Shown here one piece after another: positions 1 to 64,000 of a stretch of 64,000 bases of DNA. The notes under the pieces are model-generated. The model saw nothing but the letters and a program-made list of their open reading frames with translations, made no database searches and was not told where the DNA came from. Numbering within the stretch: position 1 is the stretch's first letter; the number at the start of each line of letters is the position of its first letter. The stretch is from contig NC_087104.1 in the NCBI RefSeq assembly GCF_963855985.1, positions 3,038,001 to 3,102,000 on the forward strand. The letters are read 5' to 3'. The DNA comes from Ostrinia nubilalis (taxonomy: Eukaryota > Arthropoda > Insecta > Lepidoptera > Crambidae). Both the position numbers and the translations under genes were made by a program.

Positions 1-200
1 CTGGAGTGGAGGCCGCGCACCGGAAAACGCGGCGTGAGACGTCCACCCACAAGGTGGACCGACGACATCATAAAGATAGCAGGAAGGCGCAGGACGAAGG
101 CCGCTACCGCTACCAACCGGGCAATATGGAAAGCATTGGGGGAGGCCTATGTTCAGCAGTGGACGTCCTATGGCTGAGATGATAATGATGATGATGATGA
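1..200 (+). repeat. 3' end of an RTE-like LINE, (ATG)n-tailed subfamily
   Basis: The stretch encodes the C-terminal tail typical of this LINE family (an RPPTRWTDD block, then a W-x3-GEAYVQQWTSYG-like end). It finishes in a GATGATAATGATGATGATGA microsatellite tail, as RTE-type LINEs do. The 5' side runs off the window edge. Sister fragments of the same subfamily lie at 12275-12406, 56690-56842 and 63957-64000. Confidence 0.8.
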
Positions 201-338
201 CAAATCTGCAGTCTTGCTGACGATTGACATCTCAAAACCACCCTCCTGTGCCGCTCCTATACCTACCTCAGGCACTGACTAAGTTAAGAGCTAAACCTGT
301 AGGTAAATAATAAAAGTAGAGGTAAATTCATGCCTTAC

Positions 339-526
339 CTCTTTCTCTTCAGGCGTAAGAATGGTGTCATTCTTGGGCAGAACCAGGAGCAGTGCTCCAG
401 CTTTGGCCCGGATCTCCATGAACTGGTCGATGCTGACGTCCTGGACTCTAGCCACAACGCAGTGGCGAGAGGTGCTCCAGGATGTGAGCGAGCGGCCTTC
501 AAGGTTGATGCTGGAGCTGCGGCAGC
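339..526 (-). CDS. NCLN: Nicalin (NCLN), coding exon 2
   Basis: Nicalin is an ER-membrane glycoprotein related to nicastrin. It works in the NOMO/TMEM147 complex at the ER translocon. The exon is 188 nt: an AG acceptor ends at 527 and a GT donor (GTAAGG) starts at 338. The first two bases complete a glycine codon left open by exon 1, and 62 full codons follow. The product has an R-H-C-V-V-A-R-V segment and a G-A-L-L-L-V-L-P strand that correspond to R-R-C-V-L-M-R-L and G-A-V-V-I-I-L-P of vertebrate nicalin, in the same order and spacing. Reading phase and splice sites agree with exon 1. The remaining exons lie beyond the left edge. Plus-strand readings across the same bases are shadows. Confidence 0.88.
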
Positions 527-577
527 CTGGAATTTGTAATTGGAATTGTTTAAGTACTCGTAAGATGACTTAGCATA

Positions 578-600
578 GGCGCAGACTACCGATTACACTG
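578..600. repeat. Short fragment of the GGCGCAGACCACCGA MITE family
   Basis: The bases TAGGCGCAGACTACCGAT match the terminus of the elements at 1935-2102 and 51935-52099. No second end is visible nearby. Confidence 0.4.
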
Positions 601-1304
601 GGGAACAGTCATTTTGCGGCATGGTAGTTTAGAGTCAATTCTGTATGCGACTAGTGTGCTGAATACTAGAAAAATATTAGATTTGTCAAATTGACTCTAG
701 ATCTTGAGATAAATACTATTAACCATTTATATGAAAAAATCAAAATAAAAATACCAATCTGTATAAAAAAAATATTCACACTAAGATCCTATTTAAGAAC
801 GATATAAAAATTAAAAATATATTTGCTTTTCATCAAATAATACAAAAAAAAACTACAAAAAGCTTTTTCTGTAAGCTTTTATGTTATGGTTTTGGTCAGG
901 AAAATTCCATAATTATGGCAACAGTAATCAGCCATCATCTGGCGGTCCCATTGACCGTGGATATCATTCTTCCACTATCCTGATGTTCTGGTAGAACCGT
1001 TCTGCTTATTCCTCACTGTAATCACCCAGATTATGGAAGAATCTGTCCAAATGGTTATTGTAAAAAAAAAAATTAATACTCAAATTAGCTCCTTATGTGT
1101 ACAATTTTTAAAACAATTTAGCAACCAATTCTGAAAAGTCTGGTGCTCAATGCCTCCCCAAATATTGTTTGACTACTAAAACAATGCTTAGCCATGCTTC
1201 AGATTCAATTTGTGTTATGTGGTTTACAAATACAGTGTCTTTTATAAGAGTACGGATTTGCGGTCAATCGAATTTATTTTTTCCGTATTCAAACGGACGT
1301 TTCA

Positions 1305-1403
1305 GGACGTAAAGGACTTTAATTTGGCTGACTTTTGATCATTTTAGTGATTAGAAAGCTCAGTTCATATCTTTGGCCTTCCAAATTGAAGTCCTTTACG
1401 TCC
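1305..1403. repeat. Small inverted repeat carrying the CGTAAAGGAC motif
   Basis: Arms of 23 bp (1305-1327 and 1381-1403) are inverted copies with one mismatch around a 53-bp spacer. Each arm contains ACGTAAAGGACTT. The same CGTAAAGGAC word is in the terminal and subterminal repeats of the 2.1-kb element at 24760-26865, so this may be a miniature relative. It lies in intron 1 of nicalin. Confidence 0.5.
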
Positions 1404-1934
1404 AGCTTGGCTCCAGTATGACAAAGAGTCTACACAAGGCTTGCAGACGATATTGGACCCCCAATATTTATTCTTTTATGGAAGTTTTATACCAAAGTAT
1501 GCTTGGTAGGTTTTTATCACTACCTCCGTGATCTTATTTCTTTGCTTTTGTAAGTTTACAAGCCAAATATTAACAAAAACTGTTGGGGTTGTAAACGTAA
1601 AGTTTTCATAATGAACTCATATTTTTTGAGACAAAAAGCTCTTTAAAAATTAATTTACAAGACACAAACTGATAATTTCAAGGTCTAGTAGCTGATTACT
1701 AAATTGTTGTAACCACAACTACACTAATACATGAGTAGAAAATAAAACTTGTGGGGTATAATCAAATTAATATAAGTTTAGGGAGGGTCGTTTAATTTTT
1801 TTCATTGATTTCTTGCGTCTCGTTTATCTCAAGAACCAGAGTCAATCCAAAGAAAGTAAATGCACACCATTTATGTCTAATACATGTGTTTACAAAAACC
1901 ATTAACAAAATAGATGCCGCAGATTTTTTTATTT

Positions 1935-2102
1935 TTTTTGTTCCGCAGTGTTATTAGTTGACCGATAATTGTGTCGGGTCAGTATGGTGTTGTATGAAAG
2001 TGCACACTTTACACTGATTTGGTATCAGCCGATTCTTTATAAAAATTAAAATCGGGCCCAACTATCGGCCAACTAAAAGTCGGTGGTCTGCGCTTAGGCT
2101 AA
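1935..2102 (-). mobile_element. MITE of the GGCGCAGACCACCGA family
   Basis: The right end (GGTGGTCTGCGCTTAGGCTAA) and the body (ATCGGGCCCAACTATCGGCC) are the reverse complement of the element at 51935-52099. The internal TATGAAAGTGCACACTTTACACTGATTT block is diverged but recognisable. The left boundary is approximate. It lies in nicalin intron 1. Confidence 0.6.
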
Positions 2103-3049
2103 TGATGGTACCATCAAAACCTCAATGGTATAAAGAGAAATGACACCGAGCCTACATAAAAGATTTACCACCTGACATCAAGTCGTGTGAAATGAATATT
2201 CACACAAGTATGGCTCTCGAAGAAAACATAATCTGAGGAATCGACCAAAGAAGTGGCTTAATGTTGAAAAACATTGCCATGAAGCAGAAACAAAAAAAAA
2301 ATTTATAAAGACCAAGTCTTCTTTGAAATAATTTAATTAAAAGTATTTCATACAACAATAGTGGCGTGAGCAGTGTTAAACAACAAAACTTTTATCATTT
2401 AACGCTTTTTTATTATTACAGAGCCTATTTTATGTCTCTCAGACTTAAAACTAATTCTTCAGTACATGGGAATTGAGGATTGTTTACCCAGATAGATAAG
2501 GTTTGTACTACAGGTACAGATATAAGTCATGTAGGTCAAATTGTTATTACTTGAAAGAGTACACAATATGAAATAAAATGTAACATTTTCGAAATATAAT
2601 AATTCTAAAAAATATTGTAAGTAATAAAACATTGGTTATCTGGTTGGATAACTACTTTACGCTTCACATAAAATTATACTTGGAGATTCAAAACATGAAG
2701 GTTATTTAGTTGAACTTGTCTATGCTTTATTTAGATTCTAGTACATGGAATTGAATTTATTATGATATCTGCTAAACAAGCTCCTGCAGCCAGTATAATA
2801 TCAATTTTACTGTCTTCAAATTCTTTAAATAGTTAGAAAAAAGGTTTTCTTTACTTTTTACATGACAATGGCTTGAAGGACAGTTAACAAATGCAACTTT
2901 TGCTCCCCTATGTATAATAGGACCCCTTACAGACTTGGATAACATCATTAACTTCTGTAAAGCAATTTATTCAGGAAAGATAACCTCAAAACTGTAGCTA
3001 ATCGATTTTTATTTCATCAATGAAAACCTTCACATATCGATGCACTTAC
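2103..3049. other. Rest of nicalin intron 1, AT-rich, nothing recognised
   Basis: The minus-strand intron runs from the donor at 3049 to the acceptor at 527. Apart from the repeats listed, 601-1300, 1404-1930 and 2103-3049 are AT-rich sequence with no long ORF, RNA-like fold or repeat I can name. Confidence 0.6.
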
Positions 3050-3224
3050 CGTGAGGGACGGTGTGGAGGTCGTATTGTTGCATTCTGTAGACCGAGAACT
3101 CATGAGAAGCCGCAACTGGGTTCACAGGAGACATGATGATAAAAATAGGCAGAGCAACCAGCAGATAGTAAGGCAAATAGCCTCTAAATATTTCGGCGAA
3201 GCCGTCCGCTTCGTCCAACCACAT
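3050..3224 (-). CDS. NCLN: Nicalin (NCLN), first coding exon with signal anchor
   Basis: The ATG is at 3224 and the exon runs 175 nt (58 codons plus one base) to a GT donor (GTAAGT, first base 3049). The product opens with a short acidic head (M-W-L-D-E-A-D) and then a hydrophobic segment at about residues 15-37 that should act as signal peptide or anchor. Next comes A-S-H-E-F-S-V-Y-R-M-Q-Q-Y-D-L, which is almost the same as the A-A-H-E-F-T-V-Y-R-M-Q-Q-Y-D-L signature right after the signal sequence of vertebrate nicalin. The phase joins exon 2 correctly. The promoter should lie to the right of 3224, facing away from the NCKX gene at 14169. Confidence 0.92.
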
Positions 3225-3239
3225 CTTGCTTTCTAGTTA

Positions 3240-4120
3240 TTAAATAGACGTAATGAAATTAACCAAAAACCAATTTTTAGCACATAATCCAATTAGAAAC
3301 CCTACGTGTGATAACTCGGTCAATGACATTTATTTTTTTTGAGTGACAGTTCGTAGTGTTGTTCACAACTAGTTTTCAAGTCATTCGACTAGTTACTCGA
3401 TTATTAATGTGAATGACTATGAATTGGAATCGATTATTTGAGAGACACACATCAACAGAAATATTTTTTTTTGTATCTTCTTACTGTTTTAGCTACCTCT
3501 AATAAAGAAAATGTGGTTTACACAAGAAAACAAAACGAACGATTGTCAAAGCCAAAAAACAAAAATTAAAAAAAAATTACTTCAACAACTTTCTGGCGGG
3601 AAAGTAAAACTTCATGTTTAGGTAGGTTACACGGTTACACGGTTACACGCTAAGGTTACACGTAAGTGAAAACAATTTATTAATATTGAAAGTTGCTCCT
3701 AAATCTAAATAAGATCTAAAGCTTTTTTTAACAGTTTTGTTATTTTTTTATTAATGTTCTATAGATAAATATTTTAACTAACTTTCTACCGACCTACACC
3801 TATTCATCGAGTTCCAGTAGAAATGCATGGGATGGACGAGAAAATAGCCATTAATGAATCGGTGATAATTATTACTGGCACGTGTAACACACATAAATAA
3901 TTATCAACTTTTACCTACACTCCATGTAATGGATTTTATGATTATTGACGCGCTGTTAAGAGTAAGCATTGTTAATTGAAACAAATTAAAAGATATTTTA
4001 TGTAAGAGATGGCGTAACACATAATACGGCAGTATTTATAAGTAACTTGATCTGCTATCGTCTATATTTTCAATGTAGTAGTTACCTTGTGTAGATTATT
4101 TTCATAGCATTAACCTCTGC
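3240..4120. other. Upstream flank of nicalin
   Basis: AT-rich flank that should contain the nicalin promoter. The only local structure I see is a short tandem of GGTTACAC (four to five units, about 3627-3662). No TATA box at a convincing distance was identified. Confidence 0.4.
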
Positions 4121-4125
4121 AAGGG

Positions 4126-4490
4126 CGATGGAGCGGGCTATGCTCGGAGTTTCCCTGCGTGATCGAATCAGAAATGAGGAAGAAGATTCGCAGGAGAATC
4201 AAAGTAACCGACATAGCTCGCAGAATTGCTAAAATCAAGTGGCAGTGGGCGGGGCATATAACTCGTAGAGACGATGGCCGTCGGGGCAGGAAAGTTCTCG
4301 AGTGGCGACCACGGGCTGGAAGACGTAGCGTGGGCAGGCCTCCTACTAGGTGGACCGACGATCTGGTAAAGGTCGCGGGAAGAGCCTGGATGCGGGCAGC
4401 GCAGGACCGTTCATTATGGAAAACCTTGGTGGAGGCCTTTGTCCAGCAGTGGACGTCATTTGGCTGAAATGATGAATGATGATGATGAAC
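4126..4490 (+). repeat. RTE-like LINE 3' fragment, hybrid tail
   Basis: This matches the C-terminal part of the LINE at 20870-22864 (MERAMLGVSLRDRIRNEE, then A-K-I-K-W-Q-W-A-G-H-I, then R-P-P-T-R-W-T-D-D), with a frame disturbance near 4175-4190. The body is of the CCTTTGTCCAGCAGTGG type, whose complete copy ends in (CGAA)n. This copy instead ends in a GATGATGATGATGA tail like the other subfamily. Confidence 0.8.
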
Positions 4491-4599
4491 CTCTGCCTAG
4501 CCGATTGGTTCGCTTACAGGATTTATCCAACAGTCGTGGTGTCGCCAATAGGAAGTTTATTCGCAAACTCGCGATGAAACAAAATCATGTTAGTACTAG

Positions 4600-4690
4600 T
4601 TATGTAGAGCAGTCGCCCGGCAAGCCAAAGGTCGTAGGTTCGATTCCCGCCTGTTAGACTTTTTTCAAGTTATTTATAATTTACTAAAAC
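4600..4690 (+). repeat. tRNA-like SINE fragment
   Basis: GTAGAGCAGTCGCC followed by a perfect box-B-like GGTTCGATTCC (4637-4647) looks like the head of a tRNA-derived SINE. It is followed by TTTTTTCAAGTTATTTATAA, a block also found at about 48800-48820. No cloverleaf with a sensible acceptor stem can be drawn, so I do not call a tRNA gene. Confidence 0.45.
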
Positions 4691-4721
4691 ATGTTAGTGT
4701 GAAGCACGAGCACCATAGTAA

Positions 4722-4844
4722 GTTCGTTCGTTCGTTCGTTTCAGCCAAATGACGTCCACTGCTGGACAAAGGCCTCCCCCAAGGTTTTCCACAATGAACG
4801 GTCCTGCGCTGCCCGCATCCAGGCTCTTCCCGCGACCTTTACCA
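4722..4844 (-). repeat. RTE-like LINE 3' fragment, (CGAA)n tail
   Basis: Read on the minus strand this is the last ~100 bp of the LINE, ending in GGACGTCATTTGGCTGAAACGA-type sequence and (GAAC)n. It is a 5'-truncated copy in opposite orientation to its neighbour at 4126-4490. Confidence 0.8.
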
Positions 4845-5232
4845 ATGTACCTTTAAATAATATCTGATATGATTCTCATTGGATTATAATACTAACAATA
4901 GTGTTTTATTTTTATTTTTATTTTTATTTTTGGTGTCAGCTTTAAGCTTTCCTTGTAGGTTGGCGTTACACCGTTTTTTCCCTTCTAACTCTTTATTCTT
5001 TAAAACTTTTAGATTTTTTATCTTATTAATTTGATTTATCTGTGTATTTTGGTAGAGATTTCGTTTCCGTAAGCGTCAGCTCAATAGGTATAATACGGCG
5101 GGGTATAATCAGCATCCTGTATTCCAGACCGTTCCCGATTGCTTGTAAATAGTCTGGATTACGAAGGGTTATCTTCGGACCCTGTTTTCCCTGGACCAGA
5201 TTTCAGTAATGCCTAATTACATAAATGAGAGA
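4845..5232. other. Spacer with a short T-rich tandem
   Basis: There is a TTTTTAT tandem run at about 4903-4930. Nothing else is recognised before the gypsy target site. Confidence 0.4.
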
Positions 5233-5236
5233 GTAC

Positions 5237-5456
5237 TGTAGCGAATCCCGAGGGAAAGTACTTTTTTAAAAAGACAAAAATGACTTCGCACTGATTTTAA
5301 TAAGAAAACAAAAATTACAATCAAAAATAATTAACACACAAAATACAAAATCCGAGAGCTCCGATCGCAGCGACGGCTGAAGGCAAAGTGAGCCCGAGTC
5401 GCACTGCGCGCTGGCTTATATAGGGGCGGTCGCCGCAAATCTTCACATCTCCTACA
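5237..5456 (-). repeat. 3' LTR of gypsy-1
   Basis: This 220-bp repeat matches 11756-11975. In element sense it carries TATATAAG about 35 bp from its start, a plausible TATA box. It has an ATTAAA further in but no AATAAA. Confidence 0.95.
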
Positions 5457-5500
5457 CGGCCTCTCCTGACAGGAGACCGTCCTCGGTCTCCTTCTTCTTT
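5457..5500 (-). other. Polypurine-tract region and hairpin before the 3' LTR
   Basis: In element sense the bases next to the LTR are purine-rich (AGGAGAGG), as expected of the plus-strand primer. Just upstream, 5472-5491 is a perfect hairpin with 8-bp arms (GGAGACCG/CGGTCTCC) and a 4-nt loop. Confidence 0.5.
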
Positions 5501-5731
5501 CAGTCCAGCAGTGGCATGGACAGTCCCGGACCGCTGGGTTGGGGTCCACCAACGGCGTGGCTAGTGCTTGAGGCACCTGCCAGCCCTTGTAGCCCAGACG
5601 TAGATGGTTGCTGCCCGTCGTCCGAAGGTAGACCAGAAGCTCGGACGGAAGGTGATTCCGGGCTCAGGTCCTCGACTTGGTCTTCACGAGACTGTGCGGC
5701 CACAGTCTCAAGTTCTTCATTTTCGCTGTCT
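5500..5731 (-). CDS. Small acidic Ser/Pro-rich ORF in the gypsy-1 3' region
   Basis: An open frame of about 77 codons with no ATG at its start. It opens right after an AG acceptor-like sequence (TTTAACACAG, cut at 5731/5732) and ends at 5500. Composition is rich in S, P, E, D and G with no transmembrane segment, so it does not look like an envelope protein. It could be a 3' exon reached by splicing or non-coding. I do not recognise it. Confidence 0.3.
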
Positions 5732-5860
5732 GCACCTGTGTTAAATTAAGCGAAAACATTTAAGACATAAACTCACGTATCGATAAGTTTTACAACGCTT
5801 AACATCCCACACATAAGACGCGTCCGCCATATAAATAGGATGCGAAACGTCGCCAGGGTA

Positions 5861-6059
5861 GATTAAGTCATAGGCACGACGTTAGCGTAACTTAATCACG
5901 GCTCAAGTCATAGGCACGACGTTAGCGTAACTTAGCCCGGCGAGACAGAGGCACGACGTTAGCATGTCCGCCCCCAATTGTTAGGAAAGAGGCACGACGT
6001 TAGCGTTCCCCAACAATTGCACAATCCAGTAAGGAAGCACTACGTTAGCTATTACTGGA
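5861..6059 (-). ncRNA. Array of five hairpins with a shared loop, gypsy-1 3' UTR
   Basis: Five successive inverted repeats start just after the pol stop (6064-6062, element sense). Arms on the plus strand are: unit 1, GATTAAGT with ACTTAATC (5861-5868/5890-5897); unit 2, GGCT and AAGT with ACTT and AGCC (5900-5908/5930-5937); unit 3, GGCG and GACA with TGTC and CGCC (5939-5947/5965-5972); unit 4, CAATTGTT and GGAA with TTCC and AACAATTG (5975-5987/6006-6019); unit 5, TCCAGTAA with TTACTGGA (6025-6032/6052-6059). All five loops hold GCACGACGTTAGC (starts 5874, 5914, 5951, 5992, 6037; unit 5 has one change). Stem sequences differ but pairing is kept, which is the signature of a selected RNA fold. 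Function is unknown. Confidence 0.75.
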
Positions 6060-6061
6060 GT

Positions 6062-9000
6062 CTATCCAAAGAATAGTTCACAAACCACTCTTAGATAGCC
6101 AGGCATCTTACCATCAAAGTAAGCAGCACACACATCAGGAGTCCATTCTCCGCGCCATGCGACCATGTACTCCGCTGCTGCCTGCGTCGACTTTCCATAG
6201 GAGCCGGCCAGGAGTTGCAGCTCGTAGCGCCCGTGCGGGAGAACCTTCACCACGCGATACGGGCCGCGCATGCCGGAGTCCAACTTCCCCGTTGATTGAG
6301 TTTGCTTCTTAACAAAAACCAAAGAATTTAGTTCAAAACCGCGAGGCGCCTTTCTGCCTTGGTTTACATAGGCGTCTTGAGTCTGCTGGTTTCGCCTGAG
6401 ACGCTCCGACGCCCTCTGCCGACTCATCTCGCGTAGAGCCTCCCTGTTCGGGCTGGACCCGTCGAGTGCCACATCACGCACTAGGCTTCGGAGAAGAGGT
6501 GTTGCCGCATCAATGCCCACCAGAAGATTGAGCGCAGAATATTGAGTCGTCCTATGTCGAGTGATATTCAGGACCAACTGCAACTTCCAAATAACATTTG
6601 GCCACCGTTGCTGTCTATGATTTGCTTCGATGCGAATCATGTTCAATACTGTCCGGCAGTAGCGTTCGACCTGCCCATTGGACTGGTGCATTTCGGGTGT
6701 GATTAGATGTACCTCACACCCCATATCCTTGACCCAATCCAGAAATTCAGTGCTTTGGAACATGCGACCTCTATCCGCAACAATCAATTTGGGAGACCCA
6801 AATAATGAAATGGCGTTCGTAACATGACGCTTTAATTCGTTGGAGTCTTGTCGATACATTGGGTACAACAGGGTGTACTTGGAAAAAGCGTCAATCACTA
6901 TGAGAACGTATCGGTAACCATCTACTTCGGGAAGCGGTCCTAGAGCATCCATATGGACAGTCTCGAAAGGTACGTCTGGTTTTTCCCAAGAGGTAATGGG
7001 CTGTAATGGAGCCCGTGGGACTTTTTTATGCGAAATACACACCAAACAGTGCGCGATATATTTTTGGGCAAAACTACGCAACCCGGGAAACCAGAAATGT
7101 TTAGTAACAAGGTCAACCGTCTTTTCAACTCCGGGATGTTCGTGTTCATCGTGAAACACGCGCAATAGGCTAAGTCTGTGCCCTTTAGGGATATAGCACA
7201 GAAGTCGGGAAGGTTCACCAGTAGGTGTATGTCTAACATAGAGAATGTCATTCTTAACGACATATCTACTCGCATCCAACTGACCATCATGTAGTTGCTG
7301 GATGAGAGTTCGGGTTTCCTCGTCGGAAGCCTGAGCAATCTGCGCCCAGTTCAGTGGCTTCTGAACCGTACACACATTGACCGGATTCCGACTGAGATAA
7401 TCGGCGTGCGACATTAGTGAACCCTTCCGATAGTCCAAATCGAAGTCAAAATCCTGCAGGTACACCCACCACCGAGCCACCCGCGGGAGCAAATCCTTTT
7501 TCCGCTTGGTAAGTTTTAACGCGTTGCAATCGGTGACTACGGTGAAGTGCACACCCACAAGATAATGCCTGAAGTGTTGTAAGGCTTTGACTACTGCAAG
7601 AGTCTCAAGCTCATACGAGTGGTACTTACTTTCAGCTCCCTGCGCTAGCTTACTATAGTAAGCAACCACTCGCTTGTGACCACCCTCGTGCACCTGCAGA
7701 AGAACGGCCCCGTAGCCGATGGAACTTGCATCGGTATGCACCTCAATCGGTAACGAAGGGTCGTAAATCGCAAGTACGGGCTCACCAGTCAGACACTCGA
7801 TGATCTCTTTGCGGGCAGCCTGCTGCTCAGGGCCCCAATTGAATGCTACGTCCTTACGCGTCAGAGCCGCTATACAAGCCGTCTTTTGAGCGAAACCGGG
7901 TATATACCTCCTAAAATAGCTGGCTAAGCCCATAAACTGACGGACTTGTTTCACGTTTTTCGGCTCGTCGGCTTCCGTTAAAGCCCTAACTTTGTCAACG
8001 CTCGGCCGCACCTGACCTTCACTGATACTACGGCCTAAATACTCAATCGTGGGTGAGAGGAAGGAGCATTTCTTAAGGTTGATAGAAAAACCCGCATCAG
8101 TCAAAGTTTTAAGTACTTTACGCAAAATAACTAACCCCTGATCTATTGTCTGACTTAGGATCAGAACATCATCAATGTAGACGAGGATTTCACCAGACTC
8201 TATATGTTCCCGGAGCGTTTTGGCGATAATTCGCTGATAGACGACCGGGGCATTTGCAAGACCATATGGCATTTTCAAATATTCGTAATGCCCCTCGGGC
8301 GTTACGAAGCCAGTTAGAGGAACGGACTCCTTATCCATAGGAATCTGATGAAACCCTGTCGCCATGTCTAAGCTCGTAAAATATTTGTTTCGTCCTAGCC
8401 GGTCTATATGGTCATCGATTCTCGGCAATGGAAAACGGTCCTTCAGGGTCACGTCATTCAATTTCCGAAAATCGACGCACATTCGATCGGAGCCGTCCTT
8501 CTTTTTGACAAGAAGAATCGGGCTGGCATAATCAGATTCCGACTCCTGAATTATCCCTTTTGCCGATAAGTCCTTGACTATCTCCCGAACACGAAGTGTT
8601 TCCGCGTGGGAAAGGCGATACGGCCTATAGTTAACTGGGGTGTCACTCTTCAGTCCGATGGCCATGCTACCAGTGTTCACGGTAGAAGTAGCTGTACCGG
8701 ATATTAAAAATTGAGAAAACTCATCTATTATTGCCAACAATTGTTGCAATTCATTTTCGACAAGAGGTGTGTTCACAGGAACAGAAACATCAGACTGAAT
8801 AGTCATTACCCTATCTGGCTCGATAGTTTCTCTCGTAAGGAGTTGGCGGTCGCGCGTGCGAATATAACGAACGCCCTCTCTATTGAGCACGTCTGTACCA
8901 ACTATAACCGGCGTGTTCATGTACTCAGACGCAACTACGAACATGTCAACTTCAAGAGTTATACCGTCAAATTCGATTGGCAAAGTCACGTAAGAGGTAC

Positions 9001-9219
9001 TTTCGATTTCTTGACTACCAAGTCCCTTTAATATTCGAAATGCCGGCTTAAGCGCGCAACTAAAATGTCTCAACAAACTTGACGATATAAGCGATATCGT
9101 TGAGCCGCTGTCAATTAATACATCAACCGGCACTCCCTGAATCACTGCAACAATAACGTCATTGTTGCGGGTAGTCTCATTTTCGCGGCAAAAATTGACA
9201 TTATTTTTATTACGAGACT
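6062..9219 (-). CDS. gypsy-1 pol: protease, RT, RNase H, integrase
   Basis: The frame is open without a stop from the Harbinger insertion edge (9219) to the stop at 6064-6062. Domains in order are: aspartic protease (V-L-I-D-S-G-S); reverse transcriptase with the catalytic V-Y-I-D-D-V motif preceded by F-T-S-L-D-M-A-T-G-F-H-Q-I; RNase H opening with E-V-H-T-D-A-S-S; integrase zinc finger (H-x4-H and C-x2-C around H-F-W-F-P-G); integrase core with the three acidic residues in V-H-M-D-A, V-A-D-R-G and G-Q-V-E-R; and a C-terminal region with a G-P-Y-R-V-V chromatin/GPY-like motif. Nothing catalytic appears lost. There is no natural start codon because pol was fused to gag before the insertion. 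Confidence 0.93.
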
Positions 9220-10434
9220 CACGGCCGAATACTGAAACGCCATTTAAATATTTGACGGCTTCTCAAATAGTTAAGCAGCTCCTAAACTTACATTTCGCAT
9301 ACTCAAAACAATATCTGAGCAGTTCTCAATTTGTAAGCACCTCTCAAATTAAGTTGCGCTTAAACGCCACTCAAATGAATTTTCGCATACTGAAACGCCA
9401 TTCAACGCTAAGCATTACTCAAACAACTGTCAAATCGTCTTAAGCAGCTGTTAAATTTGAGAGTGCTTGCCCGGTATCTTAAATCCTATTCTTATACCTA
9501 AATCGACCTAAATAGTGGTAAATAATGTGTGTCATCGTTATCATTTCTTTCGAGCCTTGAGGAAATACCTAGATCTATCGCAGGAACGCAATAAGGCTGA
9601 ACGCTATTGAAAAATATTATTATAATGACATGCAATTCCGAGCGAGGTTCCGCGTCTCTAAAGAAACGGTGTTGTTTCTGGATTCATAATTTGGAAGCTC
9701 TTTGAAACCCCTCACCAAACGCCATACAACCAGTGGACCAAATACTTATTATAACCCTACTGTTCTACGCAACGGGAAGTTATGAACGTGTACTAGGTGA
9801 TATCTTCCACATCTAACAGCCAACTGTGCATCGTATAGTGCACGAAGTAACAACCAAAATAGCTGCTATGAAATCGCAATACATAAACATGCCTATTTCT
9901 GAGGAATAAGGGGACATCGCATAGCAGCATTTCCAAGAGTTGTTGATTTGTCAATTTGATGCTCTGTCAACAATGATAAATGTCAATTGTGGTTACGTTT
10001 CGGTCCACGATCGCCACTTAATAGATTTCAACAATAAAAAGTATCACCTTTAAAATTATTTTTTTAATTAAATAAAAATGCAAGCATTATTTTTTTTATA
10101 TGACAAAACGAGATTTATATATAATAGAAACTAAAAATAAACTGTTCTATGTTAAGTTGATTGAGTATATTTCCATAAAAGACAATACATAAACAAACGA
10201 TGCTGCGTGTAATGGATAAAAAACGCAAAGTTATCATTTGTGTAAATGAAAACATACTTTTTTTGGTAAATGTTGCCATTATGTAAACATTTGAGAGCTG
10301 CTTAGCTGATCACGGCTTCAAATCCGTTGAGTGGCGTTTGAGAATACCATTTAAAATTGAAGGATACTTAAATTTAGGAGCCCGTCAGCTGAGTGAAAGA
10401 TTTGAGTAGCGTTTCAGTATTCGGCCGTCAGACT
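9215..10434 (+). mobile_element. PIF/Harbinger-type DNA transposon relic inside gypsy-1
   Basis: The element spans 9220-10429 and is flanked by direct AGACT copies (9215-9219, 10430-10434). Its ends are inverted copies of ACGGCCGAATACTGAAACGC. The 5-bp duplication is unusual for this superfamily (normally 3 bp), so the exact ends are uncertain. Between about 9630 and 9990 on the plus strand there are decayed pieces of a HARBI1-type transposase: F-R-V-S-K-E-T-V-L-F-L, then P-L-T-K-R, then F-Y-A-T-G-S-Y-E-R-V-L-G-D-I-F, then V-H-R-I-V-H-E-V-T, with stops and frame shifts between them. Confidence 0.75.
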
Positions 10435-11545
10435 TTTGTTTGGCAAAACAATTTTCAGTTTTATGGCCTGTCTTTTTGCAGAACGAACACGTATCGGGCT
10501 TTGTTGGCACAAAAACAGGTTTTGGACTCGCATTACTGTTACTAGCTGAGGAGGAGCGTTCCTCCTGGTCGGTCTTAGATCTCTTATTGCAATTTGCCTG
10601 TCTGTGTCCCAACCGGCCACACGAAAAACACTTGCCTTCATCGAACCGTCTTTTTCTCGGAGGTAAATTAGCGACGTTTTTGTTATTCCCCGCAAACGTA
10701 TTTTGGGACACGACACGAGCAGAGTTAGCCTTAGACGCACTAGGCTTCACGTATGTTGAGAAAAATTCAACAAGGTCGTTAGGCGACAGTTTGGCGTTTG
10801 TAGCGGAGGCCTTTATTTGAGGGTCGGTGATTCCGCGTATCACGATTGCCGATATCAATTCGTCACTAAGACCCCGAACTATGCGTAAACGAAGGAGTGA
10901 GCGACGGGCGTAATCAGCGTAGGTAGTGTAGTTATCCGAGTTTGTACTCATTACCTCAAACAAAATGTTAGCAATGTCCGGAGTTTTAGGACACAAAGGT
11001 TTAAATTCCTTTTTAAAACTGGTCCAACTACGCTCCGTCGTCACCCACTCGTTTAGCCACGTCTTTGCCTCTCCTTTTAAACAGTTTCCTATACGTGAGA
11101 GACATTCGTAATCACTCCAGTTATTGAGAGACTTTGCTCGATCTACCTCCTCACACCAATCGTCAATATTGTGGAAACTAGGATCGAAATTGGAAATGTA
11201 AAAATGTTGGCTAGACCTTACCGTACCGATAGAACGAATAGCATCCACGATGCGGTCCGTCACCGCAGACGGTGCATTCACCTCACTAACACGATCCGAT
11301 TCCGCGGCCGGCACTGGACACGCATGCTGCGGGACGCTCGGCGGTTCCGGCGGGAACGGCGGCGTCATAGAACGTTCCGCGGGGCGCGCGCACGACGCGG
11401 GCCTATAGGGCGAAGGAGACGTTGCGCACCTATTTCGTTCACATGACCTATTTCGCGGCGATACATTACGTTGCACAGGTGACGACGTATTTTGCGCGGC
11501 TACCTGACTTTCCAACGTTCTAAGGCGGGTTAACATCACAGTCAT
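10385..11545 (-). pseudogene. gypsy-1 gag, truncated by the Harbinger insertion
   Basis: The first in-frame ATG is at 11545. The capsid-like region (I-D-D-W-C-E-E-V-D, then E-A-K-T-W-L-N-E-W, then F-K-K-E-F) is followed by two CCHC zinc knuckles, C-F-S-C-G-R-L-G-H-R-Q-A-N-C and C-S-F-C-K-K-T-G-H-K-T-E-N-C. The native gag sequence stops at the insertion edge (10430). The last residues to the stop at 10385 are read from the Harbinger terminus. Before the insertion the frame would have continued into protease. Gag packages the RNA into virus-like particles. Confidence 0.9.
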
Positions 11546-11705
11546 CCATATCACGTTTTAATCTATCGTCCGGAGCACGATCGCGGTATTTACTACGTCG
11601 GCGCTCTCGGCTGCTATAACGACTTCTACGACGCTCACGTTCACGATCACGATCATCACGGTCACCCATTTTTCTCTTTTTACGCTTCGCGCCGGTAGAC
11701 ACCAA
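11520..11705 (-). CDS. Arg/Asp-rich ORF overlapping the gag start of gypsy-1
   Basis: This short frame encodes a very basic, low-complexity RD/RE/RS-dipeptide stretch (M-G-D-R-D-D-R-D-R-E-R-E-R-R-R-S). It overlaps gag and differs from it by a +1 shift. It may be the true gag N-terminus joined by frameshifting or broken by one indel, or it may be an upstream ORF. The composition resembles RNA-binding or splicing-factor tails. Confidence 0.4.
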   Translation of the reverse strand: MVSTGAKRKKRKMGDRDDRDRERERRRSRYSSRERRRSKYRDRAPDDRLKRDMDDCDVNPP

Positions 11706-11734
11706 ATCAGAATAGCCAGTAAGATAGAATCACG

Positions 11735-11755
11735 TTGATCCTATCCCACTTCTGA
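11735..11755 (-). other. Primer binding site candidate of gypsy-1
   Basis: Right after the 5' LTR, in element sense, the sequence is TCAGAAGTGGGAT. From memory this is complementary to the 3' acceptor/T arm of animal tRNA-Leu(CAA) (…ATCCCACTTCTGA), but it starts about five bases inside the mature CCA end and lacks the usual leading TGG. Confidence 0.45.
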
Positions 11756-11975
11756 TGTAGCGAATCCCGAGGGAAAGTACTTTTTTAAAAAGACAAAAAT
11801 GACTTCGCACTGATTTTAATAAGAAAACAAAAATTACAATCAAAAATAATTAACACACAAAATACAAAATCCGAGAGCTCCGATCGCAGCGACGGCTGAA
11901 GGCAAAGTGAGCCCGAGTCGCACTGCGCGCTGGCTTATATAGGGGCGGTCGCCGCAAATCTTCACATCTCCTACA
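11756..11975 (-). repeat. 5' LTR of gypsy-1
   Basis: 220 bp, the same as 5237-5456, bounded by TGTAG/CTACA, followed outside by the GTAC target duplicate. It should supply the promoter, with TATATAAG in element sense. Confidence 0.95.
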
Positions 11976-12080
11976 GTACATTAATTAAAGTAAGATTATC
12001 ACGTATATTCTTAGAGCGAAAGACAATTATTAAATTGTAATAGAAAAGAAGTTAATACATTTTACGTGGCAAGTCGCGAT

Positions 12081-12256
12081 TTACGCCAGTATTCACAAAC
12101 ATTACTATGAGGTCTGTGAGACCTCATAGTAATGTTTCTTACAGTGCGCATGGAGGCACAGGGTCACACACGAACCAATCACAAAGCTCTATTCAACGCT
12201 ATGCGTTCAAAACGCTGCTTCACTTAAGCAAGTATCGTTTGTGAATATGGGTGTTA
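12081..12256. mobile_element. 170-bp PIF/Harbinger-like MITE
   Basis: The element (12084-12253) has inverted ends related to GCCCGTATTCACAAAC and a 3-bp TTA duplication (12081-12083, 12254-12256), the target type expected of PIF/Harbinger. Inside it, 12097-12137 is a perfect palindrome with 19-bp arms (AAACATTACTATGAGGTCT) and a 3-nt spacer. A relative is at 62804-62951. Confidence 0.75.
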
Positions 12257-12274
12257 ATTCTTTATGCACGTACG

Positions 12275-12406
12275 TCATCATCATCATTATTTCAGCCATA
12301 GGACGTCCACTGCTGAACATAGGCCTCCCCCAATGCTTTCCACATTGATCGCTTCCCTGCAACCTTTACAATGTCGTCGGTCCACCTTGTAGGTGGACGT
12401 CGTACG
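12275..12406 (-). repeat. RTE-like LINE 3' fragment, (ATG)n tail
   Basis: Minus-strand copy with the CATAGGCCTCCCCCAATGCT signature, starting at a CATCATCATCAT tail. A CGTACGT direct repeat (12269-12275 and 12401-12407) fits a target duplication. Confidence 0.75.
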
Positions 12407-12409
12407 TAA

Positions 12410-13390
12410 TCCGTACGAATCCTTGTTCGTACTTAGTGATTTAATCATTTAGTTATTCCTATAGGAGTAGCGGGGGTGGGAACCAAAGATGGGATTCATC
12501 CCGTTTGTCATAAATTCTGATATAATTAGTATTATTATTTTGATGTCAATGTATTTACAGAGCTATTTTTGATGAAGTTTTCAGAGTTAGAGTAGTAAAA
12601 CGTAGAGAAAAAGCATCATGTAGCATGCAATCCGTGAAACTAAACATCGTTATTGTACATAAGTATTTAATTGCAACCAGTAGCTTCTATATAATAGACT
12701 TTGATTCATAATCAAATCGCAAATGATTGCATTAAAGTTGCAGCAGCATGTAACCGTACCTACGTTATTAATTTACTCGTATTTTAATTGTCATGTGCTA
12801 CCCTGTACCGTATGGAAATACTACTACGGCCGTCAATATTTACTATGAAGCTCGTAGTACGGCGGAACGCTGAGTTTCGAAGCGATACGCAAAGTGTGTT
12901 TTGGCCCCTACTTAAAGGAGATAAGGATGACATTTACATATTTTACGGTTTTATAACAGCCGCAAGAGCTTTTAGGTGCTGTAAGTATTTGTTTATCAGC
13001 ATTCAGTAATCAGCAATTGATCCCGCGGGCGGTCCGGTACCTATCAAGGAAACGCTGTACGAATCGAAAACCGGGAGAAGCGACTGTGCTAACACTGGTA
13101 TGCGGTCTCTTTCTATTGTAGCTACATAAATGATTCTTTTTTTTATAATAGGTAACTATAAAGGGAATATTAGTTAAGTTTCATTCATTATATTTAAGTA
13201 TGTAACAAGTGAGACCTGAACACAGACCAATCAACTTCATAAATGGAGCCAGAATCTCTGAAACTGAAACATCTAGATTTATAACCATCTCCTTTTTCCA
13301 AGACGGCTGTCTAATCATTGCAATTATTTTAATTAAAATACAAAATATTTTAATGAATCGTTGCAATAATCTAGGTATCCTTCGACAAAT
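12410..13390. other. AT-rich flank upstream of the NCKX CpG block
   Basis: No ORF of interest and no repeat recognised. Confidence 0.4.
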
Positions 13391-13419
13391 CCTTGCGCAC
13401 AGCCCGCTATGTTTTGCAC

Positions 13420-13509
13420 GGTTCGCAAATCCGCGTCCGGGCGGGCGGCGGCGACGGGGGCGGGCGGCGCGGCGCAGTGCGACGCTATCGAGCGCTGGGG
13501 CGGCGGCGG
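13420..13509 (+). promoter_or_regulatory. GC-rich promoter/5'UTR-like block of NCKX, upstream half
   Basis: A sharp local GC and CpG peak (GGGCGGGCGGCGGCGACGG and similar) in AT-rich surroundings, continuing on the far side of the hAT relic at 14115-14168 up to the NCKX start codon. It is most simply one promoter/5'UTR block split by the insertion. No TSS motif was assigned. Confidence 0.5.
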
Positions 13510-14114
13510 CAGTGTTGCCAACTTAGCTACTTTATAGCTAGATTTAGCAACTTTTTGATGTCAGGCAGCTACAATTTTTTTTTACTTTTTTAGCTACTTT
13601 TTCTAGCAACTATTGATTATGATAAATTTTTACAAAGTATTTGTAACTCGCTATAGCATGTCTTTCACTTCCGCATTCAAATGCTGAGGTAGAAAGATTG
13701 TTCTCCCAAATGAATTAATAAAAAATAAACAGAGGAATAGAATGAGTTTAATAACTCTGAATTCTATTTTATGCATAAAAGATTCGCTCAGGAAAAGCGG
13801 CCAGTGCTGTCACAATTACGTTTTTCCTAAAGCCGTACCTAGTTGACAAAATGGGATATTAGATAATTATAATATTCGGTAGATAATCAAAATATTGTCT
13901 TCTTTTATTTGTTAATTAAGTAGTCACAGTATTAAAGTTAAGTTGATTAAAGTTTATAGCTGATTTATTAACTGCAGTGTTTATTTCTTTAGTATTTTAT
14001 TTACTTCTGAATTCAGCTACTTCTAGCTACTTTTTAGGGAGAAAAAAATACTCAATCTAGCTACTTTCTGTTAAATTCCTAGCTACGAGCCTTTGGTAGC
14101 TGTTGGCAACACTG
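13510..14114 (+). mobile_element. hAT transposon relic in the NCKX 5' region
   Basis: Inverted ends CAGTGTTGCCAAC and GTTGGCAACACTG enclose 605 bp of AT-rich DNA between two GC-rich blocks. The flanks share GCGGCGG, a 7-bp match consistent with a hAT 8-bp duplication but blurred by low complexity. Around 13672-13790 the plus strand encodes a hAT transposase C-terminal signature: H-S-N-A-E-V-E-R-L-F-S-Q-M-N, then after a one-base frame change I-K-N-K-Q-R-N-R-M. It is therefore a deletion derivative with a dead transposase end. It ends 54 bp before the NCKX start codon. Confidence 0.8.
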
Positions 14115-14168
14115 GCGGCGGGCGGCGGCGGGCGGCGGCAGTGTGCCCTGAGCCTCCGCGCGCGCGGC

Positions 14169-14861
14169 ATGGGGGGCGCGCTCGTGCTCGCGCTGCTGGC
14201 CGCGGCGCGCGCCGGCGAGCCCAACGCCACAGACTTCGAAATCCTCACCACAACACCCGGCGAGGAGGACAAACCTGTGCCGCTCTTCCCCACAGACCTC
14301 TTCAGCGAGGAGCAGCGCCGCTCCGGCGCTGTCATCTTCCACGTGATCGGCATGGGCTACATGTTCGTGGCGCTCGCCATCGTGTGCGACGAGTTCTTCG
14401 TGCCGTCACTGGACGTCATCATCGAGCGGCTGGCCATCCGCGACGACGTGGCGGGCGCCACCTTCATGGCCGCCGGCGGCTCCGCGCCCGAGCTCTTCAC
14501 CTCCGTCATCGGCGTCTTCGTGTCCTTCGACGACGTGGGCATCGGGACGATCGTGGGCTCCGCGGTGTTCAACATATTGTTCGTGATCGGTGCATGCGCG
14601 CTGTTCTCCCGCACGACGTTGAGTCTGACTTGGTGGCCGTTGTTTCGCGACTGTACCTTTTACTCGATCAGTCTGTTAGTGTTGATATACTGTTTCCGCG
14701 ACAGCGAGATCTACTGGCAGGAGGCGCTGGTGTTGTTCTCGCTGTACGGCGCGTACGTGATGTTCATGAGGTGGAACCAGCCCGTGGAGCGAGCGATGAA
14801 GAAGCTCATCTACAAGAACAAGGTGACTCGCGTGAGGAGCACGGACCAGCTGATGCCGACG
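14169..14861 (+). CDS. NCKX: K+-dependent Na+/Ca2+ exchanger (NCKX, SLC24), first coding exon
   Basis: NCKX proteins export Ca2+ and K+ in exchange for Na+ across the plasma membrane. The exon encodes 231 residues in phase 0 and ends at a GT donor (GTAAGC at 14862). A signal peptide at about residues 1-17 is followed by an N-A-T glycosylation site (19-21) and an acidic linker. Transmembrane segments start near residue 53. The alpha-1 repeat contains G-S-A-P-E (104-108) and [11 protein letters not shown] (126-136), the ion-binding signature of the family. Three more hydrophobic segments follow, then the start of the cytoplasmic loop (M-K-K-L-I-Y-K-N-K). I chose ATG 14169 because it begins the signal peptide. 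The alpha-2 half is not in view, so later exons are missing, unrecognised or beyond the window. Symbol at family level only. Confidence 0.93.
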
Positions 14862-17150
14862 GTAAGCTCGCCCGCACAACGCCTTGCATGCCCTCCGTCT
14901 CAAGCATAGATTTGGTAACCTCTCCCTGTGCTTACTTAATTCGATGATAACAGATGATCCCTCAAAGATTATTTAAGCTTTGACTTGATTAATTTTTGAA
15001 GTGTCAGGGTATTCGCGAATAAGAAAAGCATTTTAAATAGATCCGCTGATTCTCCGGCAATTTGTAATAAATTAACGTTTATTGACAGAAAACTCGATGT
15101 CAATTGTGTTTAGTGCTTATTAAATGTTGCTCACAAACACCGCTTAATTGTGACGCTATATTTTATCTTCATTTGTTTATTTAATAAAACAATTTCTGCA
15201 GAATCAGCGCTCCCAAAATTCACTCCTTAAAAACCAAGAGCCAAATCTATGTCAATAGAAAAAAATATAGAGCCTGTAAATGGAACGTAAACTGTCCTTA
15301 GAATCAAATTCCCATTAGTATAGTGCATTTATGTATTAGATTACTAGATAACTGATCTACCTCATTCTGTGTCATAACTTGAAAAATAAAATCCATTAAA
15401 CCATTAATAATTCACGGAGCTTTCGGGAGCTTTATTCAGGGGATATTTTAATCATTAATTGGAATCCATTGTGTATTCTTGTTCTCATTCATAGATTAAT
15501 TCGGGACGTTTATTATTAGATGGGATATAAATGGTGGGCGCGAACGAAACGAAAAGTAATCACAGGTACGAGTAGGCTGAGCTCGGCAGTGCTATTTTTG
15601 AGTTGGAATCTAAGTTTGGACGGATGTGGATTGAAATAAATTGGGTAAACAAAATTTACACTCTTCAATGATGTACCTAAATTAGGTATTTGCAATAAAT
15701 AAAAGTAACAGATTTATAATAATTAGTTCCGCAATCAGTCATGACATTAGGACTAGTTGGTCACTCTTTCTTACCTACAAAAACAAGCACACAATTATAA
15801 TTATTAACAGTACACTCAATTTAAAAAACTATCATAACTCATGACGTAATTTAAAATAGGGCAGGTTTATCAGCTGTTGTTAATTAAATTTTATCTAAAC
15901 AATTTATTGTGACCTATTTTCATACCAATCATTATTATTTACGTAAAAGTTAACTCGCGATAAAAAGTTAAGGAAAAGTTTTTAACAATAAAAGTTCCTG
16001 TAACTTGAAACTAAAATACTTACTTCAGTAATTAGTAAAAATCATACTAATCACTGCTACACAAGTAAAAAAGTAACTAAGTCTAAAACATAAACTCAAA
16101 TGTTTGTGTACTTGCCTCGTGGGACCAAATATTATTTTACTGTGTAGGTATGTTTAGTTTTTAAAAAGTAACGTGCTAAGCTGTTGAAAAAAAACATTTT
16201 GTTATTTGACACATTTTAGAGTAAATAATAATTTACTATGTCTGATTTATCAATCAACCAAGTCTTACTTTTTTCTTCAAATTCTAGCTTGACTCGAGCT
16301 AGAATTAGGAGCGCGAATAAATTAACTTCATGCTTGCAGCTCTCTTGCCTTTAAAGAAAAATCGGGACTTAACTATTAATCGCATCGTGTACCGTCGTAT
16401 CGCGTTGCGTGTATCGTAAGAACTTGCGACTTACGTAGCGTACGAGTCAGCAATAAGACGCCAAACGTGTGCATTAGACGCATTGTGTAGCGTCCTGTCG
16501 CGTTGCAGGAATGGTCAGGAGAGCAGTTTAATCAAAGGCATACAACTTGTTAGCTGCATACCTGTCAGCTATGAGACTCTAGCTATAAGCTTCCATTCGG
16601 TCGCGTAGCGTAGTGTAACGTTGGCCGAGACGCGAATGAATAAGCCTAGAGAATTTTCTACTTGGGGCTTAATTAGCGCATATTTTATCGAGTTGTGCCG
16701 AGTTTTTCACTAACTTAGAAGACACCATCGGACACCATGTAACTGTACCGCCACGCTAATGTCAAAATATGTTATTGCTCACGTAACACCCACAATTCCT
16801 TGTTGATAGGTCAGGGTATACGCTGCCAGATTAGAGGTTGTGGATAGTTTGAACAGCGTTGCTAAGGACTACACGCGCTTCGCATTCGCACGGGACACAG
16901 AGTAGAAATATAAGTGTAGGACGACTCTTGCACTTAAATCTTGATTAAACAGAGAAGGAAAGAACCGGAATTGGTCGAAAACTAACTTCATAGGTACTTT
17001 GTTACCATTGATTAACAATAATCACTATGGTGAGAATTAAAGTTGCTAAAGGTTAAAAGTGCACATTTTCTGACCGTATTTTGGTTGCCACGCCCAAATT
17101 ATGTGACTCTGTGTGCAATATGCGCTCTCTGAAAATAAATTTTAAAGTTG
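14862..17150 (+). other. Start of NCKX intron 1
   Basis: AT-rich intron with no exon recognised. 16380-16630 is locally richer in CG (CGTCGTATCGCGTTGCG, GTCGCGTAGCGTAGTG) and may be an unclassified repeat. Confidence 0.5.
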
Positions 17151-17154
17151 ACAC

Positions 17155-17235
17155 AATTGCGGGATGCGCTTGGATGCGGGCAATGCAGCCAGACGTTGTG
17201 AAAATCCTTGGGGACATTAGTTCAGCAAGTTTCAT
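17155..17235 (+). repeat. Highly diverged RTE-like LINE fragment
   Basis: Translation gives A-G-C-A-W-M-R-A-M-Q, then V-V-K-I-L-G-D, which lines up with V-A-G-S-T-W-M-Q-A-A-Q, then L-W-K-S-L-G-E of the LINE at 20870-22864. Confidence 0.5.
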
Positions 17236-17239
17236 TTCA

Positions 17240-18950
17240 TTTCAGCAGCGGCTGAAAATAAAGATGACTTTATTGTATAAAAAAGAGAGGTGTATTTGAA
17301 AACCTACTCTTGTACCAATATGTATAACACCGGTTATAATTAATGTGTGCTCTATAATGAATCATTTACGAGTATAATTTTTGGGATGTAGCTTTGTATT
17401 GTAAAATATTTTATGCTATTGCGTAGGTACCATTACAACTAAAGTAAAGAATAACGGGTTCCACCAGTCTGCTTGTGACCACGGCTGTAACAATACAGCC
17501 GAAACGTCAAGGTGCAAGTACCCATATACATACTTCAAAATATTTTAAGTAAAGCCCGTGATTTTAGTTGTAGTTGTACTGATTTCGTTAGCTTGTGGCT
17601 ATCGCGATCCCATCGGCAACGTTACGTAACGTGGCCGTCGCGTGATCGCTTCACGTGTCTCGTTCGACTCGATCCCACTGATTGCGTTTATGTATTTTTA
17701 TGGTAACGATTAGCAACTTTGTTGGTGATAGAGATGGGGGAGTATCGATGTTTTATCGATTTAATGTTGATCATCAAAATGCTTCAAAATCAGTACTTCA
17801 AGTTGTCAATAAAATTCTGAGTACTTACGAGAAATAAATACAATGCACCCAATCGATGTTGATATTCGTGATCATTAAATTGTCGAAAAATAGTATTAAA
17901 CCTATTAATTATCCATTTTAGGAAAAAATATTCACAGACATTAATAATAACGTAACATTTCGATAACCGCAAAATATTTTAGGGAATATTTGCTAAAGAA
18001 GTGAATGATGTTCCCTGGAGATCTTTTTCATCCAGAATAGGTATCACAGAGAGGAGAATGGATGCGCGTCACGATAAGCGGTGATCACGCCATTTTATCG
18101 ATTTTGCCCGTACATTTTGACGTCGATAAAGTATATCACGGCACGCAACCTAGCCCGGATGGAGTAGTATCACAGCAAAGCGTATTGTAATATCGATATT
18201 AAGCTTCTGTACTTCACTAGTAGGTCGGTAGGGTGAATTACCCGGTTTTTGATTGCCCCAAATTAGGTTAAGGGTCACGTGAGATTAAGGGGTTGCGGTG
18301 TGAAATTCAAATAATTGCCGCGTTGATGTTAACTTCTAGAAACAACTGGAAATGCAATTTAATGAGCAATATATTCATACTATTACAGTAAATTTAAGGT
18401 CGGGTTAACTTATCTAAAGTTATAGTTTTTTGCATAAAAAAATCTGATCAATGAGAACATTGATAAAGTTGTAAACACCTTATGAAATTTGTTGATTAGT
18501 AAAACTGAAATGGGTACTTTAAATCATCCAAATTTTTTTGCAACTGCACAGAATAAAAATATCCCTACGTCAAAAAAAGAATTTTATCTAAAAATCCACT
18601 GATTTTACTGATTTTTTTTTTTTGAGTACTTCTTCTTCTCGTGTCGACAACAAACCTAGACAGTGTCAGCCCAAAACTTCGCCACAAGAGTGGCGTTGTC
18701 AGTAGCCTTCATTAAATCTTCCTGCGTGCAGTTGTTTGGGCACGCAAGGCACGACATCATGTGCTTCATCGACTGGGGAACAAAACCCATCACTATCAAT
18801 ATCACTTCAAGTTTGAGCCATCCAAGAATCCCCACCTGAACAGATTGTCCTCACTACGACCGACCTGCGTCCGAAGTCTATTTAAAGTACTAATAATACA
18901 AAATGTGCAAGTACTAAACTTTAATTCATAATTTAAGAAAGAATAATAAC
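17240..18950. other. Intronic or intergenic DNA with unclassified repeat-like patches
   Basis: CCACGGCTGTAACAATACAGCC (17479-17500) is a near-palindrome. 17730-18190 is rich in ATCGAT. 18640-18850 is an island of more GC-rich sequence (CTAGACAGTGTCAGCCC and following) that reads like an old repeat but cannot be classified by eye. No ORF is convincing. Confidence 0.4.
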
Positions 18951-18951
18951 G

Positions 18952-19612
18952 GCTACGAGGAATCGCTACGGGCCGCTACGGAAGCGTGCTACGTATCTTC
19001 GTAGTCGATAATTCTACGGAGCTCAAGGCTACGGCAGATAGCGAAGGATAGATAGTCGGAATTAACGACCATTGTAATTTAGCTCTCTGATAAAATACCA
19101 GTTGATTTTCTTGAAGTTGAACCAAAATTATTTCAAGTTTTATTACCAAAGGAATAGTGTTTAAAATAAGTTGGAAAAACCTACTTCATTCTGCAGCAGT
19201 TTCAGCAGCTGTCGATTAAGGCTGAGTTGCACCATCTTACTTGGATTTTACAAACGTCAATAATCTGTCAAATTCCATACAAAAATCACATATTGTATTT
19301 GTAAATAAAGGTAGCAGTTTGTATTCGGACAAAAAGGTGTCGTTGCTACTGAAAATATTTTTACAAAAATCACGGTGGTTGAACATCGGGCGATATTCGT
19401 AAATATTTGCTTCTACCTCGAATACAAAAGTTTCGGTTCGGAATTTTAGTACAATACAGTCCAGTAAATCCGTGCGTTTTGTTATTTCGCATTGAACGCT
19501 ACGGCGCGGCGTAGATAGCTACGAGCTACGGGCTACGAGCTACGGGCTACGAGCTACGGGCTACGAGCTACGGGCTACGGGCTACGAGCTACGGGCTACG
19601 GGCTACGAGGCG
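18952..19612. repeat. GCTACGG/GCTACGA minisatellite and flanking related words
   Basis: 19500-19612 is a tandem array of the 7-mers GCTACGG and GCTACGA, mostly alternating. The same words are scattered at 18952-19040 and again at 34482-34556, suggesting a dispersed element with CTACG-rich ends. Confidence 0.6.
19217..19300 (+). repeat. Partial MITE, AAGGCTGGGTTGCACCA family
   Basis: Matches the left half of the complete element at 19788-19907 (TAAGGCTGAGTTGCACCATC, then ACAAACGTCAATAATCTGTC). No right end is seen. Confidence 0.55.
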
Positions 19613-19785
19613 GCCATTAAAATGATGCACTGTTTTTGTTAGGCGTTCACGAAAAGAGCATAGAAGAGGTTTGCATTGTCTGGTGTGTAGCCGAAAGTAG
19701 ATATAAAGTTAAATGGTGCTATTAAACTTTACTGTAGACGTGGAAATAATATTTTTTATTTATTTAATTGTCCATTACGACACTA

Positions 19786-19909
19786 TAAGGCTGGGTTGCA
19801 CCATCTTCCTTTGACTTTATCAAACGTCAAAAATCTGTCAAATTCTATACAAAATACGCCGGTTATCGTTATAGTTACGGTCAAAGTTAGGTGGTGCAAC
19901 TCAGCCTTA
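19786..19909. mobile_element. 120-bp Tc1/mariner-like MITE
   Basis: Ends AGGCTGGGTTGCACCA and TGGTGCAACTCAGCCT are inverted with one mismatch. The element (19788-19907) is flanked by TA on both sides, as in mariner-type insertion. Further partial copies are at 19217 and 58109. Confidence 0.7.
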
Positions 19910-19971
19910 ATGTTTGGTTAATTAGCGGTTTATTGACAGGCGTTTGACGACAACCGGATGGATGATTTAAT

Positions 19972-20153
19972 GGTCTATTCCACTTTGATCACCTGGATTA
20001 GATCACCCAGGTGATCGTAGGCGACACTGGTGTCCTTTGACCCATGGATGATATCACCTAGAGATCACCTCATCTGTAGGTAATCAAAGGACACCAAAGT
20101 GTTGCCTATATCACCTGGGTAATCTAATATAGGTGATCAAATTGGAATAGACC
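19972..20153. mobile_element. Foldback MITE with TGATCACC words (copy 1)
   Basis: Ends are GGTCTATTCCACTTTGATCACC and a diverged inverted partner finishing GGAATAGACC. The interior repeats TCACCT/AGGTGA words. Flanks GATTTAAT and TGTTTAAT are a degraded 8-bp duplication. Same family as 34629-35089. Confidence 0.75.
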
Positions 20154-20858
20154 TGTTTAATGCACTTTCTTATTAGTAAAAAGAATACTTTTTTGGTAAA
20201 AGGCTACTTCTATACTTTTACACTACTCCAACCACCCATTGGCATACCTTCGTGTCTGTTGCAAATTCGCAAAGCTAAAATAGAACTGGCAGTTGAAGGC
20301 TATAGAAGATTAAATATTTTTTAATAAACAATTTTTGAAACTGCCACGTAACGTAATAGCATGCTCTTGGCGAGGCAGTAAAAATGGTGAAATATAAACC
20401 AGATAAAAGTCTTCTTTATTTCTGCAAAAATAAATTTTGGTAAAGCTGAAAATAAATCTGTACAGTCATCTGAATATACATTTTTACTGCAATATCGCAC
20501 CTATTAGAACCGTATAAAATGGCATAGAGATAAGTTGATGTATCGTCGTCTGTGCCTTCCTTATTAACCGACTGCAAAAAGGAGGAGGTTCTCAATACAG
20601 CTGGTATGTTTTTTTTTAAAACTAGTTTATAACACCGAAACACGTGTTAAGCAGGCGACTGACTTGCGAAATTCATGGTTTGTAAAAGTACTTCATGCGA
20701 TTTGTACTGTTTGTGTGCTTTATGTCACATGTAGGTATAATGTTCAAGCAATGGGGCAATTAATCTTCAGCTCACCAACTGTCGCTTTGGTTGCCTTTTT
20801 TCATTAGTTCCCCAAAGAGCAGGCAAAGATCATAAACCATGCTGCTTTTGAAAAGAAC
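20154..20858. other. Spacer before the LINE insertion
   Basis: AT-rich, nothing recognised. Confidence 0.4.
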
Positions 20859-22875
20859 ATGCTGAGTCACGAACGACGAATACAATGACAGGTTCGTGGA
20901 AATTGTCCAAACGACTGGGTCTAAGTTCTTTAAAACCCGTCGTCCAAAAGGAACCAAAAAGATCTCTGACCTCACCAATAAACTTATGGAAGAGAGACGA
21001 AACTTGGTTCTGCAGTCCTCTGAAGATGCTGCTCAGTATCGGCGTCTTAACAGACAGATCTCCAAGTCTTTGACTCGCGATCTACGCCAATTTAATACAG
21101 ATCGTATTAAAGAGGCGATTGAGCGTAACAAAGGCTCTAAAGTGTTCGCTAGGGATCTGTCTGTTGGCCAAAGTCAACTGACCAAGCTGAAGACCGAGGA
21201 TGGCAGAGACATCTCGTCGGGGCCTGAGTTATTGGAAGAGGTTGAGAAGTTCTACGGACAATTATACACGAGTGTACGTACACCTGTCACAAATCTAGCC
21301 GAAGACCCAAGAGCTAGACTGACCCGACACTACACCGAAGATATCCCGGACGTCAGCCTGTACGAGATTAGAATGGCTCTCAAACAGCTGAAAAACAACA
21401 AGGCACCGGGTGATGATGGAATCACGGCTGAGCTTCTGAAAGCAGGCGGAACGCCGGTACTAAAGGCTCTTCAGAGGCTGTTCGATTCCGTCATACTTGA
21501 GGGAAAAACGCCTACGGCATGATACAGAAGTGTGGTGATACTTTTTTTCAAAAAAGGCGACAAAACCTTGTTGAAAAATTATAGACCCATCTCACTTCTG
21601 AGCCATGTCTACAAGCTGTTTTCGAGAGTCATCACGAATCGTCTCGCACGCAGGCTCGACGACTTCCAGCCTCCCGAACAAGCCGGTTTCCGAAAAGGCT
21701 TTAGTACCATAGACCACATACATACGCTACGGCAGATTATACAGAAGACCGAGGAGTATAATCAGCCACTTTGTCTGGCGTTTGTGGACTATGAAAAAGC
21801 CTTCGACTCGATCGAGACCTGGGCAGTGCTACAGTCTCTCCAACGGTGCCAAATTGACTATAGATACATCGAAGCGCTGAAGGGCTTGTACGAAAACGCC
21901 ACAATGTCGGTCCGCCTCCAGGATCAGAACTCGAAACCTATCCAGTTGCAGCGAGGGGTGAGACAGGGAGATGTCATATCTCCGAAACTGTTCACCACCG
22001 CCCTGGAAGATGTTTTCAAGCTTCTGGACTGGAGCGGATTCGGCATAAATATCAACGGCGAGTATATCACACACCTTCGTTTCGCGGACGATATCGTAGT
22101 CATGGCTGAGACCGTGGAGGACCTAAACACAATGCTCGATGGCCTCAGTAGAGCCTCTCAACAAGTGGGTCTTAAAATGAACATGGACAAGACAAAAATT
22201 ATGTCAAATGCCCGTGTTGTACCCACTCCTCTGAAGGTTGGAGACACTACACTCGAACTTGTTGACAATTATGTATACCTGGGACAAACAGTCCAGTTAG
22301 GTAGGTCCAACTTCGAGAAAGAGGTTAATCGTCGAATCCAACTCGGCTGGGCAGCGTTCGGGAAGCTTCGCGAAATTCTCACGTCCGAAATACCGCAGTG
22401 TCTCAAGACAAAAGTATTTGACCAGTGTGTGTTGCCAGTGATGGTGTATGGCTCTGAGACGTGGTCGCTTACTATGGGCCTCATAAGAAGGCTCAAGGTC
22501 ACCCAAAGAGCGATGGAGCGTGCTATGCTCGGAGTTTCCCTGCGTGATCGAATCAGAAATGAGGAGATCCGTAGGAGAACCAGAGTGACTGACATAGCCC
22601 GCAGAATCGCTAAAATCAAGTGGCAGTGGGCGGGGCACATAGCTCGAAGAGCTGATGGCCGCTGGGGCAGGAAAGTTCTTGAGTGGCGACCACGAGCTGG
22701 AAGACGTAGCGTGGGCAGGCCTCCCACTAGGTGGACCGACGATCTGGTAAAGGTCGCGGGAAGTACCTGGATGCAAGCGGCGCAGGACCGGTCTTTGTGG
22801 AAATCCTTGGGGGAGGCCTTTGTCCAGCAGTGGACGTCTTTCGGCTGAAACGAACGAACGAACGATGCTGAGTCA
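20859..22875 (+). mobile_element. 5'-truncated RTE-like LINE with 11-bp target duplication
   Basis: The LINE occupies 20870-22864 and is bounded by direct copies of ATGCTGAGTCA (20859-20869 and 22865-22875). The 5' end starts inside the ORF, so the endonuclease domain is absent, which is the usual result of incomplete target-primed reverse transcription. The 3' end is (CGAA)n directly after the stop codon, with almost no 3' UTR. The short intact duplication points to a fairly young insertion. Confidence 0.92.
20872..22848 (+). pseudogene. LINE reverse transcriptase with one nonsense codon
   Basis: The frame is continuous from 20872 to 22848 except for one TGA at 21520-21522, where the family would be expected to have tryptophan. 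Before it lie the finger/thumb-side regions (K-N-N-K-A-P-G-D-D-G-I). After it come K-N-Y-R-P-I-S-L-L, A-F-V-D-Y-E-K-A-F-D-S, G-V-R-Q-G-D-V-I-S-P-K-L-F and the catalytic R-F-A-D-D-I-V. The C-terminal R-A-M-L-G and W-Q-W-A-G-H-I blocks then lead to the R-P-P-T-R-W-T-D-D tail. The apurinic endonuclease is missing by truncation. The protein would copy LINE RNA at a nicked target. Clade is assigned by tail type and motif style, not by phylogeny. Confidence 0.88.
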
Positions 22876-23541
22876 ATATTAACGTGAAAGAAAGCAAAAT
22901 GTAAAGAGAAGTAGTTTTCCCATGGAGCTAGTGCTGGGTCCAAAACTATATTCCCATGTGGTTAGTGGCGGGCCAAAATTATATTATACTCTTTAGATCT
23001 AAGTCCGATTTTAAATTTCAGAAAAACACATAAAAAAACTCATATTATTTTTGCAACTTTTAAAAAGCACTTTCAAAAGTGACAAGTACACATAGTACTT
23101 GTCACATAGTCACAAAATAACCAAAAAGGAATTTTGGTTATTTCTATTATGTTATCTTGTTTAAATATCCATTTATGATTTCCTTTCTTCCAATCTCAAT
23201 AGATTAAAATACATACATCAACCCACAAATCATCTTCACAGCTGAATAGGGATACAAACTCCATCTGACCAGTTAATCCATTAATTCGGGCTTTAACTAG
23301 ACACCACACAGACTAAGTTAGGACTACCCCCATGACGGGCAAACTTCGTAAACTAACAGACCAACAAAGTTGTTAGTACAGCCATGTTGCATACATTGCG
23401 TTGGATACTTGTTTCATTAAGTTAAATATGATCTGTTACGTGATCCGAAAGAGTTATCCTAGAACTTTCTGTACTGTTTTCTTTTTTTCATAAGAACTTT
23501 CTACAAAGTATTAGAAAACTTTAAAAAAAGTCGTTGAAATC
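22876..23541. other. Spacer between LINE and gypsy-2
   Basis: AT-rich. CAAGTACACATAGTACTTG (about 23081-23100) is a small inverted repeat. Nothing else recognised. Confidence 0.4.
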
Positions 23542-23546
23542 GTTTT

Positions 23547-23712
23547 TGTTGTATCATCTTTGGATTTCTTTAATAGTCTATGATTGTGTTCATTGTCTAT
23601 GGTACTGAAGAAAGACGGCCATGTTGTTTTGGCATCTTGAGGGAGCTGGTTAATAAACATGCAGTGTCAGTAATTCATTCAGTATTTTATTTATCTACTG
23701 CCTCTTATCACA
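23547..23712 (+). repeat. 5' LTR of gypsy-2
   Basis: 166 bp matching 30193-30358. Followed directly by TGGTGGCAGCGG (23713-23724), a primer-site-like TGG start. It resembles the initiator-Met primer site at 10 of 12 bases from memory, so the tRNA is not assigned. Confidence 0.93.
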
Positions 23713-23736
23713 TGGTGGCAGCGGTAAAAGTAATAA

Positions 23737-24486
23737 ATGGAGAAAAAACATAAATCAGACATGAAGGAGGCAGAGCAGGGTGGAAGAGGCCACCAAGCCA
23801 AGGTGACGCCACCCGGAATTTTCAGTTTTGTGCCGGAAGAATGGCCGAAGTATAAAACCAGATTTATGAGGTACATGAGTTTAACAGGTCAAAACAACAA
23901 CGTCGACGAAGAAAAGATAAATTGCCTCATTTATTGCATGGGAGAAAGGGCAGAAGACGTAATATTGCAGTTTGGGGAGGACGCCATGTGCTACCTTAAG
24001 CTATTGAAAAAATTTGATGATTTTTTCGCTCCCAAACGAAATGTAATCTATGAAAGATTCAAATTCAACGCCAGGGTGCAACTACAAGGCGAAAGGGTTG
24101 ACGAATTTGTCACTGAAATACACCGACTTGCCGAGCACTGTGAATACGGCGTTCTGAAGACTGATCTTATCAGAGATAGAATTGTCGTTGGTATTGCAGA
24201 TAAAAGTCTAAGCGACAGGATGCTACTCAAACCAGATCTTACATTAGAAGAAGCCATACAAATGGGAAGACAATCTGAAATACAGCAGGAAGAAACTAAG
24301 AAAATGAGGGGTGAAGTGACAGAACTCATGAAAATTGAAAAAAGAAAAAGACAGGAAACTGCTGGTTTTGTGGGAAGGAGCGACATCCAAGAGAAAAATG
24401 TCCCGCGGAAAAAGCAACTTGCCACAATTGTAAACGTGTGGGACACTTTGCTAAATTGTGTCGGTCTAAAGCAGTTGAAATTATAA
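23737..24486 (+). CDS. gypsy-2 gag
   Basis: Starts at ATG 23737, about 25 bp after the 5' LTR. It encodes a capsid-like protein (W-P-K-Y-K-T-R-F-M-R-Y, then K-I-N-C-L-I-Y-C-M-G-E, then Y-E-R-F-K-F-N-A-R-V-Q) of the type in mag-like gypsy elements. The zinc knuckles expected at its end (C-W-F-C-G-K-E-R-H-P-R-E-K-C and C-H-N-C-K-R-V-G-H-F-A-K-L-C) are in the -1 frame from about 24360 on, so the listed frame loses homology before its stop. Either a -1 frameshift is used or one base has been gained or lost. Confidence 0.85.
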   Translation: MEKKHKSDMKEAEQGGRGHQAKVTPPGIFSFVPEEWPKYKTRFMRYMSLTGQNNNVDEEKINCLIYCMGERAEDVILQFGEDAMCYLKLLKKFDDFFAPKRNVIYERFKFNARVQLQGERVDEFVTEIHRLAEHCEYGVLKTDLIRDRIVVGIADKSLSDRMLLKPDLTLEEAIQMGRQSEIQQEETKKMRGEVTELMKIEKRKRQETAGFVGRSDIQEKNVPRKKQLATIVNVWDTLLNCVGLKQLKL

Positions 24487-24759
24487 AAGAGGATTCAAAC
24501 GAGTATGAGGTGTGTATGATACAAGGTGGGAAGTATACGTTAAATGTTTGTATATTTAATTCAGACAAATTTGTGGATAAAATATTTTTTTTAATTGATA
24601 CAGGAGCAGATATAAGTGCTATACCAGAAAATGTTGCAGTGAAGGCCAAACTACCGTTGGTGAAATCAGGTGATAGTGTAAAAGGGCCAGATGGGACCAA
24701 ATTGAATGTACTGGGAACGGTGCAACTGAAATTACAATATAAGGACAGGATATATCGAT
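24338..24759 (+). CDS. gypsy-2 nucleocapsid knuckles and protease, cut by insertion
   Basis: Frame -1 relative to gag, opening just after a TGA next to an A-rich tract (six A, G, five A). It holds the two CCHC knuckles and an aspartic protease core (F-L-I-D-T-G-A-D-I-S-A-I-P) and continues to the nested element. The end to 24780 is read from the transposon terminus. Reading resumes in frame at 26872. Confidence 0.85.
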
Positions 24760-26871
24760 ACCTCTGGGCTCAAAGGTCGTAAAGGACAAAATACCGAAAA
24801 TGAGTTTTTTATACAGTTGTATTCAGAATTTAATTCTCTATCGATCTGTATATTTAGTTTGTCGAAATTCTCAAAAAAAGTGCCTTTACGACCCATCATT
24901 TTTGATAAGCTAAACAGAATTCATCGTGAAAATTGGGATGTAAATACCATTTGATTTTTTAGTACAGTTAACATGGTAGTAAAGAACAAGTAAACACAAA
25001 TTTTTGGGCGTATAATGTACATGTAGTATAATCTATTGTCCTATACAACCTAAAGTTTTCATACCAAAGTCTAGTAATTTGTCTTTTACGTCCTTAGATT
25101 ATCTAAACAAATATTTTAAAAATCTACAAAGAGAGGACATAATAACAACTGAATAGGTTAATTTATAGACGTTTCTTTTTGTATTTAAGTATGTGCGTTT
25201 AGAACAAACGAAAGAACTCAAATCATGATCAAAAATATGTAATAAAACTATTTTAGAGTGTAACGTTTATATGATTTGTACATATAAAATGATGGCATCT
25301 ATCCACATCGGGTAAAGTAATAATGATTTTTATTATTTCTCATATTTGAAGAAACTAGGTATTTGTCAGGTAAAAGATAATTAAAAGATGATTTAAGAAA
25401 ATGAAAACATGCTATAAAATAACATATTACCTAATTAAGTTACGATAGTCATCATACAAATTTAAAAAATGAAAAAGCTAGATGAGAAAAAGAAGTCACC
25501 TTACTGTAGTACCATAAAGTATCATTATTACTCGACTGCGCCAGACGAAGGGTTATGTTTTTTCGAGTGTATTTATGTTTTGTATGCATAAATCACACAA
25601 ATGCTAAACTTTACAATTGTTTTTAATGATTTCCTAGGAATTTTGACTAACGCCCTTGGCAAAAACCACGTTTGAGTTTTGACTGTAACAATTATAATAA
25701 ATAAGTATAGTTTCTAAAGTTATTTGGATCAGCTAATAAAGTATAACTAGTAGGATAAATATTTACGCTTAACATGGGAAAATATAGTGTCAGTTGAGTT
25801 GAGACTTAATGTACTAAAAAGCGTGAATGCACTTTTTTCGAAGTTATATTTTTGTATTAAAAATAATTGGCCTTTAAAAACGGTATTGTGTAGGAGTACA
25901 GTAAGTGGATGTACTTTACTGGAATGAAAAACTTCCTACTTGTAATCTTACTTACCTAACCTTTCTACTTTTGTACTAAGTACAATGACATAATTTCAAG
26001 CTATTATGAATAACATTATAATTTGGTTTTCGTTTGTCCTTAATAATTCTATCCTATCTGCATTATCATAAGTTCAACTGGTTGACAGACTGCCCTATGG
26101 AATTAAGTCCGCCATTTGTAGTTTTTCGAAACAATAATAATAATTAAATAAATAAATAAAATTAAATTGGTTTCGGATTTTCGTATAAAGGAGACATTAT
26201 TATATGAAGTTTTATTTAAAAGTGTCATAATATTTATTTTCTATATTCGCTCTTATATTGGAAATGGTATCTTCTAGTTCGAAGATATCAAAACTTCTGC
26301 TTGCTTAAATAATAGTTTCATAAATTGTGTGCACTAAATTATGAAGCTTCGAAAACTCATTTTATTTCATTTAAAATACCATAATTCATTAAAAATATGT
26401 AAAGAAATGGTATGTTACATATCAAATACCATAAAACATGTAATATTTAAGCTAAATTATCAATTTACCCTTGCATTATACCTTACTTGGGTATTCCGTT
26501 ACGACCTATGAAAACCTATAAAACTATGTAAATTGTCATTTATTACTTTGGTTTTGTAGTTTTGTAAAATAAAAATAGACTTACGACCTGAGTAACTTGC
26601 CTAGGACGAATATTTGAGGGGCGTAAAGGACTTTTTATTGTAATTTTGAGGGCGTAAAGGAAATCTATCTCAGTAAATACAGCCCTAGTCCAGTTTTTCA
26701 ATACCTCTTCGGAAAATGCTGTGAATTCTAAGCACTTTCTTCTTAGGTCATATTTTAGTAGCTCAAAAAACAAAAAAGTTACTGTCGAATAAAAAAATAA
26801 AAAATCGTTTTTTGCTTCTCCTGAAAAGTCGTACTTTGTCCTTTACGACCTTTGAGCCCAGAGGTATCGAT
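24754..26871. mobile_element. 2.1-kb terminal-inverted-repeat element nested in gypsy-2
   Basis: Inverted ends of 31 bp (24760-24790 and 26835-26865) are identical, starting ACCTCTGGGCTCAAAGG. The element is flanked by ATCGAT (24754-24759, 26866-26871); a TA duplication with slightly different ends is an equal reading. Subterminal regions repeat GTAAAGGAC words in both orientations, as in hAT- or Sola-like elements. No ORF long enough for a transposase is present, so it must have been moved in trans. Superfamily unknown. Confidence 0.8.
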
Positions 26872-29780
26872 ATGAAGGTAAAGTCTATGTAATCAAAGAT
26901 CTTAGTACAGCAATATTAGGCAGGCCATCAATTGATAGTATGAATATTCTAAAAGTTTGTGCTATCTCAAATTCAAGTCAGATCAGTGACACACATTCAA
27001 ATGTTTTAGTAGAAAAAGAATTCCCAAAAATCTTTGATGAGTTAGGGGTTTTCAAAGATGAGTTTCACATAAAATTAATTAATAATCCTAAGTCATATGT
27101 CCAGGCAACACCTCGCAGTGTATCAATACCTCTTTTGCCCAAAGTTAAGGAAGAACTGGATAGATTGCAAAGATTAGGTATTATTAGTCCAATTGAGGAA
27201 CCTACTGATTTTGTGTCACCAATTGTGGTAGTGCTTAAGAATGATAAAGTGAGAATTTGCGGTGACTATACACAAGTAAACAAAAATATTTTGAGGCCAG
27301 TTTATCCAATTCCTAAGGTACAAAATACATTAAGTAGACTGAAAGGTGCTAATTATTTCTCTAAAATCGACGCTACTTCAGGATTTCATCAAATTCGTCT
27401 GGATGAGGAGTCTAAAAAGCTGACAACCATTATTACACCTTTTGGTAGGTATATATACAACCGTTTACCATTTGGACTTAATTGCGCACCTGAATATTTC
27501 AGTATGAAGTTCTCAAATCTGCTGAAAGACCTAAACGTAGCAATACATGTCGATGACATTCTGATTTTTGAACCTACTAAGGAATCCCATGATCAGGTAC
27601 TTAGAGAAGTTTTAAAAAGATTGCATAATGAAGGGATAACAATTAATAAAAGTAAATGTGTGTTTGGGGTAAAGGAGGTAAGTTATTTGGGACACATTGT
27701 TAACAAAGAAGGAATAAAAGTAGATCCAGACCGAATCAAAGCCATTAGTGAATTTAAAAATCCGTCTAATAAAAAAGAATTACTACAATTTTTAGGCATG
27801 GTTAATTTTGTAGGAAGGTACATTCAAAATAAGTCTCAAATCCTTGCACCATTACATGAGCTTTTAAAAGAAGACCGGCTATTTATTTGGGGTTACCTTC
27901 AGAGACAAGCATTCCAAACTATAAAGGACAATTTACTAAGGTCACCCACTCTAGCACATTTTGATCCGGAAATGAAAATAATTATTTCAGCAGATAGTAG
28001 TTCTTTTGGGCTAGGAGCAGTTTTATTACAAGAAGATAAAAAAGGCCAAAGATCAGTAGTGATGTATGCTAGTAGAACATTAACAGAAACCGAAAAGCAT
28101 TATGCACAAATAGAAAAGGAATGCTTGGCTCTGACATGGTCAGCTGAGAAATTTAGAGATTATATATTAGGTATTCCTATTATACTAGAAACTGACCACA
28201 AACCTCTGCTGCAAATATTGCAAACAAAACCATTTGATGACCTTAGTCCGCGACTCTTAAGATTTAGATTAAGGTTGACTCGTTTTGACTATGAAGTAAA
28301 GTATATCCCTGGGAAAGAATTGGTAGTAGCAGATGCCCTGTCCAGACAGCCACTGCCAATTTATCTTAGTTCAGATAAGGAAAAGGAGTTACAATTCAAT
28401 ATCAATTCACTTGTCAGTGAAACTGTGTCAGAGAACATTCTATACAAAATAAAATCCAGTCAGAAAAACTGTAACATATGCACTCAAATTATAGACTTTA
28501 CAGTTCATGGGTGGCCTGCAAAACATCTGTTAGGTAATTTGAAACCATATTATCAGTATCGGGGCAACTTCTCAGTGGAAGGGGAATTTCTTTTGTTTAA
28601 TTCAAGAATTGTAATACCTGACAACATGCAACAAGAAATCTTAGATAGAATTCATGAAGGACATTTAGGAATTACAAGGTGTAGGGAGCGTGCAAAACAG
28701 TCCGTTTGGTGGTTAGGTCTATCAAAACAAATTGAGGAAAAAGTTAAGACTTGTTCAAACTGTATAGAAACATCACAAAATTATAAAGAGACCATGGTAC
28801 TAGACCCACCACCAGATAGACCCTGGCAGAAAATAGGAATTGACTTATTTAAATTTTCAAACCATTGGTATTTAGTTGCAGTTGACTATTACTCTAGATA
28901 TCTGGAAATATTTAAACTACATGATTTGACTGAAGACTGTGTAATAGTTAAATGCAAAGAAATGTTTTCTAGGTATGGAATTCCAGAGGTAGTAAGGTCA
29001 GATTGTGGTACACAATTTAGAACAAAGTTTAATAATTTTGCCAAAGAGTATGGGTTTCAGTCTATAACTAGTAGTCCCTACTATGCACAAAGTAACGGTC
29101 TAGCCGAATCCGGAGTAAAGATTGCAAAGTCTCTTCTAACAAAAAATAAGGATATTTATCTAGCTTTACTAATCTATCGAAACACCCCTTCTGAGATAGG
29201 TTATAGTCCAGCAGAATTAATGTTTAACCGAAAACTTAGAGATAACCTTCCTATTATATCTAGTAAACTTGATAACCCAGTAGTCTTAGGTCAAGAATTC
29301 AAACAAAAGATGTTGGAAAAGAAACATAGAAATGGGTGTTATTACAATAAGAGACATAGAGCAAGGGATCTGCCAGAACTGAATACTAATGATAGAGTGT
29401 GGGTTACTGATTTGAAAATATATGGAACAGTTGCATCAAAATGTAAGGAACCTAGATCATATATAATTAATACTGAAAGAGGGAAATTTAGAAGAAATAG
29501 ATGGCATTTGAAGTTGGCACCTACTGAAACTATTTCACCAACGGTAGGAGAGTATGTCACAAATAAAAATGTAATTTTAGATGAGGAGCATTGTAAGGGT
29601 TCTGCTGATATTACAAATCCTGTTGAGGATCAGATTGTTGATTCTGCAGAATCCATTGAAGTTAATCCTTCTAATTCTAATGTTAGTAGCTCGGAGGAAA
29701 CTAAATTTGAACAAAATAATACCAGACTTAAAAGATCTGTAAAGCGTCCTGCTTATCTAAATGACTATATGTGTTACTAG
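26866..29780 (+). CDS. gypsy-2 pol: reverse transcriptase, RNase H, integrase
   Basis: Open from the edge of the nested element to a stop at 29780. After an L-G-R-P-S-I-D linker comes the RT (K-I-D-A-T-S-G-F-H-Q-I, catalytic H-V-D-D-I-L-I-F). RNase H follows (S-A-D-S-S-S-F-G-L-G-A-V-L-L, then T-D-H-K-P-L). The integrase zinc finger is H-x3-H and C-x2-C (H-E-G-H, C-S-N-C), and the catalytic acids lie in G-I-D-L-F, V-R-S-D-C-G-T-Q-F and G-L-A-E-S. The C-terminus is Ser/Asn/Glu-rich. All motifs are present. An internal ATG at 26940 is the first in this segment but probably not a natural start. Confidence 0.93.
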
Positions 29781-30192
29781 GGTAACTTAACTAAAATAGA
29801 AATAATTGATGTAAACCTCTACCCAAACTTGGTTTCAGCAGTGTAACAAATCACTGAACCCAAGTATTTATTTACGTAGGGCTGAAACCAAGTAACTAGG
29901 TAATACAATTATTTAAGTACATAGAATGTAATAGCTATGTTATGAAACTTAAAAATAGTGGTTAATGTTGCTGTTTAACCTAAGTTTATTGTAACAAAAC
30001 ATGAAAGTATTATTTTGTGTTAGTGTTATGTATGTTGCTGTTTAACATAAATGTATACTGTAACAAAACGGAAGTATTAGTTGTGTACTTATATTAACTT
30101 AAAATTAGCTGCATAATTTATTGTCATTAGCCGTAATACTTGTGTTAATGTATTAAGTTTATCTTAGCATTTCTGTTTCTAAAAAGGGGAGA
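29781..30192 (+). other. gypsy-2 3' UTR with hairpin and tandem duplication
   Basis: CTTGGTTTCAGC (about 29828) and GCTGAAACCAAG (about 29881) form an inverted repeat just after pol. A 45-bp block beginning GTTGCTGTTTAAC is repeated about 65 bp downstream (29967 and 30032). The purine tract AAAAAGGGGAGA abuts the 3' LTR. Confidence 0.7.
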
Positions 30193-30358
30193 TGTTGTAT
30201 CATCTTTGGATTTCTTTAATAGTCTATGATTGTGTTCATTGTCTATGGTACTGAAGAAAGACGGCCATGTTGTTTTGGCATCTTGAGGGAGCTGGTTAAT
30301 AAACATGCAGTGTCAGTAATTCATTCAGTATTTTATTTATCTACTGCCTCTTATCACA
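30193..30358 (+). repeat. 3' LTR of gypsy-2
   Basis: 166 bp, the same as 23547-23712. It contains AATAAA (GTTAATAAACATG), a polyadenylation signal candidate. Confidence 0.93.
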
Positions 30359-30363
30359 GTTTT

Positions 30364-31096
30364 CAAATTGGTGATGATGTGACCAAGGCAAATATGGATT
30401 AATTTTATATTTTCCTAAAAAGACTTGAACACGTGCGTATGGCTCTTTGAAAATCCTCCTATGTGTTTCCTTGAGTTTTAATCACTCTACATCTCATTTG
30501 AATGGGTTCAGTGCATGAAAAGGTAACGACCAATCAGATAAACAGACATTGTTAAATTCGCAACATTTTCCATCCGCTCTCTTCTTTCATATCAGTACAC
30601 GTTAGTATCAGTACATAGTGCAGATACGTCAACCACGTGTCCATACTCGATCTAACTCGGTTCCCCCTGTGATACTTTATGTATACTTGTAATAAGCGCT
30701 ATATTGCAACGACCATGAGTATCTTGACATAGCGTAGCCCACGTTTTATAAGGACCATAACGTTTTACTAATACTTCAAACTAAGCACTCGCTGTTAGAA
30801 GCCGCGGTTCTCTGAAGCCAAGTGGAGCATAAAGACCACATTCGGGCATTATTGAAACTACTCCAGTGCACATTTTGGCTTCTGTCCAGGTGCAGAAGTA
30901 GGGTGGCAAACACTGCGTAATTAGTACGGACGGCGCATCAAGCTTAACAATCTTATTTAGTTAGAATAGAGGCGAGTTTGGAGTAAAAATGACTGTATTT
31001 TGGGCAGCATTTAAAGTTTTCCAGAACTCTACGTAATTTTGTTTCGCATTTGGCGTTTGGTTTGCAGTGAAAATGTACTGTTAATTTACGGTTCTC
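30364..31096. other. Spacer between gypsy-2 and piggyBac
   Basis: No ORF or repeat recognised. Confidence 0.4.
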
Positions 31097-32028
31097 TTAA
31101 CCCGGCGCCAATGACGTGAAAATAATTGCAAAGACGATGACCCCGGGTCATATTGACCCAAATTTCATCGATCATTTTTCAGGAAATTGTACAAGTAATC
31201 TTAATTTTAATTACTGTCTATGTATATAGGGTTCTTTACTGAGCTAATAAAACAAAAATAAAACGAATACATAAAATAAATATTTTTTTATGAATTTTTA
31301 AATAAAACATGAAAAAAACATGTATAGAAACACATTTGAGTCTATATTTTTTGTTTTTGGTAAAAAAATTTAGTATTAATAGGAATCAACAATGTTATAT
31401 TGTGAAAAAGAGATAAAATCAACTTTTTATATGCAGATACAATGAGATCAATCTTCTACTTCATCATTCATGGCCATGAAACTGCTGCAACTGGTGCAGT
31501 ATGTAATCAAATGGTCTGGGCATGTAAATGTGGCATGACGCACTTGCCGGCGTCGTACTAATGCAAGTTCAAGATTATCCGAAGACTGAGTCCCCATTAC
31601 TTGCGTCTTTTTCACATTCGTTGCCATTTCTAAGTTTTGGCTATTACAGCCTGAAATTCTTCAATCTCGGAATCCGACTCTTCCAGCAACGCTACATTCT
31701 TGCTAGGTCATTTAACAAAGACATTTTGACTAAAACTTAAAAAAGAACAACATAAGCTAGCGCTAAACACAAAATAAGCGAATAAAAGTAAGTCACAAAA
31801 TCACCGCGCCACCGATGACGCCGGGTCATAATGACCCGTTTTAATTTGAAGCCTGTGTATCTCGCTACGCAAGCGGAGTCACAATACGTTAACTAACGGA
31901 ATGGGTTAAGGGAGGTTCTATCTCCAGCTATACGAACGCTCGAACCACAAAATGGACGCAAAAAAAAATTATGAACGTTTGAAAATGCCTCGGGTCAATA
32001 TGACCCAGCGTCATTGACGCCGGGTTAA
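31097..32028 (-). mobile_element. piggyBac-type deletion derivative
   Basis: TTAA on both sides (31097-31100, 32025-32028) and ends CCCGGCGCCAATGACG and CGTCATTGACGCCGGG, inverted with one mismatch; the CCC…GGG ends are typical of piggyBac. Palindromic GGGTCATAATGACCC-type words recur inside both ends. On the minus strand, remnants of a transposase N-terminus (L-L-E-E-S-D-S-E-I-E-E-F) run almost straight into what resembles a cysteine-rich C-terminus (F-T-C-P-D-H-L-I-T-Y-C-T-S-C). The catalytic core is deleted. Confidence 0.85.
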
Positions 32029-33428
32029 TTGTATTTAATTTGCAATACGTTTGGAAAGATTCCGAGAACGATTTGTAAAGTTTTCGGGCACATGTTTTGG
32101 CAATGACTTTTCGGTTCGTTTTATAAATCTTTTTGGGGTATTAAGTTTGGTGCATTGTTGATTTTATTACCTTCAATACACTATTTAAGAAATCGGGCAG
32201 CTTCCTTGGCCTATTTGATTTTTTTAAAGCCTTGGATATTTTAAGACCGATGGCGAGACGTTGGAGTATATCTTATGGTAGTTACTGAGTTATTTTGCAA
32301 CAAAATGTATTAGAGACAAACTGAATGAGGACAGGTGAATTTAAAAAACTTTAAAAAACATAGGCACCCTATTCTTGGCAGGAGAAAAGAACACACCAAG
32401 ACAATAGCAGCCTCCGCCAAGGCATAATAGTACAAGTAATTGTTCTAAAGAAGCGTTTTTGTATACGAAAGCGAATGAAAGGAATTATAAACGCTTTGAA
32501 ACGAACCTTTTTGTGGAACTCAAGTAAAATTTTAGTTGCTCAAGAAATCTAAGAAGTCGTAATGAGTTTCTGCTTTAAACATTATTTTACGAGTCGCCAA
32601 TTCGATTCAAATTATTTGAGTAATAGCCAAAAGTTGGTATTTAGCCAGTAATTATTGTTATTTACGTAAATGCTGCTATTTAACTTTAAATATACTTGCT
32701 AAACAAATGTTTTAAACGCGAAAGTTTGGGTGGATGGATGGATAAGTTACTCCTGAAAAGAAAATAACCTACCATTGAAATCTACACACACACATTCTAT
32801 AAACATCCAACATCCATCACACATCCTTAATAAAATTTAAACCAGCTGTTTTGTCACGTTCACATGCAGGGCTAACTAAACTTTTCTTCGATATTATTTA
32901 CTCCGGAACTATTTAAGGTGTTTTACCTTTGTCGAAGTACTGCTTATTCGGAGTAGAGTAAAGTAATATCAAAATGAAATTGTTTGTGTCGCAGTAACGT
33001 AATTTCGAAGTAACGTTTGTCGGAGTTCAATTTTTGAGCCCGCATACGGTTTTCGCAGGTTGAAAATATGGCCTCGGCCACCTAATTCACTAACCATTTA
33101 TCTGAGCCATCACCAATTTTCCGCCGATATTTATTTAAAATGATAAATAAGTGTTAGCCGCTGGCGCGCTTGGCAGATGGCCAAGTTATCTAATTTATCT
33201 GTTAGCTGCCATGACGGGCGTTTACGGTCACTGCCGCTCTGAAGGCTGTCCAATTATGTACTGCCTGTGTACTGCTCTGTTTTATTATGTCGTAAAGTTA
33301 TATAGAGGAATCCTCCAAGAATACACATTGTTTTAAACTGGGAACACCGACGTGTTGGCATGTGAAGTGCTGTTGAAGAAAGTTTATCGTTGTCATAAAA
33401 TTAATATGAATAAAGTGCAAATTCAGAT
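32029..33428. other. AT-rich spacer, nothing recognised
   Basis: No long ORF, no tRNA-like fold and no repeat I can name. Confidence 0.4.
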
Positions 33429-33613
33429 TGAGGGTTTTCGCGAATGAAAAATCCGCCAGATGGCAATATGTGGACGCGAGGTCCAAATGCTGCATGATTG
33501 GTTATTTTTGACATGACATTGACAGATATGTCAAAATCCACCAATCACGCAGCAGTCAGACCCCACATCCACGTCCCGCCATCTAGCGGATCTTTCATTC
33601 GCGAAAACCCTCA
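33429..33613. mobile_element. MITE with TGAGGGTTTTCGCGA ends (complete copy)
   Basis: Ends TGAGGGTTTTCGCGAATGAAA and its inverse enclose 185 bp with an internal TTTGACATGACATTGACA. Half-copies at 40231-40337 and 53470-53568 share the right half. Confidence 0.75.
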
Positions 33614-34620
33614 TTGGGATAGATTTTTTTAATTATAAAACTTGAAACACAAATGGCCAGCTACGTAAGTTGATGCTGTGCCACAAAAGGAGAAAATATT
33701 GTTGAATTATAATCCGGGCGTTTTCAAGGGTGAATGAATAGGCACTTACAGGGCAGATAATTAAGTACCATCCTAAACTGTATCTCATTTAACACCAGGT
33801 GCGATTGCGGTCAAATACCTGGCTTGTTATGCATAAAAAATTGGTCATCAACTGACCACGTGGAAGAAAACAACATGCTCGACTTGTTGTTAGTAGTGTA
33901 TTATAGATCCGGTATTAGAGTGATCATATCCAAACCAATAATCGAATAGAACGTAGAAAAGCTACTTGTTTTGTTCTCAGTTAAAAACTCACGTATCCCA
34001 TATCGATTTCAGAAACAATGCCACGCAAAAAGGCAAGAAAATTCATTTCCTACGGCGACCTGCCGAGCATTTCGGCATTTTAATATTGCCAAAATACCGT
34101 AGATTTTCGACGCTTGAATTAAAATAACAACAGTTCAGATCTAGGTTATATAACAAAGGTCAGGTTTACCCGCCCCAAAACATTTGGTACTGACCTACCG
34201 GTATAAAGCTGAGTCGGCGACCTGGTAAATGCCAGCCTTTGACACAAACTATGTGCTAGGTAAAGCACAGAGACACTAAAGCCAGTTTAATTAACCTATT
34301 CTCCTTTGACTAGGGTATATTACCCAGTATAAAGCTGAGAAAAAGGGAAAACGGTTAGATTAACCTGATTCGCATCTTAGGTAAAACTTATATTATATTA
34401 CCGGGTTAATAGCACACGGAAAATTATGGAGAGCTTAATAAAATTAAAACATTTTAAAATTCTAATGTTTTAAGTCACTGCTACGGAGTGCTACGAGCCA
34501 CGAATCTCGTAGCTCTGAAATATTCGTAGTACGAGCCAATACTCGTAGTACAGTAGCTTTAAATCTGAAACTAATGGAAGATGCATCAGTTTCTTTACAT
34601 TATTTACTTTTTGTTTCCCT
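33614..34620. other. Spacer with CTACG words
   Basis: 34482-34556 contains GCTACGGAGTGCTACGAGCC and inverted GTAC words related to the 18952-19612 repeat. The rest is unremarkable. Confidence 0.4.
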
Positions 34621-35097
34621 ATTTTGAAGGTCTATTCCACTTTGATCACCTGGCTTTGATGACCCAGGTGATCAAAGTCCACTTTCAGCGACAATTTAGT
34701 GTCCTTTGATCACCCACGGATACTATGCTCTGGGTGATCAAAGTGGACTCCAGTTAAATTATTATTTTAGTGTCCTTTGATCACCTATAAATAAATTATA
34801 CCTCTGAGTAGTCACCTACATGTCCAATTTGTTTGTTGCGGTTTTTAGAAAATATCAAAAATGTTATAAAACAAAATATGTAAGTATAACAATTGGATAT
34901 GTGACTATTCAAAGGAGGTGTGATTTGTATGTAGGTGATCAAATGACACTAAAATAATAATTTAACTGGAGTTCACTTTGATCACCCAGGGCATAGATAC
35001 GTGGGTGATCAAAGGACACTAAATTGTCGCTGGAAGTGGACTTTGATCACCTGGGTCATCAAAGCCAGGTGATCAAAGTGGAATAGACCATTTTGAA
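34621..35097. mobile_element. 461-bp foldback element with TTTGATCACC words (copy 2)
   Basis: 34629-35089 is almost one long inverted repeat: each arm of about 200 bp begins GGTCTATTCCACTTTGATCACC and contains several TTTGATCACC/GGTGATCAAA copies. A perfect 8-bp ATTTTGAA duplication flanks it (34621-34628, 35090-35097). No coding capacity. The 8-bp duplication suggests hAT-like transposition. Confidence 0.88.
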
Positions 35098-36450
35098 GGG
35101 TTGTGAAAAAAGCTTCGCCCCGAGAAGTGTACTTAAAAACAAGATATTATATACAGTCGACAGATAGACTATATTTTCGTTGTAAAATTGCATCTGTTAC
35201 AACAATATTAACGATGCACAGTGCTAAGCTCGATATTCTCTTATCTCTACATAATTAATTATTCAAATAACATAATACCGCAGGTGCCAACTGCTACCTA
35301 GACGAATTGCACCACACTATTGTACATATAACTTCCATTATCACATCGTTACATAAACGACAGTGCCATTTGCATCGTATCTACTCGATATTATATCGAG
35401 TAGCATATCGATACCGTTATTGAATAGCCAGTGGCCATTGAATAGGATGATTACCGAATTGGGCGAGTATTGATACTGACATATTAATAGTAACAGTGTA
35501 TTGAAACATACTGTGTGTGATAGGTCAAACTAGCGAGATATGACCCGTATTGTAATGAGCAAGTAATTGTTTTAACGCGATTGTCATACGCTCTGTGTCA
35601 TTTATGAGCATGTAATTTAATTTTGTAACGCTGTTTTTACTCAAGTGCAGCAGAAATGGTGAGCTATAACAAAATATGAAGTGGCTTGACTCACGGAAAA
35701 TGATAAATTTAAGTTTTGAAATGAATTAAAATGTGTCTGTTTTTAACGCAGCTTTTACAACTTGATTAAGTAGGTACAGAGTACACGGTGTTACTTTGCC
35801 GTATTCACAGAGTTAAAAGTAACGAATAATACCTACCTAATTGTGTATGTAAGTAGATAAACAAGAGATTCCCATAAAAAAGAACATTTGTAAATTTGGT
35901 TTTGCAGTGAAAATGTTAAGGAATTCTTTTTTACTGATTTGTGTTCAGTGTCGTCGTCATCAGTTACCTCTGTAAATATGACAAGAATGCTAAGTTCTGT
36001 AAAAATGACACCGTGTATGTAAAGAGCCCAAATTGGAGTTAGATTTAATTTATAGAATCTAGGTTACATGCTTAATTCCTATCGGAGTATCAAGTAAATT
36101 GACTCTAGTTATAAAGACACCAACAGATATTGTTCTCAATATTTCCCTTCCCAAGTTCCCATCGAATGTAATTTTGAATCCTCTCTGTTGCAATAATTTT
36201 CCTTCTGATTCCCCTTTTGTGCGAGTAAAGACGCCGATCTCGATTACCAATAAAACCCGCAGAGTTGGAGCTAATATCTACGTAATACGTATTTGAACTA
36301 CGAAACTACCTATAAATAAAGTGCAGGAATGTTTCTGACAGGCCGAATCGAACGACATAAATCCGAATGTAGTAGAATTGTTATAATTTGGTCGCGTTAT
36401 TGGAATTTAACACCTTTGCTGCGGCAGTAACTTTCTAATACTTTCCATTC
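35098..36450. other. AT-rich spacer
   Basis: GATATTATATCGAGTAGCATATCGAT (35389 on) is a local inverted-repeat cluster. Nothing else recognised. Confidence 0.4.
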
Positions 36451-36454
36451 CTTC

Positions 36455-37365
36455 GGTACAAGGTCAGTAAACCTGGTATTAAAACTTACATTGTGGCGGC
36501 ACAAGGCTTAAAGACCTTGTAATATTTAAGATATATGAATTTTATTTTTGGCTTCATGTTAATAGATATTGTGTTTTTTTTCTTTGAATATTAATAATAA
36601 TAATGCATTTATTGACATACACCTGAAGGCGTTCGTGAATAACTTGTTTAGTATAAAAGTTATAGCTGTATTCAAAATACAAGGCTTATGCACCCTGTGC
36701 CGCACTGAAGTAGGGAAGTCTGGTGGGTATTCTAGGGATGTGAAATACAAATATCGATAGTTTAAATTAAGTTTTAATAAAAATTTAAAAAAGTAACAAA
36801 CAAAGATGTTTTAATAATTTAGTCTAAATATTTTACAAATAAGACATACATGCATAAATACTTAAATAAGCTATATTTAAAGAAAACATAATTATTTAAT
36901 AACATTTAGTTACAACTTCAAATGTTTGTCACGAAAAACATTATTTAAATTAGCAATAAATCGTGTAGCAAATTAAATTATAATCAATTTGCAGTTTTGA
37001 TTTTGTTTGTTTCTCTTGACACCATGTCGACATGTGCGTTTCTTACGAATGCGAGGCAACACTGGCTGCACGAAGCTAGCGTGGGGTGCGGTACCAGGTG
37101 CGCAGGGTACAAGGTGCTTCGACCTGGTTTCGCATTGTGAAGACATTTTATTACTTCCGTGCGGTACCAGGTCTAAAAACCTGGTATTAAGGTAGGTACA
37201 TCATTACATTCTATTTTAAGAATACATCATAGATATATATTCATCACTTTCCTACACCGGACCCAATTGAAGTTATGCCTTTCGCACGACAAGGAAGACT
37301 ATAATTTTCTTAGCCGCACGGTAAGCGAGACGTACACAAGGTCTATAGACCTGGTTTCGCACTCA
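36455..37365. repeat. Dispersed ACCTGGT/AAGGTCT palindromic words
   Basis: ACCAGGTCTAAAAACCTGGT (about 37163), AAGGTCTATAGACCTGGTTT (about 37339), GACCTGGTTTCGCA (about 37115) and CAAGGTCAGTAAACCTGGT (about 36460) recur. They look like scattered ends of one unclassified repeat. Confidence 0.35.
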
Positions 37366-37806
37366 ACGTGTTAACACGTTCACAACCTTTGCGTTTTAAA
37401 TAAATTAGTTGTATCTATATGGTTTTTATTAAACTCAAAAGTTAACTAGAGTCGGAGTGTCGTCAATTTTATACGAGATTTCGCCAGTGTTATTTATGTA
37501 TGTGAACAATGTGGAACCAAATGCGAAAATCAAAGGTCTTAGCCCGGCGAATGTTTTCCCTCAATACGTCATTCTATGCCATTAAAAATATAATACCAAC
37601 GAAAATACCGTTCGTTTTTATGTCGCAACATATGGCGTGCACGAAAAAATTCGTGCAATTCACCTTTACGTTCATTTTACGACGTGGGAGCGATTGACCC
37701 GCCGCATTTGGGTTCGATTTCCGACCAACTTTTTGCCAGTCACTGCAGAAAGCCAAAGCAAAGAATAATGTAACTATAGGTATAAAAACGATAGTCATTT
37801 AGGCCA

Positions 37807-38639
37807 CCTGAATGTCTCCAACTTCCTCATTGGCCCTAGAGCAATTCCAAGTATACCATCAATAAAAGCCTAATTAGAGTCATCAAACCTCTCAGTCATT
37901 CAATTAGAGCCATTAGAACTTCATAACTATGAGTTGTTTTCTATGTGTAAGCTGAGGACACGTGTCTCCAGCTGACACATCTGTATCTTCGTAAATATTT
38001 ATGCTACGATAATGTATTATACCTCAAAAATTACAGTCGAATCCAAATAGTAGGCTTTCCACTTTTCAAGACTTTAGCTCAAATACTGTTAAAACCACGA
38101 TCAAAAAACTATGTGCGAGCTGGAGTACCGTGTCTCCAGCTTACACATCTGTATCTTCGTAAATATTTAAGCTACATCAATGTTTTATATCTCATAAATT
38201 AAAGTCGAATAAAAAAACCCGACTTCAATTCTTTCAAAGCTTTATTTCGAACCGTTTTCGAACTACGAACCGATACGTATGTGTAAGCTGGTGACACGTA
38301 ACACACGGTGGATTATTAAAACCGTATAAGTTAGAGTTGCGTTTTAAAGATCAAATAATTCGTTATAATTAAAGTACACACGAGACATAATTTCAAATCT
38401 CTAGGCCTCTTAGTTTCAGAATTAAAAGCCAAAAACTATTTTCCCGCCAAATAATTCAAATAATATGGGTCGACTGCGACGTTGCCGTTCCGTGCGTCCA
38501 CTAGAGCAGTCGAATTTGAACCTAAAAACTAGTACTGTTTGAATCATTTTTATTTGTAGTTTAAATCATTTAATTTCGATTATAAGAATTTTAGACTAGG
38601 AGCCGGCTGATTTCTGTATTGAGTACTTAATAACCTATA
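37807..38639 (+). repeat. 833-bp dispersed repeat, copy A
   Basis: Starts CCTGAATGTCTCC and ends near TAATAACCTATA. It has an inverted partner of the same length at 49066-49898 with only scattered differences. It contains two to three imperfect internal repeats of a unit with GTGTCTCCAGCT and ATCTGTATCTTCGTAAATATTT. No ORF. Class unknown. Confidence 0.85.
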
Positions 38640-39175
38640 TTTTATTAATAAGAAAAAGCTAGGTAAAACAAAATTATATTTTAATATACAAGTATAATAA
38701 CGAACTTGTTTCCAAAGACTCAAATATTTGTGGCGTTTCTAAACGCAACCACTTTAATTTTTATTTAAATACCGTGAAGTCCCACGATTCTGCCACGTCA
38801 AGTGGCAAAAATGGGCAACAAGCAACAACTATACAGGGTGGAAACGTTAAGTGATCTCACTCGATTATTTCTTAACTATACAAGATATTAAAAAACTGGT
38901 TACTGATCCTGAAAGTGCTTAATGAGCTCTTTCAAACGGTACCAATAATAAGTTACAGAATAAACTGGATCTATCTGAAAATTCAATGTTTCCAGCTTCC
39001 ATACTAAATGTATGCCAGACCAGGCCTGGCTCACTCCGTGCGGTACATCCGATAATTACCTACAGCGAAGCGCCCCGCCGGCGGGTATTATATCAGTCGA
39101 GTGTCACGCGCGCGCCCGTCAGGACGCTGGCGTGCGTTGTAGTACCTAATTCTATGATCGAAGTATTATTTAAAA

Positions 39176-39282
39176 ATGGACATAAAGAGAAAGAAATATT
39201 ATTGTGCGGCGTTCGGGTGTTTAAATTCGAAAAGAAATCTACCGGATTTATCTTTTTTTTCCCTTCCCAAAGATACTGAAAG
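39176..39282 (+). CDS. THAP zinc-finger N-terminal exon of a transposase
   Basis: ATG at 39176. The product starts M-D-I-K-R-K-K-Y-Y-C-A-A-F-G-C-L-N-S, the N-terminal cysteine pair of a C2CH THAP finger, and continues L-S-F-F-S-L-P-K-D-T-E-R, matching the conserved S-F-x-x-F-P-K-D-x-x-R of THAP domains. It ends at a GT donor (GTATGT at 39283). THAP fingers bind the ends of P-type transposons. No catalytic exon is visible within the element, so the gene is incomplete. Confidence 0.65.
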
Positions 39283-39359
39283 GTATGTTGACCATGTAGG
39301 TAGTCAATAATTCTTAGGATAGTATAGGAACCTAACCTACCATGACTATTGCTCAGAAT

Positions 39360-39436
39360 GCGTTCGTTCGTTTCAGCCAAAATAAATGACGTCCACTGCT
39401 GGAAAAAGGCCTCTTCCAAGGTTTTCCATAATGAAT
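39360..39436 (-). repeat. RTE-like LINE 3' fragment inside the THAP element
   Basis: CGTTCGTTCGTTTCAGCC tail and GTCCACTGCTGGAAAAAGG mark the (CGAA)n subfamily in minus orientation. Confidence 0.75.
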
Positions 39437-40230
39437 GCGTACTTACCTACATACGTACCTCATTACAAATAAGTAGATTAATTATTTTTTTACTAGACAC
39501 TACTAGACAGCAACCCTAACAGCGTAAGAAGAGTTCAGAGGCACGCGATAGAAAGAGACAAAACTTGTAGGTGAATAAAATTGTAGGTACGTAGTGCTGT
39601 GCGAGCTGAATTCCACTGTATCGCGTCGTAGCAAGACTCGCATTTATTTAAATCGTCTTGCGGAGTAATCCTTCTGTACCTGTACTATTACTTATTCTGT
39701 GGCCAGACACACAATATTAGAAGTGTAATTTTTTTAATTTAATAATAAATACTTAAAATAAACTCGTAAATTGTATTCTTATTTTAAATTATTAATGAAA
39801 AACATTGGTTTTAGGCTTTACTTGCTATAATATTGTCAAGAGATGAGTGTCATGACTGTGGTAGTACTAAATGTATGGAAGAAGGAAACATTGAATTTTT
39901 GGTTAGATCCAGTTTATTCTGTAACCTATTATTGATACCATTGGATAGAGCTTGTGAAGCACTTTTAGAATCAGTAATCAGTTTTACGATATCATATGTA
40001 GTTTTTAAAATAATGTGACTTTACCAAATGTATGGAAGCTGGAAACATTGAAGTTTCGGATAGATCCAGTTTATTCTGTAACCTATTATTAATACCGTTT
40101 GATAGAGCTCATGAAGCACTTTCAGGATCAATAACTAGGTTATTGATATCTTGTATAGTTTAGAAATAATCGAGTGAGATCACTTATCGTTTCCACCCTG
40201 TATTTTGCTCTATGGTTACAAACAGATTTT

Positions 40231-40337
40231 GCATGACATTGACAGATATGTCAAAATCCACCAATCACGCAGCATTTGGACCTCGCGTCTACGTATTGCC
40301 ATCTGGCGGATTTTCCAATCGCGAAAGCCCTCATTGA
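40231..40337. repeat. Half-copy of the TGAGGGTTTTCGCGA MITE
   Basis: Matches the right half of 33429-33613 (ACATTGACAGATATGTCAAA through GCGAAAGCCCTCATTG), directly beside the THAP element. Confidence 0.65.
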
Positions 40338-40540
40338 ATTCTTCTTCTTTTGTTGAAAAAAAAAAAATTAACAACATTAACATAACAAATCACAATCACT
40401 ACTAAGACATCACAAAATAGACGAAACACAGCATTTGCACAGAATTGGCCGTAAGGATCTATATCCATAGCCGTAAAACTTGTATTAAAAAAAAAGATGA
40501 CAGTTGACTGCTGAGGTTGACTGCAATATTGAGAAACAGT

Positions 40541-40700
40541 CAGTGTTGCCAGAAGGTTACTTTTGTAACCTTTTAGCTGATTTTTGAACTGCTTTGGTTT
40601 ACTTTTAGGTTACACTAATGAAAAGGTTACTTTTAGGTGATTTAGTTAGTAAAATATGATTTATCTGTGGTAATTAAATAGATTAATTAGATTTACGAAT
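40541..40700 (+). repeat. hAT-end-like fragment
   Basis: Begins CAGTGTTGCCAGAAGG, like the hAT terminus at 13510, followed by repeated GGTTAC words. No partner end was found nearby, so it is a fragment or a chance match. Confidence 0.35.
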
Positions 40701-40755
40701 CTCTGATGGATGAGTGATACCCGACCCGAGGTTTCCGCCAACTGGGACCGCAATC

Positions 40756-41546
40756 AACTAGGACCGCGGTCCCAATCGCCAGATCAGTAAAAATTAAATA
40801 CTTTTCTGGGACCATTCATAAAGGACAATGACCAAAAATGTATGGAGTGTGGTCCAAATGTCAACCACCACCTATGTAGTAAAATAGTCTACTAAATACT
40901 GATTCATTATAACCAAACCGCAATCAAAAATATGCTGTCAGTAAAAAGTTATGACTGAATGAAAAGTCATGTTTTTACCTTTTCATCTGAAAATTAATGT
41001 TCTTGATATCATTCTATCCTTCGCACATTTCGGATTAATCTATGCATATTATGTCATGTCGCTTAGTGTGCCGTGTTAGATTCTCGCTAAAAGAAAAAAA
41101 AAACTCAGAAGAAAGACAACAATATTGGAATTATGGTCGGGTGGTCGCTGCTCCGCCCCTATTGGTTGTAGGGTGATGTTATATAACCTAAAACCATCCT
41201 TGATAAATGGGCTATCCATAACAAAAATAATTTTTCAAATCGGACCAGTAGTTCCTGAGATTAGCGCGTAAACTACTACAATTTTTCATACAGTCATAAC
41301 TTTTTACTGACAGTTTATTTATTTTTCGTCCCATACTGAAAGTTAATCTCTATTTAATGGACCATAAGCCAATATAGGTCTCATTAGTGGTGGACATTTG
41401 GACCACTTTTGGTCATTGTCCTTTTAGTACGATACCGATTTTGGCTTGAATAATATATTTTTTTAAGTTATCTATGAGTGAACCTAGTCGCTGGAAGAAA
41501 AATATTTAATTTTTATCGATCCAGCGACTGGGACCACTGTCCCAGT
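40756..41546. mobile_element. MITE with AACTGGGACxGxGGTCCCA ends
   Basis: The left end (AACTAGGACCGCGGTCCCA) and right end (inverse of AACTGGGACAGTGGTCCCA) are imperfect inverted copies. Similarity resumes inside (AAAATTAAATA, AAGGACAATGACCAAAA). Non-coding, old. Confidence 0.6.
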
Positions 41547-42412
41547 TAATGGACAACACGCATAAGTTGTAATATTAAGTTAAATTATGACTTAATTTAA
41601 AGTTTAGATCACACACATTACACTAGTTTTTATTTCACCTCAATCCATCCAGTATTACCGAAGATAGAGCCTCGAGAAGTTTACGGACTTTTTAAAATTT
41701 TCAAAAATTTCCAATATTCGCGCGTGACGTCACAACATGATTTTGCAGCCCCCGCGCGTTAACCCATTTACCACTTTTTGTCTTTTTCCAACTAAAATAA
41801 AATTTTACCTAACTGACAACTGTTGTTAGTTGTCATCGTTCAATCTAGGCGCTAAAAAGTAACCATTATTATGCCACCTATTGCCAATTTTGTGCACTAT
41901 GAAGCCATTTTTACATTTATGCACTTAAATATAAATTTTCTGGAAAAATAACCAAGTTTGTGTCTCTGTGCTCAATAACGAGTAAATAGTCCAGTTATTT
42001 GTTAATTTTACTTGGAAAGTTTTCCGGAATTTTTGAAAATTGGTGAATAAATAGATTTCGCTATGTTCTTTCCGAATTTTGTGACCTCGTTTATAGAAGC
42101 GCGCGCGCCCGCCTTATTGAAAAAAATCCGACTTAAAAAGGTTTTTGACAACTACTTTTTTCATTTTATAATTTTTGGGACATAGACAAGCTAAGAAGCT
42201 TTGATAAATGTAATAAATTTCATGTAATGTAAGTTAAATAGATTTAGAGTTGTGAAACAGTCAAATTAATGTACCTGCTAAATTGCGAGTTCTTTTTTCT
42301 TTGATCATGGCAGGACACGCTGCCGGGTGTCCTAAATATGCTGAAGTATAAAAAAATTCGCGTTGCTGAAGTATACATTTTTTTTTGTCTTGTTTGTTTC
42401 TACATTACATAA

Positions 42413-42770
42413 TTGTATCCTACCTACTAATATTAAAAATGCGAAAGTTTGGATGTCTGGAAGTTTAAAATAAAGTAAAGTAATGTTCATTTCTCACCAA
42501 CATAACAGATAATATTATGATAACAAACAATCAGGAAAAACAAAAAGTAAGAATGTTGGTGGGTTGATACCTGAACTAGGAAGATTCCTGTGTCTCAGGT
42601 TTGTTACTCTTTCACGCAAAAAGTACTCAACGGATTTGGTTGAAACTGTACAATATTATTGTTTTGTTTGTAACCCAGATTAACATATAGGCTATAATTT
42701 AAGCCGATCTGTGACACTAAATTTCACGCGGGTGAAGCCGCAGGCAAAAGCTAGTCGTGAAATAAATAGG
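42413..42770 (+). repeat. Lepidopteran-type short repeat (CCTACCTACTAATATT…GCAAAAGCTAGT)
   Basis: Has the start CCTACCTACTAATATTAAAA, TGTTACTCTTTCACGC in the middle and CGGGTGAAGCCGCAGGC towards the end, a pattern I know from many lepidopteran non-coding repeats. Related pieces lie at 48830-48998 and 55085-55670. Confidence 0.6.
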
Positions 42771-42782
42771 AAAGTTTAAGGT

Positions 42783-43200
42783 TCTGAAACGTGGTCGCTT
42801 ACTATGGGCCTCATAAGAAGGCTCAAGGTCACCCAAAGGGTGATGGAGCGGGCTATGCTCGGGGTTTCCCTGCGTGATCGAATCAGAAATGAGGAGATCC
42901 GCAGGAGAACCAAAGTGACCGACATAGCATGCAGAATTGCTAAAATCAAGTGGCAGTGGGCGGGACACTAGCTCGTAGAGACGATGGCCATTAGGGCAGA
43001 AAATTTTTTGAGTGGCGACCACGGGCTGGAAGACGTAGCGTGGGCAGGCCTCCTACTAGGTGGACCGACGATCTGGTAAAGGTCGCGGGAAGAACCTGAA
43101 TGCGGGCAGCGCAGGACTGTTCATTATGAAAAACCTATGGAAAACCCAAAGGCCTCTCGCCTTTGTCCAGCAGTGAACGTCATTTGGCTGTAACGACGAA
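42783..43200 (+). repeat. Degenerate RTE-like LINE 3' fragment
   Basis: About 400 bp matching 22446-22850 with a stop (CACTAGCTCG) and small deletions. Confidence 0.8.
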
Positions 43201-43465
43201 ATAGGAAAGAATGTAACTATCAAAAATCTTCTCTAAGGCAGCATTTTTCCAATTTCGCAACGAGCGCGGCAATCACACTTAACTAACAGACTAACAGAGA
43301 GCATAGCGAAATCTATTTTAATCACCAATTTTCAAAACTCTCGGAACACTTTCCAGGTAACCACGTTAATTTGTACCAAACGACTGGAATATAATTAAAT
43401 TGATATAAAAATTTGGGTACATCTTCTCAAAAACAAAAGAACTGGTGCTAAAAGGGTTAAGTGAC

Positions 43466-44046
43466 GTTTTGACATTTGTAGAGGGCCTTGTAGAAGGGGA
43501 GGTTATGGTGCTGAATGTGGATTAACTCGAGTGTCATAGTAACTTATTAGACTGCTAAGCTTGATGATAAAAAGAAAAATATTTTATTCAATGTACGATG
43601 GTACGATGATATAGAAGTCCGAACTGCAGTTGTCACGTTGCATTGCTTGCTGAAAAAGTTTAGTTTATTTTTTCATTAAATGATAGCTATAGGTGTACCA
43701 GAATCTCATGGCAAACAAAAATATTGGAAAAGTGTGTCTTTCATATGGCAAATTTCTATGGCTTTATTGTCACCTGTCAAAGTAAATCAAGTGAACTGTC
43801 AGTCGCTGCAGAAATTTTGTAATCTCTTCATGCCTATTTGTTATTTTTGTGAAAAAGTCGAAAAAGCTCAAGCAAGTCATATTGTTTTCAATGTGTATTG
43901 TAAAATAAGGCATAATTCAAAGTCAATCTTTGATTTTAAAGCGCGTCGTTGAGTTGACAGTAAGTTGGAGTGAAATTTGATACATTTAGTTTATTACCTA
44001 ACTGCGTCAGAAGGAGGGTTTTTTTAAATATTATTCTTATAATATA
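43466..44046. other. Spacer
   Basis: A 90-codon open frame at 43680-43952 has no recognisable domain and is probably chance. Confidence 0.4.
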
Positions 44047-44118
44047 TACTGTTTAAACAAAACGTGGGATTTTTTTAAATCTCAATTTAAAAAAATCCCA
44101 CGTTTTGTTTAAACAGTA
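44047..44118. repeat. Perfect 34-bp-arm palindrome with 4-nt loop
   Basis: 44047-44080 and 44085-44118 are exact inverse complements around CTCA. The arm contains GTTTAAACAAAACGTGGGAT and ends in a run of seven T and AAAT. On its own it would form a very stable cruciform or hairpin. Confidence 0.9.
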
Positions 44119-44229
44119 AACGAAAAAAAAGTGACTTGAAAATGGAATACAAAATGATAAGGTATGGTAAATGATAAGTCTTTATCAATGAAGAAGCAGA
44201 AGTTCAATTTCATGTGTCTTCCATCTAGG

Positions 44230-44996
44230 CTATAGTCTATCCAATATAGCTTGATTAGAATGACAGCTTTCAAACGAATGTGACTAGTGCTGGGTATGTT
44301 TCGTACGGTTCACATAGATGTATCGATAAGTTTTCGAAAAAATGATATAAAAAATGCACCCAATTTTTCTTCATATCTTTATTCATAAAAATGACAATTA
44401 AAATTTATATTTAAAGACAGTAAAATTTAAAATGTATGTCAAGAGTGTACAACCGAAGTCGTAGTCATCATCATCAGTGTTCTTCAGTGGTTTTTCTCCT
44501 CTCGCTAGAGGGCGGTGGACATCTCTTCTAGAGCAACGGTGCTATGAATACCTAAAAAATTACCTGTGATTGATTTCCGATGTTTGCTTATTTAAGAATG
44601 AAATGTTTTTTGGTTTTTAATAGTGAACATTTAGAAAAACGTATAACTTGACTTAAATATGTTAAAAAATTAGTTTTAATTTTAATATGATATTTGTCGA
44701 TATGTCCCATCACTAACATTTTTGTAACTCGAGATAACCTTGTAGAGACGTCGTTAATAATCTAGCTTGATTTTTATGTTTTCGAATTACTACTTATTGG
44801 TGTAATTTAACGCTGCATTTACACGAAATTAACATTTTTATTGGAAGCACTGTCGTCGAAAATATTGTTTGTAGGTCAGACGTGAATTATTTCACGTCCG
44901 CCAATATTTAGCTCTCATTGATCGCTACTACAAAGTTATGTCGTTACTTTTGATGGCAGCTGTCATTCTAATCAAGCTATATTGGATAGACTATAG
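44230..44996. mobile_element. 767-bp element with perfect 39-bp inverted ends
   Basis: 44230-44268 and 44958-44996 are exact inverted copies beginning CTATAGTCTATCCAATATAG. The interior is AT-rich and non-coding. It could be TA-flanked if the outermost bases are assigned to the target. Confidence 0.8.
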
Positions 44997-45404
44997 TTTC
45001 CATCGTCACTTAAAGTTTGGCTGCGGTCTCAAATTTTGGCTTAATTGAGGTATTTTTTGGGTGAGAGGCATAAGAACTAATGCCGTTTTATATCAAAAAT
45101 TAATACTTAAAGGTTATCAACTAGGTACAAAGTATTTCCTTGTATGTTAGTCTGCCACTCTTTAGTAAGTCCCGAAATCCCCGCTTCGGCTCCCCTACTA
45201 ACCATTCTAACCATTGTACACAGATAATATCTTACATGCAGCTTTTCATGTTACTACGTCTCATTTTCAAAATCCGCGCGGAAAATCGCTCCTAGCGGAA
45301 GAGCGCACTTTGAGCTTGAATATTTCAGTCATTTTTAAAGATATCAAAAAAGTAAAAATACGGTATTCATTCTAATTTTTTGTAGTTTTTTTTTGGCATA
45401 TTCA

Positions 45405-45670
45405 ACAAAAATTGTGCGCCATGTCCAGCCGGAATCTACGGCCCGATCGCGAACGTCTTCGCTTTCGCTTCGCGAAGCCCACACTCGGCCTCGTCGGCAC
45501 GCGCACCGACGATCGCCAAACGGCTAGAGTACCTTCTGTACTCGCCACTCTGCCCGGTGAAGCTGGAAAAGCTCCTTCAGCTACCAGCGCGCGTCCCTTC
45601 AAAAAAAAAAAAAAAGCCGGAAACCTCCCCGACCCGACCGTGGATCACCAGTATTCTACTACACAGTAAA
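45405..45670 (+). repeat. GC-rich retroposed-looking segment with internal poly-A
   Basis: A local GC-rich block (CCGGAATCTACGGCCCGATC and following, with GCTTCGCGAAGC) leads into 15 A at 45601-45615, then another GC-rich piece. An open frame crosses it (45412-45669), but I recognise no domain. It may be the remains of a LINE ORF1 or a retrocopy. Confidence 0.35.
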
Positions 45671-45673
45671 GTA

Positions 45674-45891
45674 TAGGGTAAGGTGGGGCACAATGTTACA
45701 CGGGGTACAATGTTACAATGCATATTTCTCCGTCCCTTTCTATTAGTTGTATGATGTTCAGCGGCTCAGTTCAGCAGCTCTTATGAGCTTGACAAACGTG
45801 TATACCAACATCATACAACTAATAGAAAGGGACGGAGAAATATGCATTGTAACATTGTACCCCGTGTAACATTGTGCCCCAACTTACCCTA
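45674..45891. mobile_element. 218-bp foldback MITE (GGGGCACAATGTTACA)
   Basis: Arms of about 85 bp (45674-45759 and 45807-45891) are nearly perfect inverted copies around a spacer of about 47 bp. They carry TAGGGTAAG ends and GGGGCACAATGTTACACGG. Confidence 0.85.
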
Positions 45892-46035
45892 CCTAGGTTA
45901 TTAAAAGTTGATCGATCTGTGATAAATAATTTACCTGATTAATTAGTTTTATGAAGTAGGAATTTTATTTCATTAGTGATACCCGACAAGAACGTAGATC
46001 ATCGGATTTCTAGTAAAGTGTATCTACCTTAATTC

Positions 46036-46994
46036 ATGGACCTATAAAAAAAGGCGGACGGAACTCGCGCTACAACAAAACTGTGACGCAAAATTTTGGC
46101 GTTTGTCTATTGTGTGAGTGAATTTAGGGATGCCATGTTAGCCAAAACATTTTACCCATTTATCTTAAGAAAAACATCGATGGGCAGATATGTTACTTCG
46201 AAATGTAGACGGAATTATATCGTGTCATTTGAAAAGGATGAAAGATGAATGCGTTGTGGTAGACGCGAAATTTTCAAATTTTCTTACTTTGTTTGCAAGT
46301 CAGTGTCATATGTTGATCAAAATATGATTCACGCAGTTACAAATTATCAATCTTGTGTACCTACGTAATCATAATCTTATGTATCATCAATATTATTATC
46401 TCTGATAGATTTTAACATACAACCTGACACTGACTTTCAAAAATATAAGAAAATTCGAATTTCGCAGTTCCACGCCCTTGGGAAGGATCAAATCTGCCTA
46501 CGAAAATATATCCCATTAAAACACAGTTATTATGATAAATTATTTTATTTCTATAGTATGCGTAATAAACACCTAAAAAGTCTTAAAATTATAGATTTCC
46601 CACTTTTCGGGTAATTTTCCCACGTAAATAACTGAGAACACTGGCCTTTGACGTATTATTTTGTCGGGTGATTGACGTTTGATTTTAATATTTTAATGTT
46701 TATAAAATCGGGGAAATAAGTGATTAGATTATTAGTTTACCTGTGAAATGTGATTCCTTGATTTTTGTTCGTTCGATCAGAACGGTTTTTACACAATTTC
46801 ACCACGCAAGACATGTCGTATTTGTGTTTTTTTTTCGCCGCGTAAATGTGTCAACTGTGTGAAGTTTGCACTCGAAGTGGTGTATCAGGGTATGAATGTG
46901 TGCGTGCCGGCCTGTACGTACAGGCGAGCTGGTATATCCTAATGTCACAGTATTTTGTTGATGAGAATCCGTCCGACTTTTTTTATAGGTCCAT
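46036..46994 (+). mobile_element. GGACCTATAAAAAAAG element, copy 1
   Basis: 46038-46992 has inverted ends GGACCTATAAAAAAAGGCGG and its near-inverse (GACTTTTTTTATAGGTCC) with AT on both sides. The interior includes GTGTCAACTGTGTGAAGTTT and a CGGCCTGTACGTACAGG palindrome. Non-coding. Confidence 0.85.
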
Positions 46995-46999
46995 GTCTA

Positions 47000-47362
47000 A
47001 AATATAAAGTCTTCATATTAAGCTTTGTTTAATTTCATCAGGTTATGGGCCGTCCTAAGCCTGCCGTTATGTTTATTTTTGCATTTTGAAAAGTATTTTA
47101 TTTACTTACCGGGCTCGCGAGTGATTTCTAGTTTTTCAGCTAATGTTATTGAAAATACGTACATAAAAATGGCTGGAAGTAATTCAATGTCAATTGAAAA
47201 GCTAACGGGTCGCGAGAATTGGGCTGCTTGGAGTTTTGCAGTAAGGGCATATTTACAACTTGAAGATTTGTATGACTGCATTTTAAAAGAACCGGCGGCC
47301 ACTGACCCTAGCTCCGTAAAAAAAGACACCAAAGCCAAGTCAAAACTAATACTATTAGTCAT
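47000..47362 (+). pseudogene. Ty1/copia gag start, cut by a MITE
   Basis: GGTTATGGGCC at 47041 resembles the copia primer site, which pairs with an internal part of initiator tRNA-Met. From ATG 47170 the frame reads M-A-G-S-N-S-M-S-I-E-K-L-T-G-R-E-N-W-A-A and W-S-F-A-V-R-A-Y-L, the hallmark of copia gag N-termini. It is interrupted at 47363 by copy 2 of the MITE. Flanks at 45893-46030 and 48365-48420 share GTTATTAAAA and GATCTGTGATAA and may be LTR remnants. Confidence 0.7.
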
Positions 47363-48358
47363 AGACCTATAAAAAAAGGCGGACGGAACTCGCGCTACAA
47401 CTAAACTGTGACTCAAAATTTTGGCGTTTGTCTATTGTGTGAGTGAATTTAGGGATGCCATGTTAGCCAAAACATTTTACCCATTTATTTTAAGAAAAAC
47501 ATAGATCGGCAGATGTTACTTGGAAATGTAGACAGAATTATTCCGTGCCATTTTAAAAGGATGAAAGGTGAATGCGTTGAGGTAGGCGCGAAATTTTCAA
47601 TGTTCAAATTTTCTTACATTGTTTGCAAGTCAGTGTGTCAGGGTATGTAGTTATGTACATAATGTTGATCAAAAATGATTCACGCAGTTACAAATTACGA
47701 ATCTTGTGTACATTATAATCATAATCTTATGCATCATCAATATATTATTATTATCTCTGATAGATTTTTTTTTAACATACAACCTGACACTGACTTGCAA
47801 TCAATGTAAGAAAATTTGAATTTTGCAGTTCCACATTTTTGGGAAGGATCAAATTTGCCTATGAAAATATATCCCATTAAAACACAATTATTATGATAAA
47901 TTATTTTATTTCCATAGTATGCGTAATAAATAACTAAAAAGTCCTAAAATTATTATTAATTTCCCATATTTCGGGTAATTTTCCCACGTAAATAACTGAG
48001 AACACGGGTCTTTGACGTATTATTTTTTCGAGTGAATGACGTTTGATTTCAATTAATTTCAATATTTTAATGTCGGGAAATAAGTGATTGGATTATTATT
48101 TTGCCTGTGAAATGTGATTCCTTAATTTTTGTTTGTTCGAACAGAACGGTTTTTACACAATTTCATCACACAAGACATGTCGTATTCGTGTTGTTTTTTC
48201 GCTGCTTAAATGTGTCAACTGTGTGAAGTTTGCACTCGAAGTGGTGTATCAGGGTGTAAATGTGTGCGTGCCGGCCTGTACGTACAGGCAAGCTGGTGTA
48301 TCCTAATGTCACAGTATTTTGTTGATGAGAATCCGTCCGACTTTTTTTATAGGTCCAT
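47361..48358 (+). mobile_element. GGACCTATAAAAAAAG element, copy 2
   Basis: 47363-48356, same orientation as copy 1, ends as in copy 1 except the first base, AT flanks (47361-47362, 48357-48358). Very close to copy 3. Confidence 0.85.
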
Positions 48359-48364
48359 GACCTT

Positions 48365-48795
48365 AATTATTAAAAATGTTAATTGATCTGTGATAATAAT
48401 CAAGCTGAATAAAAACGTTTTTGATTGTTATTTTAGTATTTCATTCTAGCTATTATATTTCCAAGAATAACCTGGTTTTGCCATGTCTGAATACAGTTTT
48501 TTTTTTCGGTTTCGGTAAAACCGGTTTTGTGACCCCCTAAATCCCACCCTTACGTTCATATAAAAAGAATGTGCGTAATCTATACGTACATAAGGCACCT
48601 AAAATAATAGAGAGGAAAGAATTGATTGTATTGAACAATGAACCGTCTCAGCTATAAAAGACCCACTAAACTGAACTGTCCCACCAAACACATTGATAGG
48701 GGGCGCCACCATTGTTCACCTGTACAAGGTTTCCCAAAAAGTACTGTCAAGCCGAAGCCCAGAGGTAGAGTATCACTAGGGCTACCCGAATACTC
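48365..48795. other. Possible copia LTR remnant and spacer
   Basis: The first ~60 bases resemble 45893-45950. After that I see only a T-run (48499-48508) and unremarkable sequence. Confidence 0.35.
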
Positions 48796-48998
48796 GATTT
48801 TTTCAAGTTATTTATAATTTTCAGATGATATGATAATGATGAAAATCTTTATCATATTTCAAAAACTGGGATAAAATCTATCCTACGTCCTTTCCCGGGA
48901 CTCAACCATCTCTATGCCAAATTTCATCAAAATCGGTTCAGTGGTTTAGGCGTGAAAGCAAGACAAAGTTACTTTCACATTTATAATATTAGTATAGA
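48796..48998 (+). repeat. Lepidopteran short-repeat 3' part
   Basis: Contains TTTTTTCAAGTTATTTATAA (shared with 4660-4685), CTTTCCCGGGACTCAACC, AAAATCGGTTCAGTGGTTTA and ATTTATAATATTAGTATAGATG, a widespread non-coding repeat tail. Related to 55085-55670. Confidence 0.65.
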
Positions 48999-49065
48999 TG
49001 CAATGTTTTTGCCTCGATTAAATAAAACATTGTGATCAAAATAAAAACTTATTATCAAAATATTT

Positions 49066-49898
49066 TATAGGTTATTAGGTACTCAATACAGAAATCAGCC
49101 GGCTCCTAGTCTAAAATTCTTATAATCGAAATTAAATGATTTAAACTACAAATAAAAATGATTCAAACAGTACTAGTTTTTAGGTTCAAATTCGACTGCT
49201 CTAGTGGACGCACGGAACGGCAACGTCGCAGTCGACCCATATTATTTGAATTATTTGGCGGGAAAATAGTTTTTGGCTTTTAATTCTGAAACTAAGAGAC
49301 CTAGAGATTTGAAATTATGTCTCGTGTGTACTTTAATTATAACGAATTATTTGATCTTTAAAACGCAACTCTAACTTATACGGTTTTAATAATCCACCGT
49401 GTGTTACGTGTCACCAGCTTACACATACGTATCGGTTCGTAGTTCGAAAACGATTCGAAATAAAGCTTTGAAAGAATTGAAGTCGGGTTTTTTTATTCGA
49501 CTTTAATTTATGAGATATAAAACATTGATGTAGCTTAAATATTTACGAAGATACAGATGTGTAAGCTGGAGACACGGTACTCCAGCTCGCACATAGTTTT
49601 TTGATCGTGGTTTTAACAGTATTTGAGCTAAAGTCTTGAAAAGTGGAAAGCCTACTATTTGGATTCGACTGTAATTTTTGAGGTATAATACATTATCGTA
49701 GCATAAATATTTACGAAGATACAGATGTGTCAGCTGGAGACACGTGTCCTCAGCTTACACATAGAAAACAACTCATAGTTATGAAGTTCTAATGGCTCTA
49801 ATTGAATGACTGAGAGGTTTGATGACTCTAATTAGGCTTTTATTGATGGTATACTTGGAATTGCTCTAGGGCCAATGAGGAAGTTGGAGACATTCAGG
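49066..49898 (-). repeat. 833-bp dispersed repeat, copy B (inverted)
   Basis: Reverse-complement partner of 37807-38639, equal in length, differing only at scattered bases such as one within CGTTTTCG near 49450. Lies 10.4 kb away from copy A in opposite orientation. Confidence 0.85.
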
Positions 49899-50810
49899 TA
49901 TTTAGGCCCGTCAATTTGCTATACCCTGCTATGTAGCAGAAGTCAGAACGCGCTTGTAGACAGAGAGCAAGTTCACTTTAAAATACTAGAGATTAGATAA
50001 CAAAACATGATGAAGATTTAGTTAAAGTCTCATTAAAAGTTAGTTTGTCGACAAACAAACTAAAAGATCAACCAAATATGAGTCACCCTCTCGCACGAAA
50101 GATTCTAAAAAAAACTCGACGATTTATTTTTTAGAGTAATAGAAATACATTAAGCAAACAACTGTTTTCCTTTTACGTTTCCTAAATGATACACCTATTT
50201 TTTACATATATTTAGCCCGGTAATAGCAAGGAATAAAGTCCCATTTGGGAACGAACCCGTAAAAATCCCAACACAAGCCTTTTGTTTAGTGGCACATTTC
50301 CAAAGTACTTCAACAGACTTGAAACGGAATTAAAAAAGAATCCATCAATGTTTAATTATAGAGCTTCGTTATAAAACGCTTTTAACTGTCGCCTTAACTG
50401 AAAGCTCGAGATAGAACATTGCGAGTCACGAAAGAGCTTTCGGATTGCAATCAACAAAGCTTTTTGATCCGGCAGTTTTAACTTATTTTTCAAATGGCGC
50501 TATCTCACGAGCGGCTATGTTAATCCTGTTAATATAACTAAAGAGTTATGTGGCGAATGAGGAATTGTTAAAAGCTTAAATGACTTTGCAAACTTCATAA
50601 TGCTTTTTAAAATATTCTATAGCCTATATGTTCATCAGGCATTGTAGGATTCTAATGGTGAAACAATTCTTCAAATCGCTCAAGTGCTTTCGGAGCCTAT
50701 TCAATTCAAACAAACAAATAATGAACTCTTTTATCTTAATAATATTAGTGTAGAAGACAAAGACAAATAATACTATGTGCTAATGTTGATACCCGTGTTT
50801 ACTTGAGCTA
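49899..50810. other. Spacer
   Basis: AT-rich, nothing recognised. Confidence 0.4.
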
Positions 50811-50900
50811 TTAGCTCGGCTCGGTGAACTGACGATCTTGTAAAGCTCGCGGGAAGCTCCTGGATGCAACGAAGGACCGGTCTTTGTAGAAATCCTCGGA
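50811..50900 (+). repeat. RTE-like LINE fragment
   Basis: GAACTGACGATCTTGTAAAG through GGACCGGTCTTTGTAGAAAT matches 22733-22810 of the LINE, with no tail. Confidence 0.7.
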
Positions 50901-51934
50901 TAAAGTTATTTGACTTTTTATTGCACATTTTATGAACAAAAGCCGAACTTGATGTAATATCAATGTTATCTCCCGTCAAACGTTTTCAAACAGACGACTG
51001 CACACCAGGCTACCCATTATTGTTGCAGATTCGCCCCTATTGCAGCTAATCCAATGGCTAAGCTAATAGGTGTCATGTGTGCAAGTTGTGATATGATAAG
51101 CAATTCAATAAATAAATCTCGATGTGCCGTCGTCCATACCTAACTCAAAGATTTTGTACCAACGTCCACGTCCAATTCCAAATAAAACAAACAAAATATT
51201 GTTCTCCACGCACAATAATCTTCGAATGCCCCAGTGGGTCGTTCCGCGCCTCAAGCCGCTTTGTGTTGATTTACTCGAGTTAGGCCAAATTCCGCGGTAT
51301 TCTTGTTTCGGCCCACTGTCCAGGTATCGTCGAGGGGCCGATCTCTGTGCGAAAAATATGTTTGTGAAATTCTGTTGATGGAGTGCTTAGAGCGCAAAGG
51401 CTTTGGTAGCGTATTTAAATGTGTGAGCATTTTCTACTAACACTCACTGCTGCCGCCCGTCGCACAGTTGCGACAACAATATAATTACGCGCGAGCGATA
51501 AGGATAGGTTGCTTCATTGGACAAAATTCTACGTGCTCGGAGACCAGACTTTAGGCTTGCCTAAAAATCGATATACAGTTGTTAGCTGTTGGTCTAGCTG
51601 TAGTTGTTGGTCTATCCAAGGACTATAAATAGTCAGATTCTATCGATCCAATCGATTGTACGAATTAATCCGATAGTATCGATAATATGAATAACATTGA
51701 TAGTAGAGTGATTTTCAGTCGGAGCTATCGATTAATCGATACATACCTAGTCAATTTTTAGGCAAATCTGCTTTATTGGCGACTATAAAATTTATGAACA
51801 TGACTAAGACATTCTGTAAGCGAAATGTGGCGTTTAATCCTACTCATAATATTTTTAATGAAGAGTTACTTCGTATTTATCGCTGACGAAGAATAGCATT
51901 TAAAACTTGCTAGAATTGATCTTATAATATAAGC
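50901..51934. other. Spacer
   Basis: TTTAGGCTTGCCTAAAAATCGAT (51550) and TTTTTAGGCAAATC (51755) are partly inverted copies, perhaps the ends of a small old element. No gene seen. Confidence 0.4.
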
Positions 51935-52099
51935 TTAGGCGCAGACCACCGATTTTTAGTTGGCCGATAGTTGGGCCCGATTCTAATTTGTATGAAGAAT
52001 CGGCCAAATCAAATCGGTGTAATGTGCGCACTTTCATACATGCCCATACTGATCAACTGCTCGATTGAACTATCAGCCGACGAAAAATCGCTAGGCTAA
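51935..52099 (+). mobile_element. MITE of the GGCGCAGACCACCGA family
   Basis: Starts TTAGGCGCAGACCACCGAT and ends AAAAATCGCTAGGCTAA. The body GTTGGCCGATAGTTGGGCCC is inverted relative to 1935-2102. Confidence 0.65.
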
Positions 52100-53469
52100 G
52101 AAAGAGTTAAAAATCCTAAAAATCATCAAATTGTAATAAACACAGAAAATTCCCGTACCTAACAATGACATAATTTTTATATCCGTTAGAATCGAATCCT
52201 AGACTAAGTAGGTACAGCAAGCTCCTATCACCTTATTTTATATCCGTATTTCAAAGTGAGCCAAGCATGTATCATACAAAGTCTTCATAACGCTCTACCT
52301 TGTTGAAGCTTTTACTCAAATGGGACATAAAATATTTTATTGCTGCGACGTATATCGAGTTCAGATACAAATCATTTCAGCAGTTAACTTGAGCTATGGA
52401 GCTGTTTTAGTTTGTTTTGTAAGATAAGAAGAATGGGATAAGTTTTAGATTTAAAAGTGCTGAGAGTTTCAACATGGTTTGAGTATTCTGTACGGGTTTC
52501 AATGTCCGAAAAATCGTTGTTATAGCGTTTAACTCAGTCGTTGCCTGAGGTATGCGAGTGGTACGGGAGGAGTATTTTTTTTTTAGTGGCAACCAAACCT
52601 CTCTGGGAGGTTTATTTCTGCCAATGTCGAGTGAAAAATAATTGACATAGGTAGTTATCAATAGAACGTGGTGTTTCAGTTCTATTGATTTTTCATGGAT
52701 TCCGTGGAGTTAAGTATGCCCGTAAGCAGGTTTCGAGACGCCACCGGGTCCAAAGCGGGTTGTTCATACGACAACCCACTCGACACTCGATGCGCGCTCA
52801 AATTCGAAGTATTTCAATGTTTTTTATAATTTATCACTTCACTGCACTTTAGAACACAAAATAACACCAAAGGACATTGTCAAAAACCGCCTAAAAACCG
52901 CCCAAAAACATTAACCCATCATAATTATTTTCTATTTTTTTTAATACATTAAGCACCCTTTCATTCTAATGGACACTTAAGCATTGAAAAATTAAATAAA
53001 TAAGTCTTTTAACGTTTATTCTATAATACTATTACAACTTCCGGGCGTTTTGGTGCGTGGCATGGTCTAAAACCTATCAAGTTCCATAATTTTTGCCGAT
53101 AAAATCTGTACGAGGCATTACCGTACTTTATTGCTGGGAGTCCATGTATAGTGATGTTCCTGCGGCCATCATAGACAATAAAATATCGATTTTGAAAATA
53201 AAATAAATCGATTAAACTGCTTTGAAGACTAGATTTGCGTTAAAAGCTAAAAAGATATTGACACTATTACAAGAAGCTATCTAAAGTGTCCAACTGGTCG
53301 AAGGTCGTAAATAAAATAAAAATAATTAGGACCATAAACTGATATTCATGGTATCATAACTGTAAAAGTGTCAGAATCCGATGTTGAATCCAATGCCAGT
53401 TGAAGTGTGAGAAACATATATCAACCTAGTATAGTTGCCAGTCTCTCATAATCTATGCTAATGGATATC
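52100..53469. other. Spacer
   Basis: GGGTTGT and ACAACCC (52758-52782) form a short hairpin around TCATACG. No ORF or known repeat. Confidence 0.4.
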
Positions 53470-53568
53470 TGTCAATGTCATGTCAAAAATAACCAATCAT
53501 GCAGCATTTGGACCTCACGTCTACGTATTGCCATCTGGCGTATTTTTCAATGGCGAAAACCCTCATTC
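53470..53568. repeat. Half-copy of the TGAGGGTTTTCGCGA MITE
   Basis: Same right half as 40231-40337, diverged. Confidence 0.6.
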
Positions 53569-54595
53569 ATAGCACATGTATAATAATAGACCAAATGAAC
53601 TTTTATAGATTGTGAAAGAGAAGATAAAGATTTTATTATTTTATTAAAATCTTGCCACGAGGTAGTTTTTCAGTAGAAACCAGGATTGGATAATCGCTAC
53701 AGGCAAGTATCAGAACATTTTATAAATATTTTTAATCGATTATATCCTTGTGAATCGTTTTAATAAATTGTCATTTTACTTTTTCAATTAAAACTTTTTC
53801 AATCCCTAGTCTTGTCAAACTGTCATAATGTCAACAAATTATAAATGTCACGTCAGTTGACTCAATTTCAGTCTTCTGTGCGTTTAATGTATTTTTATTT
53901 CAATGAAATAGTGCTAAAGGGTTAGTACTAAAAGTGAAAGCCTTTTTTCAGAAAGAAAACCAATGTGGTGCCCTTATTATTCATACTGTTTGAAAGTTAC
54001 AAGTCAGTGATACAGAGTTGCCGACATTATAACTCCGTAGTGATACCATACCAAAGAAGAAGTTTTCCTAAACACTTGTGTTATTTTTATATGTGATCAA
54101 ATAAAAAGGATTAATTCTACTGCTCAAATGGTATAACTTATCCCAAGAGACCGAATATAAAAAAAAACCTCTCCATAGAAATTATCACCATCACGAGGAT
54201 GTGAATTTTTTTGAGAATTTGATATTGGTCCTGTAAGAAAAGTAGTTGTATTTCAGTAGTAGAAACAACCCTTCTTGTTTCATCAGCAAGAGTAACCATA
54301 AAAACGCCCTGTAGGTAGGTATTATTAAGCTGAAGAGTTTGTTTACTGTCAAAGACTGTCACACAGTGTAACTTAAATTGGCATATTATGATAATGAACA
54401 TAAAAACTTAAATAAATATTTATGTTAATATTTTTTCTATTTATTTATTTTCCCAAAGCTTCACAGTGACAGCTGAAACAGCAATACTGTTGTAAAACTA
54501 AACTTGGAACAAACTGTTACAAATATTTTACAAATTAAAATAAAACCGCATGTTGCTTTACTTTCTCGTATAGGTAATAAATGTAATTAATGGCT
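53569..54595. other. Spacer
   Basis: AT-rich, nothing recognised. Confidence 0.4.
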
Positions 54596-55084
54596 AGATT
54601 ATTGGTGCAGTCCTGTTGTCCCCCCTGCTTGGCCCCACTGGGGGAGCCAACAGGATTTCGAAATCCTGTTGTCCCCCCTGGCTAGGGGAGACAACAGGAC
54701 TAGATTTTTAATCAATGATTTGAGGACTGTTGTCCCCCCTGGCAAAAATGATTTAAAAGCCATACATTTTTATAACATTTAAGAAGGACTGGACTACCTG
54801 AATGAATGCCAAATTGCCAAACTGAATACCTAAACGTTTGTCAAGTAGGTATTAATTACAATTTTGATAGGTATTGGTGCCGGCCGATATTAACTAACAC
54901 CTACAAACTTGAAATTTGGCAGCTAGTAGGTTCCATAGAGTGTAGACATCCACTAAGAACGGAATTTATTTATTAAAGGATAGAAAATAATATGACGAAA
55001 TCGCGGGCGGCCGCTAGTTGAATCACTGTCACTGAGCAAGTAATTTGTTGAATATTATGATTAATTTAAAATTATTCAGTTTTA

Positions 55085-55670
55085 GCATCCTACCTACTAA
55101 TGTTGTAAGTAAATGCGGAAGTTTGTGAGTATAATAATAATAAATAATAATAATAAATATCCTTGGACATTTTACACTGCGCTTCTAGTCCCAAACTGCA
55201 AAGCTTGTACTATGGGTACTAGACAACGAATATAAACATACTTAAATACTTTTTTTTTGTAAATACATACTTATTATACATAGAAAACACCCAGTCCAAT
55301 ACAAACAAATATGTTCATGCACACAAATGTTTGTACTGTGCGCGAATCGAACCCGCTACCTCCGGAATAGTAGTCCGTTTCGAACCACTACACCAAACGG
55401 CCGACCGAGTATGGATGTTTGATACTCTTTCACGTAAAAACTACTAAACTTAGCTTTTGCCTACGGCTTTGTCCGTGTAAAATTTTGTCTGTCATAGAAA
55501 AAATATAGAGCGCATCACTGTTTCAAAAACCGGGATAAAAACTGTCCAAGACTTTTCCCGGGACTCAAAACTATCTAAATATCAAAATCGGTTCAATGGT
55601 TTAGGCGTGAATTCGTAACAAACAGACAGATAAAGTTACTTTCGCATTTATAATATTATTTAGTAAGGAT
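55085..55670 (+). repeat. Lepidopteran short repeat, split by a SINE
   Basis: CATCCTACCTACTAATGTTG at the start and AAAATCGGTTCAATGGTTTA, then TTTATAATATTATTTAGTA at the end match the families at 42413 and 48830. It is interrupted at 55133-55406. Confidence 0.65.
55127..55412 (-). mobile_element. tRNA-derived SINE
   Basis: 55133-55406 read on the minus strand. The head has a box-A-like TGGTGTAGTGG (55395-55385) and box B GGTTCGATTC (55353-55344) at the right spacing for RNA polymerase III. The body ends GGATATTTATTATTATTATT. GAGTAT is duplicated on both sides (55127-55132, 55407-55412). A piece of the same SINE tail is at 62190-62236. Confidence 0.85.
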
Positions 55671-56033
55671 AATTCAAAACGATCTGTTAAAAGCAAGTAA
55701 AGCAGATTTTGAAATAGTCTAAAATAGTACCGGTACCAAGAACTTATATGTTTTTCGTTATCCAAATGTTAATTATATTATTATTTGACATACGTTTCGG
55801 TATTCAGTTTGGCAATTTGGCATTCATTCAGGTAGTCCAGTCCTTCTTAAATGTTATAAAAATGTATGGCTTTTAAATCATTTTTGCCAGGGGGGACAAC
55901 AGTCCTCAAATCATTGATTAAAAATCTAGTCCTGTTGTCTCCCCTAGCCAGGGGGGACAACAGGATTTCGAAATCCTGTTGGCTCCCCCAGGGGGGCCAA
56001 GTAGGGGGGACAACAGGACTGCACCAGATTATT

Positions 56034-56257
56034 AATGTTACTTTGTTACCCTCAATAGTGAGGAGATCTTATAAAATGGTAACCCTGATTTTCATTGTCA
56101 TTCAAGTGCTCTTTCTTCGCATAGGCTTCTGTGATTTGGCCAAGGGCCACACACATTGCGACAACATTATGCGACATTGATTTGACAGCAGGGGAGTGAA
56201 GTCTTGCGACTATGCAAAATGATACCCTGTAATCGTAGCGCATATAAACATAGACGG
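56034..56257. other. Spacer
   Basis: Nothing recognised. Confidence 0.35.
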
Positions 56258-56496
56258 GGCGGGGCACATAGCTCGTAGAGCTGATGGCCGCTGGGGCAGG
56301 AAAGTTCTTGAGTGGCGACCACGAGCCGAAAGGCGTAGCGTGGGCAGGCCTCCCACTAGGTGGACCGACGATCTGGTGAAGGTCGCGGGAGGTGCCTGTA
56401 TGCGAGCGGTGCAGGATCGGTCTTCGTGGAAATCCTTGGGGGGGCCTTTGTCCAGCAGTGGACGTCTTTTCGGCTGAAACGAACGAACGAACGATA
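56258..56496 (+). repeat. RTE-like LINE 3' end, (CGAA)n tail
   Basis: GGGGCGGGGCACATAGCTCG to CGGCTGAAACGAACGAACGA, matching 22630-22864. Confidence 0.85.
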
Positions 56497-56499
56497 CGT

Positions 56500-56689
56500 A
56501 TTACCACTATTTACCAGACATTACTATTTATTGCATACTCGAAGGATTACACGTAGGAGCACGCGCGTTACAGCTTCGGCCTTGCATTATTATAAGATCT
56601 TGTTCCGCCCTTTTACGAACTTCCTCCGTGAGGATATCCCCGCCGAATTCTATGATGAACCTATCAAAAGTCATATTCTGCAATGTCAA
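56500..56689 (+). other. Unassigned segment between two LINE tails
   Basis: One frame reads R-P-F-T-N-F-L-R-E-D-I-P-A-E-F-Y-D-E-P-I-K-S. It looks coding-like but I cannot assign it, and it is short. Confidence 0.2.
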
Positions 56690-56842
56690 CCCACCACAAG
56701 GTGGACCGACGACCTGATAAAGGTAGCGGGAAGGCGCTGGATGCAGGCCGCTACCAACCGTGCGATGTGGAAGACATTGGGGGAGGCCTATGTTCAGTAG
56801 TGGACGTCCTGTGGCTGAAATGATGATGATGATGATGAAATG
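56690..56842 (+). repeat. RTE-like LINE 3' end, (ATG)n tail
   Basis: CACAAGGTGGACCGACGACC through GTGGCTGAAATGATGATGAT, same subfamily as 1-200. Confidence 0.85.
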
Positions 56843-58108
56843 AATGAAAATGACAAATCTTCGAACGTGTATAATACCGTGCCAAAGTAATCATATAATT
56901 TTGGCACCTTAATAACTATTGCCGTTTTTGTTGTAAAGATCATGCAGCGCTACTTGCGGATATTATTGGAAAGAAAACTATGTGGGCTCTAGATCTGAAG
57001 CCGCTTTAACGAACACGAAGTGCTCATACAATGCGGCGTATTTTCTTCCAGTCTTTAGTCAGGACTTTAGTCGAATTAAAACCCCGGTTGAACGTGATAT
57101 AGCCGCACTAGAATACGATGCTTTTTTGCATAATCGCAAGACTTCGTTCCGGTGTCGACCGAATGTTATCATGATGTATGTGGCCCAGGGGTTACCGTAG
57201 CCGCTAAGGTTTGAAACTTCTTGCTTAAAATATTGTAGTCTTTGGCATAGACTACGACGGTAGTCATGGAGATAGGAGTTTGTTATCTCGTGTCAGATGT
57301 AAATGGTGAAAAGAAAACTCATGATTCGTGTTATTTTTATGCAATATGTAGGTATTTTATAAAAGTGGAACCCCGAGTGATCTCCAAAACCCATTCTATT
57401 ATTATATACGATACGGCTTCGATATCTATAATACAATAGGAGTTTATTTCATGTGTCAGATGACAAGGGTGGAAACAACCTACGATTCATGTTGTTTATT
57501 TACGTGCAATATGTGGGCATATTATAAAAGTGGAATGCCGAGTTGTATTTCTAAAACTTGTTCTATTATTTTATACTATTTGGCTGCGACTCGGCGTGAC
57601 GACAATACAAAACATTTTTCGCGAATCGGTGTTCATACATTCACACAATACATTAGACGCCATGTTGTCATAAACGACATATTATAAAATCGCTGTGATT
57701 TAATACTCTTAATCATTAATTTTATGGCAAGTGTCCATCAGGAATCATTGTTCTTACACACAGAATCGTATTATTTCGCTTTCGGGTAGTAATATGTCAA
57801 AATTGTTGGTTCTTAGGCGAACAATGTATGGAGAACGAACATTGTCCTTTGTACACTAAAGTCCATTAAATAATAAATTGAAACCATTAAATCAGATCGA
57901 CCATGCTTCCCGTTCAACTACCCTCCACGGAATCGGGAGGAGTAATATTGAACACATTATGACGTAACAGGCCATACAAATCTGAAGTCTAGCTGACGTT
58001 TGACCGTCACAAAATCACCCTCCCCTCAGGAACTGACTGTGTTAAGAATTAACAGATACCCTACAAGCGTTTTACAAGTTTTAGTAAATCATGCCCTAGT
58101 CAAACACT
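56843..58108. other. Spacer with a local imperfect duplication
   Basis: 57290-57400 and 57440-57560 resemble each other (GTGTCAGATGTAAATGGTG… and GTGTCAGATGACAAGGGTG…, each followed by ATATTATAAAAGTGGAA-type sequence). No gene recognised. Confidence 0.4.
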
Positions 58109-58175
58109 AAGGCCGGGTTGCACTACCTTACTTTAACTTTGACAAACGTCAAAAATCTGTCAAACTCCATACAAA
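58109..58175 (+). repeat. Partial MITE, AAGGCTGGGTTGCACCA family
   Basis: TAAGGCCGGGTTGCACTACC, then ACAAACGTCAAAAATCTGTC. Confidence 0.6.
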
Positions 58176-58839
58176 AAACAATCAGCCTAAATATTCCATA
58201 TTATGAAATTAACAATACATCCACAAATTCTACAACGTCTTACTTCCAAAAATGTTTTCAAATTTGCCACAAAACTTATAAAAACCTGTTTTTTTACGCA
58301 TTAGTAATAGTTTATTTTTAGTAACCAATTAGGTACTATTTTTACTGTGACGAACTTATTTCGCCTAAAATACCAAATCAAAGTGTAGGCATTCAATTAT
58401 ATTTCACATTGTAGAAATGAAACGAATTTTGATTACGCGTGCCGCGTGGGCGATATTTAATTTATTAATGGTCAATCATAGGAATCAATCAACCCTGAAT
58501 TGGAAATTAATTTTAAACGAGCTGTGAATTTACGTTATTTATTAGATTAAACATTGAGTATTATGTCACTATGTCACATTATTTATTCATCTTTTTAGAT
58601 TCCATTCTCCGCTAGCTATAAGTAGGACGCCTATGTCGGCTTAAAATTATGTCACCAGGATTAAAACATTGAGATATGTACTTAATATTACTTCAATGGA
58701 TTAAAATGACTTCAATTAGTTACAACTCATATATTTAGTTAATATACTTATGTCGGTTTATGTAAAACAAACTCTACCTACATATAATTTTAATTTAACT
58801 AGGTACTTCAACTAGAACCTTACTAAATTGGTAACATAG

Positions 58840-58866
58840 TCATAGTCATAGTCATAGTCATTTATT
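58840..58866. repeat. (CATAGT)n microsatellite
   Basis: Four to five CATAGT units followed by CATTTATTCCATAA. This looks like the tail and 3' UTR of another, unassigned LINE running to about 59000. Confidence 0.5.
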
Positions 58867-59276
58867 CCATAAACAATAACATTATCGTATTGGAACAGTT
58901 ATCTTACTACATAGTTCTGGCATTAGATGCATCATAAATCTTTAAGTATATGGCTGTATAATACCACTGGTCCGTCTAAAATAGTTTTTAGATTTAAACA
59001 CAGTTATACAAATAATTCCAAAATTAACATCTGAAACATTAAATTTTTCATTTATCACATTACATATCGTTCAAAACTAAGGTATTAAAGTAATTAGATT
59101 AGGACAAAGTCTATTTTATGTACCACCTCAGGCTCTTGTTTAAACCCTCTCATCTACCGGCTGAACTCACTCTTTGCTTAACTAACTAACTTTCAACTAA
59201 TGTTGTCGGAAAATCGATGCTTTATCGATATCGATCAATCTAACCTCGCTATATCGATAGAGACGTTTTTAGGAGT

Positions 59277-59432
59277 ATGGCTATGCGCGCACGGGTAATT
59301 TTTTGTCACCGTGACAAAATGTCTTTCTTCTTTACACTTTTATAAAGAGAATAAGAGAGACAATGTAGTACTTATTTTTATCTATGGAGAGACACACCGT
59401 TACGATGACACGTCACCCGTGCGCGCGCTCCA
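59277..59432. mobile_element. Small MITE with GCGCGCACGGGT ends
   Basis: ATGGCTATGCGCGCACGGGT and ACCCGTGCGCGCGCTCCAT are inverted. GTCACCGTGACAAA and ATGACACGTCAC extend the similarity. It is set in an ATCGAT-rich patch (59210-59600). Confidence 0.5.
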
Positions 59433-60640
59433 TAACTTTACATTTGCCTTTTTCATCTACATTTTAAAGATTTTGATTAATTGTTTGTTCAAAACTATCA
59501 ATATTTTACACTGATACCATCCTACGAAGACCTACGTCACTATTTAAGAGCTCTATCGATATAGTGAGAGGCATCGATCGTTATCGATAAAAAAGACTCG
59601 ATTTTTCAACAACGCTACTTCTTACTGGCTTAACTGACCGAAGCCTGTTTTTACAGCACCAGGCAGCCGCTCAGACCTTGGTGAGTGATTGCGATTCCTT
59701 GCACTTCACTATACTTTTTTATAAACTTATTTATCATTACCTTCCTATTTCGCTTCATCGCATTTTAAGGCTTTATCTATAGTGTTGGGAAACAGTAACT
59801 CAGTTTCGATAAAATGTATCGATACTGATATAAAATTGTATGAAAATAATAAAAATTACTGAAATTATTTGAAATTGAGTTACTGTTTTGAAATTGAAAA
59901 CACTATTTACTAAGACAGTGCAAAGCTTGAAAGCAAATAAAAGTTTTCTAGGTAGATAACCGCATGTTGAGTGAGTGATTTTAACAATAAATTGTAAATA
60001 AAAATACATATTTTTTTATAGAAGACATCAGAATGATTTTAGGTAGGTAAGGTTGATTTTAGAGCATTTGTAAAAGGTATTGAGGTAAAATGTATTTTTT
60101 TTACGAAAATTCAAGACTATTTTTAGCCGTTTTTGATACACGTAGGTAGGTTTTTCTTTTAGACTAGTGGATGATGATTTAAATGAAACTTTAAGAGTTA
60201 CAAAAGCATGCATAACTCACACTAAACGCACATTACACAAATACATAAAAGTTTTTACACACAAAAATATTTACACGTATTTTTTTACAAAATTTTGATA
60301 CACAAGTAATTTAGTAATTTTTGACATGTAACAATTTACACAAGTAATACTTAGTATTTTTTATATTAATTTACTACTTTGAAATAATGTTTTTTAGGTT
60401 TTGAAAATGAATATGTTTTACATTATTGCCGCTCAATTTAGGTAAGTGAATATTTTACCTGGCGCCACTCAAAATGGAATGACAATATTGGGTTTTTAAA
60501 TCGTGTCCTAAAAAGAAATAGGTTTAGGTATGAGCTAATTTATTGGTGAACTACAAATTCACCACCAATAACGAGCTTTACTTTAACCCCTCCAGCTAAG
60601 CTAATATTTATGTGTTTGGATTCACTATAATAGTCCAGAG
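59433..60640. other. AT-rich spacer
   Basis: No gene or named repeat. Confidence 0.4.
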
Positions 60641-60643
60641 ATC

Positions 60644-61642
60644 ATGGACCTATAAAAAAAGTCGGACGGATTCTCATCAACAAAATACTGTGACATTAGG
60701 ATACACCAGCTTGCCTGTACGTACAGGCCGGCACGCACACATTCACACCCTGTTACACCACTTCGAGTGCAAACTTCACACAGTTGACACATTTAAGCAG
60801 CGAAAAAACAACACGAATACGACATGTCTTGTGTGATGAAATTGTGTAAAAACCGTTCTGTTCGAACAAACAAAAATTAAGGAATCACATTTCACAGGCA
60901 AAATAAATAATCCAATCACTTATTTCCCGACATTAAAATATTGAAATTAATTGAAATCAAACGTCATTCACTCGAAAAAATAATACGTCAAAGACCAGTG
61001 TTCTCAGTTATTTACGTGGGAAAATTACCCGAAATATGGGAAATTAATAATAATTTTAGGACTTTTTAGTTATTTTATTACGCATACTATGGAAATAAAA
61101 TAATTTATCATAATAATTGTGTTTTAATGGGATATATTTTCATAGGCAAATTTGATCCTTCCCAAAAATGTGGAACTGCAAAATTCAAATTTTCTTACAT
61201 TGATTTCAAGTCAGTGTCAGGTTGTATGTTAAAAAAAATCTATCAGAGATAATAATAATATATTGATGATGCATAAGATTATGATTATAATGTACACAAG
61301 ATTCGTAATTTGTAACTGCGTGAATCATTTTTGATCAACATTATGTACATAACTACATACCCTGACACACTGACTTGCAAACAATGTAAGAAAATTTGAA
61401 CATTGAAAATTTCGCGCCTACCTCAACGCATTCACCTTTCATCCTTTTAAAATGGCACGGAATAATTCTGTCTACATTTCCAAGTAACATCTGCCGATCT
61501 ATGTTTTTCTTAAAATAAATGGGTAAAATGTTTTGGCTAACATGGCATCCCTAAATTCACTCACACAATAGACAAACGCCAAAATTTTGCGTCACAGTTT
61601 TGTTGTAGCGCGAGTTCCGTCCGCCTTTTTTTATAGGTCCAT
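60644..61642 (-). mobile_element. GGACCTATAAAAAAAG element, copy 3 (inverted)
   Basis: 60646-61640 with AT flanks. Reverse complement is very close to copy 2, including its deletions and T-runs. Confidence 0.85.
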
Positions 61643-62189
61643 GCCAGAGATTAAGAAATAAACGGTAAAGACTGCAGTCGACAATCCGATGGCCTTTAGT
61701 TTATTGTTACCTTTTTAGTTCATTGTTACGCAGTTAGGTTTTTTGTTTTTTCAATAATATTAAGATGAAACAATAAAAGTTACTCGCCAAATCATCTTAT
61801 GATTGTCGGATCTATGATCTTATAATAGTCGAAGCCTTATTACCGTTCCGACAATAGAGAAGAAATCACATTATAACCACCAATCCCGGGGCTCCCCCAG
61901 GAAAGCTTGTCGAAATTAGTCTTTCCTAGCTGCCAGGGTTGCCATAGCTAATAACCTTAAGTTACGTGGAAGCTTCAGGCGCTATGGCAATGTCATTAAT
62001 ACGTTGGTTTTTATTTTGGACAACTAAAGCTGTTTTTTAGGATTATAGAAGGCGTTTTTGGAATGATTTACGGTGCTTATGAGTTCAGGAGTTTAATAAA
62101 TAATCATCTCATCCTTTTGGTCCATATAAAAATATACTGTAGATTTTCCTTGATTAAATAAATAAATTATACAAGCTTTGATAACTTTG
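61643..62189. other. Spacer
   Basis: Nothing recognised. Confidence 0.35.
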
Positions 62190-62236
62190 CTTAGTTTGGG
62201 ACTAGAGGCGCAGTGTAAAAATATCCAAGGATGTTT
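62190..62236 (+). repeat. Tail fragment of the SINE at 55133-55406
   Basis: TTTGGGACTAGAGGCGCAGT, then ATATCCAAGGATGTTTATTT, ending in ATTT repeats. Confidence 0.6.
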
Positions 62237-62261
62237 ATTTATTTATTTAAATAAATAAATA

Positions 62262-62310
62262 AATGACAGTCCACTGCTGGATACAAGCCCCTATGAAATG
62301 CCAGAGGGCA
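62262..62310 (-). repeat. Diverged LINE 3' end
   Basis: GACAGTCCACTGCTGGATAC resembles the GTCCACTGCTGGAC terminus of the RTE-like family. Confidence 0.45.
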
Positions 62311-62775
62311 TTCTGCCATCTGCTCTTCACATCTTCTTATGATTATATTATTTTTCTTAAATTACTTACTTCTTATGCTTCGCTTAACGTTTCTATGGTC
62401 TAAAGATTGGGTGTTTGACTCAGTGTGATTGTTATCAAATAAGAGTCTCCACTCCTGTCTGTTCTGCTAAGTTATCTACGTAGAGATCGCGCAGGTTCTT
62501 AGCTGAAAATCTGAGAAGTTTTAATATTTATTTCCCCGCGTTATAAAAGTGGCAACCCTGACGTAACCGAGGTCGTATTAATCATGGCTGGAAGTGACTT
62601 GCAGTCCAGGGCTATCTACTCCATTACCCCAGCGATTGCTGGCAAATGGGTTACGGTAAAAATCTAGATAGTATTTGAATAAACTGCGCCGTGAAGAGGC
62701 TGTCAGGCAAATTGCTTGGAGTTTATTTGAAAGTTAAGTTTAACACGTTGGGTAATAAAAAATCTATTGTGTATT

Positions 62776-63000
62776 TTACCCGTATTCACAAACGATGCTT
62801 GCTTATCGCCCGTATTCACATTATTACTATGAGATCTCACAGTGCGCGTAGACGCACAGGGTGACACATGAACCAATCACAGAGCTCTTTTCAACACTGT
62901 GCGTTCGATTTGCTGCTTCACTAAAGCAAGCATCGTTTGTGAACACGGGCGTATGTGACGCAGCAACACAGCGTTGAATAGAGCTCAGTGATTGGTTCTG
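62776..63000. mobile_element. PIF/Harbinger-like MITE with extra partial ends
   Basis: The main element is 62804-62951 (CGCCCGTATTCACATTATTA to TTTGTGAACACGGGCG), a relative of 12084-12253. A second terminus (CCCGTATTCACAAACGATGC, 62779-62798) lies just left. An inverted piece of its interior (CAACACAGCGTTGAATAGAG) lies just right, so copies are nested or rearranged. Confidence 0.65.
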
Positions 63001-63956
63001 TTTGAAACCCACTTTTACAAGCTGCCAAATGGCAGTCCTCCATCCCATGCGTCCACACATATTGGTATAACAAAGATAAAAACATAACATATAAAACGTG
63101 AATCATATAAAAAGTAGGAACCCCGACTTTTTATAAATAGAATGGGACTATCTTTTGATGGACCGCACTTTTCCAAGATGTCTTCATGGGCCGAAAGGCT
63201 TGGGGCAGACATGAAGTTGTTTGAAAACCTACTTCAATATGATTTAGGTATGAAAGACGCTGCAGGATAAAAACCTTTTCGTGCATTGATTATTTGAATA
63301 CTCTCAAGGAAATATTTCGGGAACTGTGTAAATAGAATTTGATATACCCGTAGTATGTCATAGTCATTGAATCAGGCACCTGCATGCCAAAAATGACATT
63401 CAAGTTCAAGTACTTAAGTTCTTTTTGATATCTGATTCAATACAAAGTGACATCCTAAAATTTAATTTTCCCCCATTTTGTGAGTTCCCACTTCCCACCA
63501 AACATCCACCTCGTCGGGAACACAAGGAACAATGGGCACAGTAACTCTGCGGTATTTATGGTCTCTAAATTCGAGCGATCATAATGACTCTCAGGATCGA
63601 AAGGGGGTGGGGGAGGGGTGTAATTAAAACTCGAACAAAGAACATTAGGTGAGTCCGGTAACGCGAACCGCGTTCCACGACGCGGTTTGGTTCGTAGCGA
63701 TTTGACAGTCATCCTTTATAGACTAGCACTAAGCAGCTTAGTTGCCTTATTAACGGACAGCCAGTTTCAAAAGTCGAAGTTCAAGCATCCTCTTTTGTCG
63801 AGTGTTTTATGAAGATAGGGAAAATGTTTTTATGTCTTGCCTTTTTTGACTGATTTCGGGTATTAAAGCCTGGATGCTAAGAAAATAAGGTGACATTTGC
63901 TTCCCCCTGAGTCCCCAATAAGTATATGAGATAAATAGTTCTTTTACAAAATGAAT
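63001..63956. other. Spacer
   Basis: A G-rich run GGGGGTGGGGGAGGGG (63603-63618) is the only local oddity. Confidence 0.4.
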
Positions 63957-64000
63957 TTATCATTATCATCATTTCAGCCATAGAACGTCCACTGCTGAAC
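63957..64000 (-). repeat. RTE-like LINE 3' end, cut by the window edge
   Basis: CATTATCATCATTTCAGCCA, then CGTCCACTGCTGAAC: (ATG)n subfamily in minus orientation. Confidence 0.75.

What the first reader, a model, noticed from the sequence alone, without database searches (positions are those of the whole stretch)
5861..6059. Five covarying hairpins with one shared loop right behind a retrotransposon pol stop
Five back-to-back inverted repeats keep the loop core GCACGACGTTAGC (element sense GCTAACGTCGTGC; one change in unit 5), while each stem has a different sequence that is still complementary, including matched one-base bulges in units 2 and 3. Core starts are 40, 37, 41 and 45 bp apart. 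Sequence repeats alone would keep the stems similar; here pairing is kept and sequence is not, which implies selection on an RNA fold with a recognised loop. Possible roles (inference): a multivalent binding site for Gag or a host protein, an RNA packaging or export signal, or a translation or stability element. I know of no described gypsy 3' UTR like this.
Basis: seen in the sequence. Interest (0 to 1): 0.9.

Follow-up and report, generated by a model that had tools for sequence, protein, structure and literature searches.

The report
Intronic RNA hairpin arrays in retrotransposons
A family of jumping elements in what appears to be a moth or butterfly genome carries, inside a predicted intron of its own polymerase gene, rows of RNA hairpins that keep the same loop while their stems change freely, which looks like a tag that marks the unspliced copy of the element's RNA as its genome.

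Summary
The five hairpins are real. They lie in a Ty3/gypsy LTR retrotransposon (5237-11975, minus strand). Fourteen units from three element families of the same genome share a 17-nt loop region at 91-92% identity, while stem sides match only 33-52%. Pairing is kept: 89.8% of cells against 64.2% shuffled, covariation 0.703 against 0.217. G-U outnumbers A-C 22 to 3, pointing to sense-strand RNA.

The array is not in a 3' UTR but inside a predicted phase-1 intron (5736-6111) of pol. Its second exon encodes an acidic tail, and eight gene models from other Lepidoptera run straight into such a tail. All 54 close-lineage matches have a 5' splice site there, and all 12 families carry repeated units in the intron. 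Seven share one hairpin platform (GC-loop-GCCU) with loops that differ between families (A-C share one); two more show paired, varying stems of other designs. No intron-free copy was found.

Best reading: a multivalent RNA recognition element present only on unspliced genomic RNA, probably for choosing it for packaging, or else for its export. Binding, splicing and function are untested. It resembles retroviral signals in logic; the array design, intronic position and loop turnover appear undescribed in the papers searched.

The parts
5237..5456 (-). 3' LTR, 220 bp, identical to the 5' LTR; target-site duplication GTAC at 5233-5236
5500..5735 (-). predicted last exon of pol: acidic, PSTSG-rich tail ending ...GLSMPLLD, with stop
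   Evidence: (P0001 of Loxostege sticticalis ends with the same kind of tail)
5736..6111 (-). predicted phase-1 GT-AG intron of pol, 376 nt (GATG|GTAAGATG ... TTTAACACAG|GTGCAG), which contains the whole array
   Evidence: inferred from sequence and homologous gene models, no transcript seen
5861..5897 (-). hairpin unit 1 (core 5874-5886)
5900..5938 (-). hairpin unit 2 (core 5914-5926), inner stem identical to unit 1
5939..5973 (-). hairpin unit 3 (core 5951-5963); folds otherwise when alone
5975..6019 (-). hairpin unit 4 (core 5992-6004), strongest stem
6026..6058 (-). hairpin unit 5 (core 6037-6049, one base changed)
6112..9262 (-). open frame of the main pol exon (protease-like, RT, RNase H, integrase) up to the predicted donor; read on without splicing it stops at 6062 inside the intron
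10385..11557 (-). gag reading frame with two zinc knuckles
   Evidence: the same knuckles in another copy
11756..11975 (-). 5' LTR; target-site duplication GTAC at 11976-11979

Best explanation
The array is a multivalent RNA recognition element of a Ty3/gypsy retrotransposon lineage, placed inside an intron of pol so that only the unspliced genomic RNA carries it. Shown by sequence: a conserved loop region on stems that vary but stay paired, in the sense orientation; the same intron position in all families examined; repeated units in each of those introns; loops that differ between families; no copy seen without the intron. Inferred: splicing removes the array and makes a pol with an acidic tail. 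The unspliced RNA keeps the array, and several copies of one protein bind its loops at once; the element's own Gag zinc knuckles are the likeliest binder because loops differ between families. Binding selects the unspliced RNA for packaging and reverse transcription, so that spliced mRNA is translated but not copied. The confidence given is for this packaging reading; the anatomy and the RNA-level selection I hold at about 0.9.
For: Covariation: 14 units of families A, B and C, 89.8% of cells paired against 64.2 +- 2.4 shuffled, 0 of 500 shuffles reach it, slid partners at most 53.6%. Twenty-seven units of seven families: 90.1% against 65.0 +- 1.8, covariation 0.702 against 0.214 +- 0.026 (the D-G rows were picked by a rule that asks for pairing). 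Loop region 0.91 identical within and 0.92 between families, against 0.51/0.52 and 0.37/0.33 for left/right stem sides. G-U 22, A-C 3. The GC-loop-GCCU descriptor hits 2-4 times in one locus of each of 7 of 12 families, shuffle means 0.03-0.20, none on the reverse complement of the 12 loci. The A-C loop with up to 2 mismatches occurs 54 times in the genome, 50 of them in the A-C places already known, 1 beside a family C tail fragment, 3 single; the control pattern gives 3. Intron: 54 of 54 close-lineage matches have a donor at the place (43, 42 of these in phase 1; 11 more). Eight of 118 homologues, gene models of Loxostege, Euphydryas, Scirpophaga, Parnassius, Plutella and Chilo, continue from that point into an acidic tail. 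No intron-free copy among those 54; no spliced junction of family A or of family H with up to 3 mismatches in 495 Mb.
Against: No binding, splicing or packaging data. Five of 12 families do not use the GC-loop-GCCU platform; in two of them (H, M) the units are near-exact tandem copies, and K is unclear. One measure, the number of pairs with changes on both sides, does not exceed shuffles in the larger set (9 against 8.0, 118 of 500 shuffles). Zinc-knuckle co-variation with the loop is inconclusive: A, B, C and P0017 share GHRQ, but so do ten homologues of unknown loop, and P0072, whose read-through peptide implies a similar loop, has GHKA. Outgroup elements without this donor also have repeat arrays behind pol, so the array may not need an intron to work. 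Intron-free copies could be absent simply because splicing is rare. Classical packaging signals lie at the 5' end, and that of Rous sarcoma virus is present on spliced RNA too (PMC5035971, passages).
Confidence: 0.42

Rival explanations
1. Nuclear export or intron-retention element (CTE- or RRE-like): the hairpins recruit a host export factor, or a factor made by the element, to get the intron-containing genomic RNA out of the nucleus unspliced.
For: The element has a predicted intron and its genomic RNA must leave the nucleus unspliced (inferred). Known export elements of simple retroviruses are structured cis elements (PMC3856414, passages). In Cer1, a nematode LTR retrotransposon, genomic RNA export needs a protein from a spliced mRNA (PMC10309623, abstract and passages).
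Against: A conserved host factor should keep one loop, yet loops differ between families. Outgroup elements without the same donor also carry arrays. An export element alone would not keep exported spliced RNA from being copied.
Confidence: 0.3
2. Protection of the unspliced RNA from decay, like the stability element of Rous sarcoma virus (recalled), or a translation element next to the stop codon.
For: In the window the array follows the unspliced stop at 6062 within a few bases.
Against: In 4 of 12 families one or two unit motifs lie upstream of the stop; in the other eight the first motif starts 7 to 254 nt behind it (one locus per family). The constant feature is the intron, not the stop.
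Confidence: 0.1
3. Splicing control in cis: the hairpins slow or block splicing so that enough RNA stays unspliced.
For: In five families (B, E, F, G, M) the first motif starts within 40 nt of the donor.
Against: The distance from the donor ranges from about 15 to 260 nt; a sequence-specific loop is not needed just to hinder splicing.
Confidence: 0.12
4. Neutral tandem-repeat expansion behind pol, as seen in many LTR retrotransposons, with palindromic units by chance.
For: Families H and M and part of G are near-exact tandem repeats; family-specific tandem arrays behind pol are common in plant Retand elements (PMC11963269, passages).
Against: Repeat expansion does not make stems diverge with pairing kept while the loop stays at 91-92%.
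Confidence: 0.06

Closest known systems
Constitutive transport element of Mason-Pfizer monkey virus and related retroviruses (PMC3856414, passages)
   Same: Structured cis-acting RNA on unspliced retroelement RNA; position behind the last gene before the 3' LTR (position recalled)
   Different: Here 3-10 repeated small hairpins with conserved apical loops (internal loops in family I), inside a predicted intron, with loops that change between families; binding to NXF1 unknown
Retroviral packaging signal psi (PMC5035971, passages)
   Same: Structured element that marks genomic RNA; in some retroviruses absent from spliced RNA (recalled), though in Rous sarcoma virus present on both
   Different: At the 3' end, in a pol intron, as a repeat array; Gag binding not tested
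Family-specific tandem arrays between pol and 3' LTR of plant Retand elements (PMC11963269, passages)
   Same: Ty3/gypsy; arrays behind pol; repeats specific to families
   Different: The paper's main text holds the words hairpin, secondary structure and intron zero times; the units here are hairpins with covarying stems inside a predicted intron
Cer1 of Caenorhabditis elegans, CERV-dependent export of genomic RNA (PMC10309623, abstract and passages)
   Same: LTR retrotransposon that makes spliced mRNA and must export unspliced RNA
   Different: There a separate protein is encoded by the spliced mRNA; no hairpin array is mentioned in the parts that I saw
BARE distinct RNA pools (PMC3735527, abstract)
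   Same: LTR retrotransposon with spliced and genomic RNA of different fate
   Different: The genomic pool there is uncapped and not polyadenylated; splicing favours Gag; no array mentioned in the abstract

Membership tests
Ty3/gypsy LTR retrotransposon | protease, RT, RNase H, integrase in this order in pol | tested here: met
   (the protease match is below its curated cut-off)
Ty3/gypsy LTR retrotransposon | LTRs and target-site duplication | tested here: met
   identical 220-bp LTRs; GTAC on both sides
Retroviral packaging signal | marks unspliced as against spliced RNA | tested here: inconclusive
   inside a predicted intron; no transcript data; not general among retroviruses
Retroviral packaging signal | binds the nucleocapsid of Gag and is needed for packaging | not testable with these tools
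   needs binding and packaging assays
Retroviral packaging signal | lies in the 5' leader or start of gag | tested here: not met
   lies near the 3' end
Constitutive transport element | lies between the last gene and the 3' LTR | tested here: inconclusive
   downstream of integrase, but inside a predicted intron upstream of a last coding exon
Constitutive transport element | binds TAP/NXF1 and exports unspliced RNA | not testable with these tools
   needs export assay
Stop-proximal RNA stability element | lies directly downstream of the stop codon | tested here: not met
   met in the window, not general: 4 of 12 families have unit motifs upstream of the stop
Known RNA family of Rfam 15 | match at gathering score | tested here: not met
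   none in the window nor in 10 related loci
Tandem-repeat region behind pol (Retand kind) | family-specific tandem array between pol and 3' LTR | tested here: met
   but units also covary as hairpins

The most novel reading that the evidence does not exclude
A whole retrotransposon lineage of Lepidoptera carries an intronic, fast-evolving RNA lock: hairpins repeated 3-10 times whose loop or internal loop changes from family to family, in seven families on one shared platform, read by the element's own Gag. It both separates genome RNA from mRNA (splicing deletes the lock) and keeps families from packaging each other's RNA.
Probability: 0.3. Interest if true: 0.9.

Novelty: new variant of a known kind. 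Interest (0 to 1): 0.76.

Why it matters
How one retroelement transcript is divided between translation and replication is called a major question in the field (PMC3735527, abstract). Here nature supplies repeated, covarying hairpins with differing loops in a removable intron, so the question can be tested with short RNAs and proteins. The conserved loops point to the bases that a binding protein would read, and the families offer a ready specificity series.

Tried and rejected
A DNA-level palindrome or binding site: rejected, because the motif is strictly in element sense (no descriptor hit on the reverse complement in 12 of 12 loci, one per family) and mismatches favour G-U over A-C 22 to 3. 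Kissing-loop dimerisation through the ACGU in the loop: not general, since the loops of families D-G, read by eye, lack it, and so does one unit of C. A known RNA family: none in Rfam. Relatives in viral contigs: one exact match, which looks by eye like phage coding DNA and is taken as chance; a protein-guided scan found none; phage records none. Zinc-knuckle/loop co-variation: inconclusive. Outgroup elements as proof that arrays need no intron: not claimed, because several also show acceptor-like sites before the LTR (by eye). A covariance model was built but never used, because this genome is not searched by an RNA model; families with other loops could therefore be found only through the pol protein. 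Two of my three protein-database searches and both structure predictions were not used.

Full report
WHAT IS THERE. The finding lies in an LTR retrotransposon on the minus strand, 5237-11975. The two 220-bp LTRs are identical and flanked by GTAC on both sides, so the insertion is probably young. Pfam finds RT, RNase H and integrase, a weak protease match in pol and a weak Ty3 capsid match in gag, the last two below their curated cut-offs. A piece of about 1.2 kb with inverted-repeat arms (9215-9256 and 10393-10434) sits between gag and pol in this copy; four of the seven other family A copies have open frames of 1484 to 1511 aa at pol.

THE OBSERVATION. All five core positions and spacings are exact. 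Four of five units fold alone into nearly one shape: a stem, an asymmetric 1x3 internal loop, two inner pairs (three in one unit), and a 9-nt loop. Two units share their inner stem fully. The array as a whole is modestly more stable than shuffles (z -2.54).

RELATIVES IN THE SAME GENOME. The window's own genome (495 Mb, 52 contigs) holds 49 exact cores, nearly all in clusters, against 8 for the reversed control pattern. Fourteen fetched places and the window show three families with arrays of the same loop. A is the window family: 8 places matching the 674-nt query from its first to its last base, one of them with four units (L022). B is L011 and L017, with L019 broken off after its first unit. 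C is L014 and L018, with fragments L020 and L021. An 18-nt form of the loop with up to 2 mismatches occurs 54 times: 50 in these places, one beside a further family C tail fragment (C31:8297860; tail match) and three alone, against 3 for the control. So I find the loop only in this kind of element. The stems of A, B and C differ widely. One search listed 23 distinct units; I used 14 and left out seven near-duplicates and two broken units (L019, L021). In the 14 the rule 'left base i pairs with right base i+2' holds in 89.8% of cells. Eleven of 14 pairs show changes on both sides (8 of 500 shuffles reach 11), and the covariation score is 0.703 against 0.217 +- 0.036 for shuffles (0 of 500) and 0.097-0.166 for slid partners. 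Loop-region identity is 0.91 within and 0.92 between families; stem sides are at 0.51/0.52 and 0.37/0.33. Non-Watson-Crick stem cells are 22 G-U, 3 A-C and 17 others. Related units are not independent, so the shuffle counts are not probabilities; the slid controls keep relatedness and stay far lower.

IT IS A PREDICTED INTRON. Of 118 homologues of the end of pol (those with names are from Lepidoptera), eight gene models (P0001, P0006, P0007, P0051, P0062, P0074, P0092, P0117) run from ...GEWTPxxCAAFFE directly into an acidic tail. P0001 of Loxostege ends GQQPSTSG...SGPGLSMPLLD, as does the separate window frame 5500-5745. Many other homologues, mostly unnamed frames from assembled reads, instead stop soon after that point, reading into a GTGAG/GTAAG donor. 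Some gene models also read into it or end elsewhere (P0005, P0081, P0113). In the window GATG|GTAAGATG and TTTAACACAG|GTGCAG give a 376-nt phase-1 intron, 6111-5736, which holds all five hairpins; the stop at 6062 is a read-through stop. A protein search of the genome (756 candidates, 150 scored) gave 54 matches of the close lineage (E up to 1.6e-76): 14 of A-C and 40 others, all in hand (window). One search scored the 40 and one each of A, B and C: all 43 have a donor within 10 nt of the anchored pol motif, 42 in phase 1, the other (L062) in a frame-shifted copy. One search found the donor in the remaining 11. So 54 of 54 have it. One search lists an acceptor with acidic tail as first candidate for A, B, C, G and H, and as a lower-ranked one for D, E, F and I. 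For J, K and M I read it by eye; there the listed candidates were other frames. Splicing itself is inferred; no transcript was seen.

ARRAYS IN EVERY FAMILY, LOOPS DIFFER. The 40 further 3' ends form nine families, and each intron looked at (one or two loci per family) holds repeated units: with A-C, 3 to 10 per intron by motif count. A strict descriptor (GC, 5-13 nt, GCCT, stem of at least 7 of 9 pairs) hits A 4, B 4, C 4, D 4, E 2, F 4, G 4, M 1 (outside the intron) and H, I, J, K 0. Means in 100 shuffles are 0.03-0.20 (largest single value 4, in H), and there are no hits on the reverse complement in any of the 12 loci. The loops are UAACGUCGU (A-C), GGACUUUAU (D), GAUUCAGAGAU (E), GAACUUGGA and GAACUUUUGGU (F), AAAUACG and AAACUUUGG (G), with small variants. 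Twenty-seven units of A-G give 90.1% paired cells and covariation 0.702 against 0.214 +- 0.026; pairs with changes on both sides, 9, do not exceed shuffles (118 of 500 reach 9). The D-G rows were chosen by a pairing rule, which favours them. Family I uses another design: outer stems GAAC/GUUC or GGAC/GUCC, a nearly fixed internal loop UUCA/UUGGCG, and inner stems that vary with pairing kept. Family J has a loop like UGAWUAYGGUC with varying paired stems in five distinct units. H and M are near-exact tandems that by themselves say nothing about covariation; K is unclear. Read-through peptides of two of 118 homologues (P0017, P0072) translate a similar loop, which suggests such arrays in other species.

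OUTGROUPS. Fifteen less related Ty3/gypsy 3' ends (29-39% identity; L064-L078) show by eye no FFE|GT donor. Some carry repeat arrays behind the pol stop (L065, L069, L078 clearly). In L078, of ten repeats, eight read GUCAU-UUGAG-AUGAC, one GCCAU-UUGAG-AUGGC and one has lost its left arm. So hairpin arrays behind pol may be older or wider than the intron. Acceptor-like sites before several of these LTRs (by eye) leave it open whether those arrays are intronic too.

HOW IT MOST LIKELY WORKS. Shown: RNA-level selection, place in a predicted intron, repetition, change of loop between families, and no intron-free copy (54 of 54 matches with donor; no junction of family A or H with up to 3 mismatches). 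Inferred: because splicing would delete the array, it can tell genomic RNA from mRNA. Absence of intron-free copies means that reverse transcription uses unspliced RNA, as it would if the array were needed for packaging; rare splicing would do so too. Loops that differ between families suit a binder made by the element, such as the Gag zinc knuckles, better than one conserved host factor, but the zinc-knuckle comparison did not settle it. Export is the main rival.

COMPARISON. In logic it is like psi or a constitutive transport element (PMC5035971, PMC3856414, passages). In position it is like the family-specific tandem arrays of plant Retand elements (PMC11963269, passages), whose text does not mention hairpins or introns. 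Paper searches on this theme listed no report of it, judged from titles and starts of abstracts; only open-licence PMC papers are covered. No Rfam family matches.

LIMITS. One genome, unnamed; its assignment to Lepidoptera rests on the nearest homologues. The genome was searched with best-candidate limits, and no covariance-model search of it was possible.

Noticed in passing
window 9215-10434: About 1.2 kb with inverted-repeat arms (83% complementary) sits between gag and pol of this copy and interrupts the gag-pol frame; four other copies of the family have open frames of 1484 to 1511 aa.
   Followed up: partly
L065, L069, L078 (3' ends of other Ty3/gypsy lineages): Tandem repeat arrays also lie behind the pol stop in outgroup lineages; L078 has nine paired short hairpins, one with a compensatory change, and a tenth with a lost arm.
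   Followed up: partly
L047 and L038: The family F intron looks like a mosaic: two units of the kind found in family M, then four GC-loop-GCCU units, as if array modules were exchanged between families.
   Followed up: no
window 26940-31000 (+): A second Ty3/gypsy-like pol (946 aa) with one imperfect two-copy repeat of about 55 nt behind it (29965-30020 and 30032-30086); no hairpin array seen.
   Followed up: partly
window 20896-22848 (+): A reverse transcriptase frame without LTR-type companions (RVT_1 only), preceded by a 7/14-nt tandem array at 19517-19609.
   Followed up: no
window 4364-4472 and 4736-4844: Inverted repeat, 109 nt, 97% complementary, with similar copies near 116 and 12290.
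   Followed up: no
L062: One copy of family H has a one-base frame change just before the intron, yet keeps the donor site.
   Followed up: no
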